This document shows, piece after piece, positions 1 to 64,000 of a stretch of 64,000 bases of DNA. A program made the translations under genes and the position numbers. Each line of letters begins with the position of its first letter. The stretch's first letter is position 1. The stretch lies in NCBI GenBank assembly GCA_016124945.1, contig WGMT01000021.1, positions 1-64,000 on the forward strand. The letters are read 5' to 3'. The notes under the pieces were generated by a model. It did not search any database. It was not told where the DNA came from and saw nothing but the letters and a program-made list of their open reading frames with translations. Source of the DNA: a bacterium. GTDB lineage: Bacteria > Chloroflexota > Anaerolineae > Caldilineales > Caldilineaceae.

Positions 1-107
1 ACAAGAGCGGTGGGGGTACACCCGGTCCCTTCTCGAACCCGGCAGTTAAGCCCACCAGCGTCGATGGTAGTCGAGGGGTAACCCTCTGCGAGAGTAGACC
101 GTCGCCA
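1..107 (+). rRNA. rrf: 5S ribosomal RNA, 3' part
   Basis: The first ~107 bases carry conserved 5S features: the loop around CCGAACCCGG-like text near 34-44, AGTTAAGCCC at 46-55, and the closing helix ending GTCGCCA near 101-107. The 5' strand of the terminal helix (about ten bases) lies outside the window, so the gene is truncated by the window edge and is not broken. It is probably the end of an rrn operon, since a strong terminator follows at 201-231. The exact 3' end is uncertain by a few bases. Confidence 0.9.
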
Positions 108-200
108 ACTTCATCCTTTCTCACCTCTCCGTCGTTCCTTCTTTTCTAAAAAATGCAGAATAGTTATCCAGAGATTTCATGGATTCAGAAGAAAAGCAAA

Positions 201-231
201 GGACGCCGCATCAATAGCGGCGTCCTTTTTT
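201..231 (+). terminator. Rho-independent terminator after 5S rRNA
   Basis: A perfect 9-bp stem, GGACGCCGC (201-209) against GCGGCGTCC (217-225), has a 7-base loop and is followed by six T residues at 226-231. It is the first terminator downstream of the 5S gene and probably ends the rRNA transcript. Between the 5S gene and the next coding region (108-467) I see this terminator, the inverted repeat at 284-351 and a short leader, and no gene. Confidence 0.85.
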
Positions 232-283
232 GTTGCCTTCATTTATTCTGCCAATTTGCATTGGCCACTTGGCGGGATGACCC

Positions 284-351
284 GTCAGTGCCTGGCACTG
301 TGCACACACTTTCTCTAGCGGAGATGATACTGCACCGTGCCAGGCACTGAC
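284..351. repeat. REP-like inverted repeat (GTGCCAGGCAC family)
   Basis: GTCAGTGCCTGGCAC (284-298) is repeated as its exact reverse complement at 337-351, with 38 bases between. A sister element sits at 46266-46335 with the same arms, one mismatch and the inner bases rearranged. The arms are themselves nearly palindromic (GTGCCTGGCAC). This looks like a REP or MITE-like element; no transposase is visible nearby. Confidence 0.7.
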
Positions 352-467
352 TTGCCGGTTGCTGCAGTGGCGACTCTGCACCCCTCCGATTTCCTGCATT
401 TTCAGCCTCTTGGTAAACTGTCTATTCAGTAAGATCTGTTATTCGCTGTCTAGTTATAAGGAAAAAG

Positions 468-899
468 ATGTACATGTACCACAAAAAATCACTCGTTTTG
501 ATCTTTTTCATGGTTATCATGCTGATTTTGGCTGCTTGTGGAGGAAATTCTGCACCGGCTGCTGAAGGGGAGGCCGTTGCACTGGCTGATCTGCCCACCA
601 CCATTGATGTGAAGACGGTCGACCAGTTGCGCGAACGCGATGACGTTTTCTTGCTCGACGTGCGCGAGGACTGGGAGTACGCCGCCGGCCATATTCCTGG
701 CACGACGCTGATTCCTTTGGGGCAACTACAGAACCGCCTTTCCGAACTCCCTACCGATAAGACGATTGTCGCCGTCTGCCGCAGCGGCAATCGTAGTGGA
801 CAGGCTACCCAACTGCTCAAACAGAGCGGTTTCACTGTCCATAACATGCAAGGTGGGATGCTGGCTTGGGAACAGGCGAGGCTGAGTGTGGAGCAGTAA
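468..899 (+). CDS. Rhodanese-domain lipoprotein
   Basis: This 143-residue protein has a lipoprotein signal (hydrophobic segment about 9-22, lipobox LAAC with Cys24) followed by a low-complexity Ala/Glu linker and one rhodanese domain (about 48-140). The domain shows the conserved LLDVRE near 62-67, the GHIPG turn near 74-78 and the active-site loop VCRSGNRS with Cys104. Single-domain rhodaneses move sulfane sulfur onto a thiol; here it would act anchored to the outer face of the membrane. The substrate is unknown. AAGGA five bases before the ATG supports this start, though Met3 is also possible. The gene stands alone, followed by its own terminator. Confidence 0.85.
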   Translation: MYMYHKKSLVLIFFMVIMLILAACGGNSAPAAEGEAVALADLPTTIDVKTVDQLRERDDVFLLDVREDWEYAAGHIPGTTLIPLGQLQNRLSELPTDKTIVAVCRSGNRSGQATQLLKQSGFTVHNMQGGMLAWEQARLSVEQ

Positions 900-912
900 C
901 CACATGAGATTC

Positions 913-947
913 AAAAAGGACCGGAGCCTACGCCCCGGTCCTTTTTT
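913..947 (+). terminator. Rho-independent terminator of the rhodanese gene
   Basis: AAAAAGGACCGG (913-924) pairs with CCGGTCCTTTTTT (935-947) around a 10-base loop, with the T run forming the 3' arm. The A run on the left side means it could also work for the minus-strand gene that ends at 990. Confidence 0.85.
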
Positions 948-989
948 AGTTGGCTGTCTGTAACATCCCAAAGCATCGTTTGCGTTGTG

Positions 990-1355
990 CTACTCAACGA
1001 GGCCCTTCTCGCGGAGGGCGCGCATCACTTCTTGATTGTGTTCATACTGACGGGCTGCCGCTCTGCCCCAGTCTTCATCGTCTTCGTTTTCGAAGATGAG
1101 CACATCTTGATAGCTTTCTAATGGGACGGTTTCGCCTGTGCCTAGTATGCGTACATGGCGACTGTTGGTGAATCTGTTTTCGGCAAAAAAATCGAGGTAT
1201 GGTGTACCTGTATCATCTCGGGTAAGGACATAGGTAATCGCCCAGCCTTGTGCCTTGATTTTTCCGTGTTGTGGGACGGTTGTAGGCAAGGCAATGTCCG
1301 TATTATCGAAATAGGCGGTGAAACCGGCGCGAATCTGATCCAAAGCATCATTCAT
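990..1355 (-). CDS. Small protein downstream of the DUF4157-ART gene (candidate immunity protein)
   Basis: This 121-residue protein has no signal peptide or membrane segment and is acidic in its last third. I do not recognise a named family. Short conserved-looking stretches such as GWAITYVL (37-44) and RHVRIL (66-71) recall small cyanobacterial and chloroflexal proteins of unknown function. It begins nine bases after the stop of the ADP-ribosyltransferase gene, and its AGGAGG ribosome site overlaps that stop codon, so the two are almost certainly co-transcribed and translationally coupled. A toxin followed by a tightly coupled small cytosolic protein is the usual toxin-immunity layout, so an immunity role is a reasonable inference, not shown by any motif. 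Confidence 0.7.
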   Translation of the reverse strand: MNDALDQIRAGFTAYFDNTDIALPTTVPQHGKIKAQGWAITYVLTRDDTGTPYLDFFAENRFTNSRHVRILGTGETVPLESYQDVLIFENEDDEDWGRAAARQYEHNQEVMRALREKGLVE

Positions 1356-1364
1356 CTGTGCCTC

Positions 1365-3368
1365 CTAGAGCGCAGTGGCTTTGATATGGTGTGCGTACTT
1401 GCTGCCCGTCGACACCTGATCAATGCGCAATCGCGTATAGGGCTTCAGGAGTACCTCCCCTTCTTGCGATCCTAGCAATGACAACTCCCGAATGTCCTTC
1501 CCCTGTGTAGTGACATTGCTGATCTCCCAAACTGCCGAATTGGTACCCGATCCGGCGAAACCCTCTGCCACAGAGCGTAGTACAGAGGAACTGGAGAACG
1601 ACTTCATCATGATGACACGATTCTGTGTCAAGTTGCCCGCCCAGGAAATGTCGCGCTCGCCACGGAATAATACTTCTCCAGTCCAGTCAGGCAATCTGTT
1701 TAGCCCCGAGGCCGCCATAAGGTTTGCCTGTTGTGCTTCGTCCCGTTTCTTGGCGTTATCTTTTCGCTCCTTTTTATTGTTCCCGCTGACCACAGAACCA
1801 CCGCGGAGTGTGGTATTCATGTCGGTGTAGGGGCCTTCTTCTGTGTAGGCGCTGATTGCTTTGATCTCTTCGTCGCTCATATTTGCCAGTGCCGGCACCA
1901 AGCGACGCAAGTAAATGCGTTTCTTCTTGGTTTCGATTTTGGTGTCGCTGTCGTTGACAAGATCGATGGGCGCATCCAAAACCGATGTATCCCACATGCC
2001 AAATGTCGGATCATCGGTGAGCGAACGTGCCTGGTTAAGCTTGTTATCGACTTTGTTGCCGGCCCCGAGGTAGTCTCCGCTATCGAGGACACCACCGGCA
2101 TTGGCAATATCTTGAGGGCTCGCCTGGTAGCTACGCAATGCAGCCGCATAGTCGGATTCGATCTGCCCTCGTGCGCCTGGGTTGCCTGCGGCAGCGTCCA
2201 TCAACTTCATTAGTAGGTGAATATCCGGCTGCCCGCCGTTCTGTTTTGCCTGCTGATAGACATCCTGAATCTCAAGTGGAAGATCAGTAGACTTCAGCGT
2301 AGCGAGTACGCCGCGCCGGGCTGCTTCTTTGTTGTTCTTGCTATTTGTGCCTGTATCGGCGAGGCCGTGAGAAATTTCCCAATCAGTGAGCAGTTCGCTG
2401 ACTTTGACGAGCTGTGCTAGTTGCCCCATGTAGTCAGTTGTACCCAGACCATGATAGACGCCAATGGCAGCCAGGATCTTATCGTAGCCTGTTTTCCCAA
2501 TTTTGATCCCGCCTTTAGCCTGTCCCTGGTAGTGCGACTTTTGCTGCAGTTTATCGGATCGGCGCTGAATGCGTGCTTGTACCTCCCCACCTCCGCCTGA
2601 TTGCTGCACGACATGGGTCAATTCATGGGCGAGGAGCGCTTTGCCGCCCGTACTTTTCGGGGCATAAGCGCCGTTGCGGAAGAAAATGTCTTTGCCGCTG
2701 GTAAATGCCTGTGCGTTGAGTGATCGGTTGAGGGTATCGGCCTGGGCGTTGGTGTGTACACGTACACTGCTGAAATCTGCACCGAATGCACCTTCCATTG
2801 ATCGCTGAATACCTGCATCTAGAGAACGTCCTCTGCCACGAGACTGCTGAATCTGTGTTTCTATACCTACTTCAACCTGATCGCCCTGGGCATTGTTGAC
2901 ATGCTTGGCCTGGGCAAGCTCGTCTTCCTCGGCAGACTGTGCCCTTTGCAGCGCAGTTCGTGCGTTTGGGACGCAACTCCGCTGCACGCGGCTTACTGAA
3001 AGCGGCTTTATCTGCGCCAACTCTTCTTCGTCTGCGCCGGCACGCTGTACAGGTGGGTTATCGATCTGGCGTACGACCTGGTTGGCCACAGAGTCGGCTT
3101 CTTTTTCGTACTGATCGTTGGCTGGTCCTAACCGCAGCTTAGGCTGGAGCACAGGGCGAAGAAGTTGGATTGTTGCACGATTCCCAATAGTTCGTTGGAG
3201 TGTCTGCACATCAGGTGCTGAAAGTGAGCCAGGATCTGCGTATGCGCGCTGAAGGACTTGCCCTGGTAGTGCTACCTGCTTTGTGGGCTCGTTCTTCGTT
3301 CTCTGCTGCTTTGCTGCGCTAGACGAGTCTACCTGCTGCGTTGTGTTCGTAGCCTGCTTCGATGACAT
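1365..3368 (-). CDS. DUF4157 (eCIS-core) protein with C-terminal ADP-ribosyltransferase domain
   Basis: A 667-residue modular protein. Residues 1-185 are polar and carry two copies of an acidic motif (EEELAQIK near 114-121 and EEDELAQAK near 147-155). Residues ~185-260 are a DUF4157 domain with the metalloprotease-like motif HELTH (His248, Glu249, His252). DUF4157 proteins are associated with extracellular contractile injection systems. The C-terminal ~170 residues look like an R-S-E class mono-ADP-ribosyltransferase: Arg569 in LFRGE, the Ser-rich SFSSS (590-594), and the QEGE loop with Glu636 and Glu638 (ExE, typical of arginine-modifying enzymes). No injection-system structural gene is in the window. 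AGGG seven bases before the ATG supports the start. The target is unknown. Confidence 0.85.
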   Translation of the reverse strand: MSSKQATNTTQQVDSSSAAKQQRTKNEPTKQVALPGQVLQRAYADPGSLSAPDVQTLQRTIGNRATIQLLRPVLQPKLRLGPANDQYEKEADSVANQVVRQIDNPPVQRAGADEEELAQIKPLSVSRVQRSCVPNARTALQRAQSAEEDELAQAKHVNNAQGDQVEVGIETQIQQSRGRGRSLDAGIQRSMEGAFGADFSSVRVHTNAQADTLNRSLNAQAFTSGKDIFFRNGAYAPKSTGGKALLAHELTHVVQQSGGGGEVQARIQRRSDKLQQKSHYQGQAKGGIKIGKTGYDKILAAIGVYHGLGTTDYMGQLAQLVKVSELLTDWEISHGLADTGTNSKNNKEAARRGVLATLKSTDLPLEIQDVYQQAKQNGGQPDIHLLMKLMDAAAGNPGARGQIESDYAAALRSYQASPQDIANAGGVLDSGDYLGAGNKVDNKLNQARSLTDDPTFGMWDTSVLDAPIDLVNDSDTKIETKKKRIYLRRLVPALANMSDEEIKAISAYTEEGPYTDMNTTLRGGSVVSGNNKKERKDNAKKRDEAQQANLMAASGLNRLPDWTGEVLFRGERDISWAGNLTQNRVIMMKSFSSSSVLRSVAEGFAGSGTNSAVWEISNVTTQGKDIRELSLLGSQEGEVLLKPYTRLRIDQVSTGSKYAHHIKATAL

Positions 3369-3455
3369 GTGTTTCCCTGGATTTGGAGTAGGTGGGGCAG
3401 CGACGGAAACCTCTCGTCATTATTTTCAGTTGCTATTGATAGGCAATCGGCAATC

Positions 3456-4526
3456 TTACACTTCTTCGTGAACTTCTGAAATCGGCATTGGAGGTGGCAT
3501 GAGCAAGTAACTTAACAGTAACCCCGTCACCCCGGTGAGGAAAACAGCGCCTGTCCACAAGTGGACGGACCAGCCGATACCTTCCGTCTGCGCGAGGACG
3601 CCAAAATACGCCCCAAACAGGAGGAATGGCGCAGAGAATGCGAAAAGACGCAGATTGTCCGGTTGGCTTAGTGCCGTGCGGAAGCGCCATATAGCCAGAT
3701 CAAGGACGACGACAACAGCCATCATCCCCAGTGCCATCCACACCTGATAGCGATATTCATAATCAAGGACGGTCATCCCTGCTGTGTGCAATCCCCAAAT
3801 CAGCGTCAGCGCGCCCAGCGGCAACGTCCACCGCCGCATGATCAAAAGCACCGGCCCGATCATCAACGCCGCCATCACGATCAGCGCCAGCATCCCTGCC
3901 ATCACCCCAACGTCGTTCATGAAGTGACGGTGGCGCGCACCGCCGATGATGGTGTTGATGGGGTGCGCAAACATGAGAAAGAAGCTTAGCGTTGACATAA
4001 ACAGCCCCACGGCCAGGATAGCCGGTCCGAGGTCGCGCCAGGACGAGACCGCACGGCGCCGGTTCCATGCCGCCCGCAGCGGACCGGTGATAATCAATGC
4101 CATACCAATCCCCAACATAAGGTGGGTGGGGCTGAAAAGCGCTTCAATGTCTTCTTCAATACCGAAGACCAAATGCCATGCCATATCACCTAAACCACCT
4201 GCTGCAAAGATCAGTAGCCCCGTGATCGTGGTTTTGTAGCCGTTGGGAATGGCGCTGTAAAGATTATAGCCACGCAGCCGGTTGACCACCACGGCCACAA
4301 CCAACGCCAATCCTGTCACCATGAATCCAGCATAAAAAAAGGCGTGCCAGGGCGTAAAAAAGGAGGTGTCCACCCTGCCGTGGTTATGCGCCCAACCATC
4401 AAGGAAAAGTCCACCCACAAAAACAGCACTCAAGATCGCCATAACCCAATCAAAACGCACGCCGCCAATCGCCGCCGGTCGAACCGCAGCAGCACCAACA
4501 GCATCGCGTGAAATAATCGTGCTCAT
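3456..4526 (-). CDS. Polytopic membrane protein of unknown function
   Basis: About 356 residues with roughly ten hydrophobic segments and short loops. Conserved-looking polar positions lie in or near membrane segments: the GWAHNHGRVD stretch, TPWHAFFY, DMAWHLVFG and ARHRHFM, so it is rich in membrane-proximal His and Trp. I do not recognise the family; a metal- or haem-related membrane protein is conceivable but unproven. I place the start at the ATG at 4526 because GGAG lies six bases upstream; a Met two codons earlier touches the ribosome site, and farther upstream starts have none. It faces away from the nad genes and is separated from the DUF4157 gene by about 90 bases. Confidence 0.75.
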   Translation of the reverse strand: MSTIISRDAVGAAAVRPAAIGGVRFDWVMAILSAVFVGGLFLDGWAHNHGRVDTSFFTPWHAFFYAGFMVTGLALVVAVVVNRLRGYNLYSAIPNGYKTTITGLLIFAAGGLGDMAWHLVFGIEEDIEALFSPTHLMLGIGMALIITGPLRAAWNRRRAVSSWRDLGPAILAVGLFMSTLSFFLMFAHPINTIIGGARHRHFMNDVGVMAGMLALIVMAALMIGPVLLIMRRWTLPLGALTLIWGLHTAGMTVLDYEYRYQVWMALGMMAVVVVLDLAIWRFRTALSQPDNLRLFAFSAPFLLFGAYFGVLAQTEGIGWSVHLWTGAVFLTGVTGLLLSYLLMPPPMPISEVHEEV

Positions 4527-4788
4527 GCCCATCTCCTTTGTTTGAGAATTCAAGATTTGTTCCTTTTCACGAAACAAATCGACTTTTGTTGCAGTCTACC
4601 GGATCTGCTGAGATGTGCCAACTTGGCATGCCAAGGCAACAGGAATAGACCGCGGATGCAGCGGATTGGGCAGATCCAGTCGGATCGACCTACGAAAACC
4701 GGCCCAAATGTGGTGAAGTCGTCCATTCACAATTTGGTTTTGTTGTAATATCACCTACATAAATTTTACGCCAATGACTTATTGTTGT
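4527..4788. other. Intergenic region with a degenerate 'cggatt' element
   Basis: The 393-base gap between the divergent membrane-protein and nadC genes contains, near 4647-4690, text such as AGGAATAGACCGCGGAT and AGCGGATTGGGCAGATCC. It matches one arm of the palindromic elements at 11097, 33206 and 61866 and looks like a decayed half copy. I see no gene here. Promoter-like sequences begin at 4789. Confidence 0.4.
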
Positions 4789-4856
4789 TTTGACACTATA
4801 AATATTGTCTATTTGACACGAACGAGTTTGGCGATTGTGAACGATGGTGCTATAGT
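4789..4856 (+). promoter_or_regulatory. Candidate nadC promoter and operator
   Basis: TTGGCG (4828-4833) and TATAGT (4851-4856) are 17 bases apart, giving a plausible sigma-70 promoter with a leader of about 50 bases to nadC. Just upstream are a direct repeat TTTGACAC (4789-4796 and 4812-4819) and an interrupted palindrome GACA-N10-TGTC (4792-4809). These could be an operator for an NAD-responsive repressor; no such regulator is in the window, so this is inference. Confidence 0.4.
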
Positions 4857-4919
4857 GGACGGCGTTGCCAATACCCCACGCAAATCTGGTGACAACTCAA
4901 CAAAGGAGGAATGCAAGAT

Positions 4920-5789
4920 ATGACAGATCCATTCTTGGATCAAGCGCGGCCCATCGTGCGTCGCGCTCTGGACGAAGACATTGGCGACGGCGACGTAACC
5001 ACACTCTGCACTATCCCCGCCGACGCCCCCTACCAGGGACGTTTCCTGGCCAAGGCCGACGGCGTTGTAGCTGGGCTGGATGTGGTCGCACTGACTTTTT
5101 CATTGCTGGATGACCGTGTCCAACTGACGCCGCTGATCGCCGAGGGGACCTTTGTCCAAAAAGGCACGGTCATCGCCACCGCGCAAGGACCGGGCCGCGC
5201 ACTGCTTACAGGTGAGCGCGTCGCCCTCAACCTGCTCCAGCGTATGTCGGGCATCGCCGGCCTTACCCGCCGCTTCGTCGACGCCGTAAACGGGACCAAT
5301 GCCGTCATCCTCGACACGCGCAAGACCGCGCCGGGGCTGCGTCTTTTCGACAAGCGCGCCGTCGCCCTCGGCGGCGGACAGAACCACCGCATCGGCCTGT
5401 ATGACATGGTCCTGATCAAAGACAACCACATTGCCGCCGCCGCCGGCATCACCGCCGCCGTAGAGCGAGTACGGGCGAGTGATGATCGACGCCGTCCTAT
5501 CGAAGTGGAAGTGAAAAACCTGGCCGAACTCGACGAAGCGCTCAGCCTCCACGTCGACCGGATCATGCTCGACAATATGACTATCGACCAGATGGCCGAA
5601 GCTGTTCACATCACTGCCGGGCGCACCGGCCTGGAAGCATCGGGCAACGTCTCGCTCGACACTGTCGGCGCCATCGCCGCCACCGGCGTCGACTTCATCT
5701 CTGTCGGCGCGCTGACCCATTCCGTGCGTGCGATGGACATCAGTTTCGATCTTGAAGAATTGACAACCGACGACCGACGACGCATGTAG
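4920..5789 (+). CDS. nadC: Nicotinate-nucleotide pyrophosphorylase (quinolinate phosphoribosyltransferase)
   Basis: NadC converts quinolinate and PRPP to nicotinate mononucleotide, CO2 and pyrophosphate, the third step of de novo NAD synthesis. The 289-residue protein shows the family blocks ALDEDIGDGDVTT near the N-terminus, ILDTRKTAPGLR, GGGQNHRIGLYDMVLIKDNH, EVEVKNLAEL, IMLDNM and the phosphate-binding end ASGNV with SVGALTHS. I choose the ATG at 4920 because AGGAGG (4904-4909) is ten bases upstream; the ATG at 4911 almost touches it. It is first in a nadC-nadA-nadB run. The last residues (TTDDRRRM) are encoded by a heptamer repeat (ACCGACG twice), so the C-terminus is repeat-derived. Confidence 0.96.
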   Translation: MTDPFLDQARPIVRRALDEDIGDGDVTTLCTIPADAPYQGRFLAKADGVVAGLDVVALTFSLLDDRVQLTPLIAEGTFVQKGTVIATAQGPGRALLTGERVALNLLQRMSGIAGLTRRFVDAVNGTNAVILDTRKTAPGLRLFDKRAVALGGGQNHRIGLYDMVLIKDNHIAAAAGITAAVERVRASDDRRRPIEVEVKNLAELDEALSLHVDRIMLDNMTIDQMAEAVHITAGRTGLEASGNVSLDTVGAIAATGVDFISVGALTHSVRAMDISFDLEELTTDDRRRM

Positions 5790-5863
5790 TTTCATAATAG
5801 AGAGATAGACATTACGGTGTCAACACCCTTTACACGTCGTCAGTCGTCTGTCGTCAGTCGTCA
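5766..5863. repeat. Heptamer repeat pair, GTCGTCA type
   Basis: Four heptamers GTCGTCA, GTCGTCT, GTCGTCA, GTCGTCA occupy 5836-5863. Two units in the opposite orientation, ACCGACG twice, occupy 5766-5779 inside the end of nadC. The arms are partly complementary and flank the nadC stop codon, so the transcript could fold here. The right arm lies upstream of the nadA start, not in the gene. Confidence 0.7.
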
Positions 5864-5900
5864 ACCAGACACCTATCCCACGAGGAAATCAAAACAAACT

Positions 5901-6956
5901 ATGACACTCATCAAAGACAACACCGCCATCCAAGAAATGTACGCGTCGCTCAAAGCGAAGCTGCACGATGTGGTCCCCGATTTTGAGCTGCGCTACAAAG
6001 CCGAAATCGCCGTGGACATCAACCGGCTCAAGGTGGAACGCAACGCCGTGATCCTGGGCCACAACTATATGGAACCGGCGCTCTTCCATTCTATCCCCGA
6101 CTTTGTGGGGGATTCGCTGGAACTGAGCCGCAAGGCCGCCCAGACCGAAAAGGACGTGATCGTCTTCTGCGGTGTGGAATTTATGGCCGAAACCGCCAAG
6201 ATCCTCAACCCCAACAAGACGGTGTTGCTGCCTGCAGAAAAGGCCGGCTGCTCGCTGGCGTCCAGCATTACCGCCGAGGACGTGCGAAAGCTCAAGGCAC
6301 AATATCCCGGCGCGCCGGTTGTCACCTACGTCAACACCTACGCCGACGTCAAGGCCGAGTGCGACATCTGCTGCACCTCCGGCAACGCCGTGGCCGTAGT
6401 CAACTCGCTCGACGCCGACCGCATCATCTTCGTGCCCGACGAATACCTGGCGCGCAACGTCGCCGCGGAGACGGGCAAGACGATCATCGTGCCATCCTCT
6501 CAGTCCAACATTTCGTTGGAAGACAATACCGGCTACGATTTCATCGGCTGGCATGGCCGTTGTGAGGTTCACGAGAAGTTCACCGTGGAAGATATCAACA
6601 ACGTGCGCGCCCAATTCCCCGATGTCTTCATCCTGGCCCATCCTGAATGCAGCCCCGAGGTCGTCGCCGCATCTGACTATTCGGGCAGTACCACCGCCAT
6701 GATGCGCACTGTGGAACAGAGCACCGCCCCGCGCTTCCTACTTCTCACCGAGTGCTCAATGGGCGACAACATCATGGGCGCCAACCCCGACAAAGAGATG
6801 CTGCGCCTCTGTTCGGTGCGCTGCCCGCACATGAACCAGATCACGCTGGAAGACACTCTGACCGCCCTGGAAAAGATGCAATACGAGATCCACGTGCCGG
6901 AAGAGATTCGGGTACGGGCGGCGCGGTCGGTGGAGCGGATGATCGCGATTGGGTAG
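5901..6956 (+). CDS. nadA: Quinolinate synthase
   Basis: NadA condenses iminoaspartate with dihydroxyacetone phosphate to quinolinate using a [4Fe-4S] cluster. With the ATG at 5901 the protein has 351 residues. The probable cluster ligands are Cys117 (AGCSLA), Cys250 (HPEC) and Cys308 (RCPHMNQ); further cysteines at 154, 157 and 158 (CDICC) are also visible. The substrate region has GHNYMEPA (53-60) and YVNTYADVKAECD. I choose 5901 because upstream in-frame sequence is encoded by the GTCGTCA repeat and has no homology-like character; GAGGAAA lies about 12 bases upstream. Its product feeds NadC, and its substrate comes from NadB. Confidence 0.96.
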   Translation: MTLIKDNTAIQEMYASLKAKLHDVVPDFELRYKAEIAVDINRLKVERNAVILGHNYMEPALFHSIPDFVGDSLELSRKAAQTEKDVIVFCGVEFMAETAKILNPNKTVLLPAEKAGCSLASSITAEDVRKLKAQYPGAPVVTYVNTYADVKAECDICCTSGNAVAVVNSLDADRIIFVPDEYLARNVAAETGKTIIVPSSQSNISLEDNTGYDFIGWHGRCEVHEKFTVEDINNVRAQFPDVFILAHPECSPEVVAASDYSGSTTAMMRTVEQSTAPRFLLLTECSMGDNIMGANPDKEMLRLCSVRCPHMNQITLEDTLTALEKMQYEIHVPEEIRVRAARSVERMIAIG

Positions 6957-6996
6957 AGGAGGTTCTTCTGGATTGGGTTGTTGTCGGATAAAGCTT

Positions 6997-7110
6997 TAGT
7001 GCGTAGTGCGTAGTCCGTTGAGGGCGATTTCTCGAAATTGGAAAGCGGACTTGTCCAGCAAAAGTTCCAATCCAAAGAAGTCTTCTCAACGGACTACGCA
7101 CTACGCACTA
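6997..7110. repeat. Perfect 25-bp inverted repeat of heptamers, GTGCGTA type
   Basis: TAGTGCGTAGTGCGTAGTCC and five more bases (6997-7021) are exactly reverse-complemented at 7086-7110. The arm has a 7-base period (GTGCGTA, GTGCGTA, GTCCGTT). The 64-base interior shows no gene. It fills the nadA-nadB gap and could fold as a long hairpin in the mRNA. A related copy with different words is at 26501-26557. Confidence 0.85.
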
Positions 7111-7132
7111 TCCCAAACAAAGAGATTTCCCA

Positions 7133-8701
7133 ATGGTCAATCATATTTCCACCGAAGTTCTCATCCTCGGCACCGGCATTGCCGGGGCGACGACGGCGCT
7201 GGCGCTGGCCGATGCCGGCATCCCGGTGACGGTGGTGACCCGCGCCAACCGTCCTGAGGACACGAACACCTATTGGGCGCAGGGAGGCATCATCTACGAG
7301 GGCGACGACGATTCGCCGGCGCTGCTGGCCGAGGACATTGTGCGCGCCGGGGCCGGTCATAGCAACCCTGAGGCGGTGCGCATCCTTGCCGAAGAAGGAC
7401 CGGTTGCCGTGCGCGAGGTGTTGCTTGCGCGCGTGGACGTACCTTTTGACCTGGCCGGCGACGGCGATCTGTCCCTGGCCCTGGAGGGTGGTCACTCGCT
7501 GCCGCGCATCATCCACGCTGCTGACGCCACGGGCAAGGCCATCGAGATCGGGCTGATCCAGGCCATGGACGCCCACCCCAACATCACGCTGCTCACCGGT
7601 CACACCGCTGTGGACCTGCTCACCCCCTCTCATCACAGTATGGACAGGCTCTCTGTCTACCAACCGCGCTCGTGTGTGGGTGCGTACTTGTTGGATCAGG
7701 CCAGCGGCGAGGTGCGCCGCTGTATCGCCAGGATGACCGTCCTTGCTACCGGTGGCCTGGGGCAGATCTTCCTGCGTTCGACGAACCCGGTGGGCAGCCG
7801 CGGCGACGGACTGGCGATGGCTGAGCGAGCCGAGGCGCGCATCATCAACGCCGAGTTTGTGCAATTCCACCCCACGGCCTTTTTCCGCCAGGGCGCGGTG
7901 CGTTTTCTCGTCTCCGAAGCAGTACGCGGCGCGGGCGCTCGGCTCGTCCACGCCGACGGCGAACCCTTCATGCAAAACCACGACCCACAGTGGAAGGATC
8001 TGGCCCCGCGCGACGTGGTGGCGCGCAGCATCCACCGCGAAATGCTTGCGCGGGACGTCAACAACGTCTACCTCGACCTACGCTCATACGTGCCGCGCGA
8101 CGAGATTCTGCGTCACTTTCCCACGATTTACGAGCAGGCGCTTGAATACGGAGTCGACATCACAGAAGACCTCGTGCCGGTGGTTCCCGCTGCGCACTAC
8201 GCCTGCGGCGGCGTCTGGGTGGACGAGTGGGGACAGACTACGCTCAAAAATCTCTACGCTGTGGGCGAAGTGGCCTGCACCGGCCTGCACGGGGCGAATC
8301 GCCTGGCGAGTACGTCCTTGTTGGAAGGGCTGGTGTGGGGACGCCGCGCCGCCCAACACATCCAATCTCATCTGTCCGCGCAAACGCTCTACGACGCCGA
8401 CCTGATCCCGACGTGGGCCGTCACCGGCGACGCCGTGGCCGATCCGGCCCTGCTCACTCAAGACATGAGCGTGATCAAGCACATCATGTGGAACTACGTG
8501 GGGCTGGTGCGTACTGGTCCTCGCCTGGCGCGGGCGCTGCGCGATCTGCACAGCCTGGAGAGCGAGATCGAGAGCTTCTACCGCACCCGCCGCCTCACCG
8601 ACGATCTCATCGGCCTGCGCAACGCCGTCCGTACGGCGATTATCGTGACAAACGCGGCGTGGCGGAATAAGGTGAGTATGGGGTGTCATTATCGGGAGTG
8701 A
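7133..8701 (+). CDS. nadB: L-aspartate oxidase
   Basis: NadB oxidises L-aspartate to iminoaspartate with FAD, the first step of de novo NAD synthesis. The 522-residue protein begins with the Rossmann motif LGTGIAGATTAL, followed by TYWAQGG, the active-site region EGGHSLPRIIHAADATGK, the FAD stretch ATGGLGQIF and EFVQFHPTAF, and the late FAD motif YAVGEVACTGLHGANRLAS. A C-terminal helical region follows, as in the fumarate reductase/succinate dehydrogenase flavoprotein family. Length and motif order fit NadB and not SdhA. The start has AAAGAGA about nine bases upstream. It follows nadA across the inverted repeat at 6997-7110 and probably shares the nad transcript. Confidence 0.95.
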   Translation: MVNHISTEVLILGTGIAGATTALALADAGIPVTVVTRANRPEDTNTYWAQGGIIYEGDDDSPALLAEDIVRAGAGHSNPEAVRILAEEGPVAVREVLLARVDVPFDLAGDGDLSLALEGGHSLPRIIHAADATGKAIEIGLIQAMDAHPNITLLTGHTAVDLLTPSHHSMDRLSVYQPRSCVGAYLLDQASGEVRRCIARMTVLATGGLGQIFLRSTNPVGSRGDGLAMAERAEARIINAEFVQFHPTAFFRQGAVRFLVSEAVRGAGARLVHADGEPFMQNHDPQWKDLAPRDVVARSIHREMLARDVNNVYLDLRSYVPRDEILRHFPTIYEQALEYGVDITEDLVPVVPAAHYACGGVWVDEWGQTTLKNLYAVGEVACTGLHGANRLASTSLLEGLVWGRRAAQHIQSHLSAQTLYDADLIPTWAVTGDAVADPALLTQDMSVIKHIMWNYVGLVRTGPRLARALRDLHSLESEIESFYRTRRLTDDLIGLRNAVRTAIIVTNAAWRNKVSMGCHYRE

Positions 8702-8715
8702 TTGGGGGCGAGAAG

Positions 8716-8743
8716 GCAAAAGGCAAAGTGCAAAAGGCAAAAG
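8716..8743 (+). repeat. Heptamer repeat, GCAAAAG type
   Basis: Four consecutive heptamers: GCAAAAG, GCAAAGT, GCAAAAG, GCAAAAG. It starts 14 bases after the nadB stop. Unlike most of the others I see no mirrored arm nearby. The rest of the 299-base gap to the next gene holds a promoter candidate near its right end and nothing else I recognise. Confidence 0.7.
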
Positions 8744-8896
8744 TGGCTGAGCGGCACCCTTCCCTGGTAGCGTGAACTACGGTGCGGGGCGTCGTCCCCT
8801 TTGCCGTAGCTGCGGTTACCAACCGCAGAACGTCGTCTTCGAGATCGCGTCCTCATGACAGAGACACAAACTATTCGACAACGTCCTGAAAAACGT

Positions 8897-8926
8897 TTGA
8901 AACTGAATCGGTCCATCGGGTAAAAT
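8897..8926 (+). promoter_or_regulatory. Candidate sigma-70 promoter
   Basis: TTGAAA (8897-8902) and TAAAAT (8921-8926) are 18 bases apart, about 75 bases ahead of the small gene at 9001. Confidence 0.5.
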
Positions 8927-9000
8927 GTCGCACACCGCCCGCCGCGGACGCATCCGCATTTTCAGCGCAAGGCGACCAACGAGTCACGAAAGAAGACAGT

Positions 9001-9273
9001 ATGAAGAACTCTTCTTCTGATCCCGAAGATGATGATCTGCGCCCTGAGTACGATCTGTCCAAATACGTTCACGTTGCCGAACGCGGAAAGTACGCGGAAC
9101 AGTACCGCACTGGCACGAATCTGGTGTTGCTTGCGCCCGATGTAGCGGCTGCGTTCCCTAGCGATGAGGCTGTCAACGAGGCGCTGCGGCTGGTGATGCG
9201 GCTGGCGTTGATCCCGGCTGTCCATGCGGGAGATGACGCAGAACCCCCACCTAACCTCCCCCGCAGCCGCTGA
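9001..9273 (+). CDS. Small conserved protein of unknown function, antitoxin-like
   Basis: This 90-residue protein starts with an acidic stretch and then the pattern LRPEYDLSKY, RGKYAEQY, TNLVLLAPDVAAAFP and AVNEALRLV. This pattern is widespread in small proteins of cyanobacteria and Chloroflexota, often annotated as hypothetical and sometimes found next to PIN or other toxin genes. Family members usually stop soon after the LRL helix; here the last ~20 residues (Pro-rich, ending NLPRSR) look like read-through into non-conserved sequence, so the 3' end may have been altered. It is followed by a gap and a convergent PIN toxin gene; it is not obviously in that operon. Confidence 0.65.
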   Translation: MKNSSSDPEDDDLRPEYDLSKYVHVAERGKYAEQYRTGTNLVLLAPDVAAAFPSDEAVNEALRLVMRLALIPAVHAGDDAEPPPNLPRSR

Positions 9274-9404
9274 AGCCGCCGAGGACGGCGGTTAGCGGGC
9301 AGGGGAGGAACTGTTGACGGGACGCGCGACGCTGACGGGACATTGGAGAATGAGCAAAGCGGCGATTCACTGCTGCCCCCATCCCGACGGGTTTTCTATG
9401 TGGC

Positions 9405-9842
9405 TCAGATGATTTCTACGGGGAGGATGCGGAGACCTGCGGCCTGGGATGCACCCGCAAGTGCACCGTCGAAGGTGACCATTGTGATGGCGCTGTTCAA
9501 AGCCGATTGCCAGGTGATGGCCGCAGCCAGATGCATGGCATCGATTCCACGCAGCCCGTGTCCCCAGGCCACCTCGCCGGCGCGGCGGACGGTCTGTTCG
9601 GTGATCTGTGTGCGGACGTTCTGGGGCCAGTCCGCCTGGAATCGATGCAAGCAGGATTCCGCTTCTGGACGAGTCAAAACATTCATGCGGATGGCTTTGG
9701 CAACGGCTGCGGATACTTCCGCCCGCGAAATTAAAGACGTTCCCACCAGCTCGGCATCCGCGATCCACTGGACGACATCCTCTGATCCAGGTTCGTCGAT
9801 GTAGGGTTTGACGATGGCGCTGGCGTCAAGGTAGAGGATCAA
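9405..9842 (-). CDS. PIN-domain toxin (VapC-like)
   Basis: About 145 residues. The N-terminus LYLDASAIVKPY carries the first PIN acidic residue, RAEVSAAVAKA the second, and GIDAMHLAAA plus TFDGAL the remaining acidic positions of the RNase active site. VapC-type toxins cleave RNA, often tRNA or rRNA, and are neutralised by the upstream antitoxin. The best start is a TTG at 9842 that overlaps the antitoxin TGA stop (sequence TTGA), giving tight translational coupling; the longer upstream frame only reads back through the antitoxin gene. It forms an operon with the Phd-type gene at 9839-10111. Confidence 0.8.
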   Translation of the reverse strand: MILYLDASAIVKPYIDEPGSEDVVQWIADAELVGTSLISRAEVSAAVAKAIRMNVLTRPEAESCLHRFQADWPQNVRTQITEQTVRRAGEVAWGHGLRGIDAMHLAAAITWQSALNSAITMVTFDGALAGASQAAGLRILPVEII

Positions 9843-10111
9843 TCTCTGTCCTCCAGCAACAGATCGGAGACGCTGCGCCCGCTGCTGTTTTCCACCCTCG
9901 GCACAGGACCTAATTTGTTCCCATCCCACGCCACCAGCCCCGCCTTGAGCAACGCCTGCATCTGCTCTTCCAACGACAGCGCCACCGGGATCACGCGGCC
10001 TACGGGCTTGCCATGTTCCGTGAGCACCAGCGTTGCGCCGTCCTTGACCTGGCGCATGTAGCTGCTCAGGTGCGTCTTAAACTCGCGGATCCCTACTTCG
10101 GTTGGTTCCAT
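9839..10111 (-). CDS. Phd/YefM-family antitoxin
   Basis: A 90-residue protein with the Phd/YefM DNA-binding fold signature: VGIREFKTHLSSYMRQVKDG, then LVLTEHGKPVGRVIPV. The C-terminal half, which would wrap the toxin, ends in LLLEDRD. It should bind and inhibit the PIN toxin and repress its own promoter. I place the start at the ATG at 10111, where AGGAGG lies five bases upstream; upstream in-frame sequence runs into the palindrome at 10169-10203. It overlaps the toxin gene by four bases. Confidence 0.85.
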   Translation of the reverse strand: MEPTEVGIREFKTHLSSYMRQVKDGATLVLTEHGKPVGRVIPVALSLEEQMQALLKAGLVAWDGNKLGPVPRVENSSGRSVSDLLLEDRD

Positions 10112-10168
10112 ATTGCCTCCTTGTTTGTGGTCACATTTTACAGAGTGGGACCACGTTATCTCAATGGG

Positions 10169-10203
10169 TTGAAGTGAACAGTGCCAGCCACTGTTCACTT
10201 CAA
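10169..10203. promoter_or_regulatory. Perfect 15-bp palindrome between divergent genes
   Basis: TTGAAGTGAACAGTG (10169-10183), a 5-base spacer, then CACTGTTCACTTCAA (10189-10203). It lies between the antitoxin start and the Cof phosphatase start. It could be the operator of the toxin-antitoxin operon or a repeat-type hairpin; it contains GTGCCAGCCAC at its centre, which resembles the REP-like arms at 284 and 46266. Confidence 0.5.
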
Positions 10204-10333
10204 CTCAACATTCGCCCAATCCCCCCATTCGCTGTCACCCATGATAAACTACCCCCAAGCAACCAATTTACCGATGACCAACCATCGCACGCAACACGAT
10301 CCCAATCAAAATCACCAACCACAAGGATCCCCC

Positions 10334-11101
10334 ATGCTCTCCATCATCGCCGTCGATCTCGACGACACCATCGTGCGCAGTGACGGTGTCATCGCGCAGC
10401 GCACCATCGATGCCCTTACCACCTGGGAAGAACGGGGCGGACGTGTCGTCGTCGCCACAGGACGCCCGCCGCGCTCCACACGCAAGATTTCGGAACGGCT
10501 GCACCACCTGCCCTGGATTTCGTACAACGGCGCCATCATTACCCAGGGCGACGCCGTCCTCTACGAAGAGTACATCCCCGGCGCAGAGACGGTGCGCATC
10601 GTCGAAATGCTCCAAGACGTCGATCCCACGCTACGCATTGGCCTGGAGATCGACGACGTCCTCTACATCAATCAATCCATCCAACGCTATGACGCCGTCG
10701 TCACCGAAGATCTGCTCAGCGTGGCCAACCAGCCCACGGCCAAGGTGATCCTCACCCTCGACCACTACGAACTCGTGCGCCCCCATCTGGCCGAACTGCC
10801 CACGTCGGTGCGGGCGCTGCTTTCGCCAAAGTACAACCTCGTGCAGATCATGGCGCATGGAACGTCCAAGGCTAGCGCCCTCGCTCACCTTGTAGACATG
10901 TGGGGCGAGTCGCTGGCCAACGTCATTGCCTTCGGCGACGACACCAACGACGTCGAAATGCTCGAAGAGTGTGGTGTCGGCGTGGCAATGGGCAACGGCG
11001 TGCCCGAAGTGTTCGCCGTGGCCGACCGTGTCACCGCCACCAACGACGAAGACGGCGTGGCGATTGTCGTCGAAGAATTACTCGAAGGTGTCAGGCAATA
11101 G
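10334..11101 (+). CDS. Cof-type HAD-superfamily phosphatase
   Basis: A 255-residue protein with HAD motif I at the N-terminus (VDLDDTIV), motif II in VVVATGRPP, a Cof/IIB cap domain in the middle, and the late Lys and acidic motif in FGDDTNDVEML. Members hydrolyse phosphate from sugars, FMN precursors or other small molecules; the substrate cannot be read from sequence. The ATG at 10334 has AAGGA six bases upstream and starts exactly at the HAD fold; a longer frame upstream lacks such a site. The TAG stop codon (11099-11101) lies inside the left arm of the palindromic repeat at 11097. Confidence 0.88.
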   Translation: MLSIIAVDLDDTIVRSDGVIAQRTIDALTTWEERGGRVVVATGRPPRSTRKISERLHHLPWISYNGAIITQGDAVLYEEYIPGAETVRIVEMLQDVDPTLRIGLEIDDVLYINQSIQRYDAVVTEDLLSVANQPTAKVILTLDHYELVRPHLAELPTSVRALLSPKYNLVQIMAHGTSKASALAHLVDMWGESLANVIAFGDDTNDVEMLEECGVGVAMGNGVPEVFAVADRVTATNDEDGVAIVVEELLEGVRQ

Positions 11102-11198
11102 AACGCGGATTGGGCGGATTGGGCGGATCAAACGGATTTCCAGAGGTTTGAACAAGAATCCGTAAAATCCGCCCAATCCACCCAATCCGCGTTCTATT
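11097..11198. repeat. Palindromic 'cggatt' element
   Basis: AATAGAACGCGGATTGGGCG and further bases (11097-11128) are mirrored at 11167-11198 with one or two mismatches. The arm has a 9-base period (GGATTGGGC). Sister elements lie at 33206-33301 and 61866-61951, and a half copy near 4647-4690. The left arm supplies the stop codon of the Cof gene. Confidence 0.8.
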
Positions 11199-11231
11199 CT
11201 CCCGCCATCGTTGTGATCGAGATCTCGCATC

Positions 11232-11705
11232 ATGTATACTGTGCATACACTGTCCGCAACCGACGCCGAGGCCATCGCCGCGTGGACATACGAACCACCC
11301 TACCAAATCTACAACATGGACGGCTCCGCGTCGCTGCTGCTCGATGCAGCGGCGCGCTATTTCGGCGTCTATGACGGCGATGAACTGATCGCCTTCTGCT
11401 GTTTCGGTGGAGAAGGTCAGGTGCCCGGTTTCGACTACAACGCCTCGTCGGCACTCGACATTGGCGTGGGCATGGATCCGAACCTGAGCGGTCGGGGCCG
11501 AGGACGAGCTACGCTGGCGGCCATCCTTGCCTTCGGTGCAGCGCAATACCGTCCTGGGTACTGGCGCGCTACCATCGCCGTCTTCAATCAACGATCCCAG
11601 CAGATGTTCCGCAATGCAGGCTTCGTCGAAGTGGCGCGGTTTGTGAGCACGGGCGTGGACCCGCGCTCGTTTGTCGTCGTTGTTAAAGAGGTGATTGGTG
11701 ATTAG
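11232..11705 (+). CDS. GNAT-family N-acetyltransferase
   Basis: A 157-residue protein with the GNAT layout: an N-terminal strand-helix region, a central strand LIAFCCFGG, the acetyl-CoA pyrophosphate loop SGRGRGRATLAA (R/Q-x-x-G-x-G/A type), and the C-terminal NQRSQQMFRNAGFVEVARF. The acceptor is unknown. No strong ribosome site precedes the ATG. The last four codons and the TAG stop are made from the heptamer repeat GTGATTG/GTGATTA, so the C-terminus VIGD is repeat-derived. Confidence 0.85.
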   Translation: MYTVHTLSATDAEAIAAWTYEPPYQIYNMDGSASLLLDAAARYFGVYDGDELIAFCCFGGEGQVPGFDYNASSALDIGVGMDPNLSGRGRGRATLAAILAFGAAQYRPGYWRATIAVFNQRSQQMFRNAGFVEVARFVSTGVDPRSFVVVVKEVIGD

Positions 11706-11802
11706 TGATTGGTGATTAGGTTCTGTCGATACCGTGATCCCAATTGAGCACCATTCCCTCAACACGATCCCACCCAATCACGAATCACGAATCACCAATC
11801 AC
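11691..11802. repeat. Mirrored heptamer repeats, GTGATTA type
   Basis: Left arm 11691-11718: GTGATTG, GTGATTA, GTGATTG, GTGATTA. Right arm 11775-11802: CAATCAC, GAATCAC, GAATCAC, CAATCAC. Each arm is exactly four heptamers and the arms are reverse complementary apart from the variable base. The interior ends with CCCTCAACACGATCC, a short core seen in other intergenic elements. The left arm overlaps the acetyltransferase stop and the right arm stops two bases before the next ATG. Confidence 0.85.
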
Positions 11803-11804
11803 CT

Positions 11805-12818
11805 ATGAAAACACTACGTATCGGCATCGTCGGCGCGGGCCGCATGGGACACACCCACGCCTCCTTTTTGCGCGAGGAACCGGACGTGCAGATCACTGCC
11901 GTCTGCAATTGGTCTCTGCCCCGCGGCGAGGAGATGGCCGCCGAATGGGGCGCGAACGTCTACACGTCTCATCGTGAGATGTTGCGCAACCAAGAATTCG
12001 ACGCCGTCTACGTCTGCACGCCCACCTACAACCACGCCGAAATCGCCCTGGGCGTCCTCGGACAGGGCATTCCCGCCTTCCTCGAAAAGCCCATTTCGCT
12101 GGATCTGCCGCTGATGGGTGCACTGTGGCGGTTGGCCAAGGCACGCAACAGCCTCGTCTCCGTCGCCTTCCACTGGCGCTACACCCGCGCTTGCCAGGAA
12201 GCGCAACGGCTCATCGGCAACGAGCCAATTGCCCTGGTCAACCTGCGCTGGTATTGGACGCGCCCCCCCGTGCGTTGGATGTGGAACCGCGCCCTTGCCG
12301 GCGGCCAGATCGTTGATCAAAATATCCATCTGGTCGATCTTTCGCAGGCCCTGGCCGGTGACGTGGAAAGCGTCTATGCCTGTTACAATGAACGCCAAAG
12401 CAACTTCGACGACGGTTTTGACAATTGGGATGCCTACGCGTTAACCTTGCGCTACAAGAGCGGCGCGGTGGGCAACTGCACAGGAACCTATGCCCTGTAT
12501 CCTGAAATTCAAGACACCGCCACCGCCGACTTTGCCCTACGCGACCGTCTGTTGCGCATCACAGAAGCTGGGCTGGATGTGATGACACCGTCTGGTGTAG
12601 CGCATACGCCCAATGAAGGCGCTTTCCGCGCCGGCGTCAACCGGGCCTTCATCGAAGCCGTACGCACCGGAGATCCCACTCCTCTGCGCGCCGGCCTCTG
12701 GGAAGGCATCCACTCCACCGCCGTCGTCCTGGCGGCAAACCAATCGGCCCGAACGGGGTTGCCCGTCAAGGTGGATGAATTTCTGGCGCAGCAGGCGGGA
12801 ATTAGAAGAAATGAATGA
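11805..12818 (+). CDS. Gfo/Idh/MocA-family NAD(P)-dependent oxidoreductase
   Basis: A 337-residue protein with an N-terminal Rossmann fold (IGIVGAGRMGHTHAS), then DAVYVCTPTYNHAE and the family hallmark FLEKPIS, in which the Lys takes part in catalysis. The substrate domain has GGQIVDQNIHLVDL, matching the conserved Asp-x-x-x-His motif. These enzymes oxidise or reduce sugars, inositols and related polyols. The neighbouring isomerase-like gene and sugar ABC transporter suggest a shared role in catabolism of a sugar or sugar acid. Its 3' end and the following gap carry another repeat (12808-12967). Confidence 0.9.
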   Translation: MKTLRIGIVGAGRMGHTHASFLREEPDVQITAVCNWSLPRGEEMAAEWGANVYTSHREMLRNQEFDAVYVCTPTYNHAEIALGVLGQGIPAFLEKPISLDLPLMGALWRLAKARNSLVSVAFHWRYTRACQEAQRLIGNEPIALVNLRWYWTRPPVRWMWNRALAGGQIVDQNIHLVDLSQALAGDVESVYACYNERQSNFDDGFDNWDAYALTLRYKSGAVGNCTGTYALYPEIQDTATADFALRDRLLRITEAGLDVMTPSGVAHTPNEGAFRAGVNRAFIEAVRTGDPTPLRAGLWEGIHSTAVVLAANQSARTGLPVKVDEFLAQQAGIRRNE

Positions 12819-12967
12819 AGAATAAAGATTGGGGAGAGTGTGCTGCTGTCGCGGCATGTGAAGTCTTTGGTTGAGTTTGTAAGTGACGCAGACGAGCCTC
12901 AACACGACAACTTACCCAATCACCCGCCAACAAACTCAACCCAATCATCATTCTTCATTCATCATTT
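12808..12967. repeat. Mirrored heptamer-like repeat, AATGAAG type
   Basis: Text near 12808-12830 (AATGAAG, AATAAAG, ATTGGGG) is mirrored near 12941-12967 (CCCAATCATCATTCTTCATT). Inside is a second inverted pair, GGTTGAGTTTGT (12869-12880) and ACAAACTCAACC (12930-12941), plus a copy of CAACACGAC (12900-12908). It fills the gap between two sugar genes. Confidence 0.6.
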
Positions 12968-13001
12968 ACCAGCTCAACATCCAATCTCACATTCAACACC
13001 C

Positions 13002-14360
13002 ATGACCCAACCACTCTCCGTCGCTCTGGTTTCCATTGCGCGCCCGACGTTTGACGTGCCGCTGGCACAGTCGGTGGCGGATACCGTTCACACGCAGTTA
13101 ACCTGGGCCGGTTACAACGTCGTCGGCACGGATACCACGCTCATCATGGACACCGCCGCCGTCGAGGACGCTGTCCACGGGCTCAAAAGTGTGGACGTTG
13201 ACCTGCTTGTCCTCTTGCAGGCATCGTTTGCCGACAGCTCAATGGCCGTGACATTGGCCGAAGCCGTACATGACAAGGGCGTGCCGGTTTTGCTCTGGGC
13301 CGTCCCAGAAGAACGTAGCGGCGGACGGCTGCGCCTGAACAGCCTGTGCGGCATCAACCTGGCCGGCCATGCGCTCAAACGCCGTGGCATCGCCTATGAG
13401 TACATCCTGGCTCCGGCGGACGACGTCTACGCGCTGGAGACGGTCAACGCGCTGGCGCGGGCGGGCCGAGCACGACGGACGCTGAAAGAGAGCCGTGTCG
13501 GCGTGGTGGGCGAACACCCCGGCGGTTTCGACACGTGTAGCTACGATGCCGCCGAAGTGCAAAGCCGTTTCGGTGCAACCGTGGTGCCGCTGCCACTCAC
13601 CGACACACTGCAAGCTGCCGCTGCTGTCAGCGCCCAACGTCGCCAGGAATTTGTGACACGGGTTTCGTCGTTCACGCCCAATCTCGGCGAACTCGACGCC
13701 GCCGCCACGGCAGGCACTGCCGGCGTCTACGCCGCCCTGTCCGACCGTGCCGCCGCCGACAAACTCGATGGCATCGCCGTGCGCTGCTGGCCCGAATTCT
13801 TCACCGAATTGGGCTGTGCTGCCTGCGGAGCCATGAGCGTCCTCAGTGAGGATCGCATTCCCTGTAGCTGTGAGGCCGACGTCAACGGCACGCTGACACT
13901 GGTGCTGTTGCAGGCCATCAGCGGGCTGCAACCGTTCATCACTGACCTGGTCAACGTGGACGCCGAAAGCGACAGCGCCGTCCTCTGGCATTGTGGATTG
14001 GCCCCAATTTCCATGGCCGACCCCGCCTACACCATCGAGGGGACGGTCCACAGCAACCGCAAGTTGCCGCTGCTCTTCCAGTTCCCGCTCAAGCCAGGAC
14101 GTGTCACTGTGGCGCGGTTGCACCACCTGCCCGAGACGGGCTATCGACTCGTCATCGGCGGCGGCGAAATGCTTTCCGCACCGCCCAGTTTCAGCGGCAC
14201 CAGCGGCGTCGTCCGCTTCGACAGGCCGGTGATGGAGGTCTTCGACACTATCATGAATGAGGGGTTGGAGCACCACGTCTGTATCATCTACGGCGACTAT
14301 CGGGCGGCGTTGAGGGCCTACGCCCGTCTGGCCGGGTTGCATGTTTTGGAATTGACATAA
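13002..14360 (+). CDS. L-fucose/L-arabinose isomerase-family protein
   Basis: A 452-residue protein (start at the ATG at 13002; the sequence upstream is the repeat). It has the two-domain layout of the FucI/AraA fold: an alpha/beta N-terminal domain ([16 protein letters not shown] near the start, [14 protein letters not shown]) and a C-terminal region with [19 protein letters not shown] and [13 protein letters not shown], which in relatives carries the Glu and Asp that bind the catalytic Mn2+. A His in LWHCGLAP fits the third ligand region. It probably interconverts an aldose and ketose, but which sugar cannot be read. It sits between a sugar dehydrogenase and a sugar ABC transporter. The stop codon lies within a 14-base tandem repeat. 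Confidence 0.8.
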
Positions 14361-14392
14361 CTTCATTGACATAACTTCATTGACATAACTTC
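14351..14392 (+). repeat. Three tandem 14-bp repeats
   Basis: ATTGACATAACTTC occurs three times without change (14351-14364, 14365-14378, 14379-14392). The first copy encodes the last residues and TAA stop of the isomerase-like gene. Fourteen is twice the heptamer period seen elsewhere. Confidence 0.85.
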
Positions 14393-14727
14393 GTAGAGAC
14401 GCACGATTGAGTACATCACGATTCTCTTCGAAATTGCGGAGTGAGCATTCTGCCCTGAAAGGAACCTGTGAACATAGATCAAAGCAAACACGGATCAACC
14501 CGAAGAAAAATCCGTGTTTCCCCAATCCGTGTCCACAACTTTCATCCGCCCTGGCGCAGCAAGGCGCAGAATAACTCAGATGCGGCTTTCCGGGTCAACC
14601 CGGCATCTGAGAATGCCTGCTCCACATCGAAATCGTAAGTGAACGAGATCTGTCTCTCTACTCTTACCTATATCCGAGTCCACCCACTCACACCGTCTGT
14701 TCAACCATTTCCTGAAGGAGGAAACCA
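14393..14727. other. Intergenic region upstream of the sugar ABC operon, with hairpins
   Basis: No gene seen. AAACACGGAT and ATCCGTGTTT form an inverted pair near 14487-14520, related in wording to the 'cggatt' elements. CTCAGATGC (14575-14583) and GCATCTGAG (14603-14611) enclose the palindrome CGGGTCAACCCG (14591-14602), a stacked hairpin that could be an operator or leader structure for the transporter. AAGGAGG at 14715-14721 is the ribosome site of the binding protein. Confidence 0.5.
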
Positions 14728-16119
14728 GTGAAGCACAACAAGCTGTGGCTCGTGCTCGTGATTCTGTTGACAATGATGCTGGCTGCCTGTGCGCCGGCAG
14801 CCCCGTCTGCCCCTGCCGATCAACCGGCATCTGAACCCGCTGCCGAGGCCACCGAAGCCCCGGCTGAAGAAGCAGCCCCTGCCCCGTCGGGCGACGCAGT
14901 TGAACTGCGCATGACGTGGTACGACGACGGCAACGAAGGCGCGGTGCTCCGTGAACTGCTCGATCGTTTCGAGGCAGAGAACTCTGACATCCGCGTTGTG
15001 ATCGACACCGTGCCTTACTCGTCGGGCATCCTCGAGACGCTGCCCATCCAGTTGGAGGCGGGCCAAGGCCCCGACATGGCTCGTGTCACCCAGTTTGGTA
15101 TTCTCTCCAGGTACATGCTTGACATGCGCCCCTACCTGCAAGATCCTGAATACTGGGAAACCAACTTTGGCCCCTTCCTCGATTGGATGCAGGCGGAACC
15201 GGGCGGCGACGCCATCCCCGGCTTCATGACACAGCTCACTGTCACCGGCCCGTACATCAACCGCACGCTCTTCGAGCAGGCCGGCGTCGCTGTCCCCAGC
15301 GACACTTCCGACAGTGTCACCTGGGGTGAGTGGGCAGAGGCAACGCGGCAGGTGGCCGAGTTCTTCGGCTCCGATGACATCTTCGCCATGGGCATGGATC
15401 GCACCGGTCACCGCCTGGCCGGCCCTGCCATCAGCGTGGGCGCAACCTATTTTGACGCCGAAGGCAACCCGTCCCTGGTCGAAGACGAAGGTTTCATGAC
15501 GATGGCACAGTTGATGGTGGATTGGCACGCCGACGGCACGATGCTGCCCGACGTGTGGATCGGCTCCGCCGGCAGCTACGTCGCCGCCAACGAGCCTTTC
15601 ATCAACAGCCAGTTGGTGCTTTACATGTCGGGTAGCTGGCAGGTAGGCCAGTTCGCCCAGACCATCGGCGACGCCTTTGATTGGGAAGCTGTGCCCAATC
15701 CGTGTGGCCCTGCGGCCTGCACCGGCATGCCGGGCGGCGCAGGCGTTGTCGCCATCGCTACCACCGAGCATCCCGAAGAAGTGGCCCGTGTGATGGAATA
15801 CCTGACCCAGGAAGAGGTAATGGCCGAATTCTATGCCCGTACACTCTTCATCCCTGGTCACCTGGGCCTGGCCGAGTCGGGTGTCGACTTCGAAACTGAC
15901 CTGCCGCAGGCAAAGAAGTCTTTGGAAGTCTTTGCCAGCCAGGTTCCGAAATTGGCTCCGCTGGCCTACGACATGCAAGCGTATCGCTACAACACCATCG
16001 TCTTCAACGCTACCCGCGACCGCCTGAGCCAGGTCTTTGTGGGCGAGTTGACTTTGGACGAAGCGATTCAGCGCATGCAAGAGGACATTGACAGCGGTAT
16101 TGCTGCCACTCAGCAGTAA
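14728..16119 (+). CDS. Sugar ABC transporter substrate-binding lipoprotein
   Basis: A 463-residue extracytoplasmic binding protein (SBP bacterial family 1). The signal ends in LAAC with lipidated Cys21, then an Ala/Pro/Glu-rich linker to about residue 55, and the ligand-binding lobes. Recognisable blocks are LRMTWYDDGNEG, QLEAGQGPDMARVTQF (the usual GxGPDV segment), and YMSGSWQVGQF in the second lobe. A Cys pair in NPCGPAACTG may form a disulfide. The start is GTG at 14728, six bases after AAGGAGG. It delivers a sugar or sugar derivative to the two permeases downstream. No ATPase gene is in the operon, so a shared MsmX/UgpC-type ATPase is probably encoded elsewhere. Confidence 0.92.
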   Translation: MKHNKLWLVLVILLTMMLAACAPAAPSAPADQPASEPAAEATEAPAEEAAPAPSGDAVELRMTWYDDGNEGAVLRELLDRFEAENSDIRVVIDTVPYSSGILETLPIQLEAGQGPDMARVTQFGILSRYMLDMRPYLQDPEYWETNFGPFLDWMQAEPGGDAIPGFMTQLTVTGPYINRTLFEQAGVAVPSDTSDSVTWGEWAEATRQVAEFFGSDDIFAMGMDRTGHRLAGPAISVGATYFDAEGNPSLVEDEGFMTMAQLMVDWHADGTMLPDVWIGSAGSYVAANEPFINSQLVLYMSGSWQVGQFAQTIGDAFDWEAVPNPCGPAACTGMPGGAGVVAIATTEHPEEVARVMEYLTQEEVMAEFYARTLFIPGHLGLAESGVDFETDLPQAKKSLEVFASQVPKLAPLAYDMQAYRYNTIVFNATRDRLSQVFVGELTLDEAIQRMQEDIDSGIAATQQ

Positions 16120-16220
16120 ATTGATCTCTGCATGACCGCGGCGCGGATGGTGGGCGATGCTGTTGGGGTCGCCTTACCATCCGCGTCGTCATTGGATCGG
16201 AAATCAGGAGGAATGTGATC

Positions 16221-17264
<1,044 letters not shown>

Positions 17265-17275
17265 AGGAGTTTCTC

Positions 17276-18328
17276 ATGTCCGAAGCTGGCACTTTCTTAA
17301 CCCGCACCCGTGGCCGCGGACAGTTGGATTGGGCGGATATTCTCACCTATCTTTACCTGCTCGGCGGCACGCTGCTCATGTTCTTACCCGTGATCTGGCT
17401 CGTCTTTTCATCGTTTAAGACGCAGGCGGCGCTGGTAAAATTTCCACCCGATCTTCTGCCCTATTCACAGGTGACAGCCACCGTGGACGGCTACGACGAT
17501 CCGCTGCCCCTCTTCGATGTGACAATGGACGATGGATCGGTACGTCGTCTTGCCCAGGTGCGCCGTGTGGGCATCGAAGCGCAGTTGGTGGATCCAGCCA
17601 ATCCAGGCGAGATCATTCGGGTCCCCCTGAATCAGCGCCAGGAAGTGAACGAAGTGCGTCTGGCCGTCGAGAATTATGTAGAGCCGTTACAGCGCTTCAA
17701 CTTTCTGGTCTACCTGCGCAACAGTGTCGTCGTGACGCTGGCGGCCACGGTGATTACGTTGATCATCAACAGCATGGCAGCCTTCGCCCTCTCCAAATAC
17801 GAATTTAAGGGGCGTGACGCCATCTTCCTGCTCTTTTTGAGCACATTGATGATCCCGATCTCCGTGATCCTGGTGCCCGTCTTCCTGGTGATTACCGGCA
17901 TTGGTTGGAACAACAACCTGTGGGGCGTGATCATCCCCGGCGCAGCGACACCCACAGGCGTCTTCCTGCTGCGTCAGTACATGCTGACCATCCCCGATGA
18001 ACTCATCGATTCCGCCCGTATCGACGGGGCCACAGAATGGCGTGTCTACTGGCAGATTGTGGTGCCGCTGGCGGCGCCGGCGCTGGCTGTGCTGGCGATC
18101 TTTTCTGTGATGTGGCGTTGGAACGACTTCCTGTGGCCGTTGATTGTGCTTAGCCGCAGCGAACTCTTCACCTTGCAGGTGGGGCTGGCCGCCTTCCAGG
18201 GTGAACTCAATGTGCAGTGGCATTACATCCTGGCCATGACCGTACTCACCCTGCTGCCGATCACGATTGTCTTCGCGTTCTTGCAGCGGTTTATCACGAC
18301 GGGTATCGCGACGACGGGAATGAAGTAG
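17276..18328 (+). CDS. Sugar ABC transporter permease (MalG/UgpE type)
   Basis: A 350-residue second permease of a CUT1 system. The EAA loop reads DSARIDGATEWRVYWQIVVP and is preceded by the usual GVFLLRQYM. The protein has a ~75-residue extracytoplasmic insertion after the first membrane segment (about residues 60-135, rich in Val, Asp and Arg). MalG-type permeases can carry such insertions, here possibly contacting the binding protein. AAGGAG lies nine bases before the ATG. Last gene of the transporter operon; a mirrored repeat at 18333-18417 follows and may act as terminator. Confidence 0.92.
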   Translation: MSEAGTFLTRTRGRGQLDWADILTYLYLLGGTLLMFLPVIWLVFSSFKTQAALVKFPPDLLPYSQVTATVDGYDDPLPLFDVTMDDGSVRRLAQVRRVGIEAQLVDPANPGEIIRVPLNQRQEVNEVRLAVENYVEPLQRFNFLVYLRNSVVVTLAATVITLIINSMAAFALSKYEFKGRDAIFLLFLSTLMIPISVILVPVFLVITGIGWNNNLWGVIIPGAATPTGVFLLRQYMLTIPDELIDSARIDGATEWRVYWQIVVPLAAPALAVLAIFSVMWRWNDFLWPLIVLSRSELFTLQVGLAAFQGELNVQWHYILAMTVLTLLPITIVFAFLQRFITTGIATTGMK

Positions 18329-18332
18329 AAGA

Positions 18333-18417
18333 GATTGGGCGATTAAGCGATTAGGGGATTTCAGATCCTGTCGACGATCTGAAATCCCCCAATCGCCTGA
18401 TCCCTTAATCGCCAATC
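18333..18417. repeat. Mirrored octamer repeat after the transporter operon
   Basis: GATTGGGC, GATTAAGC, GATTAGGG, then GATTTCAGATC (18333-18367) face GATCTGAAATC and CCCAATCGCC, CTTAATCGCC in the right arm (18376-18417). The inner arms pair perfectly. The period is eight here, not seven. It begins four bases after the permease stop codon. Confidence 0.75.
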
Positions 18418-18542
18418 TGTTCACGCCACCATCCCGTCATCTTATCATCCTCCCTCATCCCTGGAGCCTCCCATGTGAATCCTCTCCATCGACTCATGGC
18501 AACCGGATCATCTACTGCCCCATCACATGCTGGGATAGGTCC

Positions 18543-19766
18543 ATGAACACCACTTCTTTCGATCATTTGCTTACTTCGCCGGAATACTATGTCGATCCCT
18601 ATCCCGTCTTTGCGCGGCTGCGGGCGGAAGCGCCTGTTTACTGGAGCGAAGCGTGGAGCGGCTGGATCTTGACACGCTATGATGACATTGTGACGGTACT
18701 ACATGATCCGGCGCGATTCTCTAGCGCGGGGCGTATCCGCTATTTGCTGGCACAGTTGCCCGAAGAGCAACGCCGCCACGCTGCGTTGCTCGAACGGCAT
18801 TATGATGTGGGCCTGGCCCATGCTGATCCGCCGGATCATACGCGGCTGCGGGCGCTGCTCAATCGCTTCTTCACGCCGCGCCATCTGGAATCGCTGCGCC
18901 CGCGCATCCACGCCTTAGTAGATGAGATGCTGGATTGTCACGCTGCCGCCAGGCGCATGGACGTGATCCACGATCTGGCCTATCCTCTGCCCGCCATCAT
19001 TGTGCTGGAGATGATCGGCGCAGCCGCCGAGGACCGCGACCTGCTGCGCGATTGGGCACTGGGCATCAACCGTCTCTTCGCCGCCGGAGGACGCACATCG
19101 CTGGAAGCGGTAGACGCTGCACTCGCCTGTTTGGCAGGCATCCGCGCCTACATCGCTGATCTGGCCGACCAACGCCGCCGCCAACCGCGTGAAGACCTGA
19201 TCAGCCATCTTGTCCATGCAGGCGAAGGAGAACGGTTGAGCGAAGGAGAGTTACTCGCCACATGTGTCACCCTCTTTGTGGCCGGTCATGAGACAACGAC
19301 GAATTTGATCGGCAACGGTCTGCTGGCCTTGCTGCGCCATCCAGAGCAGATGCGCCAATTGGCCGCCAACCCTGCTCTGATCCTGCCGGCAATGGAGGAG
19401 TTGCTACGCTATGATACGCCGGTCCCCCGTGGCTGGCGGCTGGCGAAGGTGGACGCTGAAATCGGTGGTCAGCACATCCGTACGGGGGACTTGCTCCTGC
19501 CCATGATCGGCGCAGCCAATCGTGATCCGGCGTACTTCGCCAACCCCGACGTCATCGATTTTCAGCGCGTAGACAACCGTCACCTGGGGTTTGGCTATGG
19601 CATCCACTTTTGCCTGGGTGCGCCGTTGGCTCGGCTTGAAGTGCCGGCTGTTTTTAACGCCCTGCTTGCCCGCTTTCCTGCACTGCGGCTCGACGAATCT
19701 GCACCGCTGACGTGGCGTAGAGATGTGGCGCTACGCGGTATCGAGTCTTTGCCGGTGGTGTGGTGA
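18543..19766 (+). CDS. Cytochrome P450
   Basis: A 407-residue soluble class-I-type P450. The oxygen-binding I-helix reads AGHETTTN, the ExxR motif is in EELLRYDTPVPR, and the haem-binding loop is FGYGIHFCLGAPLARLE with the iron ligand Cys357. The N-terminus (PEYYVDPYPVFARLRAEAPV) matches soluble bacterial P450s (CYP107-like style). It needs electrons from a ferredoxin and reductase, neither of which is adjacent. The substrate is unknown. GGATAGG just before the ATG is the likely ribosome site. The gene appears to be alone between two intergenic regions. Confidence 0.93.
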   Translation: MNTTSFDHLLTSPEYYVDPYPVFARLRAEAPVYWSEAWSGWILTRYDDIVTVLHDPARFSSAGRIRYLLAQLPEEQRRHAALLERHYDVGLAHADPPDHTRLRALLNRFFTPRHLESLRPRIHALVDEMLDCHAAARRMDVIHDLAYPLPAIIVLEMIGAAAEDRDLLRDWALGINRLFAAGGRTSLEAVDAALACLAGIRAYIADLADQRRRQPREDLISHLVHAGEGERLSEGELLATCVTLFVAGHETTTNLIGNGLLALLRHPEQMRQLAANPALILPAMEELLRYDTPVPRGWRLAKVDAEIGGQHIRTGDLLLPMIGAANRDPAYFANPDVIDFQRVDNRHLGFGYGIHFCLGAPLARLEVPAVFNALLARFPALRLDESAPLTWRRDVALRGIESLPVVW

Positions 19767-19951
19767 CAAACAGCATTTGCACCTTGCTTACGGTGAATCC
19801 ATTGCTGCCATCCGCGTAATAGATTCTGCCGAAGACCTTGTACCTTTGTTATGTGGCGCTGCCCAAGCCGCTGTTGCTAGTGGAGTATATATTTCTTTGC
19901 CCGCGCCCTTCATCTATGCTACGATTTCTCTCCAAAATGAGAGGAGATGCG

Positions 19952-20161
19952 ATGAATTGTCCCAATTGCAATACGTGGAATCCCGACGATAAAGATGTTT
20001 GCTGGCGTTGCCAGACGCCTCTACCCAGGCCGGTCGAAAAGAAGCCGCGCAAGCCGATGGTCTTTTTCGGTCTACCCTTGTGGGCGTGGGTGGTGGTGTT
20101 GGTGATCTTCTTTGCGCCGCTGCTCGGGCAGTGTTTCTTTGTCGGCCCGCCACCTGGGTAA
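19952..20161 (+). CDS. Small zinc-ribbon membrane protein
   Basis: A 69-residue protein: CPNC at residues 3-6 and CWRC around 18-21 form a zinc ribbon, followed by a basic Pro-rich linker and one membrane segment (about 41-60, WAWVVVLVIFFAPLLG). AGGAG five to six bases before the ATG at 19952 decides the start; a longer frame exists but lacks such a site. It resembles the many zinc-ribbon/TM proteins of unknown role in Chloroflexota. Confidence 0.75.
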   Translation: MNCPNCNTWNPDDKDVCWRCQTPLPRPVEKKPRKPMVFFGLPLWAWVVVLVIFFAPLLGQCFFVGPPPG

Positions 20162-20367
20162 GAGACTTGCGTTGATGCGTTAATTGATTGCCTGTTGACC
20201 GTACTTAGTGGAACTACACAAGAAGTACACAAACCGTCCTGCCGTTGCACCACAACCCGATTCTGCGAATGGATAGCGTGTTCCGAAATTAGCGCTACGC
20301 CGATGCACTGCTGGGGTTGCGGTTGACAACGGCTTTTTCATGGAGCCTTGGAGAATTAGGTCTTATC

Positions 20368-21813
20368 ATGCGTAAGTGGTGGTTCATTCCCTGGAAGCAA
20401 GCTGAACCGGATCAGAACGAAAGCCAAGATGGTTGGCGTACGTTGGTGCAACGCCGCATCAGCAGCAACGTCGATCACCTGCGTCCTCAACGGTGGAACT
20501 GGTACGCATTGGTCCATCCTCTGGATCGGGTAGTGGAGAGGCAGGCACCAAAGCCTCTCGAACTGCAACAGGTGCGCGGGTTGCGTTACTTCTGGCTCGA
20601 CGGCATCTTTGCCACAATCAGCGAAAACTTTTACCTGGGGTTTGTTGCACTCTTTGCACTTGCCTACGGCGCATCCAATGGGCAGGTTGGCTGGCTGACC
20701 GCTGTGGCGAACCTGATGGGTGCCATCGCTCTCTTCCCAGGCGCGCAGGTGCTGGAGCGCTTCGAGAAACGCAAGCCTGTGGTGGTGTGGACAGGTGGCG
20801 GTTTTGCCCGGCTCATGCTGTTGGGGTTGGCCTTTGTCCCTTTCTTGGTGCCCGACGCACAATGGGCCATCCTTGCCATCATCTTGCTCAATGGCGTGCG
20901 CGCTTTCATGGGCAATTTCTCAAACCCTGCCTGGACATCAATGGTTGCTGATCTAGTGCCAAACGCCATGCGCGGACGTTACTTTGGCAGTCGCAACTTG
21001 ACGATGGGCGTGGCCGCGCTTTTGGTGGCGCCATTGGCCGGTTGGCTGATCCGTATCGGCAACGGTTGGCAGGGGATGGATCTTTTCGGTTTTCAGACGA
21101 TCTTTCTCCTGGCTTTTGCCACAGGCGTTGTCAGCACCCTGAGCTTCAACCGCATCCCTGAGCCGACGTCACCCATCACTGTGCCCAAAGGACAACCGAG
21201 TGGGCAGATCCTGCAAGTCTTGCGCGACAGCCCAGGTTTTCTGGGGCTGGTGATCAGCAGTTTTGTGTGGAATGTCTCGATCCAAATCGCGGGGCCTTTT
21301 TTCAACGTCTACCTCGTCAACGAGTTTGGTACGTCGGCGGCCACGATTGGGCTGCTGGCCGGCGTTTCCAGTGCGTCGGCCCTCTTTGGGCAACTCTTCT
21401 TTGGGCGTGCCATGGATCGCAAAGGCGCGTTGTGGGTACAGATCTTCAGTGGTCTATCGATTCCGTTGCTGCCCTTTTTCTGGCTTTTTGTAACAGCACC
21501 GTGGCAAGTGGCCCTAATCAACATCTGGGGTGGCTTTATGTGGGCCGGTTACGGGCTTTCAAACTTTAGCCTGTTGCTTGAACTAACGCCCGATGAGCAA
21601 CGGCCACGCGCTGTCGCACTCTACCAGACGTCTGTCTTCGCGGCTGCCGTGCTCGGGCCCTTGTTAGGCGGATATTTGGCAGATGTGGTAGGCTATCATC
21701 TGATTTTTGGCCTGAGCTGCATTGGCCGCCTGATAGGCATCGTCGGCTTTATCTGGCTTTCTGCCGGCCCGGCCCGTCGTAGTGGCAAAGGCATCCCCGC
21801 CGACGTTGTTTGA
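20368..21813 (+). CDS. Major facilitator superfamily transporter
   Basis: A 481-residue membrane protein with a ~75-residue soluble N-terminus and about twelve membrane segments. MFS features include GGFARLML, the cytoplasmic loop RGRYFGSRN between segments, and FGRAMDRKGALW near the middle (the repeated motif-A position). It is probably an exporter or nutrient permease; the substrate is unknown. The unusually long N-terminus (WWFIPWKQAEPD and onward) includes a stretch predicted to be cytosolic. Start chosen at the ATG at 20368. The stop is 46 bases before the first M42 aminopeptidase, so they may be co-transcribed. Confidence 0.88.
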   Translation: MRKWWFIPWKQAEPDQNESQDGWRTLVQRRISSNVDHLRPQRWNWYALVHPLDRVVERQAPKPLELQQVRGLRYFWLDGIFATISENFYLGFVALFALAYGASNGQVGWLTAVANLMGAIALFPGAQVLERFEKRKPVVVWTGGGFARLMLLGLAFVPFLVPDAQWAILAIILLNGVRAFMGNFSNPAWTSMVADLVPNAMRGRYFGSRNLTMGVAALLVAPLAGWLIRIGNGWQGMDLFGFQTIFLLAFATGVVSTLSFNRIPEPTSPITVPKGQPSGQILQVLRDSPGFLGLVISSFVWNVSIQIAGPFFNVYLVNEFGTSAATIGLLAGVSSASALFGQLFFGRAMDRKGALWVQIFSGLSIPLLPFFWLFVTAPWQVALINIWGGFMWAGYGLSNFSLLLELTPDEQRPRAVALYQTSVFAAAVLGPLLGGYLADVVGYHLIFGLSCIGRLIGIVGFIWLSAGPARRSGKGIPADVV

Positions 21814-21859
21814 TCCGTCATCTTATCCTCCCATTATCGTTCCGCAGGAGTTGCGCGCT

Positions 21860-22912
21860 ATGCCATCTACCTTCGATCTTCTCAAACGTCTGACCGAAGC
21901 GCCGGGTATCTCGGGCAACGAGGAAGCCGTGCGCGCTTTAATTGTTGAAGAGGTTACACCGCTGGTAGATGAAGTGCGCACCGACGCACTGGGCAGCCTT
22001 ATTGCCCGTAAACGCGGACGTGGCGATGGTAGTCAGTCCTTGATGATCGCCGCCCACATGGATGAAATTGGCCTGATGGTGACGGCACTGGATCGCGGCT
22101 TTGTCCGCTTCACCAAAGTCGGTGGCATCGATTGGCAGGTGATGCCGTCGCAAGAGGTGATGGTACATGGCCGCAGCGACCTGCCTGGCATCGTCGCCAG
22201 CCGTCCGCCGCATGTCTTGTCGGCAGAGGAGCGCAAAAAGCAGATGGGCAAGGACGATCTTTTCATCGATGTGGGGCTGAGCGTCGAGGATCTGGCAAAG
22301 CAGGTGCAGATTGGCGACTTCATCTCGATCCAGCGAGAGACAATGAAACTGGGCGAAAAGATGGCCACCGGCAAAGCCTTCGACAACCGCGCCTGTGTCG
22401 TCGCCATGATCCTCATGCTGCATCACCTGCAAGCTCTGCAACACGAGTGGGATGTCTACGCTGTGGCCACAGTACAGGAAGAAGTAGGCTTGCGCGGGGC
22501 CATCACTGCCACCTTCGGCATACAACCGACGTTGGGCATTGCCCTCGATGTCACCTTTGCACGGCAGCCGGGCGCAGGCGACGAAGAGACGGTGGAATGG
22601 GACAAAGGACCAGCCATCGGCCTTGGCCCCAACCTGCACCCCAAACTGCGCCAACGTCTGCTCGACACCGCCAAGACCAACGAATTCTCCTACGTCGACG
22701 AGATTCTGCCCGGCAACACCGGCACCGACGCCTGGGCCATGCAGGTGACACAGGCCGGTATCCCCACAGGGCTGCTCTCGATCCCGATTCGCAACATGCA
22801 CACCCCCGCCGAAACCGTCGTCCTCAAAGACATTGAACGCACGGCGCGATTGCTGGCGTCCTTCGCTGCGGGATTGGACGGAGAGACGATGGGGGCGATT
22901 CAGTTGGATTAG
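21860..22912 (+). CDS. M42-family metalloaminopeptidase (first of three)
   Basis: A 350-residue co-catalytic zinc aminopeptidase of the M42 family (TET-type, often annotated FrvX or glutamyl aminopeptidase). Metal and catalytic blocks: AAHMDEIGLMV (His and Asp), AFDNRACV (bridging Asp), VQEEVGLRGA (catalytic Glu and metal Glu), ALDVTFA, and the late His in RNMHTPAETV. Such enzymes trim peptides released by ATP-dependent proteases. GCAGGAG nine bases before the ATG at 21860 sets the start. Two further paralogues lie downstream on the same strand, and an antisense toxin-antitoxin pair overlaps its last four bases. Confidence 0.93.
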   Translation: MPSTFDLLKRLTEAPGISGNEEAVRALIVEEVTPLVDEVRTDALGSLIARKRGRGDGSQSLMIAAHMDEIGLMVTALDRGFVRFTKVGGIDWQVMPSQEVMVHGRSDLPGIVASRPPHVLSAEERKKQMGKDDLFIDVGLSVEDLAKQVQIGDFISIQRETMKLGEKMATGKAFDNRACVVAMILMLHHLQALQHEWDVYAVATVQEEVGLRGAITATFGIQPTLGIALDVTFARQPGAGDEETVEWDKGPAIGLGPNLHPKLRQRLLDTAKTNEFSYVDEILPGNTGTDAWAMQVTQAGIPTGLLSIPIRNMHTPAETVVLKDIERTARLLASFAAGLDGETMGAIQLD

Positions 22913-23319
22913 TAAGAGAACCCTGTAAAATTGTCTAAGAAAGTTCGCACCGTGATGATGGGTATCCCATCAAACGATTCTATATCCAATAGGTGGTGAT
23001 CTCCGCTGATGATGACATCTACCTGTCCGGCGATCGCTGCTTCGAGGAATGGATCATCTTTCGGATCGACGCTTCCTGATTTTAGCGTGATGATCGGTGT
23101 AACGAGGATTGCGTTGCGAAAGAGGTAGCGTGTGATGTCATCAATAACATACGGGGGAAGCTTGAACTTTGGACGTGCAATCACTTCTATGTACTCGCCG
23201 AGAATCGCACTGCTGACTACCAACTGAAATCTGTCTTGCATCCACAGGTCGATTATTGAGCGGGCATGACCACCAAGAAGCGCGGATACTAAGACGTTTG
23301 TATCTATGATGACCTTCAC
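22909..23319 (-). CDS. PIN-family toxin (COG1569-type)
   Basis: A 136-residue PIN-domain RNase: IIDTNVLVSALL (first Asp), SAILGEYIEVI (Glu), and DPKDDPFLEAAIAG with ISGDHHLL for the remaining acidic residues. This matches the 'putative toxin of PIN family' group. The ATG overlaps the antitoxin stop (ATGA), and its own end overlaps the convergent M42 gene by four bases. Together with the upstream gene it forms a toxin-antitoxin unit lying antisense between two M42 paralogues. Confidence 0.85.
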   Translation of the reverse strand: MKVIIDTNVLVSALLGGHARSIIDLWMQDRFQLVVSSAILGEYIEVIARPKFKLPPYVIDDITRYLFRNAILVTPIITLKSGSVDPKDDPFLEAAIAGQVDVIISGDHHLLDIESFDGIPIITVRTFLDNFTGFSY

Positions 23320-23558
23320 TGCCCTGTCCGATGCTGCTGGATTTCATAGTCAATGGTCTCTTCGTTGATCTGCTCTTGCGCTGCGATTGTCCTTGCTGTA
23401 TCGAGAGCTGACAGAAAACGCTCCCTGAGATCTTCGTCACGTGTTGTGCGTAAGCGTAAAAAACGCACGTAGTCAAGCAATTCGGGCAATACTTCTTCGG
23501 GAAGTGCATAGACTTCTTGCAGCACAGCTTGACGAGTCTCTTGTGGCATAGTTGACAT
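23316..23558 (-). CDS. Putative antitoxin of the PIN toxin
   Basis: An 80-residue, mostly helical, acidic protein: QETRQAVLQEVYALPEEVLP and ELLDYVRFLRLRTTRDEDL, similar to the short DUF2281-like antitoxins that precede COG1569 toxins. It shows no ribbon-helix-helix signature I can name. It overlaps the toxin start by four bases. I choose the ATG at 23558; GGAG lies about 13 bases upstream, rather far, so an ATG three codons later is possible. Confidence 0.7.
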   Translation of the reverse strand: MSTMPQETRQAVLQEVYALPEEVLPELLDYVRFLRLRTTRDEDLRERFLSALDTARTIAAQEQINEETIDYEIQQHRTGQ

Positions 23559-23646
23559 TAAATGCTTGCTCCTTCTCCGTACACATTTGATACGGATTCT
23601 ACGAACACTTATCGCCATCATACCACAGCCAAAAACGAGAGTGTAG

Positions 23647-24675
23647 ATGGAAAAATATCAACTGCTCGAACAACTTTGCCTCGCCCGCGGCGTCGCTGGC
23701 CAGGAAGGATCGGTGCGGCAGATCCTGCGTGAGGCGCTGACCGATCAGGTAGACTCGCTGGAGACTGACGCGCTGGGCAACCTCATCGCCCGCAAGCGCG
23801 CCCATGGCGAGGACAACCCACTGCGTATGATGATCGCCGCCCACATGGACGAAGTCGGCTTCATGGTGGTGAAGGTCAACGACAACGGCACACTCAAAGT
23901 GCGTTCCGTGGGCGGTATCGACGCCCGCCTGCTCCCCGGCAAGCGCGTGCAGATCGGCGAAAAGGCTCTCCCCGGCGTCATTTTGCAGACGCCGGTCCAC
24001 CTGCAGGGCAGCGGCAACGGTGTCACGTCTATCGATAAACTTGTGATCGACACCGGCGGCGCCAACGGCATCAAGCCCGGTGACATGGTCACCTTCGAGC
24101 CGAGTTATGGGCAGGTGGGGCGGTTGCTCAAGGCCAAGTCTTTCGATGATCGGGTAGGTTGCTACGTGCTCGTCGAACTGCTCAAGCGCGACTATCCTTG
24201 CGAAGTGGTGGGCGTCTTCACGGTACAAGAGGAGATCGGACTGCGCGGCGCACGCGTCGCCGCTTACGCTGTCGATCCGCACATCGGCTTCGCGCTAGAA
24301 GGCACCATCGCCGACGACACGCCCAAAGACAAAGACGAAAGCCCCACCACCCAATTGGGCAAAGGACCGGCGCTCTCGGTGATGGATCACAGCGCCCATG
24401 CCGACCCGCGATTGGTGCGTCACCTGATCCGCACGGCTGAGGACAACGGCATCCCCTGGCAATTCAAGCAGCCCGGCGTCGGCGGTACCGACATCGGCGC
24501 CATTCATCTGGCGCGTGAAGGCATCCCGTCCATGGCCGTATCTGTGCCCTGTCGCTATATCCACGCCCCTGCCGCTCTCCTCGATCCGCAGGATTTAGAG
24601 AACACCATTGAGTTGATGGCAAAGGCAATGAATGATTTACGATTTGCGATTGACGATTTGCGATTGTCTGGTTGA
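23647..24675 (+). CDS. M42-family metalloaminopeptidase (second of three)
   Basis: A 342-residue paralogue with IAAHMDEVGFMV, SFDDRVGCYV, VQEEIGLRGA, ALEGTIADD and the late His in RYIHAPAALL. The substitution ALEGT for ALDVT marks a different subgroup from its neighbours, so substrate preference may differ and mixed TET particles are conceivable. The last fourteen residues (NDLRFAIDDLRLSG) are encoded by the heptamer repeat GATTTAC/GATTTGC/GATTGAC, so the C-terminus is repeat-derived and longer than needed. The start has only a weak ribosome site. Confidence 0.92.
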   Translation: MEKYQLLEQLCLARGVAGQEGSVRQILREALTDQVDSLETDALGNLIARKRAHGEDNPLRMMIAAHMDEVGFMVVKVNDNGTLKVRSVGGIDARLLPGKRVQIGEKALPGVILQTPVHLQGSGNGVTSIDKLVIDTGGANGIKPGDMVTFEPSYGQVGRLLKAKSFDDRVGCYVLVELLKRDYPCEVVGVFTVQEEIGLRGARVAAYAVDPHIGFALEGTIADDTPKDKDESPTTQLGKGPALSVMDHSAHADPRLVRHLIRTAEDNGIPWQFKQPGVGGTDIGAIHLAREGIPSMAVSVPCRYIHAPAALLDPQDLENTIELMAKAMNDLRFAIDDLRLSG

Positions 24676-24765
24676 CATCGTGAATGGATACCTGGGGAAG
24701 TGATCGATTCTACTTCACCAACCGGCAAAAAGGGCATCACATCCTCAACACGACAATCGTCAATC
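24634..24765. repeat. Heptamer repeat, GATTTGC type
   Basis: GATTTAC, GATTTGC, GATTGAC, GATTTGC, GATTG run from 24634 to 24666 and encode the end of the second M42 protein. A shorter mirrored arm, GACAATC and GTCAATC, lies at 24752-24765 next to a copy of CCTCAACACGAC. Confidence 0.75.
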
Positions 24766-24789
24766 GAAAATACCCAAGGTGAGATAAAA

Positions 24790-25794
24790 ATGAAAGAACT
24801 AATCCGCAAACTGTGTGAAGTCTATGGTCCGGTAGGGCGTGAAGGCGCCGTGCGCGAGGTGATCCGCCAGGAGATTGAGGGTGTGGTGGATGAGGTGCGC
24901 GTCGATGCGATGGGCAATTTGATCGCTACGAAGCGGCCTACACAGGACGGTGCACAGCCGGGGAAACGCATCATGTTGGCTGCGCACATGGACGAAATCG
25001 GCGTCATGGTCAGCCATGTGGACGAGAAGGGCTTCCTGCGCGTGACGCCGGTGGGCGGGGTGCTGGCTGCCGCCGTCCTTGGCACACAGGCCATGTTCGA
25101 GGACGGCACGCGCGGTCTCTTCGGCATCGAAGGACAGATCCTCGTGCGCGACAAACCCGAACTGAGCAAAGTATTCCTCGACGTGGGGGCTACATCCAAA
25201 GAGGATCAATCGCTGGGCATCGGTGATCAGGCCGTCTTCCGCACAGCGTTTGTGGATCAGGGCAAACGGCTGCTCGCCCCCAACTTCGATGATCGCATCG
25301 GTTGTGCCGTCCTCGTGCAGGTGTTGCGAGAGATCAAACAGACGCCCAACGAGATCATAGCCGTCTTTACTGTACAGGAAGAAGTGGGCGTGCGTGGGGC
25401 CAAAGTTTCGGGCTTCAGTGTCGAGCCGGATCTGGTCATCGCGCTTGACGTGACCGCAGCCGGTGACATCCCCGAAGTCAAGGTCAGCCCGTCCGCGTTA
25501 GGCGCAGGGCCGGCCATCAAGGTGAAGGACACCTTCATGCTGGCCGATCTGGGTGTACGTCGTTGGCTTGTGCGAACAGCCGAAGCCTTTGACATCCCCT
25601 ACCAGTTGGAAATTCTGGAGTTGGGTGGCACCGACGCTAGCGCCGTCCAGACCAGTCGCGCCGGTGTACGGGCCGGCGCAGTTTCGATCCCCTCTCGCTA
25701 TGTACACCAGCCCTCACAGATGATCGACTACGACGACGTACAGAATTGTGTGCGGTTGTTGGTCAATGCGCTGAGTGAGGCGGTGGCGGTGTAG
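24790..25794 (+). CDS. M42-family metalloaminopeptidase (third of three)
   Basis: A 334-residue M42 enzyme: LAAHMDEIGVMV, NFDDRIGCAV, VQEEVGVRGA, ALDVTAAGD and the late His in RYVHQPSQMI. It starts at the ATG at 24790, after AAGGTGAG; the frame extends upstream only through the repeat. With the two preceding paralogues it makes a tandem family of three, as expected if peptide trimming is important to this organism. Confidence 0.93.
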   Translation: MKELIRKLCEVYGPVGREGAVREVIRQEIEGVVDEVRVDAMGNLIATKRPTQDGAQPGKRIMLAAHMDEIGVMVSHVDEKGFLRVTPVGGVLAAAVLGTQAMFEDGTRGLFGIEGQILVRDKPELSKVFLDVGATSKEDQSLGIGDQAVFRTAFVDQGKRLLAPNFDDRIGCAVLVQVLREIKQTPNEIIAVFTVQEEVGVRGAKVSGFSVEPDLVIALDVTAAGDIPEVKVSPSALGAGPAIKVKDTFMLADLGVRRWLVRTAEAFDIPYQLEILELGGTDASAVQTSRAGVRAGAVSIPSRYVHQPSQMIDYDDVQNCVRLLVNALSEAVAV

Positions 25795-25841
25795 ACTATC
25801 ATTTGGCTTGAAATCGCTGATTAGGACGATCCTTTCTACCC

Positions 25842-25871
25842 TTGACACGTATATACCAGGTGATACATAAT
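25842..25871 (+). promoter_or_regulatory. Candidate promoter/operator of the BrnT-like toxin gene
   Basis: TTGACA (25842-25847) and CATAAT (25866-25871) are 18 bases apart, with the palindrome GTATATAC (25849-25856) between them, which would suit autoregulation by the antitoxin. The -10 box overlaps the annotated ATG at 25870, which conflicts with that start unless translation begins inside or the promoter is different. Confidence 0.35.
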
Positions 25872-26175
25872 GGCGATTATACGAATCCCGCAGCCGATTG
25901 CCTTTGAGTGGGATGAAGGAAATGAGGAAAAAATCTGGGAAAAACATGGAGTACACACAACAGAAGCAGAAGAATGCTTCTTTGATAGACACAAACGGTT
26001 ACTTCATGATCATTTTCACACAACAGATTTTGAGGATCGATACCTCTTGCTCGGTAGAAGCCGACGTTTGCGTTTATTGATGATCGTCTTCACTATACGC
26101 GGCGACTCGGTGCGGGTCATTTCTGCAAGGGACTGTACGCCAAAGGAGCGCAGACTTTATGCAAAAGAAACTTAA
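25870..26175 (+). CDS. brnT: BrnT-family toxin
   Basis: A 101-residue protein with the BrnT pattern: FEWDEGNEEKIWEKHGV near the start, then AEECFFD, DRYLLLGRSRRLRLLMIVFT and RVISARDCTPKERRLY. BrnT is an RNase toxin of type II systems with a toxin-first gene order, which is kept here. The next gene, overlapping by 17 bases, is the antitoxin. The annotated ATG overlaps a -10-like box, so the true start could be slightly different. Confidence 0.85.
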   Translation: MAIIRIPQPIAFEWDEGNEEKIWEKHGVHTTEAEECFFDRHKRLLHDHFHTTDFEDRYLLLGRSRRLRLLMIVFTIRGDSVRVISARDCTPKERRLYAKET

Positions 26176-26431
26176 GCTGCCGGAATTCGCTGACGAAGAC
26201 GAAGAACGAGAATTCTGGGCCAATGTGGATTTGGCCGATTATGTTGAAGCTGACGATTTCGAGTCAGTAGTCTTTCCGAATCTGAAGCCAACCACCAGGC
26301 CAGTTTCGATCCGTTTCCCAGAATATGTAATCGATGCTGTTAAAGAAAGGGCCAACGAAATGGGCGTGCCTTATCAAGTGCTGATCAAAGAGACAATCGC
26401 TCGCATCTTTGTCCCCTCAGACCGCACCTGA
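26159..26431 (+). CDS. brnA: CopG/BrnA-type antitoxin
   Basis: A 90-residue protein: acidic N-terminus with DEDEEREFWANVDLADYVE, then NLKPTTRPVSIRFPEYVIDAV (a ribbon-helix-helix strand and helix) and VPYQVLIKETIARI. This is the layout of the CopG-type antitoxins that accompany BrnT. It should neutralise the toxin and bind the upstream operator. Overlap with brnT gives coupled translation. Confidence 0.82.
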   Translation: MQKKLKLPEFADEDEEREFWANVDLADYVEADDFESVVFPNLKPTTRPVSIRFPEYVIDAVKERANEMGVPYQVLIKETIARIFVPSDRT

Positions 26432-26500
26432 TCGAGCAGTAGAACGTGTTGCGTGGATTAAGAGCAAATTGCTGCTTTAAGACACCTACCGGGGCGAGAA

Positions 26501-26557
26501 TAGTGCGTAGTTCGTAGTGCGTGAGTCGACACTATACGCACTACGAACTACGCACTA
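26501..26557. repeat. Perfect 22-bp hairpin of heptamers, GTGCGTA type
   Basis: TAGTGCGTAGTTCGTAGTGC plus two bases (26501-26522) is exactly mirrored at 26536-26557 around a 13-base loop. The words repeat those at 6997-7110. It lies between the convergent brnA and aldo/keto reductase genes, where it could stop transcription from both sides. A copy of CAACACGAT follows at 26607-26615. Confidence 0.85.
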
Positions 26558-26614
26558 ACGTTTACAACCCAATCTCCAAACAAAGAAGATATAGACTCAA
26601 CCCACACAACACGA

Positions 26615-27547
26615 TCACTTCAACTGCGGGAACCCATGCTGATCCCGATGGTACTGTGAATCGAAATGCTGCGTGCTCTTGAACCACTCAAATCGACCGT
26701 CGCCTGCTTCCACGGCGATGGACGACAGCAGCTCCGTTTTCTCTTCCTCGGACATGGGCGTGAAGGATCGGGCGATCTCCACGTCCTGGGCCAGATCTTC
26801 GAACGATGTGATGCCACAAACCAGCGTGCTGATGGGCAAGGAGATTGAGTAGCGCCGCGCCTGCTGCGCCGTCAACCCCAGTTCGGTGACCATCTTGCCG
26901 TTGCCGCCCAGGCTCTTCATGCCGATGCAGCCGATGCCGCGGCGGTTCAGTTCGGGCAGCACTTCCTTTTGGAAGCTGCGGTAGTGGGCGTCGGCGGCGT
27001 TGATGGGCATCTGGCAGGTGTCCCAGGCGAAATCCTGGGCCAGCATTTTGTGCATAATGTGTGGGCTTTTGTGGCCTGTGAAACCAATGAAACGGATTTT
27101 GCCTGCCTGTTTCGCGGCTAGCGCCGCTTCGATGGCCCCCTCCGCGCCGAAGATCCAATCTGGATCGTTGTCGTAGTTGACCTCGTGGAATTGCCAGACG
27201 TCGATCACGTCGGTTTGCAGGCGGCGCAGGCTGTCGTGGAGTTGTTCCTCGGCGGTCTTGCGGTCGCGGGCGCAGACCTTGGTCATGAGCGTCACCTTGT
27301 CGCGGTAGCCCTGTAGCGCCAACCCCATGCGCCGTTCCGACTCGCCATTGTGGTATTCCCAGGCGGTGTCCATGAAGTCGACGCCGGCATCAATGGCCGA
27401 TTGCACCAGTCGAATCGACATCGCTTCGTCGATGGTGGGGCGAATGAAATGTCCGCCGCCCAAGCCGATAATCGACACCTTCACGCCGGTTGTCCCCAGT
27501 TCGCGCACCGGCAAGCCGGCGGCGTTGCGTTCCAATTGCTCCGTCAT
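26615..27547 (-). CDS. Aldo/keto reductase
   Basis: A 310-residue NADPH-dependent oxidoreductase. The catalytic tetrad is visible as Asp60 and Tyr65 in FMDTAWEYHNGESE, Lys90 in LMTKVC, and His121 in WQFHEV. GLGGGHF near the N-terminus and the late ISTLVCGITSFEDL fit the AKR barrel. It lacks the C-terminal ferredoxin-like cysteine motif found in some AKR relatives. Substrate unknown. AAAGG eight bases before the ATG supports the start. Confidence 0.9.
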   Translation of the reverse strand: MTEQLERNAAGLPVRELGTTGVKVSIIGLGGGHFIRPTIDEAMSIRLVQSAIDAGVDFMDTAWEYHNGESERRMGLALQGYRDKVTLMTKVCARDRKTAEEQLHDSLRRLQTDVIDVWQFHEVNYDNDPDWIFGAEGAIEAALAAKQAGKIRFIGFTGHKSPHIMHKMLAQDFAWDTCQMPINAADAHYRSFQKEVLPELNRRGIGCIGMKSLGGNGKMVTELGLTAQQARRYSISLPISTLVCGITSFEDLAQDVEIARSFTPMSEEEKTELLSSIAVEAGDGRFEWFKSTQHFDSQYHRDQHGFPQLK

Positions 27548-27677
27548 TGATCAACCTTTCGTCTTGTCATTGTGATGTTGGCGATCTGCAATCTCTCAAT
27601 CGCCCAATCGCTGCTCTGCCCAGAGCATAGACCAACACCGCCGCAAGGTCAATCTGCGTTCTATTCTCGCTATATGC

Positions 27678-28025
27678 CTACCGTTCGATCTGCTGACCGG
27701 CGGCGTCGTAGGTGATCTGCTGCCAGCCGTTTTCATCGTCGAAGCACTCGACGAAGCGCCATTCCAGCGCGCCTTGCGGATCGAATTGTAGATCCTCAAT
27801 CGAGCCGTCGGGGCGGTAGCGGCGCTCGAAACGCATGAGCAGCGTGTCGGCGGGTTGGTAGACGCGCCAACCGCGTACGCGATCGATGCCGTCGTACTCG
27901 TAGCAGATTTTGCAGGTGACGTTGTCATCTTCGTCGTAATCGGTGGTGCGAATGTGCCGTTGTGCGTCGTCGTAGAGGTAGTCGGTGCGGCTGCCGTCGG
28001 TGTGGGGATGAGAAATAACTTCCAT
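27678..28025 (-). CDS. Small YD-repeat-like protein
   Basis: A 115-residue protein made of short Tyr/Asp-rich strands: TDYLYDDAQRHIR, ICYEYDGIDRVRG, FERRYRPDGSIEDL and QITYDAAGQQIER, which look like degenerate YD/RHS repeats. It has no signal peptide and is too short for an RHS shell, so I would not call it a toxin. GAGG six bases before the ATG at 28025 sets the start. Function unknown; it stands alone between the aldo/keto reductase and U32 genes. Confidence 0.6.
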   Translation of the reverse strand: MEVISHPHTDGSRTDYLYDDAQRHIRTTDYDEDDNVTCKICYEYDGIDRVRGWRVYQPADTLLMRFERRYRPDGSIEDLQFDPQGALEWRFVECFDDENGWQQITYDAAGQQIER

Positions 28026-28129
28026 TGGGGCCTCATTCTGCGTTATGGCGTTTCTGCCATCGTCGCAGAGATGACCCTGGAACGCTGTGATCCTAGTCAC
28101 TTCGCGGGTGTGCGGTACTGCACAAGAAC

Positions 28130-28157
28130 CCCGGCAGGTTGCAGAAAACCTGCCGGG
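28130..28157 (-). terminator. Hairpin after the U32 gene
   Basis: CCCGGCAGGTT (28130-28140) pairs with AACCTGCCGGG (28147-28157) around six bases. Read on the minus strand it is followed by GTTCTTG, a weak U tract, so termination of the U32 transcript is plausible but not certain. Confidence 0.45.
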
Positions 28158-28168
28158 ATTGTCGTCTT

Positions 28169-30700
28169 TCATCCCATCAATGGGATCTCCATAAACCCGG
28201 CGGGGACGAACAAGCTGCCTTCGGTGACGCCCTGCGGTGCGATTTTTTGTAGCCGTTGTGTCAACTCGGCAGTGGACAGACGATTCTGGAGCGTCTGCGC
28301 GAAGAGGCGCGTGATCTGGGTAACCTGCTCGGCGCGCTCGTGGACGAATTCCAGCCGGTAGTGGACGATGCCGGCAGCACGCCAGGCGTCGATGTGCGGG
28401 CTTGCGTCCTGGGCCTCGGCACCGAAGACGGTGTTACGGCAGCCCACGTCGGCCAGGACGGGGTGCTCGCGCCCGTTGTGGTCGCGCAGTGCCACTTTGT
28501 GTGTTTCGCAGGGGTGTCCGCAATCCTTGTAGCTCGTGCCAGTAGACAGGAAGCGACAGAAGACGCAGTGTTCGGTGTGGAAGACGGGCAGATGCTGGTA
28601 GGCGACCACCTCGAAATGCTGTGGCCCAACCGCTGTGGCCAATTGGGTCACCTGGGCCGCGTTGAGATCGTAGGTGGGCGTCAGCCGCTCGATGCCCAGA
28701 CCGAAGAAGGTCTGCGCTGTGAGGACGTTGGCGGCGTTGAGGCTGAAATCGCCGTGTAGCGTTGGGTGATCGTCGTGTTCTTTGAGTGCGTGCAGCAACC
28801 CCGCCGAGCGCACCAGGATCGGGCAATCCAGCCGCAGCAAGAAGTTGACCACCCGCTGTTCCTGTGGCTTGAGGATGCGCGGGCTGGCCACACGCGCCTC
28901 GATCCCCGCCTCCTGTACCCGCTCCACGGCAGGGCGCAACCCGTAAAGCTCCAGGTAATCCAGCGTAATGCTTGCCGGGCGTACATCAATCGCCGCCTCC
29001 AATTGCTCCGGCGTGCGTACTAACACATGCACCTGCGGCATCGTCACCTCTGCCGCCGTGCGTAATTCGCAATCCGCCATTCGCAAGCCCACCCGCTGCC
29101 GCGCTGCATCCGGCGAATCCACCTTCATCACCCTCGGCGCGCTCTGCATCGCGGTCAACGCGTCCGTGGCCTCTCGGCGCAGTTGGTTGAGCAACGAGGA
29201 CGGCGCAAACGGCGTTCCGCTCACTTCCAGCGTGAGATCGGCCAGTTCGTAGGACGTGTTGCCCAGCCGCCCCAATTGATCGCGCAAATAGGCCGCGTCC
29301 AGTGCGCGTTTCTGCGCCTTGAGCAGCGGATCAGGCGAGATCACACGCACGTGGATCGACGGATCTTCGTCCAGTTGCCAGTCGAGGACGAGCGGCGCGC
29401 CTTCGTGGGCGCTGGCGTGGACCGTCACCGATTGGCGGTGGACGGGGGCGGCGGGTTCCGTCCACTGGCGTACGAACTTGTCCAGCGCAGGATCGTGGGT
29501 GCGCCACACCCGATCCCCAGGGCGGATGCGTGCGAAGTTGATCGATCCGTTGCCAAAGGAGAGTTCGAGGAGACCCTTGCGTAGCGGCGTCACGTGGTAG
29601 ACGCGGCCACCTTCTTCGCTTTCCTCAGGAGAACGCCAATCGGCGGCATCGAAGACAAGACCGTCGCCGGGCTTGAGTTGCGCTGTGTTCTGTTCAGGGG
29701 AAATGACGATGTTGTCGTGGTTCACCCGCACCACGCGCCCCATGAGCAGCCCACGGTGACGGGGCGCACGGCCTTCGACGACAGTCTGATGATTGGTGCC
29801 GCTGACGAAATAGGCCCCCAGCCCGCGCGAGTAGACCTGCTCCAGCCGCACTTCGTCGGCGTGGGTGATGCTGGGCGTGCGACCAGCCCAGGCATCGTCC
29901 ACCGCCTGGCGGTAGGCGGCGGTGGTGACGGCGACGTAGTCGGCGTCTTTGTAGCGGCCTTCGATTTTGAGCGAATGCACGCCGATGTCCACGATTTCGG
30001 GGACCTGGTGCAGCGCGAAAAGGTCACCGGGTGAGAGCAGGTAGCGGGCGTCGCCCAACGGCTTGAGCTGATCGTCGACGATGAGTTCGTAGGGGAGGCG
30101 ACACGCCTGTGCGCATTGGCCGCGGTTGGCGCTGCGCCCGCCCCAGGCTTCGGAGGAAAAACATTGCCCCGAGTACGAGACACAGAGCGCGCCGTGGACG
30201 AACATTTCCAATTCACACTCTGTGGCGGCACGGACGGCGCGGATCTCGGCAAGCGAAAGCTCGCGCGCCAGGACAACGCGGCTCACGCCAAAACGTTGTG
30301 CCAGGGCGATCCCCTCGGCGCTGGTGATGCTCATCTGCGTGCTGCCGTGGACGGCTAAATCGGGCGCGATCTCGTGGGCAAGTTGGGCGATGCCCACATC
30401 TTGCACAATGATCGAGTCGGCCCCGGCGGCGGCGATCTCGGCCAGCGTGGCGGCGGCGTCTTCGAGCTCGTGGTCGAAGACGAGCGTGTTGAATGTGATG
30501 TATCCTTTCACGCCGCGGCTGTGCAGTGTGCGCATCACCTCGGGCAGTTCGGTAAGCGAAAAGCCCACTTTGGCGCGGGCGCTAAAGTGCTTCAATCCAA
30601 AATAAACGGCGTCGGCCCCGGCCTCAATTGCTGCCTGCAACTGCGGCCAATACCCCGCCGGGCTCATAATTTCAGGTTTGATCGAATGTGTCATATTCAT
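28169..30700 (-). CDS. U32-family protein with DUF3656 domain (RlhA-like)
   Basis: An 843-residue protein. Residues ~8-300 are the U32 'collagenase-like' barrel: MSPAGYWPQLQAAIEAGADA, FNTLVFDHEL, HGSTQMSITS, MFVHGALCVSYSG and SLKIEGRYKD. Four cysteines, Cys173, Cys180, Cys196 and Cys200, fit an Fe-S site as in RlhA/TrhP-type enzymes. A DUF3656 region follows (about 370-520) and then a second U32-like C-terminal half with another Cys cluster (CVFCRFLSTG, CGHPCETH). E. coli RlhA hydroxylates C2501 of 23S rRNA; an RNA hydroxylation role is inferred from that family, and the older peptidase label is probably wrong. The ribosome site is weak and Met3 is an alternative start. Confidence 0.88.
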   Translation of the reverse strand: MNMTHSIKPEIMSPAGYWPQLQAAIEAGADAVYFGLKHFSARAKVGFSLTELPEVMRTLHSRGVKGYITFNTLVFDHELEDAAATLAEIAAAGADSIIVQDVGIAQLAHEIAPDLAVHGSTQMSITSAEGIALAQRFGVSRVVLARELSLAEIRAVRAATECELEMFVHGALCVSYSGQCFSSEAWGGRSANRGQCAQACRLPYELIVDDQLKPLGDARYLLSPGDLFALHQVPEIVDIGVHSLKIEGRYKDADYVAVTTAAYRQAVDDAWAGRTPSITHADEVRLEQVYSRGLGAYFVSGTNHQTVVEGRAPRHRGLLMGRVVRVNHDNIVISPEQNTAQLKPGDGLVFDAADWRSPEESEEGGRVYHVTPLRKGLLELSFGNGSINFARIRPGDRVWRTHDPALDKFVRQWTEPAAPVHRQSVTVHASAHEGAPLVLDWQLDEDPSIHVRVISPDPLLKAQKRALDAAYLRDQLGRLGNTSYELADLTLEVSGTPFAPSSLLNQLRREATDALTAMQSAPRVMKVDSPDAARQRVGLRMADCELRTAAEVTMPQVHVLVRTPEQLEAAIDVRPASITLDYLELYGLRPAVERVQEAGIEARVASPRILKPQEQRVVNFLLRLDCPILVRSAGLLHALKEHDDHPTLHGDFSLNAANVLTAQTFFGLGIERLTPTYDLNAAQVTQLATAVGPQHFEVVAYQHLPVFHTEHCVFCRFLSTGTSYKDCGHPCETHKVALRDHNGREHPVLADVGCRNTVFGAEAQDASPHIDAWRAAGIVHYRLEFVHERAEQVTQITRLFAQTLQNRLSTAELTQRLQKIAPQGVTEGSLFVPAGFMEIPLMG

Positions 30701-30743
30701 ACTCTACTCGGAGCACGCGGATTCTGACAAAAAGAGAGGAGTT

Positions 30744-30990
30744 CACCGCAAAGGCGCAAAGGACGTAAAGAGGAGAAGAAAGAAGAAGATCCACAGATTA
30801 CATGGATTAAAGGGATTCAGAAGAAGATGGACACGGATTTCAGGATAAGCAGGATGCAAAAATGGAGATGGGTGGAACAAAAATGTTGCGGATCGTTCCG
30901 ATACTTCTCCGCTCATCCTGAAAAATCCTGAAATCCGTGTCCTCTTCTTCTCTCTTCTCCTCTTTGCGTCCTTTGCGTCTTTGCGGTGGA
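30744..30990. repeat. Nested long inverted repeat (GCAAAG words outside, cggatt words inside)
   Basis: Outer arms CACCGCAAAGGCGCAAAGGA (from 30744) and its near-mirror ending TTGCGGTG (to 30988) run for about 35 bases each. Inside, ACACGGATTTCAGGAT (30831-30846) faces ATCCTGAAATCCGTGT (30925-30940), and AGCAGGATG faces CATCCT. The interior holds no gene. Two different repeat word families are stacked in one palindrome of about 245 bases. It lies between the U32 gene and the kef pseudogene. Confidence 0.75.
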
Positions 30991-30992
30991 CT

Positions 30993-31629
30993 TTATGTCG
31001 CTGGTTTTGAAACGACTCCCTGTCCAAACTCTTTGCGCAGCGATTCTGCATCCCAGCCGAGGTCGCGGTGGGTGGGCGCCTCTTCGAGATCGGCCAACAA
31101 GATCTGTTCGAGTTGGGCGATGCGTTGGCGGGCTGGTGATTTCGGGCGTGAGCACCCCTTCCTGGTTGGCGAACGAGAAGTGCACGAAGGTGAATTCCCC
31201 AACCTGGGGCAGGGCGAAGGCAAAGAGCAGCCCTTGATCGAGGCTGAGTTTGAACGTACGCGCCAGGGCAAAAAGGACGATGAACTTTACCGCAATGATG
31301 CCCAACACCAGCCCGGCAATCAGGAATGGGCTGCTCACAATCAGCCCAAAATCAATGGACGCGCCTACTGCAATGAAGAAGAGGCCAAGCAGCAGCCCTT
31401 TGAACGGTTCGATGTCGCTTTCCAACTCATGGCGATATTCGCTTGTTGGCCAACACCACACCGGCCAGGAAAGTCCCCAGCGCGGGGCTGAGGCCCACCT
31501 GCGTCATGAGCAGGGCGATGCCGACGACGAGCAACAGCGCGGTGGCAGTGAAGATCTCGCGCAAACGCGTCTGCGCGATGACACGCAAGATTGTCCGCAT
31601 GAGGAAGCGTCCGCCCAGCACAATCGCCG
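30993..31629 (-). pseudogene. Decayed KefB/KefC-type potassium/proton antiporter fragment
   Basis: Membrane-protein text typical of Kef antiporters is split over frames. Frame one (31629 to ~31437) reads [34 protein letters not shown] and [18 protein letters not shown]. One extra base near 31436-31440 then shifts to [35 protein letters not shown] and ALPQVGEFTFVHFSFA. Near 31135 an internal deletion joins a third frame, ARQRIAQLEQILLADLEEAP and DLGWDAESLRKEF, which looks like the original C-terminus. The N-terminal half and the NAD-binding domain are missing. Not functional. Confidence 0.75.
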
Positions 31630-31925
31630 CCGCCGGCGCTGATCAGGCTTAACATCCGTTTGCCGTGCAGCGCTGTCCCGGTTGAGCCGTAGGCCCAGCC
31701 GTGTTCTAGCACTAGATCGATCCACTGTTTCATCAACGGCGGCGTGCAGTACCAGAAAAGTGGGTGCTGGAAGATGATCAGAGCGTGCGCTGTCAAGAGC
31801 GCCTGCTCACGGGCAATGTCGATGTCGAAATTCGGGTAGGCTTCGTACAGGTCATGAAAGGTGAGGTGGGGCAGTTGCGGCACAGATCGGATCAGGGCGG
31901 CGTGAATACGCGATTTCTCAAGCGA
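31630..31925 (-). pseudogene. KefF-like NAD(P)H quinone oxidoreductase fragment
   Basis: The frame reads [42 protein letters not shown] text ([14 protein letters not shown]), [19 protein letters not shown] and [12 protein letters not shown]. This is the middle of a KefF-type flavodoxin-fold ancillary protein of Kef channels. The first ~10 residues and the last third are gone: it is joined directly to the DUF1801 fragment upstream and the kefC fragment downstream, each in another frame. KefF normally activates KefC, so the pair decayed together. Confidence 0.75.
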
Positions 31926-32047
31926 CCGGTGACTTCCTGCATCAATGTGAGAATTTGGAAACAGTCCTGGCGCTTGCGTTCGTCGTCTACAGTGTTGAGG
32001 AAATCTTCTACACTTTGATCGTTCTCTTGTGTCTTGTTCTCGGCCAC
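31926..32047 (-). pseudogene. DUF1801-family protein, 5' fragment
   Basis: A GTG start at 32047 preceded by AAGGAG six bases upstream opens [20 protein letters not shown] followed by [20 protein letters not shown], the typical N-terminus of DUF1801 (YdhG-like) proteins. Homology stops abruptly at about 31926, where the sequence switches to the KefF-like text in another frame. About two thirds of the gene is missing. The promoter end is intact, so a short peptide could still be made. Confidence 0.7.
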
Positions 32048-32122
32048 TGGATTCTCCTTTTCGACTCGATAGGTCCATAATGTCATTGTAGGTCCATGAT
32101 GTCATTGCAGGAGGGAATACAA

Positions 32123-33169
32123 CTACTTCACCCCGAACCGAAAGACCGTCGTTTCTTTCAATTCCTCCCCCGGGCGTAGGACGGTGTTTGGGAAGTTCGG
32201 CTGGTTGGGCGAATCGGGGAAGTGCTGTGTCTCCAGGCAGAGGCCGGAACGCTTGTCGTAGATCTGCCCCGCCTTGCCCTGCATTGTGCGTAGGAAGTTC
32301 CCACTGTAGAATTGCACACCGGGCTGCGTGGTGAAGACGTCCACGCGCCGCCCCGAGGATGGGTCCACCACGGCGGCTGCATGTATCACTTCGCCAGGGC
32401 TGGAGTTGAGCGCCCAGTTGTGATCGTAACCGTCGGCCAATTGCAGCGGCTCGTAGGCGTCGTTGATGCGGGCGCCGATGCGGGTCGGTGTGCGGAAGTC
32501 CATGGGTGTGCCGTCTACGCTGCGGATTTCCCCGGTGGGGATCAGGCTGGCGTCGGTAGGCGTAAAGGCGTCGGCGTTGAGCCACACCTCGTGGTCAAGG
32601 ATGTCGCCGCTACCGGCCAGGTTGAAGTAGGTGTGGTTGGTAAGGTTGACAATCGTGGGCGCGTCGGTGACGGCGTGGTAGTCGATGCGCAGCTCGTTTT
32701 GCGCTGTCAGTGTGTAGGTTACCGTGGAAGTAAGGTTGCCGGGATAGCCCTCTTCGCCCTCTTTGCTGACGTAGGTAAGCTTCAGCGCCACGCCGTCCAC
32801 TGTGTCTACAATTTCAGGTGTCCACACCTGGCGATTGAAGCCGCCGGGGCCGCCGTGCAGGCTGTTGACGCCGTTGTTCTGCGCCAGCGCGTAAGAGACG
32901 CCGTCGATCTGGAACTTTCCACGGGCCAGACGATTGGCGTAACGGCCGACCAGTGATCCAAAATAAGGATTGACAGCGATGTACTCGTCTAGTGTGTCGT
33001 AGCCGAGGGTAATCTCTCCCAACTGTCCGTTGCGATCCGGCGCAAGGAGCGAAACGATGATGCCGCCGTAGTTGGTAATGGCGACGCTTACGCCATTGTC
33101 ATTGCGCAGGGTAAACAGTTCGACGACGATGTTGCCATAACGGCCAAAGGATGCGCGTGCAATGTCCAT
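32123..33169 (-). CDS. galM: Aldose 1-epimerase (galactose mutarotase)
   Basis: A 348-residue mutarotase that interconverts alpha and beta anomers of aldoses. Motifs in order: [17 protein letters not shown] (substrate Arg80), [10 protein letters not shown] (His105), LTNHTYFNL (catalytic acid His179), [21 protein letters not shown] and [15 protein letters not shown] with catalytic base Glu313. Length and motif spacing are normal for GalM. AAGGGA lies upstream of the ATG. It stands alone between the kef remnant and a palindromic element. Confidence 0.94.
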
Positions 33170-33205
33170 GTGCTTTCCCTTTTGATGTGTGAGACTGGAG
33201 ACAAA

Positions 33206-33301
33206 GAATAGAACGCGGATTGAGCGGATTTGGCTGATCCAGGCGGATTTTTCTAGAGAATCCGTTTTATCTGCTCAGTCCGCTCAATCCGCGTTCTATT
33301 C
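33206..33301. repeat. Palindromic 'cggatt' element
   Basis: GAATAGAACGCGGATTGAGC plus GGA (33206-33228) is exactly mirrored at 33279-33301. It sits between the divergent galM and mutY genes, so here it cannot be a simple terminator. Same family as 11097-11198 and 61866-61951. Confidence 0.82.
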
Positions 33302-33341
33302 TGCGAATTTGTAGATCTCCATCTATCATACCCCTGTTGAG

Positions 33342-34523
33342 TTGGAAGATCGAACGAAAGGACCGATCATCACGAATCCGAGCTTTGAATCGTTTGAAAT
33401 CGAGGTGGCGCGGCGATTGGCGGCGTGGCACCCGGAACAGCAGAGGACGTTGCCCTGGCGCACGCAACCTGCAGGGCGACGCAACGCCTACAGGGTGTGG
33501 ATCAGCGAGATCATGGCGCAGCAGACGCGCCTGGACACGGTGGTGGGCTACTTCGAGCGCTGGATGGAACGCTTCCCCACTGTGCGCGACCTGGCCGCCG
33601 CCGATCAACAGGATGTGCTCAAACTCTGGGAAGGACTGGGCTATTATGCCCGCGCCCGCAATCTGCACAAAGCGGCCCAACTCGTCGTCGAGCGCCATGA
33701 CGGGGACCTACCCGCCGACCGCAACGCGATCCTGGCGCTGCCAGGCATCGGTGAGTATACGGCGGGCGCGATTTTGAGCATGGCGTTCGGGCAGGCTGAG
33801 CCAATCCTCGACGGCAATGTGAAGCGCGTCGTCAGCCGCCTGTGGGACATCGACGCGCCGATCAATCAACCGTCCACGCTCAAGCAACTGTGGACACATG
33901 CCCGTCGGATCGCCAAGGCGGCGTCATCGGGCGAGGCTGGGATTGTCAACGAAGGGTTGATGGAACTGGGGGCAACCATCTGCACGCCGCAGAACCCGCG
34001 CTGTCTGCTCTGCCCGCTCATCGATCTGTGCGCCGCCAACGCCAACGGCACGCAACACCTGCGCCCGGTGACGCCGCCGCGCAAGCAGACGCCTCACTAC
34101 GACGTCGCCGCCGGCGTCATCTGGCGGGGCGATCCCTTTGCGTCGGATCTGCTCATCGCCCAGCGCCCACAAGATGGTCTTCTCGGTGGGCTTTGGGAGT
34201 TCCCCGGCGGCAAGCTCGAAGCGAACGACGCTGATCTGCGCGCCTGCCTGCGCCGCGAAATCGACGAAGAACTGGCCGTCGTCATCGACGTGGGCGACGC
34301 CGTCACGGTGGTCAAACATGCCTACACTCACTTTCGCATCACGCTGCACGCCTTTCATTCCCGTCTTGTTACAGGGGAGCCACAGGCCATTGGCTGTGCA
34401 GACTGGCGTTGGGTGGACTTTGCCAGGTTGGATGAATTCCCCTTCCCGGTGACGGATCAGAAGATCATTGCAGCGTTGCGGTCGCAATTCTTGCGAGAGA
34501 TGAAAATGAGTAAGGAGTTATGA
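33342..34523 (+). CDS. mutY: A/G-specific adenine DNA glycosylase
   Basis: MutY removes adenine opposite 8-oxoguanine. The 393-residue protein has the HhH-GPD core: LPWR near 37-40, catalytic Glu56 in ISEIMAQQTR, the hairpin LPGIGEYTAGAI (133-144), catalytic Asp157 in EPILDGNVKRV, and the iron-sulfur loop with Cys214, Cys221, Cys224 and Cys230 (C-x6-C-x2-C-x5-C). The C-terminal NUDIX-like domain (from ~255, GGLWEFPGGKLE) recognises 8-oxoG. The start is uncertain: the best I can find is a TTG at 33342 with no clear ribosome site, and no in-frame ATG precedes the catalytic Glu region. It is followed seven bases later by the HtrA-like gene. Confidence 0.93.
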   Translation: MEDRTKGPIITNPSFESFEIEVARRLAAWHPEQQRTLPWRTQPAGRRNAYRVWISEIMAQQTRLDTVVGYFERWMERFPTVRDLAAADQQDVLKLWEGLGYYARARNLHKAAQLVVERHDGDLPADRNAILALPGIGEYTAGAILSMAFGQAEPILDGNVKRVVSRLWDIDAPINQPSTLKQLWTHARRIAKAASSGEAGIVNEGLMELGATICTPQNPRCLLCPLIDLCAANANGTQHLRPVTPPRKQTPHYDVAAGVIWRGDPFASDLLIAQRPQDGLLGGLWEFPGGKLEANDADLRACLRREIDEELAVVIDVGDAVTVVKHAYTHFRITLHAFHSRLVTGEPQAIGCADWRWVDFARLDEFPFPVTDQKIIAALRSQFLREMKMSKEL

Positions 34524-34530
34524 GTAGATC

Positions 34531-35739
34531 ATGTTGAGTCTGCGATCTCTTTTGGGGAGGTTGGTCGTGTTACTGGCTGTGGTTGCGCTGCTGGCTGGGT
34601 GCACCGAGGACCAGCTTGCCGGTCTGCTGTTGCGAGAGACGCCCACGCCGACACCCACTGCCACCTCTGCGCAGCCGCCGACACCGGCAGTCGAAGTGGT
34701 GACGGTTGAAGGCGTGGCCGTCCTCGACGCGTTGGGGCGCGACATCGCCGAACGGCGCACCATGGACGTCTACCAACGGGTGTCGCCGTCGGTGGTTAAC
34801 ATCAGCACGCAGGTGTTGCGGCGTAATTTCTTTTTTGAAATCTACCCCGAAGAAGGCGCAGGATCGGGTTTTATCATCGATGGCGAAGGGCGCATCCTCA
34901 CCAATTATCACGTGGTGGATGGGGCCGACAGCATCGAAGTCACCGTCAACGATGATCAGGTCTTCCCGGCGTCGGTTGTGGGTGTGGATCCGCGCAACGA
35001 CATTGCCGTCCTCAAAATCGATGCGCCGGCTGAACTGATTGTGCCTGTGGAATTTGGCGACTCGGCGGCGGTGCAGGTGGGCCAACGCGCCATTGCCATC
35101 GGCAATCCGTTTGGGCAATTTGGCCGTACCCTCACTACCGGTGTCATCAGTGCACTCAATCGGACATTGGAACTCGACGATGGGCGCACCATCAACGGCA
35201 TCATCCAGACGGATGCGGCCATCAATCGCGGCAATTCGGGTGGCCCACTCCTCGACAGCGCCGGGCGCGTGGTCGGCATCAATTCCGCCATCTTTAGCCC
35301 CACTGGCACGAGTGCCGGTGTCGGCTTTGCCATCCCCAGCGAGACGATTCTCCGCATCCTGCCTGAGTTGATCGAACTGGGCTATTACCGTCATCCCTAC
35401 CTGGGCGTGCGTTACGCCTACGCCATCACCCCCGGCCTGGCCGACGCGCTGGAATTGCCTGTGGACAGCGGCTTGCTCCTGGTGCAGATGTACAACGGCA
35501 GTCCTTTGCAGCGGGGAGGTGTGCGCGGGGCGCAACGTGAGGCCGTGTTGGGCAACCGCCGTGTCTACCTCGGCGGCGACATCCTCACTGCGCTGGACGG
35601 CAGCCCGATCACCAATGTGGAAAGCCTACAACTGCTGCTGGAGAACAACTACCGCGTCAGTGATAGTGTTACCGTCTACCTGCTACGCGATGGACAGCCA
35701 TTTGAACTAACCATAGAACTGACCGAGGAACCCCGCTGA
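34531..35739 (+). CDS. HtrA/DegP-like serine protease, lipoprotein with PDZ domain
   Basis: A 402-residue S1C protease. The signal ends in LLAGC (Cys24, likely lipidated), followed by a Thr/Pro linker. The catalytic triad is His127 (LTNYHVVDGA), Asp157 (RNDIAVLKI) and Ser236 (RGNSGGPLL). One PDZ domain occupies roughly 295-402, with YLGVRY at its start and GDILTALDGSPI. It should degrade or refold damaged proteins at the outer face of the membrane. Translation is probably coupled to mutY (7-base gap) and to the next gene (stop and start share a base, TGATG). Confidence 0.92.
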   Translation: MLSLRSLLGRLVVLLAVVALLAGCTEDQLAGLLLRETPTPTPTATSAQPPTPAVEVVTVEGVAVLDALGRDIAERRTMDVYQRVSPSVVNISTQVLRRNFFFEIYPEEGAGSGFIIDGEGRILTNYHVVDGADSIEVTVNDDQVFPASVVGVDPRNDIAVLKIDAPAELIVPVEFGDSAAVQVGQRAIAIGNPFGQFGRTLTTGVISALNRTLELDDGRTINGIIQTDAAINRGNSGGPLLDSAGRVVGINSAIFSPTGTSAGVGFAIPSETILRILPELIELGYYRHPYLGVRYAYAITPGLADALELPVDSGLLLVQMYNGSPLQRGGVRGAQREAVLGNRRVYLGGDILTALDGSPITNVESLQLLLENNYRVSDSVTVYLLRDGQPFELTIELTEEPR

Positions 35740-36107
35740 TGCGTCGATCTGCTACTTCATTGAGTGTGCGTGCCACGCTCGTCACCTATGCAGTGTGGTT
35801 TGTGCTGGTGGCGGCGGCGGCATGGGTCGCCTGGCAATTCCACGCCACGCTGATTGTCCTCTTTACACTGTGGCACGAAAGTGATCTGCCTCGCCCGATT
35901 GGGTGGTCGGCGGCAACGCTGGTAGGGATCAGTCGGGCATCGTTGTTCATTAACGGCGCGCTGTGGCTGATGTGGATGCTCTATCTTGAGTCGGATTTGC
36001 GTCATCACGCCGCGCGCCGACACTTGATCACACGTTGCTTACAGATACTTGGTGGCTATGCTGTTATTCTGGTTTTTTGCTACGGTGTGATCGGGCTTTT
36101 GACGTGA
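35739..36107 (+). CDS. Small integral membrane protein
   Basis: A 122-residue protein with three hydrophobic segments (about 14-45, 57-80, 98-120) separated by short charged loops. No family recognised. Its ATG shares a base with the TGA of the protease gene (TGATG), so the two are translated together and it may be a partner or membrane anchor of the protease. The stop codon runs into a heptamer repeat. Confidence 0.7.
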   Translation: MRRSATSLSVRATLVTYAVWFVLVAAAAWVAWQFHATLIVLFTLWHESDLPRPIGWSAATLVGISRASLFINGALWLMWMLYLESDLRHHAARRHLITRCLQILGGYAVILVFCYGVIGLLT

Positions 36108-36209
36108 GTGGGTAGCAGTTAGCAGTTAGTGGGTAGCAGTTAGCGGGTAGCAGTTAGCGGGTAGCAGTTAGCCATTGGCAATCAGGTCGTCGTCCGTCGT
36201 CCGTCGTCT
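36106..36209 (+). repeat. Heptamer arrays, TAGCAGT and GTCGTCC types
   Basis: Nine or ten heptamers from 36106: GAGTGGG, TAGCAGT, TAGCAGT, TAGTGGG, TAGCAGT, TAGCGGG, TAGCAGT, TAGCGGG, TAGCAGT, TAGCCAT. After 13 bases a second family follows: GTCGTCC, GTCGTCC, GTCGTCT (36189-36209). Two different word families adjoin without a mirrored arm. This is the longest heptamer tract in the window. The first bases overlap the preceding stop codon. Confidence 0.85.
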
Positions 36210-36237
36210 GTGTCAGTCACAATTAAAGGAGGCTCTC

Positions 36238-36855
36238 TTGAAAATTGCAGTATTCGGTGCAACCGGCGGTGTAGGACGCGCCTTTGTCTCTCAAGCATTG
36301 GCCGCCGGCCACACGGTGACCGTGCTGGTGCGTGATCCCGCTCGCCTTGACATACAAAACGACAATCTGTCTTTGGTGACGGGCAATGTGCTCGACGCTG
36401 CTGCTGTGGCGCAAACTATGGACGGCGCTGAGGCCGTCCTGTGTACATTGGGCAACACGGCCAACAACCCCGACATGGTCGTCTCTCAGGGGACGGTGGA
36501 GATCGTCACAGCAATGGCTACGCACGGGGTACGTCGCCTGGTGGTGATTTCGTCGCTGGGTGTGGGGGACAGCAAGGATCAGGTGCCCTTTGCCTTCAAA
36601 ATGCTGATGAAGACCGTCCTACGCAAGGCCATGCAGGACAAGGAAGCCCAAGAAGCGCTGGTCAAAGCTACCAACCTCGACTGGACAATTATCCGCCCCG
36701 GCGGTCTTAGCAATGAACCTGCCGGCGGCAACTACAAAGCCGGCCTCGACCGCTCGATCAGCGCCGGTATGGTCTCCCGCTCCGACGTGGCCGCCTTCGC
36801 TCTGGGAGAGATGGTTTCTCCCCAGTATCTGCACCAGACGCCGGCGATTACCTAG
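36238..36855 (+). CDS. NAD(P)-binding oxidoreductase-like protein (atypical SDR)
   Basis: A 205-residue protein with the atypical short-chain dehydrogenase fold: KIAVFGATGGVGRAF (nucleotide loop GATGGVG), VTVLVRDPARL, GAEAVLCTLG, RRLVVISSLGVGDSKDQ and the late DWTIIRPGGLSNEP. It resembles NmrA/BVR-B-like proteins that bind NAD(P)H and either reduce small molecules or act as redox sensors. The start is TTG at 36238, five bases after AAAGGAGG; the frame upstream is repeat sequence. A terminator follows. Confidence 0.87.
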   Translation: MKIAVFGATGGVGRAFVSQALAAGHTVTVLVRDPARLDIQNDNLSLVTGNVLDAAAVAQTMDGAEAVLCTLGNTANNPDMVVSQGTVEIVTAMATHGVRRLVVISSLGVGDSKDQVPFAFKMLMKTVLRKAMQDKEAQEALVKATNLDWTIIRPGGLSNEPAGGNYKAGLDRSISAGMVSRSDVAAFALGEMVSPQYLHQTPAIT

Positions 36856-36890
36856 TTGGGGATAAAGGACTGGGTAAAGAATATCCAATA

Positions 36891-36927
36891 AAAAAGGGCA
36901 GGCTCTCCGCAGAGCGTGCCCTTTTTT
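36891..36927. terminator. Bidirectional rho-independent terminator
   Basis: AAAAAGGGCA-GGCTCT (36891-36906) pairs with AGAGCGTGCCC-TTTTTT (36911-36927) with one mismatch and a four-base loop. A and T runs on both sides let it serve the NAD(P)-binding gene on the plus strand and clpX on the minus strand. Outside it, GGACTGGGTAAAG and CTTTACCCAGTCC form a further mirrored pair containing GTCCCTA heptamers (36857-37011). Confidence 0.85.
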
Positions 36928-37016
36928 GTTATGTTGTCTGTAACTTTACAAGTTATGTCGGGGTTGTACAATTACAACTTTCTTTACCCAGTCCCTAATC
37001 CCCAGTCCCTAACTCT

Positions 37017-38438
<1,422 letters not shown>

Positions 38439-38459
38439 ATCCAACTCTTGTTGCGCTAA

Positions 38460-38485
38460 GGCATGACTTTGTTTAAAGTCATGCC
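38460..38485 (-). promoter_or_regulatory. Perfect hairpin in the clpX leader
   Basis: GGCATGACTTT (38460-38470) pairs exactly with AAAGTCATGCC (38475-38485) around four bases, ending 22 bases before the clpX ATG. It has no U tract, so it is not a terminator. It could be a repressor site or an mRNA structure affecting clpX translation. Confidence 0.55.
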
Positions 38486-38842
38486 TGCTTGCTCGTAGCA
38501 GTGGCACTGCATTTGATAAAAACCCTGCCTTATCAATGACTTATCAGTGCTTTGTTTAATCTATTCTACAAACCTATTGTACAGAAAAACAGAGGGAAAG
38601 AGAAACCATTTGCCTACGCAAGATCATTCACATTTGTGTAAACGTTTCCCAGGAATCGTGGCGCTCATCGAACTATCGTCTGGGATGATGCGTTTGCATT
38701 AGCTGTCAAGACGCCTTGGCAAACCAAAAGCGTAGGCAGTCGTTCCACATCGGGCTTGCTGCCTACGCTTTCGCTTTCACTGTTTTTAACTATGCTTTGC
38801 ACAGCGTACACCGTGCGAAGAACAAAAAAGATAACAGTTGCC
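38486..38842. other. clpP-clpX intergenic region
   Basis: The ~400-base gap between clpP and clpX holds no gene. It contains the hairpin at 38460-38485, the terminator-like hairpin at 38727-38771 and an AT-rich stretch (about 38515-38600) that probably carries the clpX promoter; on the minus strand TAGAAT near 38565 is a possible -10 box, without a clear -35. Confidence 0.4.
38727..38771 (-). terminator. Terminator-like hairpin after clpP
   Basis: AAAGCGTAGGCAG (38727-38739) and CTGCCTACGCTTT (38759-38771) are a perfect 13-bp pair. On the minus strand the stem is followed by TTGGTTTG, a moderate U tract. It would reduce read-through from clpP into clpX. Confidence 0.6.
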
Positions 38843-39562
38843 TTACTCTTGACTGTCGGCTTCTTTGGTGCCGTGATCTTCCAACTGCTTGCCTGAGCCG
38901 TTCGACCCGTTCGACGTTGGAATCTGCACCTGACCATCGACCACACGTACAATGTCGGTGGTGTCGCCCAACACTTCGTCTACCAGGCCATATTCTTTGG
39001 CTTCAAGGGCCTGCATGTAGCGATCGCGGGTGAAGGTCTCTTCGATGGTCTTCCAGTCGTGGCCGGTGTGCTTGCCCACGAGGTAGAATAGCTGCGTCTG
39101 CAGGCGTTCTTGTTCGCGGAAGGCGATGCGCACGTCTTCGGTATAGCCGCGGGCGCCGCCGCCAGCCGGATGCATGTGGATCGTGGCGTGTGGCAATGCA
39201 TAACGCTTGCCCTTGGCCCCCGACGCCAGGAGGACGGTGCCCATGCTGGCCGTTACACCTACAGCAAAGGTGTGCACCGGCGCATCGATCATCTGCATGG
39301 TGTCATAAATGGCCAAGCCCGAGTAGATAACGCCGCCGGGGCTGTTGATAAACATCTGGATGGGCTGGTTGGGATCTTCGGAATTGAGGTAGAGCAACTG
39401 GGCAACGATCAAATTTGCTACTTGATCGTTGATGGGCGTCCCCAAGAAGATAATGCGCTCTTTCAACAAGAGGCTGTAAATGTCGAAGGCACGCTCGCCA
39501 CGACCCGTATTTTCGATCACCATGGGGATCACATTGGTCGGGCTTGTAAAATTAGGATTCAT
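38843..39562 (-). CDS. clpP: ClpP, proteolytic subunit of Clp protease
   Basis: A 239-residue serine protease. Catalytic Ser106 (GVTASMGTV), His131 and Asp180 (FTRDRYM). The His loop reads [10 protein letters not shown] where most ClpPs have MIHQPLGG, so the Gln-Pro after the catalytic His is replaced by Pro-Ala; the triad itself is complete. The C-terminus is an extra ~25-residue polar tail rich in Ser, Gly and Glu. AGAGGA five bases before the ATG at 39562 fixes the start; the protein then begins with a short propeptide-like segment. It works with ClpX, encoded downstream. Confidence 0.95.
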
Positions 39563-39633
39563 TGGATCCTCTCCATTTCCTGATAAATGCGTGAAGGGAA
39601 GAGAAAATGCCGACGGCGTTGGGCCTTGATAAG

Positions 39634-39668
39634 ACACTGCTCTCTATAGACACAATAGAGAGCAGTGT
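39634..39668 (-). promoter_or_regulatory. Perfect 14-bp hairpin between tig and clpP
   Basis: ACACTGCTCTCTAT (39634-39647) pairs exactly with ATAGAGAGCAGTGT (39655-39668) around seven bases. On the minus strand it is followed by CTTATCAAGG, so the U tract is poor. It could be a weak terminator after tig, an RNA processing site, or an operator for clpP. Confidence 0.55.
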
Positions 39669-39745
39669 AGTTTAAGACTGTATGAATCGCCCTATTGCGA
39701 CGTTTGCATTGCATTAGCGCACATGCAAAGACGAGTTTAGATGGC

Positions 39746-41254
39746 TTAAGAGGTTTTCTCTTCGCCCTCGGTGGTGTCGGCGGTGGGGGCAACTTCTTCG
39801 GTTACAACGTCGCCTTCAGCCGATCCACTTTCTTCGGTGGCACTCTCTTCGGTGGTGACAGATTCGGCTTCGGCCACGGTTTCTTCTTCGGCTTCTTCTT
39901 CGTTATCCGCGCCTGGTTCGGGGACTTCTTCGCCACGCGCAATCGCAAGGACACGTTGGATCGTCTTTTCGCTGACGATCTGCTCTTCGAGCATGTGGCG
40001 ATTGCCTTCCTGGCGCATCATTTCGAGGACACCACGGCGCGATTCTATTTCTTCTTCGCCGGCCTCTTCGTTTAGCGGGCCGAAGATCTCGTTGAGCCGT
40101 TCCTCAAATTCAACCTTCTTCGCCTTGATCTGTTCGGCTTTGGCGATCTCGTCGAGCACCAGGCCGCGTTGCAGGCTGATTTCCGCCTGTTCGCGCTGTT
40201 CAGCGCGGTATTGATCAATACTGCGGCCAACCAGTTGCAGGTAGTGTTGAATACCCTGTAGCCCCATCTGGCGCAACTGCTGATCGGTGGTGCGGATGAT
40301 CTGATCGATCTGCATCTCCACAGCAGCAGGCGGGTAATCCAACTCGCTAATCTCAACTAACTGATCGAGGACGCCGTTCAGATAAGACGACTCGGCTTCG
40401 GCCTTCTGCTCTTCGCGGATCGAATCGCGTACGCTCTCAACGAATTCCTCAGCGGTGGCGTATTCCCCTACCTCTTGCGCCACCTCGTCGGTGAGTTCGG
40501 GGGTGACGTAAGCTTTAATTTCGTGTACCTTCACGTTGAAGCGTACATTGTTGCCTGCGTACATGCTCGGGCTGTCTTCGGGCCAGGCGATGTCAAATGT
40601 CTTTTCTGCGCCTGCGTTGATGCCCAAAAGTTGCTCGTCGAAACCCGCCGGCTCCATGGGGTTCTCTTCGTCGGGCGTCACATCCCAGTCGCTCTCGTCG
40701 AGGACAATCGTCTCTGTCTCGTTGCCCTCTTCGTCAAGCACAACCGCTCGCACGTCGATGGTGATCAGGTCACCGTACTCGCTTGGGCGTTCCACCGTCT
40801 GGTAATCGGCCTGGCGTTGTAGGACCTCGTCGATGCGCGCTTGGACGATTTCTTCGTCTACCTCAATTTCGGGCTCGTCCATACGCACGCTGCGGTAATC
40901 GCCCAACTTCACTTCGGGTGCGAGCGGAATCGTCAGGCTGTAGCGCAGGGGCTCCATGTCAATGTTGTCCAAAGAGGCAACGGCGAACGGCTCAATCTTT
41001 TCTTGTTCAATCGCCTCGCGGAAGACATCTTGACCGAGATCGTCGACAAATTCTTCGAACAGCGCGCCCATGCCTACATGACGCACCACAACGTGATAGG
41101 GCGCTCGGCCCTGGCGGAAACCGGGAATGCGCAGTTGACCGGCCACCTTGCGGGCAGCCTTCTTCAATTCCTGGTCGACGCGGGATTGGTCGACTTCAAT
41201 GGTCATGCCCAACTGGCGATTTTCTTTGGGTTCTGTTGAAATCTTCAGCGACAT
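39746..41254 (-). CDS. tig: Trigger factor, ribosome-associated chaperone
   Basis: A 502-residue trigger factor. The N-terminal ribosome-binding signature is PGFRQGRAP (residues 44-52; GFRxGR in place of the common GFRKGK). A PPIase (FKBP-like) domain follows (about 165-250), then the long helical C-terminal arms. The last ~65 residues are an extremely acidic Glu/Thr/Ala tail, longer than in E. coli and likely disordered. Gene order tig-clpP-clpX is the classical one. The start has GAGGTGAG about ten bases upstream. Confidence 0.95.
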   Translation of the reverse strand: MSLKISTEPKENRQLGMTIEVDQSRVDQELKKAARKVAGQLRIPGFRQGRAPYHVVVRHVGMGALFEEFVDDLGQDVFREAIEQEKIEPFAVASLDNIDMEPLRYSLTIPLAPEVKLGDYRSVRMDEPEIEVDEEIVQARIDEVLQRQADYQTVERPSEYGDLITIDVRAVVLDEEGNETETIVLDESDWDVTPDEENPMEPAGFDEQLLGINAGAEKTFDIAWPEDSPSMYAGNNVRFNVKVHEIKAYVTPELTDEVAQEVGEYATAEEFVESVRDSIREEQKAEAESSYLNGVLDQLVEISELDYPPAAVEMQIDQIIRTTDQQLRQMGLQGIQHYLQLVGRSIDQYRAEQREQAEISLQRGLVLDEIAKAEQIKAKKVEFEERLNEIFGPLNEEAGEEEIESRRGVLEMMRQEGNRHMLEEQIVSEKTIQRVLAIARGEEVPEPGADNEEEAEEETVAEAESVTTEESATEESGSAEGDVVTEEVAPTADTTEGEEKTS

Positions 41255-41390
41255 CTGCTCTTCTCACCTCTCTCGGCGTCCGCCGTCGGCTTCCCATCGA
41301 TTGCAGCCATGGGACGCACCCGTTGATTGCTAGCTTAAGTTCTTCTAGACAAAATTTATTCAAACCAAATATTCATGAGACAAAATAGGT

Positions 41391-41428
41391 GCGGCGTCGA
41401 GCATATACTGCCTTGTTCGACGCCGCAT
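41391..41428 (-). terminator. Terminator-like hairpin between mutL and tig
   Basis: TGCGGCGTCGA (41391-41401) and TCGACGCCGCA (41418-41428) form a perfect GC-rich 11-bp stem; on the minus strand CCTATTTTGTC follows. It probably ends the mutL transcript. The remainder of the gap 41255-41600 holds the heptamer element at 41509-41600 and AT-rich sequence near 41330-41380 suitable for a tig promoter; no gene. Confidence 0.6.
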
Positions 41429-41508
41429 CCGCGCTATCGTGTAGTATAACATAAGCCCGAAGTTGGGCCAAAGTAAAGAGGAAGGAATTTGAATGCGAAA
41501 CATTGAAG

Positions 41509-41600
41509 TAATGCGTAATGCGTAATCCGTAATCCGGAGCAGATCGCCCCGCAAGCAACCGAACCTGCTCAACAAAGTACGCATTACGAATTACGCATTA
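41509..41600. repeat. Mirrored heptamer repeat, TAATGCG type
   Basis: TAATGCG, TAATGCG, TAATCCG, TAATCCG (41509-41536) face CGCATTA, CGAATTA, CGCATTA (41580-41600). Inside, GGAGCAG and CTGCTC form a further short pair. The right arm ends exactly at the mutL stop codon (41601-41603). Confidence 0.85.
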
Positions 41601-43598
41601 TTAAACCCGCTTGAACGCCTTCTCCAGTTCATTCGATGTGAGCTGAATCATCGTTGGCCGCCCGTGAGGACAGGTACGCGGTGATTGGCACTCTTCGAGC
41701 TGGCGCAGCAGTTCCTTCATTTCGATGTCGCTTAACACCTGGCCCGCTTTGATCGAGGCGCGCTTGCACACCATCTTCACCAACTTGGCTTCCAACGACT
41801 CGCCCACCAGATTCCGGTCGTCGACCAACCCCTGCAAAATGTCGTCGAGGACACGTTGCGCGTCCTGTTCGGAGAGCGCACTGGGAACGGCGCGTACCAG
41901 GAAGGTATCGCCGCCAAACGGTTCGATGTCGAAGCCGACGGCGTTCAATTCGTGTAGATGCTCGGCCACCAGCCCGGATCGCATGTCCCCTACGTGTAGG
42001 GTGAGCGGATCGAGCAGCCCTTGGCGGGGAACACTGCCGCTGAAGCGCTGGGCCATGTACTTTTCATACATGATGCGCTCGTGGGCTGCGTGTTGGTCGA
42101 TGAGATAGAGACCTTCCGGCCCTTCGGCAATGATGTACATCGCCCCGGCCTGCCCGACAACGCGCAGTGGTGGCAATTGACGGGTGACTGCGGACGGTGG
42201 CCGTGACGCAGGCGACGGCGGTGCAGGTAGCGTCTCTTTGGGCGCCGGCTCAGGCTGCGCGGAGGATGGTTCGGATCTTGGCGGTACATCTGGCGCAGCT
42301 TCGGGTGGCAGATCCCACGTGTTGGCCGCAGGACGGCGCGCCGAAAGCTCGTCTAGATTGCGGCGCGGGGTGGACAACGGCGGCACGTAGAGATCGAGCG
42401 CCTGCTGCGGTGAATCCTCTTCGGGGGCAACCGAAAATGGCCGGCGTGGCGTCCATGTGTCTCCCGCCCACTGTGGCGTGCTGTTCAAAGACGAACTACC
42501 CGAATGCAAGTTCAGGCCGGGGACGTTGGCATTGTCCACAACGGCGCGGCGTAACACACGCTGTACTTCGGAGTAGATGGTGCGTGGCTGCAAAAAGCGT
42601 ACCTCAGACTTGCGCGGATGCACGTTGACGTCGAGATGTTCAGGCGGCACTTCGATGAAAAGCGCCGCCACTGGGTAACGTCCTACGGGCAAAAATGTGT
42701 GGTACGCCTGCACCACAGCATGAGCCAGGGTGCGGTCTTCAATGGGGCGACGGTTGACAAAAAGATCAATGTACGAGCGGTTGGCACGGGTGACGGTGGG
42801 CAGGCTGATGTAGCCGGAGACGATAACCGCCGACGGCGCAACGTCGGGAAGGGGATGAATGTCCATAAAGTCGATTTCGGCAGGCAGATCGTCAGGTGCG
42901 CCGCCGAACTGGGCTGCTTTGCTCTTGCCCACCGCAATCAACTGGCGCGCTTCGTCCATGCTGTAGATCTTGGCCAGCACTTCCAGCGGCTCGCCGCTGC
43001 CCGTCGATTGGAAGACCATACGCCCGTCCACAATCAAGCTAAAGCGCCGATCCGGGTGGACCAACGCCACCCGCTGGATCATGGATCGGATGTGGCCTGC
43101 TTCGGTGGAAGGCTGACGCAGGTACTTTTTGCGTGCTGGAACGTTATAAAACAGATGCTCCACGTTGACGATGGTGCCCACCGGCAGCCCGGCGCGACTC
43201 TGCCCCGTGATCTCGCCCCCTTCGGCGTGGAGTTGGGTGCCGAATTCTTCGTCTTTGTGGCGGCTGCTCAGGGTGAGGTGGCTGACGGCGGCGATGGAGT
43301 AGAGTGCTTCGCCGCGGAAGCCGAAGGTGAGCACATGCTCCAGATCTTCCACCTGGCGCACCTTGCTGGTGGCGTGACGTTCCAGCGCCAGCGCAATCTC
43401 GTCGCTGGGGATACCGCTGCCGTTGTCCACCACGCGCAGCAGACGCTGCCCACCCTCCTTGATCTCTACGCGGATCTCGGTGGCGCCGGCGTCGACGCTG
43501 TTCTCGATCAATTCTTTGGCGGCATTGGCCGGCCGTTCCACCACCTCGCCCGCTGCGATCTTGGCGGCTACGTCCGGCGCTAAACGTTGAATGGTCAT
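41601..43598 (-). CDS. mutL: DNA mismatch repair protein MutL
   Basis: A 665-residue MutL with the GHKL ATPase N-terminus: IAAGEVVERPANAAKELIEN, DNGSGI, RHATSKV and TFGFRGEALYSI. A variable Pro/Ser linker (about 355-450) leads to the C-terminal dimerisation domain with DQHAAHER. The C-terminus contains CKRASIKAGQ and ends CPHGRPTMIQLT. The endonuclease motif DQHA(x)2E is present as DQHAAHE, so it is likely a nicking MutL, as expected where MutH is absent. I place the start at the ATG at 43598. There is no ribosome site before it, but a TATAAT box lies seven bases upstream, suggesting a leaderless mRNA. Confidence 0.95.
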   Translation of the reverse strand: MTIQRLAPDVAAKIAAGEVVERPANAAKELIENSVDAGATEIRVEIKEGGQRLLRVVDNGSGIPSDEIALALERHATSKVRQVEDLEHVLTFGFRGEALYSIAAVSHLTLSSRHKDEEFGTQLHAEGGEITGQSRAGLPVGTIVNVEHLFYNVPARKKYLRQPSTEAGHIRSMIQRVALVHPDRRFSLIVDGRMVFQSTGSGEPLEVLAKIYSMDEARQLIAVGKSKAAQFGGAPDDLPAEIDFMDIHPLPDVAPSAVIVSGYISLPTVTRANRSYIDLFVNRRPIEDRTLAHAVVQAYHTFLPVGRYPVAALFIEVPPEHLDVNVHPRKSEVRFLQPRTIYSEVQRVLRRAVVDNANVPGLNLHSGSSSLNSTPQWAGDTWTPRRPFSVAPEEDSPQQALDLYVPPLSTPRRNLDELSARRPAANTWDLPPEAAPDVPPRSEPSSAQPEPAPKETLPAPPSPASRPPSAVTRQLPPLRVVGQAGAMYIIAEGPEGLYLIDQHAAHERIMYEKYMAQRFSGSVPRQGLLDPLTLHVGDMRSGLVAEHLHELNAVGFDIEPFGGDTFLVRAVPSALSEQDAQRVLDDILQGLVDDRNLVGESLEAKLVKMVCKRASIKAGQVLSDIEMKELLRQLEECQSPRTCPHGRPTMIQLTSNELEKAFKRV

Positions 43599-43605
43599 GA
43601 CGGGG

Positions 43606-43635
43606 ATTATAGCACTGGGCAGAGGGTTACCCAAA
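43606..43635 (-). promoter_or_regulatory. Candidate mutL promoter giving a leaderless transcript
   Basis: On the minus strand TTTGGG (43635-43630) and a perfect TATAAT (43611-43606) are 18 bases apart. The -10 box ends seven bases before the mutL ATG, so transcription would start at or next to the initiation codon. Confidence 0.5.
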
Positions 43636-43650
43636 GGCTCTGCCGCTCTG

Positions 43651-44952
43651 TCATTTGCCGGTGTAAGTCAAAGAGATGTCAAAGCAGTTCCGTGGTAAGT
43701 TGAAGTCGGCGCTCTCGCCTGGGGCGAGTCTGGCGCGGGTCGTTTCCACATCTGCCAGGAATGCGGCGAGTTGGGGCCCATCTGTGTGGTTTGGGCGATA
43801 AAGGTGAAGGTGTTCGAGTGCCATCCAGCCTACATAGCTGAATGTCAGTGCGAGCACCAGCACTTTCAGAGGGCGGGCGGCCTGTCGCCAGTCAACGGCT
43901 TTGGTGACAACGATGCCGATGAACAGCCAGACAAAGACATGCTGCACGTAAAAGTAGCGGACGTTCAAACGGCCCATATGCGAATCTAGATCGAACTGCC
44001 GGGTGAGCACTGATAGAAATGTAATGGCGCCGATGTAGTAGAGCAAAATCCCTATATTGATGAACGAGTCTCTCGAAAATCGCCGGTATCGCCGGTCGAT
44101 GAGCACGGCCATGCCAATGCAGAAGGTCATTGCAACGGTGTAGATGATCCACGATTGTCCGCTCTGAAAGAGCGCCAGCCGTAGATTGTAGCCAAGCACA
44201 GATTCAGCCAGCACGCGCTGGAGGAAGTAGAGCCACGTCACTTCAATTCGTGCAAGTAGATTGCTGAGCAGTACCACGCCGCCAGATTGTGTCCCCACCG
44301 CCAGGTAAATGATCACGACAACAATCAGGATCGCATTCCTGATTCGATCCGCGCGTCCTTTGTGGCGGATCAGGTTGAGCACAAATACTGGGACGGCGAC
44401 AATGGATAGCGGTGTGGAGATCGCGGCCAGGATCATGGCTGTCAACTCGATTACACGGCCCTGCCAGGAGTTCGCGGCCGGTGCCAAGGTGAGCAAGAGC
44501 AGCAGCAACAGCAAGTTCCAGAGCGAGTAGGTGGTGTTGCTCACCAAAGGCATCAGCCCATGCGGCATGAGGGCCAGGAAAACCGTGATCCCAAGCCGGT
44601 GTATATCATTGTCAATTAAGGTGCGGAATCTGGGGAGGAGGAGTAAGCTGTAGGTTGCTGCGGCAAGCAGCAACGGGTAAAGTGCCAGTGCATAGGGCAC
44701 GAGGCGCAGCGGAATCCACTGTACCGTGAGGTAGCCAATCAAATTGGGCAGCATTGAGACATATCCAGCGTAGAACCGGAAAATCTCGGTAGTCTCCGGG
44801 TGGCTATTGTAGTAAGAAAGCATGATGCCGCCATCTTCGCAGGCAAGGACGGGCAACAGAAAGGCCCCATAACTGCGCCAGAAGAAGAAAAGCAAGATCC
44901 CAACAAACAGCACAATACCGATTGGTGCAAGGCGGCGCTCTGGGATGATCAT
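43651..44952 (-). CDS. Polytopic membrane protein, possibly glycosyltransferase-like
   Basis: A 433-residue protein with about eleven membrane segments, and a soluble C-terminus of ~60 residues. A conserved-looking acidic patch follows the first segment (CEDGGIMLSYYNSHPET), with another at ITFLSVLTRQFDLDSHMGR. The general layout, with an acidic first outer loop, recalls lipid-linked-sugar glycosyltransferases of the GT-C fold, but I cannot assign a family. AAGAG five to six bases before the ATG at 44952 sets the start. A REP-like element follows upstream of the next gene. Confidence 0.7.
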   Translation of the reverse strand: MIIPERRLAPIGIVLFVGILLFFFWRSYGAFLLPVLACEDGGIMLSYYNSHPETTEIFRFYAGYVSMLPNLIGYLTVQWIPLRLVPYALALYPLLLAAATYSLLLLPRFRTLIDNDIHRLGITVFLALMPHGLMPLVSNTTYSLWNLLLLLLLLTLAPAANSWQGRVIELTAMILAAISTPLSIVAVPVFVLNLIRHKGRADRIRNAILIVVVIIYLAVGTQSGGVVLLSNLLARIEVTWLYFLQRVLAESVLGYNLRLALFQSGQSWIIYTVAMTFCIGMAVLIDRRYRRFSRDSFINIGILLYYIGAITFLSVLTRQFDLDSHMGRLNVRYFYVQHVFVWLFIGIVVTKAVDWRQAARPLKVLVLALTFSYVGWMALEHLHLYRPNHTDGPQLAAFLADVETTRARLAPGESADFNLPRNCFDISLTYTGK

Positions 44953-44999
44953 AGGTTGCTCTTGGAATTCGCTTATGCTTATTTCACTGTACAGGTATA

Positions 45000-45064
45000 G
45001 GTGCGACGCACTGGCCTGGAGGGCACACAGCACTCGCATCTGATTTCGGCCAGTGCGTCGCACC
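45000..45064. repeat. Inverted repeat with perfect 17-bp arms
   Basis: GGTGCGACGCACTGGCC (45000-45016) is exactly mirrored at 45048-45064. TATTTCACT occurs as a direct repeat outside both arms (near 44989 and 45080), as a target-site-like duplication would. Each arm is itself partly palindromic (GTGCGACGCAC). It looks like a REP/MITE element of a second family. Confidence 0.75.
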
Positions 45065-45079
45065 TGTAGAGTTACATGT

Positions 45080-46201
45080 TTATTTCACTTGTCGACGTGT
45101 GACCGCAATGTAGCGCTCGCTGTCGACTGCATCGTTCCAGTAGTAGACGGCTACCAGCGTGCCGTCCTCTGCCTGGGCGACGCGTGGGTAGCCGATGTCG
45201 TGGTTACCGCCGCCACTGCGGAGGACGGCAGGATCGCCCCACGTGTCGCCGTCATCCGCGCTGAGTCGGGCGTGGATTTCGTGGGGCGCGTTGCGATAAC
45301 CGTTGACCAGACAGAGCCGCCCATCGCGCAGGACGATCATGGCAGGCGGGTTGCCACCCCGTCCTGCATCTGCCACCGGACGCGACAGATGCTGCCAGCT
45401 TTGTCCCTCATCGTCGGACGCGTAGAGATCGATCCAGCAATGTGGCGATGTGGTTGTGTCGCGGGTGGCGCTACAGCGCAGCGCCGTGAGGATGCGTCCC
45501 CCTGGCAAATGTACACTGGGCAAATGTACACTGGGCAGGCGCACACTGGCGGGCATGATGGTGTAACCGTCGGGTTCGGGCGTCACCCAGGATCGGAAGG
45601 CGAAGGAGCGCCCGCCGTCCACGGTTTCGGCGCAGAAGACGCGGCCTTCCTCGCCGTTGGGTTTGGCCGCGGTGAGGAAGAAGATCGCCCGCTGTGGCCC
45701 CAGCACAATCACGTCGGTGCGGGCGGCAATGCCGGTTTGGCCGAAATCAGGCAGCGCGTAGGGTCCTTGCCAGGAGTGGCAGCGGTCGGTGGAAAGGTAA
45801 AACCATGAGCGCGCCCCTGCCTTCAGCCCCGACCGTGCACAGAGGACGGCGAAATCGGGGTGGGTGAAATCTACGTCGCCGGGGCAGGGCATGGGCGGAT
45901 CGTCATCCAACACAGCACCCACACCCAGTTCGGGGATCATGTGTTCGTCGGCGGAGAGGGCGCGGCCACCGGGGGTGCGGCACGGCATCGGTATCACCGT
46001 CCACGTTGCACCGCCGTCTAGACTGCGCGCCTGCATCGTCGCGAAAGGACGTCCTTTGTCGCGGGGATGGAACTGTACATCGGCCTTGTAGTGCCCAAGT
46101 GTAAATCCGACGACGATTTCATCGCCCCAGGCCCAAATGCCGTAGTTGGCGGGCCAGCCGGCGTAACGTCCTGCTTCGCGGTAGAGGGTGATGTGGGCCA
46201 A
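45080..46201 (-). CDS. Sialidase/BNR-repeat glycosidase-like protein
   Basis: A 373-residue protein with at least five Asp-box motifs of the sialidase beta-propeller: SLDGGATW, STDRCHSW, TVDGGRSF, SDDEGQSW and SADDGDTW. It lacks a signal peptide, so it may act in the cytosol or be non-enzymatic. A tandem SVHLP duplication is encoded by an 18-base repeat near 45505-45540. The start is TTG at 46201 with AGGAG eight bases upstream; a longer frame goes back into the REP element. The substrate is unknown; sialic acid is not implied by the fold alone. Confidence 0.8.
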   Translation of the reverse strand: MAHITLYREAGRYAGWPANYGIWAWGDEIVVGFTLGHYKADVQFHPRDKGRPFATMQARSLDGGATWTVIPMPCRTPGGRALSADEHMIPELGVGAVLDDDPPMPCPGDVDFTHPDFAVLCARSGLKAGARSWFYLSTDRCHSWQGPYALPDFGQTGIAARTDVIVLGPQRAIFFLTAAKPNGEEGRVFCAETVDGGRSFAFRSWVTPEPDGYTIMPASVRLPSVHLPSVHLPGGRILTALRCSATRDTTTSPHCWIDLYASDDEGQSWQHLSRPVADAGRGGNPPAMIVLRDGRLCLVNGYRNAPHEIHARLSADDGDTWGDPAVLRSGGGNHDIGYPRVAQAEDGTLVAVYYWNDAVDSERYIAVTRRQVK

Positions 46202-46265
46202 AATTGATCTCCTGTTGAGGCGAAGATGCGTTGAGCTCGCATTTCTTCGTTGGTTGGATCGACCC

Positions 46266-46335
46266 GTCAGTGCCAGGCACATCGCACGAAATCTCGCGTC
46301 CTAGGATCAGATGTTGCGGTGTGCCTGGCACTAAC
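46266..46335. repeat. REP-like inverted repeat (GTGCCAGGCAC family)
   Basis: GTCAGTGCCAGGCAC (46266-46280) and GTGCCTGGCACTAAC (46321-46335) are mirrored with one mismatch. Same family as 284-351. Confidence 0.7.
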
Positions 46336-46364
46336 TCGACCAATACCGCATGACGCCCACTCAC

Positions 46365-47870
46365 TCACTCGACCAACACCACTTCGTTTCCCATCACGTC
46401 CACAATCTGTACCGCTACAACACCGTTCTGTGTCATTGGTAGACTGTACTCACCCGTAACCAGCGTTTTGCGTCCGGCAGGCGCGTCTACGACTTGCGGA
46501 CGAAAGACAACGCCGTCGTAAGCAGGGTCGACGGCGATGGATTGGACGCCTGTGCGCCAGTCCACTAGCGGCGTGGACAGGTGCAACAACACCGCAGCCG
46601 AGCGGACATCGTCAACGCTGATGTGCAATATGCCGTCGGCATGATGAGTGTGGACGCTGGCGGTAATGCTGTTCGGAGGCGCTGGGTGGCCGTCTTGACG
46701 GCGGATTTCAAAGGGGACGACGCTGTTGGCGCGGTAAATACGGCCGGCGGTGGTGCGAATAGAGCCCCAGTTGTCGTCACAGCCGATCCAGCGACGTGCG
46801 AGCTTGTTTGCCACAGCCACACTGGTCCCCGATCCGGCGAAGGCGTCGAGCACCCAATCTCCAGGCTCGCTGGCTGTTCCGAGGATGCGCTGGAGCAGTC
46901 CTTCGGTCTTCTGCGTGGGGTAGTTGACATCCTCACTGGGGATGGTGCCCAGGCCGGGGATGTCGTCCCACAGGTTGTCTACGGCGCGGGTGACGATAAA
47001 ACGGTCGCGACCGCGTTGTTCAACGTAGTATTTCACGCCGATGTTGCCGCCGTTCGAGGCGTAGACACGCCGATTGGCTTCGTCGATGACGACGTCACCG
47101 CCGTGGGGCGCGTAGATGCGCCCTTGGGCGTGGAGTTGGACGAGCGTTTCAAAGCGGTAGCTGCCAGGGTGCGACGTGCGGAAGAAGCCGCGCTCGTCTT
47201 CCATAAATTGGGCTGCGGCCTCAGCGCGGGTCATTTCGATTTCGCGACGAGGTGGATGCCAGGTCGGTTCTGCCTGGGCTGTGGCCGCAAAAATATGGAT
47301 CGAATGGGTGCTGCGTGGAAAAAAGCGGGCGTGCACCTTTGCTCCTCGCGCCACTTGACTGCGCCAGGCGATGGTGTTCAAGTAGCACTCCGCACCGAAA
47401 ATCTCTTCGAGCAGCAGTTGTAGCCGCGTACTGGCGCGGTGATCACAGTGCAGCCAGAGGGTGCCGTCGGGGTGGAGTAACTCTTTCAGCAGCAGCAGCC
47501 GCTCGGCCATGAATTGCAGATAGTCGCCATCCTGCCGTCGGTCGCGGTATTGGACGCGACTGCCAAAAACTTCGCCACGCTGTCCGCGCAGGCGATTGGC
47601 GCTGGTGTAGTCGCCGTCGGAATCGAAGGGAGGATCGATGTAGATCAGGCGGATCTGGCCACGGTAGCCGTTGGCGAGCAGCCAAGCCAACGAGCAGAGG
47701 TTGTCGCCGTGAAGGAGCAGATTGGGGGCATCGTTTGTCGCGCCGAACGACTCCACTGTGTGCAGGCTGGGCACGTCTACGCGTGCACACAGCCGCTTGC
47801 CCGGCCAGGACAACGTCGGCCCGTCCCGTTCCGGCGCGCAAACTTCGATCCTCGCCGTCTCTTCCGTCAT
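46365..47870 (-). CDS. Site-specific DNA methyltransferase, beta-class (N6-adenine or N4-cytosine)
   Basis: A 501-residue enzyme. Motif IV DPPF (79-82, in IYIDPPFDSDGDY) comes before motif I FAGSGTS (344-350, in VLDAFAGSGTSVAVA), the order of beta-class amino-methyltransferases such as type III Mod and many solitary enzymes. A conserved NYPTQKTEGLLQRIL precedes motif I. After ~370 there is a ~130-residue C-terminal extension of unknown fold. No restriction gene is adjacent, so it is probably an orphan methyltransferase with a regulatory or protective role. Its start lies within a CATCTCATCATCCC tandem repeat (47868-47898). Confidence 0.88.
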   Translation of the reverse strand: MTEETARIEVCAPERDGPTLSWPGKRLCARVDVPSLHTVESFGATNDAPNLLLHGDNLCSLAWLLANGYRGQIRLIYIDPPFDSDGDYTSANRLRGQRGEVFGSRVQYRDRRQDGDYLQFMAERLLLLKELLHPDGTLWLHCDHRASTRLQLLLEEIFGAECYLNTIAWRSQVARGAKVHARFFPRSTHSIHIFAATAQAEPTWHPPRREIEMTRAEAAAQFMEDERGFFRTSHPGSYRFETLVQLHAQGRIYAPHGGDVVIDEANRRVYASNGGNIGVKYYVEQRGRDRFIVTRAVDNLWDDIPGLGTIPSEDVNYPTQKTEGLLQRILGTASEPGDWVLDAFAGSGTSVAVANKLARRWIGCDDNWGSIRTTAGRIYRANSVVPFEIRRQDGHPAPPNSITASVHTHHADGILHISVDDVRSAAVLLHLSTPLVDWRTGVQSIAVDPAYDGVVFRPQVVDAPAGRKTLVTGEYSLPMTQNGVVAVQIVDVMGNEVVLVE

Positions 47871-47916
47871 CTCATCATCCCCATCATCTCATCATCCCAC
47901 TTCTTCGCCAATCAAA

Positions 47917-47951
47917 GACCCGGCAGCCAGCTTTTGCCGGTCTGCCGGGTC
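47917..47951 (-). terminator. Terminator-like hairpin after the molybdenum hydroxylase operon
   Basis: GACCCGGCAG (47917-47926) pairs exactly with CTGCCGGGTC (47942-47951) around 15 bases. On the minus strand TTTGATTGG follows, a modest U tract. It lies just after the MoaD-like stop codon and would end the operon. Confidence 0.6.
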
Positions 47952-47971
47952 AATTGAGTCTTTCTACAGTT

Positions 47972-48235
47972 TCACCCGCCGCTCATGGCGGGGATAAAGT
48001 GGATTTCGCTGTTGGGCTGCACGGGTTCGCGTAGCCCTTTGTTGCCGATGACACCGTCCACCGCCACCGAGATGCCGGGCCGGATGCGGTTTTCGTCGAT
48101 CAAACGAGCCGCCACACCGGGATAGACGGCATCGAGCGCTTCGATGATTTGACGCACATTTTCACCCTCCACCTGTACCTGCTCTTGTTGGTGGGTGAGG
48201 TTGCGCATCAGCGGTGGAATCCAGACCGTCGCCAT
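47972..48235 (-). CDS. MoaD/ThiS-family sulfur-carrier-like protein
   Basis: An 87-residue protein with the ubiquitin-like beta-grasp layout and the C-terminal Gly-Gly (PAMSGG) that becomes thiocarboxylated in MoaD and ThiS. Internal matches are VWIPPLMRNLT near the start and VAVDGVIGN. The ATG at 48235 is used; an AAGGGAG lies eleven bases upstream. It is the last gene of the xanthine-dehydrogenase-type operon and starts 17 bases after the large-subunit stop. A role in sulfurating or building the molybdenum cofactor for this enzyme is a good inference. Confidence 0.82.
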   Translation of the reverse strand: MATVWIPPLMRNLTHQQEQVQVEGENVRQIIEALDAVYPGVAARLIDENRIRPGISVAVDGVIGNKGLREPVQPNSEIHFIPAMSGG

Positions 48236-48252
48236 CGTTTCGTCGTCTCCCT

Positions 48253-50568
48253 TTAGTCGTCGCCGGGGACCAGTTCGGGCTGGGCTGCGCCTTCTTTGGC
48301 CCACAGCGCTTCGAGGATACGTCCTGGCGACATGGGCAACTCTTCCATGCGCACACCGATGGCGTTGTAGATGGCGTTGGCCACCGCGCCGGCAGGCGGC
48401 ACGATGCAGACTTCACCCACGCCGCGCACGCCGTAGGGATGGCCGGGGTTCGGCACTTCCACCAGGATCGTATCGATCATGGGCAGGTCGTAGGCGGTGG
48501 GCATTCGGTAGTCGAGCAGGCTGTTGTTGAGGAGCACACCCTTGTCGTTGTAGACGTACTCTTCGTTCAGCGCCCAGCCGATGCCCTGCGCCACGCCGCC
48601 ATGCAATTGACCTTCGACGTAGCTGGGGTGGATGGCCTTGCCCACGTCTTGGGCGATGGTGTAGCGCAAGATCTGCACCTTGCCCGTTTCCGGATCAACT
48701 TCGACATCGACACACTGGGTCGAGAAGCCGGGGCCGAAGCCTTGCGGGTGGACGGTGGTGCTGACCATGAGCGGTTTCTCGCCGCGGTAGATCTCCTTGG
48801 CCGCCTGATCCCAGGTTATCTTGTTTTCGCCGCCTGTGAAGACGCCGCCTTCGTAGGTCACCTCATCGACGCCCCAGGTGTCGGCCAGGCGCTTCTTCAT
48901 TTCGGCAATCATCATGCGCGCCAGTTCGATGACGGCCCAGCCGGTGCCGAAGGTGGTGCGGCTGCCGCCGGTGACATCGTTGTACGAGACGCTGTCGGTG
49001 TCGCCGATGCGTGTCTTGACATGGTTATAGGGGATGCCTGCTTCTTCAGCAAACTGCATGGCGATAGAGGCGCGTGATCCACCAATGTCGGTGCTGGCTT
49101 CGTTGAGACTGACGGTGCCGTCGGCGTTAAGCACGGCGTCGGCGCTGGACTTGCCGCCCCAGTTGTTCCAGTAGCCATTGGCAATGCCGCGGCCGCGGTA
49201 CTTGCCTTCGATGGGCGACTTGTAGTGATCGGAATTTTTGATAGCCTCGATGCACTCTGCCAGGCCGTGCTTGGGCAGGGTAACGCCGTCGGGACGACGA
49301 TCTCCTTCGCGGGTGGCGTTGAGCAGGCGGAATTCAACAGGGTCCATACCCATCTTTTCGGCCAGTTCATCGACGACGCTTTCCGACGCGAAGGCGGCGT
49401 TGGTGCCACCGGGGGCGCGATAGGCCGCCGAGCGAGGACGGTTCACCACGATGTCGTAGCCGTCGACCTGCATGTTGTCACATTTGTAGGGAGCAAGAAC
49501 CACGTTGGATGCCGCCCCGACAGGTGAACCGGGGTAAGCGCCTGCTTCGTAGTAGAGTTGGGCATGGGCTGCCGTAATCTTGCCGTTGGCGTCGGCGCCC
49601 ATCTTCACGCGGATGAAGCCGCCGGAGGTAGGGCCGGTGGCGGCCAGCACTTCGGCGCGGCTCATCACGAGCTTCACCGGCTGATGACCGGCCTTCTTCG
49701 AGAGCATCACCGCCACGGGATCGAGGTAGACGTTGATCTTGCCGCCGAAGCCGCCGCCGATCTCGGTGGGGATCACCTTGATCTGCGAAACCGGCAGGCG
49801 CAGGATCTCGGCGGTCTGGTTGCGCACCGAGAAGGAACCCTGGGTGCTCGTCCAGATCGTGATCTGCCCGTCTGCGTTGTAGTGAGCGGTGCTGGCCTGG
49901 GGTTCGATGTAGCCCTGGTGCACGGTGGCGGTGGTAAATTCCCGCTCAACAATGAACTTGGCCTGTGCGAAACCGGCGTTGAGATCACCGCGGTGGTGGC
50001 GGAAGTGGGAGGCGATGTTGGTGGGTTTGTCGCCGACCTGGCCCATTTCGTCGCGGCGCAGGTTGGGCAGTAGGATTGTCGCATCCTGTGCAATGGCTTC
50101 CTTGGCCGTGAGGACGGCGGGCAGTACTTCGTAATCAACTTCGATGAGCGACAGCGCCTGTTCGGCGATGTGGGCGCTGGTGGCGGCAACGGCGGCAATG
50201 GCGTGTCCGAAATAGAGCGCCTTGTTGCTCGCCATGACGTTGTCGCTAAGATATTTGAGGTTGATGGCGCCTTCGCCCAGATCCTCAATCTTGTCTTCGG
50301 CGGCGGGGAAGTCCTTGGCCGTGACAACTGATTTGACGCCGGGCAGCGCTTCGGCCTTGCTTGTGTCAATCGACTTGATAATGGCGTGGCCGTGGGGGCT
50401 GCGCAACACCTTGCCGTGGAGCAGGCCGCTCATCTGCACGTCGGCAGAGTAAATCGCGCGCCCGGTGACTTTGTCCACGCCGTCGGGGCGGATGGGCCGC
50501 GTGCCGATGACTTGATAGCCATTACCGTTACCGTTGGCGCTTCCATTCTTGTGTCCGTTGAGTCCCAT
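48253..50568 (-). CDS. Molybdenum hydroxylase large subunit (xanthine dehydrogenase family)
   Basis: A 771-residue molybdopterin-binding subunit. The N-terminal ~20 residues are Asn/Gly-rich. Domain blocks: VTGRAIYSADV, GHAIAAVAA, VHQGYIEPQAS, the cofactor loops GGGFGGK and AYRAPGG, IAQDVGKAIHP, and the catalytic Glu in VRGVGEVCI. The AYRAPGG loop and lack of the AYxCSFR signature argue against form I CO dehydrogenase (CoxL). Xanthine, aldehyde or another heterocycle is the likely substrate. It overlaps the 2Fe-2S gene by one base. Confidence 0.9.
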   Translation of the reverse strand: MGLNGHKNGSANGNGNGYQVIGTRPIRPDGVDKVTGRAIYSADVQMSGLLHGKVLRSPHGHAIIKSIDTSKAEALPGVKSVVTAKDFPAAEDKIEDLGEGAINLKYLSDNVMASNKALYFGHAIAAVAATSAHIAEQALSLIEVDYEVLPAVLTAKEAIAQDATILLPNLRRDEMGQVGDKPTNIASHFRHHRGDLNAGFAQAKFIVEREFTTATVHQGYIEPQASTAHYNADGQITIWTSTQGSFSVRNQTAEILRLPVSQIKVIPTEIGGGFGGKINVYLDPVAVMLSKKAGHQPVKLVMSRAEVLAATGPTSGGFIRVKMGADANGKITAAHAQLYYEAGAYPGSPVGAASNVVLAPYKCDNMQVDGYDIVVNRPRSAAYRAPGGTNAAFASESVVDELAEKMGMDPVEFRLLNATREGDRRPDGVTLPKHGLAECIEAIKNSDHYKSPIEGKYRGRGIANGYWNNWGGKSSADAVLNADGTVSLNEASTDIGGSRASIAMQFAEEAGIPYNHVKTRIGDTDSVSYNDVTGGSRTTFGTGWAVIELARMMIAEMKKRLADTWGVDEVTYEGGVFTGGENKITWDQAAKEIYRGEKPLMVSTTVHPQGFGPGFSTQCVDVEVDPETGKVQILRYTIAQDVGKAIHPSYVEGQLHGGVAQGIGWALNEEYVYNDKGVLLNNSLLDYRMPTAYDLPMIDTILVEVPNPGHPYGVRGVGEVCIVPPAGAVANAIYNAIGVRMEELPMSPGRILEALWAKEGAAQPELVPGDD

Positions 50569-51062
50569 TACGATTGTACCTCCTGTGCCTCAGTGCTCGA
50601 GTTGGCAACGTCGAGCACTGCACGCACGATCTTGTCGTAACCGGTGCATCGGCACAGATTGCCGGCCAACCAGAAACGCACTTCCTTTTCGGTTGGGTGT
50701 GGGTTGTGTTCGAGCAAAGACTGGGCCGAAAGCAGGAAGCCAGGAGTGCAGATGCCGCACTGCAACGCTGCATGTTCGAGGAATTTCTCTTGCAGCGGAT
50801 GCAGCCCTTCAACGCCGGCCATGCCTTCGATGGTATTGACGGCGCGTCCTTCGGTTTCAACGGCCAGCACCAGACAGGAGTTGACAAGCACGCCGTCGAC
50901 AATCACATTGCAGGCGCCGCAGTTGCCGTTGCTGCATCCTTCTTTCGTGCCGGTGAGGCCCAAGTCGTCGCGCAGCACTTCGAGCAACGTCTGGCGCGGC
51001 TCGCAGAGGAAGGAAATCTCCTCGCCGTTCAGGGTGGTTTCCACCATTGTCTTCTTAGCCAT
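50568..51062 (-). CDS. Molybdenum hydroxylase [2Fe-2S] subunit
   Basis: A 164-residue small subunit with two [2Fe-2S] clusters: the plant-ferredoxin-type motif CSNGNCGACNV with a further Cys in VNSCLV, and the helical-domain motif CGICTPGF with CRCTGYDKI. It passes electrons from the molybdenum site to the FAD subunit. It overlaps both neighbours (eight bases with the FAD subunit, one with the large subunit), so the three are translated together. Confidence 0.93.
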   Translation of the reverse strand: MAKKTMVETTLNGEEISFLCEPRQTLLEVLRDDLGLTGTKEGCSNGNCGACNVIVDGVLVNSCLVLAVETEGRAVNTIEGMAGVEGLHPLQEKFLEHAALQCGICTPGFLLSAQSLLEHNPHPTEKEVRFWLAGNLCRCTGYDKIVRAVLDVANSSTEAQEVQS

Positions 51063-51969
51063 GGGTTCCGTTCATCCTTCCGTAATCGTCAACAGTCTGG
51101 GTGCCGCGGGCTCGATCCACAGCGATGCGCAAGGCGCGTACCGTGAGGACCGCAGAAAGGTGCTTGCGCTGGGCAATGGTGCCGCGCATGTCGCTGATGG
51201 GGCGTGCTGCCGCCTTGGCGATCTCGCCTGCCTTGGCGTAGCTCTCTTCCGTAGCCGGTTGACCGGCCAGGGCGTCGCCTGCTTCTTTGACGAAGAGGGG
51301 AGTGGGGGCTACGGCGCCCAGTGAGATACGGGCCGACTGGATCGTCTTGCCGTCGTCGCTGAGGACAACCGAAGCGCCCACGCCGACCACGGCAATGTCC
51401 ATTTCGTTGCGGGGGATGAAGCGCAAATAGGCCGCGCCGAAATTCTTCGTCGGCACAGGAAGATGGATCGCAACCAGGAATTCACCGTCGGCCAATACAC
51501 TGCGGCCGGGGGCAACGCAGAATTCTTCGACCTGCACAGAGCGGCGTCCATTGGGGCCGGCCACATGGGCGACGGCGCTGTGGACGATCAGATTCGGGAT
51601 CGAATCGGCAGCGGGCGACGCATTGCATAGATTGCCGCCCAGGCTGGCGCGCCCCTGAATCTGGATGCCGCCGATGAGATGGGTGGAGTCGATCAGGGCC
51701 GGATAATGTGCTTTCACTTCGGGCGATGCGTTGATGATGTGGCACGGTGTGGACGCACCGATGGTGAGACCGTCCTGTGCATCGTAATGCAGCGTTGTCA
51801 GCTCAGGAATGCGCTTGAGATCGACGACAAGATCAAGCTGGCGCCTTCCTTCTTTGAGCTGGGCAAGTAGATCCGTGCCGCCGCTTAGCGGCCGGGCCTT
51901 CTTGCCGTTGCTCAGGGCTTTCACCGCTTCCTCTACAGTGGTTGCAGCAACGTAGTCGAACGCCTGCAA
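51055..51969 (-). CDS. Molybdenum hydroxylase FAD-binding subunit
   Basis: A 304-residue subunit of the CO-dehydrogenase/xanthine-dehydrogenase FAD family: YVAATTVEEAVKALS near the start, RPLSGGTDLLAQLK (FAD loop), IGASTPCHIINAS, GGIQIQGRASLGGNLCNASPA (second FAD loop) and a C-terminal domain. The start is TTG at 51969, seven bases after AGGAGG; an upstream continuation of the frame has no ribosome site and no similarity. First gene of the operon. Confidence 0.9.
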   Translation of the reverse strand: MQAFDYVAATTVEEAVKALSNGKKARPLSGGTDLLAQLKEGRRQLDLVVDLKRIPELTTLHYDAQDGLTIGASTPCHIINASPEVKAHYPALIDSTHLIGGIQIQGRASLGGNLCNASPAADSIPNLIVHSAVAHVAGPNGRRSVQVEEFCVAPGRSVLADGEFLVAIHLPVPTKNFGAAYLRFIPRNEMDIAVVGVGASVVLSDDGKTIQSARISLGAVAPTPLFVKEAGDALAGQPATEESYAKAGEIAKAAARPISDMRGTIAQRKHLSAVLTVRALRIAVDRARGTQTVDDYGRMNGTHG

Positions 51970-52149
51970 GGTGGTACCTCCTTGGTGTCCTGATGGATGA
52001 AGACGTAGGCAAACCGGTTTACAAAGAATGGGTTGGATGAGCGAAAACAGGTTTTTGTTTGGGGAACAGAGGGTGCCGAACAGTCTGTAGGTAGGTTGTC
52101 TACCCACAGAGATAGGAACATGATCTTTTTGTCGGCGGTCACTACGTTT

Positions 52150-52177
52150 GTTATACCACAATTTGACGTTGATCAAA
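52150..52177 (-). promoter_or_regulatory. Candidate promoter of the molybdenum hydroxylase operon
   Basis: On the minus strand TTTGAT (52177-52172) and TATAAC (52155-52150) are 16 bases apart. This leaves a leader of about 175 bases to the TTG start, in which I see no clear structure. Confidence 0.4.
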
Positions 52178-52203
52178 AACTCCCTTTCCGGCGTTTTTAA
52201 TTG

Positions 52204-52259
52204 GGTGTAATTCAAGTTGGGGGCACTGTAGGTAATGCGCCCCAAATCTGAATTACACC
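52204..52259. promoter_or_regulatory. Long hairpin between divergent operons
   Basis: GGTGTAATTCA (52204-52214) pairs with TGAATTACACC (52249-52259), and inside it TTGGGGGC with GCCCCAA continues the stem. It lies in the ~395-base gap between the divergent molybdenum-hydroxylase and comEC genes, which otherwise holds only promoter candidates. It may be a repeat element or an operator. Confidence 0.55.
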
Positions 52260-52276
52260 TTTTCTAATTGCAGCAG

Positions 52277-52305
52277 TTGACAGTGTGCGCTGCTGGTGGT
52301 TGAAT
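52277..52305 (+). promoter_or_regulatory. Candidate comEC promoter
   Basis: A perfect TTGACA (52277-52282) and TTGAAT (52300-52305) are 17 bases apart, with a leader of about 55 bases to comEC. Confidence 0.45.
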
Positions 52306-52364
52306 TGCCTGTAAGTATTAATTTCTTTGGCCTGAACAGGCCGCAAGTGAACACAGAGTAGCGT

Positions 52365-54959
52365 ATGATCTTGCTTGTCCTCGCGTTGACGTATTTGGTG
52401 GGGATTGCCGTTGGCCGCTGGTTTTGGCAGATATCGTGGATCGGTTGCGATTTCCCTGGCTGGCTGTGGATTGCCCCTGCACTCTCTTTGCCGCTCTGGC
52501 TCTGGCTAGACCACCTTGTTCGTCCTCACCGGCCCGTGGATCTCCGCTGGCCCGCTTCCGCCGGCTTTAAACCACCCCGTCCTCAAGTGCGCCCGTGGCT
52601 TGTGTTGTTGGTGGCCGCTGCTGCCGTCACCGGCGTGTTGCGCTACGCCTCACATCCCATCGCTCCCTGCCTGCAAGATACGGATCTTGCCTACTACAAT
52701 GCTCCCGCCGATGCCGCAAATGTTGACAGCGTCACCCTTGTCGGCTTCATCGCCACCTACCCGACTGTAACCGATGCTCGGCAGCGCCTTGAAGTTGATG
52801 TTTCTCATATGGTGGACGGCACTCGCCTGCTGCCGGTGCGGGGACGTGTGCAAATCAGCACTCGCTCACTGCCGAGATATGCGTATGGGCAGCGTGTGCA
52901 GATTAGTGGCCTCCTTGTAGAGCCGCCTGTCTTCGATAGCTTTGACTACCGTGCTTATCTGGCGCGCAAGGGCGTGCACAGCCTGCTTCAACGCCCACGC
53001 ATTGAAGTGCTGCCCGGTGACGGGGGATCGTCCCTGTTGCGGCGCATTTATATCCTCCGCGGGCGGGGCGAAGTGTTGCTCAACCGGCTGCTCCCCGAAC
53101 CATACGCCGCTCTGGCCAATGGTATGTTGCTTGGCATCGAATCCGGCATTCCCGAAGACCTCTACGAACAGTTTAACCTCACCGGCACGAGCCACACTAT
53201 TGTGATTTCGGGTAGTAATGTCGCCATTGTGGCGGGTGTCCTCGTTGCCGTGATGGCCCGTCTCCTGGGGAAGCGGCGAGCATTGTGGCCGACGCTGGCC
53301 GGCATCGCCGTTTATGCCTTCCTCGTGGGGGGCGACGCCGCCGTGGTCCGTGCTGCGCTGATGGGCAGCCTTGTCGTGATCGCTTCGGTCATCAATCGGC
53401 AGAGCACGGCGCTGGTGAGCCTGGCCTTCGCCTGTTGGGTGATGACGCTGATCAATCCGTTGACGCTGTGGGATGTGGGCTTCCAACTCAGCGCGTCGGC
53501 CACGGCGGGGTTGATGATCTTTTCGCCGGGGCTGATCGCCCTATGCGACCGTTTCTGGCCCGGCTTCGGCCAAGGTGGTCACCTCACCGGTGAGGGTGGC
53601 ATCAAAGAGGCCGGCGGCAGCCTGCTACGCGGCTTGATCCAAGACGGCCTGCTGGTGACCTTAGCGGCCAACTTCACCACGCTGCCGCTGGTGGTCTACT
53701 ACTTCCAGCGTCTGAGCCTCATCAGCCCTCTGACAAACCTGCTGATCTCGCCGGTGCAACCGTTCATCATGCTTGGGGGCGGGGCGGGCGTGATCGTCGG
53801 CATGTTAGGGATCGAATTACTGGCACAGGTACTGCTGTGGATTCCGTACGTCAGCCTGCTGTGGACGGTGACGATGGTGCAGTGGACGGCGGCATTGCCT
53901 GGTGCGAGTTTGGAGATTAGCGATTATAGCAGCGCTGCCATGGTGACCACCTACCTGCTGTTGGCGATAGTGTGGTGGCGAGGATGGCTGCAAGAACGTC
54001 TTTCGCACCTGCGTTCAATCAAGTGGACCGGTGCTTGGCTTCCCCTAGTCGCAGGCGGGGGAGTCTTCGCCGGTCTATCCGTCGCGGCATTCCTCGTCTG
54101 GCGGATTGTCCTGACGCAGCCGGACGGATATCTACACGTCCATTTCCTTGATGCGGGGCAGGGCGACGGCGTTTTCATCCAAACACCGTCTGGGCGGCAA
54201 GTTCTCATCGACGGCGGCAGTGATCCACAACGTCTTTTCGCCGAACTTGGGGAGGTAATGCCCTTCTGGGATCGTACCCTTGATTTGTTGGTGTTGACCC
54301 ATCCCGATCTCGATCATATGGGCGCACAGTTGACGATGCCGGAGCGCTTTGAAATCGGCCAGGCCATTGTGAGCAACGTCACGTTAGATGATGCTGACGG
54401 CGACCAATGGCGCGCCGGTACAGCCTATGCCGGTATTCCGATTGCCGTTCAGGGTGCAGGCGGCTGGATCGATCTCGGTGACGGCGTCGCGCTGTGGACA
54501 CTGTGGCCGCCAGACGAAAGCGCCGTGCGTCTCATTGGCATCGACGGCGACAACAAGAACGAACGTTCACTTGTCCAGAAATTGGTCTACGGGGAATTTA
54601 GTGTCCTCTTGACCGGCGATGCCGGTATGCCGAGCGAGGAGGCCATGCTCCGGGCAGGGGAAATGCTGTCGGCGCACGTTTTGAAGGTAGGCCATCATGG
54701 CAGTAACTCAAGTACAAGCCCGGCATGGGTTCGTGCTGTCAATCCAGCGGTTGCTGTGATCCAGGTTGGCGAAAATCGTTACGGCCATCCGCATGAAGAG
54801 GTGTTGGATGCGCTTGCGGGAAGACTGGTCCTACGCAACGATGAGCATGGGCGTGTTCATATTCGGAGCGACGGCGTGCAGATGTGGATCCATGTGGAAC
54901 GGAGGGCTGCGACGTTGTCTAACTGGTTTGAGACTGCTGCAAAACCTCTGACTCCGTAG
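52365..54959 (+). CDS. comEC: ComEC/Rec2 DNA-uptake channel
   Basis: An 864-residue membrane protein that carries single-stranded DNA across the inner membrane in natural transformation. Domains in order: N-terminal membrane segments and a DUF4131/OB-like region (to ~200), the Competence domain with ~8-10 membrane segments (about 230-560, including GTSHTIVISGSNVAIVAG), and a C-terminal metallo-beta-lactamase-like domain (about 600-830) with LDAGQGDGVFIQT, LTHPDLDHMGA, LTGDAG and KVGHHGSN. The complete HxDxDH motif suggests an active nuclease, as in full-length ComEC. Its last 41 bases overlap the 3' end of the convergent histidine kinase. Other uptake genes (comEA, pili) are not in the window. 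Confidence 0.95.
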   Translation: MILLVLALTYLVGIAVGRWFWQISWIGCDFPGWLWIAPALSLPLWLWLDHLVRPHRPVDLRWPASAGFKPPRPQVRPWLVLLVAAAAVTGVLRYASHPIAPCLQDTDLAYYNAPADAANVDSVTLVGFIATYPTVTDARQRLEVDVSHMVDGTRLLPVRGRVQISTRSLPRYAYGQRVQISGLLVEPPVFDSFDYRAYLARKGVHSLLQRPRIEVLPGDGGSSLLRRIYILRGRGEVLLNRLLPEPYAALANGMLLGIESGIPEDLYEQFNLTGTSHTIVISGSNVAIVAGVLVAVMARLLGKRRALWPTLAGIAVYAFLVGGDAAVVRAALMGSLVVIASVINRQSTALVSLAFACWVMTLINPLTLWDVGFQLSASATAGLMIFSPGLIALCDRFWPGFGQGGHLTGEGGIKEAGGSLLRGLIQDGLLVTLAANFTTLPLVVYYFQRLSLISPLTNLLISPVQPFIMLGGGAGVIVGMLGIELLAQVLLWIPYVSLLWTVTMVQWTAALPGASLEISDYSSAAMVTTYLLLAIVWWRGWLQERLSHLRSIKWTGAWLPLVAGGGVFAGLSVAAFLVWRIVLTQPDGYLHVHFLDAGQGDGVFIQTPSGRQVLIDGGSDPQRLFAELGEVMPFWDRTLDLLVLTHPDLDHMGAQLTMPERFEIGQAIVSNVTLDDADGDQWRAGTAYAGIPIAVQGAGGWIDLGDGVALWTLWPPDESAVRLIGIDGDNKNERSLVQKLVYGEFSVLLTGDAGMPSEEAMLRAGEMLSAHVLKVGHHGSNSSTSPAWVRAVNPAVAVIQVGENRYGHPHEEVLDALAGRLVLRNDEHGRVHIRSDGVQMWIHVERRAATLSNWFETAAKPLTP

Positions 54960-57543
54960 GTGTAGGAAGCGATTGTATCGATTGCGGTTGGAATTCTTGA
55001 TAGGCTGGCAAGGCGACCATGAAGGTGGATCCTTGTGTTGATGTGCTTTCAAGCCATACCTTCCCCCCAAATTGCTCGACAATTTCCTTGACCAGCGCAA
55101 GGCCAATGCCGGTACCGCCGAATTGGCGCGTTTCCGTCAGATCCGCCTGATAGAACTCCAGCCAGATGTTCTCTACTTCGTCCGGGGCGATGCCGATACC
55201 ATGATCTTCAACGGAAACCAAGATGGCCGGCTCCGGCATGGTCATGCTGTCGGACAGGGAAGTGTCCAAATTACGCGGCGGAAAAGTGAACTGTTCCGCC
55301 CAAATGTTAACCTTAACCAGGCCACCGTCCGGGCTAAATTTGACGGCATTGGAGAGCAGATTGTCGAAGACGTAGCTCAACTGAACCGGTTCGCCCCATA
55401 CCCAAAAGGCCATTTTCGGCCCAAGAAGACGGATCTCGTGGGGTTGTTGGCGCCAGATGGCGTCGCGGTCGGCCAGGATCTGAGCGCGTTCGATGCACTG
55501 TTCGGCGATAGAGCGCAGGTCGATGCGCTGTCCTTCGTGCATGGAGGCCAGCCGCTGTTGTTGCATGTGCAGCACGTTGTTCACCATCTGTACCAACGAT
55601 TGGGTACTGTGAATGATGGCGGTCAAATACTCCTGGTGTTCTTCATTGAGAGTGTCGTCGCTCATCATCAACTCAGTGAAGCCGTGGATTGTCGTCAACG
55701 GTGTGCGCAACTCATGGGTCACATTGCGCATTAGATCGCTTTTGAGCCGGTCGGCGCGGCGGAGTTCGAGGTTGAGCCGTTCCATTTCGCGGGCACGGAG
55801 TTGGGCGGCCTCGAAAAGGCGAATCGTCTCCAGTGCTACAGCAATCTGATTGCCTAGCGTGGTTGCCAGGTCGATATCTGCCTGGGGGTAAAAATCGTCG
55901 GGATCGCGCCGCCCGAAGACCCACATGCCGATGGTGACTTTGTCCACTTCGATGGGGACAATCAGCCGTGCCCAGTCAAAAGGGGCTTCGGGCATGTTTT
56001 CATAAGTAAGGTAGCGCTTGCCTTTTTTCTGTAGTTCCAGGAGATCATCTTTTGTAACGTGACTGAGATCTCTTTCAACGCCCATTGCGTGAACCAATGT
56101 CTGCTGTCCTTCTGCCAACCAAAACAGCGCCGCCTGCCGCACCAACAGCGTCGTCAAAATTTCCGTTTCTAGCAGCGTGCTCAACTGGTCACGACTCAAC
56201 GAACGGGGAATTGCATTGGCAAAGTGACGGATCAACTGCTCCGGCTCATAGGTCGTTCCGTATGCGATCCGATTCACCAGCCGCGTCACCGGTCCCCAAG
56301 AAAGGAAGGCAATCAACTGGCAAATCACAGAAGCAGCCAACGCCGCGCCCAGTGCGGCGGAATCGAACTGTGGCTCCCGGTAGAAAAGGACGAACAACAG
56401 GACAAACGCTGTAGCATAAACCACGGCGAAGCTATAGAGCATCAACGCTCGGTTGGCGCGGACTTCGGTGTCGCCAAGGCGGTGTTTATAAAGGGCGTAG
56501 GTATAGAAGAATGGGAGAATGGGTAGGGCTAAGGTTGCCAGTAGTTTTGCACTTGCATCCACCGCTCCTACATTGTTTCCCATAATAGGGAGTATCCAGA
56601 GGAGTCCTGGTAGTACTGCAATAATCAAACCGGACAGCATTAAAGACGTGGCTGAACGATTACTTCTTGAGCCTGGCCAGAGGAGCCTGGCAATCAAGAG
56701 GAGAATGCTACCGCCCATGCCTATTAGTATGCCAAAGAGGTATAAGCTATATGGCAGTAAGTCGATCAAGGTGAAAAATGCAAGTAAGGATGCTACTATG
56801 TGTAGATATTTCGTCTGCTTTAGAATATTCGCGGGTAATACTGGTTCTGGAAGAACCAAATGAAAATGGGTAAACACTGATGCCATCAACCAGGATAGAG
56901 GTGCTACAAGTAAGCCTGAAGCAAAGACATTGGAACTCGAAACCAAACCAATTGCAAACCATATGGCCGTTAAGTAATTAAATCCTATGAGCAAATACCA
57001 ACGTTCGTTACGTGGCCTGAAAAATAGAAGCACGATAGTGCCTGCTAACCAGAACGGCAGGAACAGTAAGGATATGCCAATTCTAGACATTTGTTCCTGC
57101 AACGTTCTCTGCTCAGGGGTGCCTGCAATCTCGATCTGCTCCTCATTCCTAGTTATTGTCAGAAAGATCAATTCTGTTTCGTGGATACCATTGAAAGGTG
57201 CAAGAAGACTTGCATCTCTCTCGGTAGTGTTCTCAATGACTACTTCTCTCGATGGGATACGGAAGCTATCGATCCGATCTCCGATCTGAAGTTGGGATGC
57301 GAGCGTTGTACATTCAGTCTGCATCGACTGTGAAGGTGAATCTTGTGTACTGAATTTCCCGCAGTTTGAGTCGACTTCGATAATCTGCCAATTTGAATTA
57401 AAGCCAAAGCCCAGATATGGAATAAAGTAGACATTGCCTAACGCATAGACGATACCAATGGCGAGTGTGGCTGATGCTACTAAAACTTGAAGTATCAGCC
57501 GGTGTGCTTGGGAAAAGTTGTGCAACTGGTAGTGTCTTTCCAT
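54919..57543 (-). CDS. ComP-like multi-TM sensor histidine kinase
   Basis: An 874-residue kinase. TM1 (about 17-40) leads to an extracytoplasmic loop (about 45-150) whose LQIGDRIDSF and following strands look PDZ-like. Some eight or nine membrane segments follow (153-416), then a GAF domain (about 440-580), a HisKA domain with phospho-acceptor His610 (VTHELRTPLTTIHGF) and a HATPase domain (DNLLSNAVKFSPDGG, DHGIGIAPDEV, GGTGIGLALVKE). The large sensor half with a big first outer loop recalls ComP. DNA for the sensor half (57543 to ~56500) is clearly richer in A+T than that for the kinase core. No response regulator is adjacent. Together with the next two genes it suggests detection of a prenylated peptide. 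No good ribosome site is seen before the ATG. Confidence 0.85.
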   Translation of the reverse strand: MERHYQLHNFSQAHRLILQVLVASATLAIGIVYALGNVYFIPYLGFGFNSNWQIIEVDSNCGKFSTQDSPSQSMQTECTTLASQLQIGDRIDSFRIPSREVVIENTTERDASLLAPFNGIHETELIFLTITRNEEQIEIAGTPEQRTLQEQMSRIGISLLFLPFWLAGTIVLLFFRPRNERWYLLIGFNYLTAIWFAIGLVSSSNVFASGLLVAPLSWLMASVFTHFHLVLPEPVLPANILKQTKYLHIVASLLAFFTLIDLLPYSLYLFGILIGMGGSILLLIARLLWPGSRSNRSATSLMLSGLIIAVLPGLLWILPIMGNNVGAVDASAKLLATLALPILPFFYTYALYKHRLGDTEVRANRALMLYSFAVVYATAFVLLFVLFYREPQFDSAALGAALAASVICQLIAFLSWGPVTRLVNRIAYGTTYEPEQLIRHFANAIPRSLSRDQLSTLLETEILTTLLVRQAALFWLAEGQQTLVHAMGVERDLSHVTKDDLLELQKKGKRYLTYENMPEAPFDWARLIVPIEVDKVTIGMWVFGRRDPDDFYPQADIDLATTLGNQIAVALETIRLFEAAQLRAREMERLNLELRRADRLKSDLMRNVTHELRTPLTTIHGFTELMMSDDTLNEEHQEYLTAIIHSTQSLVQMVNNVLHMQQQRLASMHEGQRIDLRSIAEQCIERAQILADRDAIWRQQPHEIRLLGPKMAFWVWGEPVQLSYVFDNLLSNAVKFSPDGGLVKVNIWAEQFTFPPRNLDTSLSDSMTMPEPAILVSVEDHGIGIAPDEVENIWLEFYQADLTETRQFGGTGIGLALVKEIVEQFGGKVWLESTSTQGSTFMVALPAYQEFQPQSIQSLPTPTESEVLQQSQTS

Positions 57544-57579
57544 AAGGTATGGTTCACTTACTTTGTTAATCCTGACGGC

Positions 57580-58581
57580 TCACCAAAGATCCTCCATCGC
57601 AATCTCCGGAGCAATCCTCTTCAGTAGCGTCTTGGCAGGTTGTAACTGTGTGTCGACTAGGGCTTCTAACTGCTTTGCATATGGCGCTTGTTGCATTGCA
57701 ATTTGCTGGCCAATGAATTTGCGTCTCTCAATTAACTTATATATGCAGTAACTAAGAGCCCCTGAATCAATTAGAATCTGTTGTAGGATGTTTAGTACAT
57801 CTACATCTGAATGTCGCGGCTTCAGTTTTATGAACGAATCACGATATGGATGATCAGCTGTGAGCCCATAGAGAATTGCTAAATTGTTTCGACCCTGAAC
57901 CCAGTCTGCGTTGGCTGGTTGAGTGAATGCATCCTCCAAATCATCACTGATTTGTATCATCTCTCCCAAGGTCGCTCCAATTTGGTAAAAACTTTCATTA
58001 ACTGCCTTGGAACAATTGGCTAGACTTGCTCCGATTTCAAGAGATGCGCCGTAATAAGGAGAACTTTTGGCGCTAACAACATGCCAGTAATCTTTCTCAG
58101 TCGTTAGGTTGCTGGTGTCTAGCTGTTGCCCTGCTGCCGTGCGCAAGATCATCCGATTTAGTGCTACGACAGCAGAAATTTTGGCTGCATCATTTACCTC
58201 GCACTGAGCAAGCAAGAGTGATGAGGCTGCTTGCAACGCCAGGGCAAGGTTCGCCGTTTCACCGCTACCTAGTTGCTGGTAAATGCCCTCGGGTTCCTCA
58301 TCCAAAATGTCATCTACTAAAATGATGGAAATTTGAACACATGCCATTGCGGCTGTAGATTTGAGTACTTTTTCGCCTGAGCCCGTAATGAATTTATAGG
58401 CAAGCATTGGCAACTGCCAATCAAAGGAAATTCGTTCGCTACGTTTAGCACTTGGGAATAATGCTTCTCCAATACCAGGCCACGCCTGAAACTCATTTAA
58501 AGCGGAGATGGTCTGCCAAATTTCCCCTTTGGTAATCGATGGGTTGTTAAGTGTAACGGACGTATCTGTTTTGGAACTCAT
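57580..58581 (-). CDS. Polyprenyl-synthase-family protein, ComQ-like
   Basis: A 333-residue member of the trans-isoprenyl diphosphate synthase fold. First Asp-rich motif DDILD (90-94), a GQQLD motif (151-155), KSSPYYGASLEIGASLA (172-188) and second Asp-rich motif DDLED (213-217). It could make a polyprenyl diphosphate. In Bacillus the related ComQ cleaves and prenylates the ComX peptide on a Trp. Here it is preceded, across a terminator, by a 57-aa gene ending in three Trp within five residues, and followed after 36 bases by a multi-TM kinase, so peptide prenylation is the better reading. It keeps both Asp-rich motifs, unlike my recollection of B. subtilis ComQ, which lacks a full second one. 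AGAGG eight bases before the ATG. A+T-richer than flanking genes. Confidence 0.8.
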   Translation of the reverse strand: MSSKTDTSVTLNNPSITKGEIWQTISALNEFQAWPGIGEALFPSAKRSERISFDWQLPMLAYKFITGSGEKVLKSTAAMACVQISIILVDDILDEEPEGIYQQLGSGETANLALALQAASSLLLAQCEVNDAAKISAVVALNRMILRTAAGQQLDTSNLTTEKDYWHVVSAKSSPYYGASLEIGASLANCSKAVNESFYQIGATLGEMIQISDDLEDAFTQPANADWVQGRNNLAILYGLTADHPYRDSFIKLKPRHSDVDVLNILQQILIDSGALSYCIYKLIERRKFIGQQIAMQQAPYAKQLEALVDTQLQPAKTLLKRIAPEIAMEDLW

Positions 58582-58608
58582 GTGTCGACCTCTTCAGGTT
58601 AATAATAC

Positions 58609-58637
58609 AAAAAAGCGTGTGGACTATGCCACACGCT
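58609..58637 (-). terminator. Strong terminator between the peptide gene and the ComQ-like gene
   Basis: On the minus strand AGCGTGTGG (58637-58629) pairs exactly with CCACACGCT (58622-58614) around six bases and is followed by TTTTTT (58614-58609). This would end most transcripts after the peptide gene and let a minority run into the modifier and kinase genes, giving peptide in excess. Confidence 0.85.
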
Positions 58638-58707
58638 ATTTCAGTTACTTTCATTCATCTTATGCAATTCGACTTCTAGTGAATCTGGGGGCCTATACCC
58701 ACCAAGC

Positions 58708-58881
58708 TTACCATCGCCATCCCCAGTTGTCGGTACCGATTGCTTTGTTCGTCATTTCGCGCACATCTTCGGGCTTGGCGATTTCGACGATCTTCTGCAA
58801 AAATTCAGGCAATTTGCTGTCGGCAGACTTCATCATCTGCTGGAATTCCTGGATTGTAAGTGTCTGAGTTTGCGTATTCAT
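58708..58881 (-). CDS. 57-residue ComX-like prepheromone candidate
   Basis: A short gene, start ATG at 58881, stop TAA at 58708-58710, with AAAGGAG seven bases before the ATG. The peptide begins MNTQTQTLTIQEFQQMMKS, has a helical leader-like middle (LPEFLQKIVEIAKPEDV), and ends KAIGTDNWGWRW, i.e. Trp53, Trp55 and Trp57. It has no Cys and no Sec signal. Length and a Trp near the C-terminus match ComX (55 aa in B. subtilis), which ComQ prenylates on Trp and whose C-terminal fragment is secreted. The strong ribosome site, dedicated terminator and direct repeats upstream indicate a real, highly expressed gene. The modification and mature form are inference. Confidence 0.72.
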   Translation of the reverse strand: MNTQTQTLTIQEFQQMMKSADSKLPEFLQKIVEIAKPEDVREMTNKAIGTDNWGWRW

Positions 58882-58903
58882 TTTACTGCTCCTTTGGGTC
58901 CCC

Positions 58904-58974
58904 TTAGGACAATGGTACTGGAAGGCGTTAGGACTGTGGTACTAGTGGCGGCGCCTAAAAACATCCAGATAATA
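58904..58974 (-). promoter_or_regulatory. Promoter region with tandem operator-like repeats upstream of the peptide gene
   Basis: On the minus strand a TATTAT -10-like box (58974-58969) lies about 88 bases before the ATG; I see no convincing -35, which fits an activator-dependent promoter. Between it and the gene are two direct repeats, AGTACCACAGTCCTAA (58943-58928) and AGTACCATTGTCCTAA (58919-58904), 14 of 16 bases identical and 24 bases apart. They could bind a response regulator or act in the leader RNA. Confidence 0.5.
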
Positions 58975-59008
58975 CCATATCTTTGACGATTTCCATCGGT
59001 GGAATTGC

Positions 59009-61723
59009 CTAGATTTTGTCTGAACTGACCATTTTCTGCAATTCATATAGACGATTCAGGGCATCCAGCGGGGTGAGTCCGTTGAGATCGAGGCTGCGCA
59101 GGGCATGCATAGCCGGGTGTAACTCCGCGAAAAGACCGACCTGCGTTGCCGTCTTCTTGGCGCGGGCCGTCTGTTCGTTGAGTTCGGTGAGCCGGCGAGG
59201 ACCTGCCGCGCCTGATCTTTCCAGATCGGTGAGGATCTCTTCGGCGCGCTGGACGACGGCTTTGGGCAGCCCCGCCATCTGCGCCACGTGGACGCCGTAG
59301 GATCTGTCCGCTCGGCCGGGGAGGATGCGGTGGAGAAAGACGACCTCCTCGCCGCCATCGTCGACAGCCACCTGGTAGTTGACCACGTGGGGCAGCCGCT
59401 CGGGCAGGTCGGTGAGTTCGTGGTAGTGGGTGGCGAAGAGCGTCTTTGCGCGCAAGGAGGGGTGGTTGTGAATGTACTCCACCACAGCCCAGGCGATGGC
59501 AAGGCCGTCGTAGGTGCTCGTGCCACGCCCAATCTCATCCAGCACCAGCAGACTGCGTGCCGTGGCATGATTGAGGATATTGGCCGTCTCCACCATTTCG
59601 ACCATGAAGGTCGATTGGCCACGGTGGATCTCGTCGCTGGCGCCGATACGGGTGAAGATACGATCCACAACGCCGATGCGCGCCGATTCGGCAGGGACGA
59701 ACGAGCCGATCTGCGCCATCAGCGTGATCAGCGCCGTCTGCCGCAAATAGGTTGATTTGCCCGACATATTGGGGCCGGTAAGGAGGTGGATGGCGGTATC
59801 GGGTGAAAGGTGCGTGTCGTTGGGTACGAACGGCACCGAACTGGTCAACTCCACCACCGGGTGACGCCCGCCGGCGATGACAAGTGACGCTCCGTCGTCC
59901 ATGTGCGGGCGTACGTAACGACGCTGCATGGCCACTTCGGCCAGCGTGCAGAAGACGTCTAGCCGTGCCAACCCGTGGGCCAGTTTCAGCAGTTGGCCCG
60001 AACGCGCCACGATCTGTTCGCAGGTGTCGCGGAAGATGCGCTGTTCGATTTCCAAACGGCGTTCGTCGGCGTTGAGGATCAACGATTCGTACTCTTTGAG
60101 TTCGGGCGTGATGTACCGTTCGGCGTTGGACAATGTCTGCTTGCGGATGTAGTCGTCTGGGGCTTTGTCGCGGTGGGTGTTGGTGATCTCGATGTAGTAA
60201 CCGAAGACTTTGTTGTAGCCTACTTTCAGGCTCTTGATATCGAGCCGTTCGCGTTCACTTTTTTCGAGATTAGCCACCCAATCTTTGGCATGGCGGCTGC
60301 GGTGGACAATCGAATCTAGCTCATCGTTGTAACCATCGCGGATGATGCCGGTGTTGCTCAGTGTGGCAGGCGGCTCGTCCGATATGGCGGCGGTGAGGAG
60401 CGTGAGTATTTCGTCACAGCGCGGCAACGCGTCGAGGACATCGTGAATGGGGCGGCGGGCGGCGTCGTCGGTGGACGGTGACTGGCCGTTGTTTGACTGA
60501 CCGTTGTTTGACTGACCGTTGTTTGACTGACCGTTATTGAGAACGTCGCTCCAGTCTAGGCTGCGGATCAGGTCGGGAATGGCTTGTAACACGACGCGGA
60601 TGCCCACTAGATCGCGCGGTTGGGCGCGCCCCTGAATCACGCGATTGGTCCAACGCTCCACGTCGCCTAGACCGCGCAAACTCTCGCGGATCCCCATACG
60701 CATGCGGCTTTGGCTGTAGAAGGCTTCGACGGCGTCGTGACGGCTACAGATGGCGTCGATGTCGAGCAGGGGCTGACCGAGCCAACGCCGCAGCAGACGC
60801 CCTCCCATCGGCGTCAGCGTTTCGTCGAGGACGCCGAGCAGGCTGCCTTTGGTGCTGCCGCCGCGCAGCGTCTCGGTCAGTTCGAGGTTGCGCCGCGTCG
60901 ATTCGTCCAGCGTCATAAACTCGCCCACTTCGTAGCTCTGGATGTGGGTCAACTGCGCCAGGGCGGTGGGCTGCATCTCTTGCAGGTAGGCGAGGATGCC
61001 GGCGGCGGCGCGGATGGCCTGTTCCTTGCGTTGAAGGCCGAAACCATCCAGCGTACTCACGTCGAAATGGCGGAGCAACGTGCGCCGCGCCGTCTCGGTT
61101 TCAACACGCCACGGCTCAACGCCTGAGACAACGACGCCCAGCGCTTGGATCAGCGGCTCTAAGGTTGTCTGTTCTACGGCCCAGTCGGCGGTGACCAGTT
61201 CGCTGGGCTGGAGGCGACTCAGTTCTTCGCCCACCCGACGCTCCACTTCTTCGCTGCCGCTGCCGTTGATCTGGGTGGTGGCGAATTCGCCGGTGGTGAT
61301 GTCGCAATATGCAATACCGGCCTCGCTACCCCGTCCACTGAAACTCACCGCGACCAAATAGTTGTTGCGATCGTCGGAAAGCATCGACGGTTCAACAATC
61401 GTCCCCTTAGTGACAACATGCTGAATTTCCCTTTCCACCAAACCTTTGCCGGGTTCGCTGACCTGTTCGGCCACGGCGACTTTGTAGCCTGCCGCCACCA
61501 GCCGGGCGATGTAGCCTTCAACGCTGTGATAGGGCACACCGGCCAGGGGCACACGTTGATTGTCGCCCACAGGCCGGCTGGTGAGGACAACATCACAGAC
61601 GTCGGCCACGATTTTGGCGTCGTCGTCGAAGGTTTCGTAGAAGTCGCCCAGACGGAAAAAGAGGATACAGTTGGGGTATTGGCTCTTTAGATCCAAATAT
61701 TGACGGCGCATCGGCGTGGACAT
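59009..61723 (-). CDS. mutS: DNA mismatch repair protein MutS
   Basis: A 904-residue MutS. The mismatch-reading motif is FYE in FRLGDFYETF near residue 28; then the connector, the core and clamp domains, and the ATPase with Walker A GPNMSGKST, LVLDEIGRGTS (Walker B) and ATHYHELTDL. A C-terminal region with LTELNEQTARAKK follows. In the core domain a low-complexity SNNGQ motif occurs four times, encoded by a 15-base tandem repeat (60480-60540), a likely disordered loop. The ribosome site is weak and Met5 is an alternative start. Confidence 0.95.
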   Translation of the reverse strand: MSTPMRRQYLDLKSQYPNCILFFRLGDFYETFDDDAKIVADVCDVVLTSRPVGDNQRVPLAGVPYHSVEGYIARLVAAGYKVAVAEQVSEPGKGLVEREIQHVVTKGTIVEPSMLSDDRNNYLVAVSFSGRGSEAGIAYCDITTGEFATTQINGSGSEEVERRVGEELSRLQPSELVTADWAVEQTTLEPLIQALGVVVSGVEPWRVETETARRTLLRHFDVSTLDGFGLQRKEQAIRAAAGILAYLQEMQPTALAQLTHIQSYEVGEFMTLDESTRRNLELTETLRGGSTKGSLLGVLDETLTPMGGRLLRRWLGQPLLDIDAICSRHDAVEAFYSQSRMRMGIRESLRGLGDVERWTNRVIQGRAQPRDLVGIRVVLQAIPDLIRSLDWSDVLNNGQSNNGQSNNGQSNNGQSPSTDDAARRPIHDVLDALPRCDEILTLLTAAISDEPPATLSNTGIIRDGYNDELDSIVHRSRHAKDWVANLEKSERERLDIKSLKVGYNKVFGYYIEITNTHRDKAPDDYIRKQTLSNAERYITPELKEYESLILNADERRLEIEQRIFRDTCEQIVARSGQLLKLAHGLARLDVFCTLAEVAMQRRYVRPHMDDGASLVIAGGRHPVVELTSSVPFVPNDTHLSPDTAIHLLTGPNMSGKSTYLRQTALITLMAQIGSFVPAESARIGVVDRIFTRIGASDEIHRGQSTFMVEMVETANILNHATARSLLVLDEIGRGTSTYDGLAIAWAVVEYIHNHPSLRAKTLFATHYHELTDLPERLPHVVNYQVAVDDGGEEVVFLHRILPGRADRSYGVHVAQMAGLPKAVVQRAEEILTDLERSGAAGPRRLTELNEQTARAKKTATQVGLFAELHPAMHALRSLDLNGLTPLDALNRLYELQKMVSSDKI
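60480..60540. repeat. 15-bp tandem repeat inside mutS
   Basis: Four copies of a 15-base unit with text GACTGACCGTTGTTT encode SNNGQ repeats in the MutS core. The unit keeps the frame, so copy-number change by slippage would alter loop length without destroying the protein. Confidence 0.85.
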
Positions 61724-61865
61724 AGACGCAGCTTTCTGCTTGCAAAACGGTTGGCTTTAATCAGTTCGAGGAAAGAAAACAGGTTTGGCCGGGTGGATTG
61801 CCAATTTTGAGCAGTATACAACAGAACGCCCGTTCGTTCGATTTCTACAAATATCTATTCACGTC

Positions 61866-61951
61866 AGAATAGAACGCGGATTGAGCGGATTCAAGCGGAT
61901 TTGAAGAAAAATCCGCCTAGATCAGCCCAATCCGCTCAATCCGCGTTCTAT
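61866..61951. repeat. Palindromic 'cggatt' element
   Basis: GAATAGAACGCGGATTGAGC plus GGATT (61866-61890) is mirrored at 61929-61951. The right arm ends one base before the stop codon of the CHAT gene. Same family as 11097 and 33206. Confidence 0.82.
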
Positions 61952-61952
61952 C

Positions 61953-64000
61953 TCACTGACCCTGCGATCCAAGTTCAATGCGGCTGTTGGGATCGCCGTA
62001 GAGCGTGTAGGCCAGCCAGGTTGGATTGGCCGGTTGTTTGTCGCGAATGGCGATGCGGGCGCTGTGGAAGGCTTCTCCCAGTGTTTTCTGCCCACGCAAC
62101 TCGTCGTAGAAGGTGCGGCTGAAGATGGCGGCCAGTTGATCGTTGATGGCCCAATGGCTGCCCACAAAGGCCGCCACGCCGAATTGATCGACCATGCGCT
62201 GCGCCCAGCCGCCCGGTTTGGTGAGATCAAAGCCCAATCGCCCACTGTGACAGGTGTTGAAGAAGACCAGGGGACGATCCTTGACCAGGCCGCGTTCGCT
62301 CATGCGGCTGAGATCGCTGGGGATCAGATCCTTGTCCTGTAGTTTGATGGGCGAACTGTTCACGTCCTGGCTGTTGAAGTTGCCATGCGTGGCGACGTGG
62401 ATCAACTGTACGCCGCCCCGGCGCGCCATCTTGATGAAGTCACTTTGGGCGACGATGGGCGGCGGCACCTGGATGCCTGCCTGTGACAGCGAGGCGAAGT
62501 AGATCTTTTCATCTTTCACGAAGTCGAGATCGAGATCGGGGGCCACCAGTTGTGCCGAGTGGACGGACAGCGCCTGCATGGGGCCACGGCCGGCCAGCCA
62601 GCGGCTCAGTTGAAAGGCGCCGGCCAGGAAATCGCTTTCGGGTTTGTCCTCTTCGAAGGGTTTGATCAACTCCCACGGCACCCACGGTTCGTCGCTGGTG
62701 ATGAGCAGGCTCATCTGGCGATTTTCTTTTTGCTGGATTTTGTCGCGCAAAGCGAGCAACTTCCAATATTCCTGGCGCAGTGTTTCGGGGAAAAGTTGCT
62801 GGTAAAGATCATAGCCAAGGACGGCAAGTTCGATCTGGTAGTCCTCGGCCTCGGTCTCACTCAAGCCGTTGATTGGCTTGTTCGCCAGTTCGCTCAGCCG
62901 TTCTGTGCGCTGCTCAAAATAGGACGCCGGATCGTCGAGCCCATCCAGTTCGATCTTGCCCATCGAGCGCCAGTGATAGCCCACATAGGCCCGTGCTGAG
63001 TGGAGCATGAAGTGCAGCGCCTTGCCGTCGCGAGTGATGCGCAACTCTACGTCTACCGGCGACGTACCTGCGCTTAACCGGACGCCGTCGAGGGCGCGGA
63101 CCACCGTCGCCGTGCCGCGGACGACGCTGTTCTCGATGGTGGTGTTGCCTGTCGCCGGGCGCTCGGCTGTCGGCCCGCCGGTGCGGGTGAAGCCGGCGCT
63201 TGTCACCTGTGTCTCGAAGACGAACGAACCGACGTTGCGGCCGCGGTGGTAGAAATCCACCGTAATGCGTTGTGCTTTGCTGCCCGTCTCTTGGAGTTTG
63301 AGCAGGAAGATGGCAGGCTGCGAGTCGTTGCCCTGAGAGACGGCGAGGGTGCGTGTCCACACACCGGTGCGTTCGGCGAAACCGGGTGCGGTCACATGTA
63401 CTTCGACGTACTCTGGCGCTTGCGGGTCGGCAAAGACGATTTCTACCTGGCCTTCCACCTGCGTTTCCACCGGCTCATTGAGCACCAATTGCACCACGAG
63501 CGCGTGTTCCTGAGTGGTGTCGTCGGGGATTTCAGCGGGAAAGTCGACTTTGGTGAAGTATTCGGCGGTTGCTTGCTGCGCCGCAATCACGGCATCTTTG
63601 GAAATGCCCAGGGCGTTGCCAAGCATTGATTCCAGCCCAGCGCCGCTTTCCGTCAGCTTGCGCTCTCCTTGTGCGGGGGGGCGCTGGAGCAGGGAAATGA
63701 TGCGATCTGTGGCTTCCTGGCCGGGGCCGCCGGCATTGCGAAAGATTTCGCTCGTCTTGCCGGCGTGAATGGCGTCATAGGCAAATTCGAGGACGGCGTC
63801 GATGGCTTCCAGATCCTTGAGGAAGGCGTTGATCTTGATGCCGCGATCAAATGAGGTGACGGCATCGCGCAGTTGATCCGCCAACTCGGCGCGCAGACGC
63901 AGGATCGTCTCCTGGGCTGCGGCGGGGATCTGCGACCAGTGCGCGTCCAGGGCTGTCAGCACCTGGAGCAGCGTCTCGTCGATTAAGCGACGGATGTAGT
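61953..64000 (-). CDS. CHAT-domain (caspase-like) protein, 5' end outside the window
   Basis: At least 682 residues; the frame stays open to the right edge (an internal GTG at 63962 is not needed), so the N-terminus is missing. The N-terminal part seen is helical; residues ~150-330 contain beta-sandwich-like strands (VEVHVTAPGFAERTG, ITVDFYHRGRNVG). The C-terminal CHAT protease domain has the His in LIHVATHGNFN and the catalytic Cys in FFNTCHSGRLGF, and ends NPTWLAYTLYGDPN, the usual CHAT finish. CHAT proteases act in bacterial defence and cell-death systems or as cyclic-nucleotide- or partner-activated proteases; no partner is visible because the upstream context is cut. Confidence 0.88.
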   Translation of the reverse strand, partial: YIRRLIDETLLQVLTALDAHWSQIPAAAQETILRLRAELADQLRDAVTSFDRGIKINAFLKDLEAIDAVLEFAYDAIHAGKTSEIFRNAGGPGQEATDRIISLLQRPPAQGERKLTESGAGLESMLGNALGISKDAVIAAQQATAEYFTKVDFPAEIPDDTTQEHALVVQLVLNEPVETQVEGQVEIVFADPQAPEYVEVHVTAPGFAERTGVWTRTLAVSQGNDSQPAIFLLKLQETGSKAQRITVDFYHRGRNVGSFVFETQVTSAGFTRTGGPTAERPATGNTTIENSVVRGTATVVRALDGVRLSAGTSPVDVELRITRDGKALHFMLHSARAYVGYHWRSMGKIELDGLDDPASYFEQRTERLSELANKPINGLSETEAEDYQIELAVLGYDLYQQLFPETLRQEYWKLLALRDKIQQKENRQMSLLITSDEPWVPWELIKPFEEDKPESDFLAGAFQLSRWLAGRGPMQALSVHSAQLVAPDLDLDFVKDEKIYFASLSQAGIQVPPPIVAQSDFIKMARRGGVQLIHVATHGNFNSQDVNSSPIKLQDKDLIPSDLSRMSERGLVKDRPLVFFNTCHSGRLGFDLTKPGGWAQRMVDQFGVAAFVGSHWAINDQLAAIFSRTFYDELRGQKTLGEAFHSARIAIRDKQPANPTWLAYTLYGDPNSRIELGSQGQ

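What the first reader, a model, noticed from the sequence alone, without database searches (positions are those of the whole stretch)
54919..58974. ComQXP-like prenyl-peptide signalling cassette outside Bacillota, next to comEC
Seen: a 57-codon gene ending in Trp-Gly-Trp-Arg-Trp, a polyprenyl-synthase-fold gene with both Asp-rich motifs, and a histidine kinase with a large outer loop and many TM segments, all on one strand. Known: in Bacillus, ComQ prenylates the ComX peptide on Trp and ComP senses it. Inferred: this is an analogous or homologous system in a Chloroflexota-like genome, here with the peptide gene first and no adjacent ComA. I know of no description of such a cassette in this phylum. 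Its 3' end overlaps comEC, the DNA uptake channel gene, suggesting a link to competence.
Basis: partly seen in the sequence, partly recalled or inferred. Interest (0 to 1): 0.93.

Follow-up and report, generated by a model that had tools for sequence, protein, structure and literature searches.

The report
Prenyl-peptide signalling cassette in Chloroflexota
This Chloroflexota bacterium carries a three-gene set, found at about fifty relatives' loci, that is predicted to make a small peptide signal with an oily tail on a tryptophan and likely lets neighbouring cells sense it, a kind of chemical talk that the papers found here describe only in Bacillota such as Bacillus.

Summary
On the minus strand at 54919-58881 lie a 57-codon gene ending ...DNWGWRW, a 333-aa isoprenoid-synthase-fold gene and an 874-aa sensor kinase. 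This is not chance. At 57 loci with a relative of the synthase, a short precursor lies beside it in 51; the other six are contig edges or decayed synthases. A histidine kinase lies beside 49 of the 51. Two precursor classes track two synthase clades. With the Trp motif removed from an HMM, the best short ORF still carries the W-x(x)-W tail in 48 of 52 loci, against 2.9% of background ORFs. Near relatives of the window peptide keep the leader and vary the core. The synthases lack both IPP-binding elements, as ComQ does. The kinase sensor is a PDZ-like loop plus many TM helices, as in ComP; class B also has an adjacent ComA-like regulator. Best reading: a ComQXPA-like Trp-prenyl pheromone system, found here only in Chloroflexota. 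It is not a formal ComQXPA member: no ComX homology, a HisKA kinase and no adjacent ComA in the window; common origin with ComQ is neither shown nor rejected. The comEC link is weak: mutS and comEC are neighbours in some cassette-free genomes too. No chemistry is shown.

The parts
58708..58881 (-). Precursor peptide gene, 57 aa, MNTQTQTLTIQEFQQMMKSADSKLPEFLQKIVEIAKPEDVREM | TNKAIGTDNWGWRW (conserved leader | variable core; border set by eye, cleavage site unknown)
58717..58719 (-). Codon of Trp55, the predicted prenyl acceptor (preceded by Gly54)
   Evidence: second Trp invariant in 19 of 19 aligned class A peptides; prediction, not shown
58889..58895 (-). Shine-Dalgarno-like AAAGGAG before the peptide start codon
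   Evidence: sequence
58614..58637 (-). Perfect 9-bp hairpin AGCGTGTGG-6-CCACACGCT plus T run between peptide and synthase: terminator/attenuator-like conserved element
57580..58581 (-). ComQ-like trans-isoprenyl-synthase-fold enzyme, 333 aa, predicted Trp prenyltransferase
58300..58314 (-). First Asp-rich motif DDILD (residues 90-94); the RRG that follows in many ordinary synthases is absent
57931..57945 (-). Second Asp-rich motif DDLED (residues 213-217), Gln210 upstream
54919..57543 (-). Sensor histidine kinase, 874 aa: TM1, PDZ-like outer loop, further TM helices, GAF, HisKA, HATPase_c
57106..57417 (-). PDZ-like extracytoplasmic loop of the kinase (residues 43-146)
55003..55743 (-). HisKA and HATPase_c kinase core (residues 601-847)
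52365..54959 (+). comEC (flanking gene, convergent, overlaps the kinase by 41 bp); not counted as part of the cassette
59009..61723 (-). mutS (flanking gene upstream); not counted as part of the cassette

Best explanation
The minus-strand genes at 54919-58881 encode a short peptide precursor, a ComQ-like isoprenoid-synthase-fold enzyme and a PDZ-like-loop, multi-TM sensor histidine kinase, and they likely form a cell-cell signalling cassette in which the enzyme would attach a prenyl group to a Trp near the C-terminus, the cut peptide would be released, and the kinase would sense it. Shown by sequence: conserved co-occurrence, conserved leader with variable core, invariant second Trp, loss of IPP-binding elements, ComP-like sensor layout. 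Inferred: prenylation (Trp55 the likeliest site), donor length, cleavage, export, binding to the PDZ-like loop, and phosphorelay output. In the window no response regulator is adjacent, so the partner is unknown. The enzyme, found in Chloroflexota as two clades with matching precursor classes A and B, would hold an allylic diphosphate at the first Asp motif and take the peptide Trp in place of IPP.
Against: No chemistry, expression or secretion data. Pfam ComX does not match the peptide, and the class A and B profiles against ComX give 0.06% probability. The synthases resemble ordinary synthases more than ComQ by profile, and common origin with ComQ is not shown (AU p 0.548). The window peptide departs from the usual W-x-x-W spacing (W-G-W-R-W). 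No exporter or protease gene lies in the cassette. The window kinase sequence alone against ComP is weak (4% probability), and the loops alone do not match ComP's by sequence (0.08% and 15%). Foldseek gave no match at E 0.001 or better for the sensor model. HisKA_3 is above Pfam's cut-off in only one of five class B kinases tested. Six of 102 peptide matches lack the motif, and L070 has only the second Trp.
Confidence: 0.77

Rival explanations
1. The cassette makes a Trp-prenylated RiPP with another job (antimicrobial or surface-active), and the kinase only tunes its own production, as may hold for the PalX/PalQ/PalP cluster of Paenibacillus alvei.
For: The PalQ cluster has the same three parts, kinase, precursor and Trp prenyltransferase (PMC10853753, passages). 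Leader plus variable core fits any RiPP.
Against: In a clustering of neighbouring ORFs of 80 aa or more, no exporter-like family recurs at a fixed distance; an ABC-type ATPase family occurs in 8 loci but at scattered offsets. The sensor layout is that of ComP.
Confidence: 0.13
2. The enzyme has a synthase fold but modifies the peptide otherwise, or makes a terpenoid ligand for the kinase, and the Trp tail serves peptide-kinase or peptide-membrane contact only.
For: The acceptor is inferred from fold, lost IPP motifs and gene company only. Two Trp, not one, are conserved.
Against: According to a 2026 review all characterized trans-IDS-like prenyltransferases target Trp (PMC13290415, section 2.4 read). 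The second Trp is invariant in 19 of 19 aligned peptides.
Confidence: 0.07
3. An ordinary polyprenyl diphosphate synthase beside an unrelated small ORF and an orphan kinase.
For: Pfam and database names call it polyprenyl or geranylgeranyl synthase; the nearest solved folds are GGPP synthases.
Against: Both IPP-binding motifs absent in 51 of 51; separate clade; the genome holds two other synthase-fold genes; precursor beside the synthase in 51 of 57 loci, and no precursor hit at 26 other synthase loci (L002, L003, L009-L032).
Confidence: 0.03

Closest known systems
ComQXPA of Bacillus subtilis and other Bacillota
   Same: Small Trp-bearing precursor beside a synthase-fold prenyltransferase and a PDZ-loop multi-TM kinase; class B also has an adjacent regulator whose profile matches ComA (99.6%). 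Both IPP-binding motifs lacking, as in 11 ComQ.
   Different: Precursors not homologous to ComX by profile, usually two Trp in W-x(x)-W; gene order peptide first; synthase in its own clade; in the window a HisKA kinase core and no adjacent ComA; divergently placed kinase and regulator in class B. A 2014 census found comQXPA-like loci in no phylum but Firmicutes (PMC4008528, passages).
PalQ/PalX/PalP of Paenibacillus alvei
   Same: Kinase, precursor and Trp prenyltransferase of synthase fold; C-terminal Trp; Gly before the acceptor Trp helps recognition (PMC10853753 and PMC13290415, passages).
   Different: PalX has an NHLP leader; the window precursor matches no NCBIfam model at E up to 1. No PalQ sequence was compared here.
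Ordinary trans-isoprenyl diphosphate synthases (GGPPS/FPPS)
   Same: Fold and both Asp-rich motifs.
   Different: GGKxxR and the RRG after the first Asp motif absent; distinct clade; cassette context.

Membership tests
ComQXPA | Synthase-fold modifying enzyme (PF00348) | tested here: met
   E 7e-18
ComQXPA | Enzyme groups with ComQ | tested here: inconclusive
   Own clade in the tree; one clade with ComQ not rejected, AU p 0.548
ComQXPA | ComX precursor family (PF05952) | tested here: not met
   No ComX match at E up to 1; the same library finds ComX in L170 and L171; profile comparison 0.06%
ComQXPA | Trp close to the precursor C-terminus (5 to 10 residues, PMC4008528 passage) | tested here: met
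   Window Trp53, 55 and 57 of 57; a Trp in the last 12 residues of 102 of 102 database matches, window's own included
ComQXPA | ComP sensor: PDZ outer loop plus many TM helices | tested here: met
   for the window sequence alone the profile match to ComP is weak, and the loop is matched by fold, not by sequence
ComQXPA | HisKA_3 kinase core | tested here: not met
   Window has HisKA PF00512. Elsewhere: clear in L071, weak in 4 of 5 class B kinases tested, one above cut-off
ComQXPA | Adjacent ComA-type response regulator | tested here: not met
   None in the window; 26 of 28 class B loci have one
ComQXPA | Prenylated Trp and density signalling | not testable with these tools
   Needs mass spectrometry and reporter assays
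PalQXP type RiPP | NHLP leader on the precursor | tested here: not met
   Window peptide: 0 NCBIfam families at E up to 1
PalQXP type RiPP | Enzyme groups with PalQ | not tested
   No PalQ sequence at hand
Ordinary trans-IDS | IPP-binding GGKxxR and RRG after the first Asp motif | tested here: not met
   0 of 51 for each, by pattern; 17 and 14 of 26 other synthases; motif roles recalled

The most novel reading that the evidence does not exclude
Chloroflexota own a widespread, two-class family of Trp-prenyl pheromone systems, the first outside Bacillota, with its own prenyltransferase clade, two precursor families carrying a twin-Trp tail, diversified pherotypes, and one ComP-like sensor wired to interchangeable outputs (HisKA, HisKA_3-like plus ComA-like regulator, or hybrid phosphorelay).
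Probability: 0.62. Interest if true: 0.9.

Novelty: new variant of a known kind. Interest (0 to 1): 0.86.

Why it matters
Trp-prenyl pheromones have been treated as a Bacillota speciality. A conserved, diversified counterpart in Chloroflexota, many of them filamentous, uncultured or abundant in sludge and mats, would give this phylum a defined peptide language, add a new clade of peptide Trp prenyltransferases of biocatalytic interest, and make testable whether such systems arose once or twice.

Tried and rejected
Competence link through comEC: rejected as evidence. The mutS-cassette-comEC order is conserved in the family, but in G436 and G433 mutS and comEC are convergent with about 0.64 kb between them holding another ORF of 164-169 aa, and in G438 they are about 2.1 kb apart, all without a cassette. 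Against a simple insertion story: in other cassette-free genomes (for instance G435 and G437) the two genes are about 85 kb apart (coordinates).

Single-sequence scan of genome contigs found no relative; an alignment scan found 54 loci. Pfam ComX as a whole-genome probe found nothing over cut-off in 21 genomes, but neither did it in the B. subtilis control, so that search says little.

Rows dropped or doubtful: L075 is a near copy of L076 (both counted, L075 dropped from the sets). L088 was placed in class A by a spurious distant hit (15 bits), so the 24 class A synthases include it; it was left out of the trees. CAN_L003, L009, L012 and L027 were left out of the second tree as long branches. 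Loci that repeat another locus's contig were dropped but partly appear twice.

Full report
What is there. On the minus strand of the window, in this order, lie mutS (59009-61723), a 57-codon gene (58708-58881), a 333-codon synthase-fold gene (57580-58581) and an 874-codon histidine kinase (54919-57543), whose 3' end overlaps that of convergent comEC (52365-54959) by 41 bp. The genome (8.74 Mb, 107 contigs, 98.46% complete, 9.24% contamination) holds two other, remote synthase-fold genes. The same-genus genome G400 has its copy on a contig of 78914 bases, the length of the Caldilineaceae record behind L046; I infer that the window is from Caldilineaceae, Chloroflexota.

Is the short gene real? 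In one search an alignment of synthase relatives found 54 loci in genome contigs, all with Chloroflexota titles; the patterns came from this family, so absence elsewhere is not proof. With the window, L034 and L107 this makes 57 loci. A precursor lies beside the synthase in 51 (23 class A, 28 class B; L075 and L076 are near copies). The six misses are three loci where the contig starts at or inside the synthase (L087, L088, L093) and three with short or broken synthases (L095-L097). Leave-one-out HMMs rank the precursor first in 47 of 47 loci among all ORFs of 30-130 aa. These precursors had been picked partly by their Trp tail, so I repeated the test with the Trp motif and everything after it cut from the training set, and with five loci added. 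The top ORF then bears W-x(x)-W in its last 20 residues in 48 of 52; the four others are L070, which keeps only the second Trp, and L095-L097, where no precursor is seen. Background ORFs have the motif in 178 of 6215. Twenty-six other synthase loci (L002, L003, L009-L032) gave no precursor hit. A profile search of 5.8 billion proteins returned 102 matches, among them the window's own and some training peptides. The names given are 'hypothetical protein' except for one unrelated enzyme name, and the four that name an organism are Chloroflexota. Of the 102, 96 carry the motif and all have a Trp in the last 12 residues. In six near relatives of the window peptide the leader keeps 32-41 of 43 residues while the core keeps 5-10 of 15-17 (border set by eye). 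That is how RiPP and pheromone precursors behave. The second Trp (Trp55) is invariant in 19 of 19 aligned class A peptides.

The enzyme. It has the synthase fold (pLDDT 91.9; best solved match a GGPP synthase) and both Asp-rich motifs. But the N-terminal GGKxxR and the RRG after the first motif, which in ordinary synthases bind IPP (recalled), are absent by pattern in 51 of 51 cassette synthases; 26 other Chloroflexota synthases have them in 17 and 14; 11 ComQ in 0 and 0. A review says that in such enzymes the second motif serves the Trp instead of IPP (PMC13290415, section 2.4 read). In a quick tree the cassette synthases form one clade (SH-aLRT 99) that splits into class A (92) and class B (91, without the long row L091), matching the classes assigned from the precursors; ComQ is a separate clade. 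In a second tree without four long rows, class A is again one clade (99) but class B is not, and holding ComQ and the cassette synthases together is not rejected (AU p 0.548). By profile the cassette synthases are nearer to ordinary synthases than to ComQ. So one or two origins stay open.

Divergence. Between the window and same-genus L046, mutS is 82% and comEC 70% identical, but the synthase 45%, the peptide 46% and the PDZ loop 30%; the loop is the least conserved kinase segment in 36 of 36 pairs of nine loci (the pairs are not independent). This fits ligand-receptor diversification, though outer loops often evolve fast.

comEC. In the family, 12 of 46 genomes have the synthase, one of them in pieces (G411). 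Of the 11 others, 10 have comEC next to the cassette on the same contig and G409 is cut by contig ends (coordinates). But cassette-free G436, G433 and G438 also have mutS and comEC as convergent neighbours, while in others such as G435 and G437 they lie about 85 kb apart. The other 12 class A loci and all 28 class B loci show neither gene nearby, some on short contigs. I read this as one old position, not a regulatory link.

A cis element. Between peptide and synthase a 9-bp perfect hairpin with a T run (58614-58637) has a core that occurs once in the whole genome, yet the same core lies at the same place in L044, L050, L051, L052, L053, L071 and L107, with variants in L046 and L056. Terminator-like hairpins occur in 11 of 23 class A gaps against 0.3 expected from shuffles, and 9 of 34 class B gaps against 0.4, some loci counted twice. 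It may be an attenuator that yields more peptide than enzyme; inferred.

Prior work. A 2014 census found comQXPA-like loci in no phylum outside Firmicutes (PMC4008528, passages). [quoted passage not shown] PalQ/PalX/PalP of Paenibacillus is a near parallel (PMC10853753, passages). Searches of open papers for a Chloroflexota prenyl-peptide system showed none in the listings (searches list only part of their matches); most subscription papers and all bioRxiv preprints are outside that library.

Verdict. Observation confirmed. Mechanism likely but chemically untested. Not a formal ComQXPA member, but it very probably works like one.

Noticed in passing
window 58614-58637; L044, L050, L051, L052, L053, L071, L107: Hairpin core GCGTGTGG-N-CCACACGC between peptide and synthase, single copy in the 8.74 Mb genome but conserved across divergent class A cassettes.
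   Followed up: partly
about 3.6-4.3 kb upstream of the synthase centre, e.g. L062:1954-3093 (class B): An XRE-like regulator (named by eye) of about 380 aa recurs beyond the kinase, on the strand opposite to the synthase, in 13 loci; it could be a target or a further part.
   Followed up: no
L069:1686-1958, L053:5733-5951: Small proteins matching the Os1348-family NHLP clan below NCBIfam's cut-off near some cassettes; the L069 protein belongs to a cluster of six loci at varying distance.
   Followed up: no
L095, L096, L097, L108: Decayed class B-like cassettes: broken or short synthase and no precursor seen; a kinase remains in L095, L096 and L108, a regulator in all four (L108 was not).
   Followed up: no
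L003 (G000:C71:125133-125720): A very divergent second synthase-fold gene of the same genome, between a kinase-like ORF and an ORF that looks like an ABC transporter ATPase; long branch in the tree.
   Followed up: partly
L033 (same contig as L056): Kinase ORFs lie on both sides of the peptide-synthase pair.
   Followed up: no
L172, L173, L174: Three cassette-free genomes carry a similar membrane-like ORF of 164-176 aa between mutS and comEC.
   Followed up: partly
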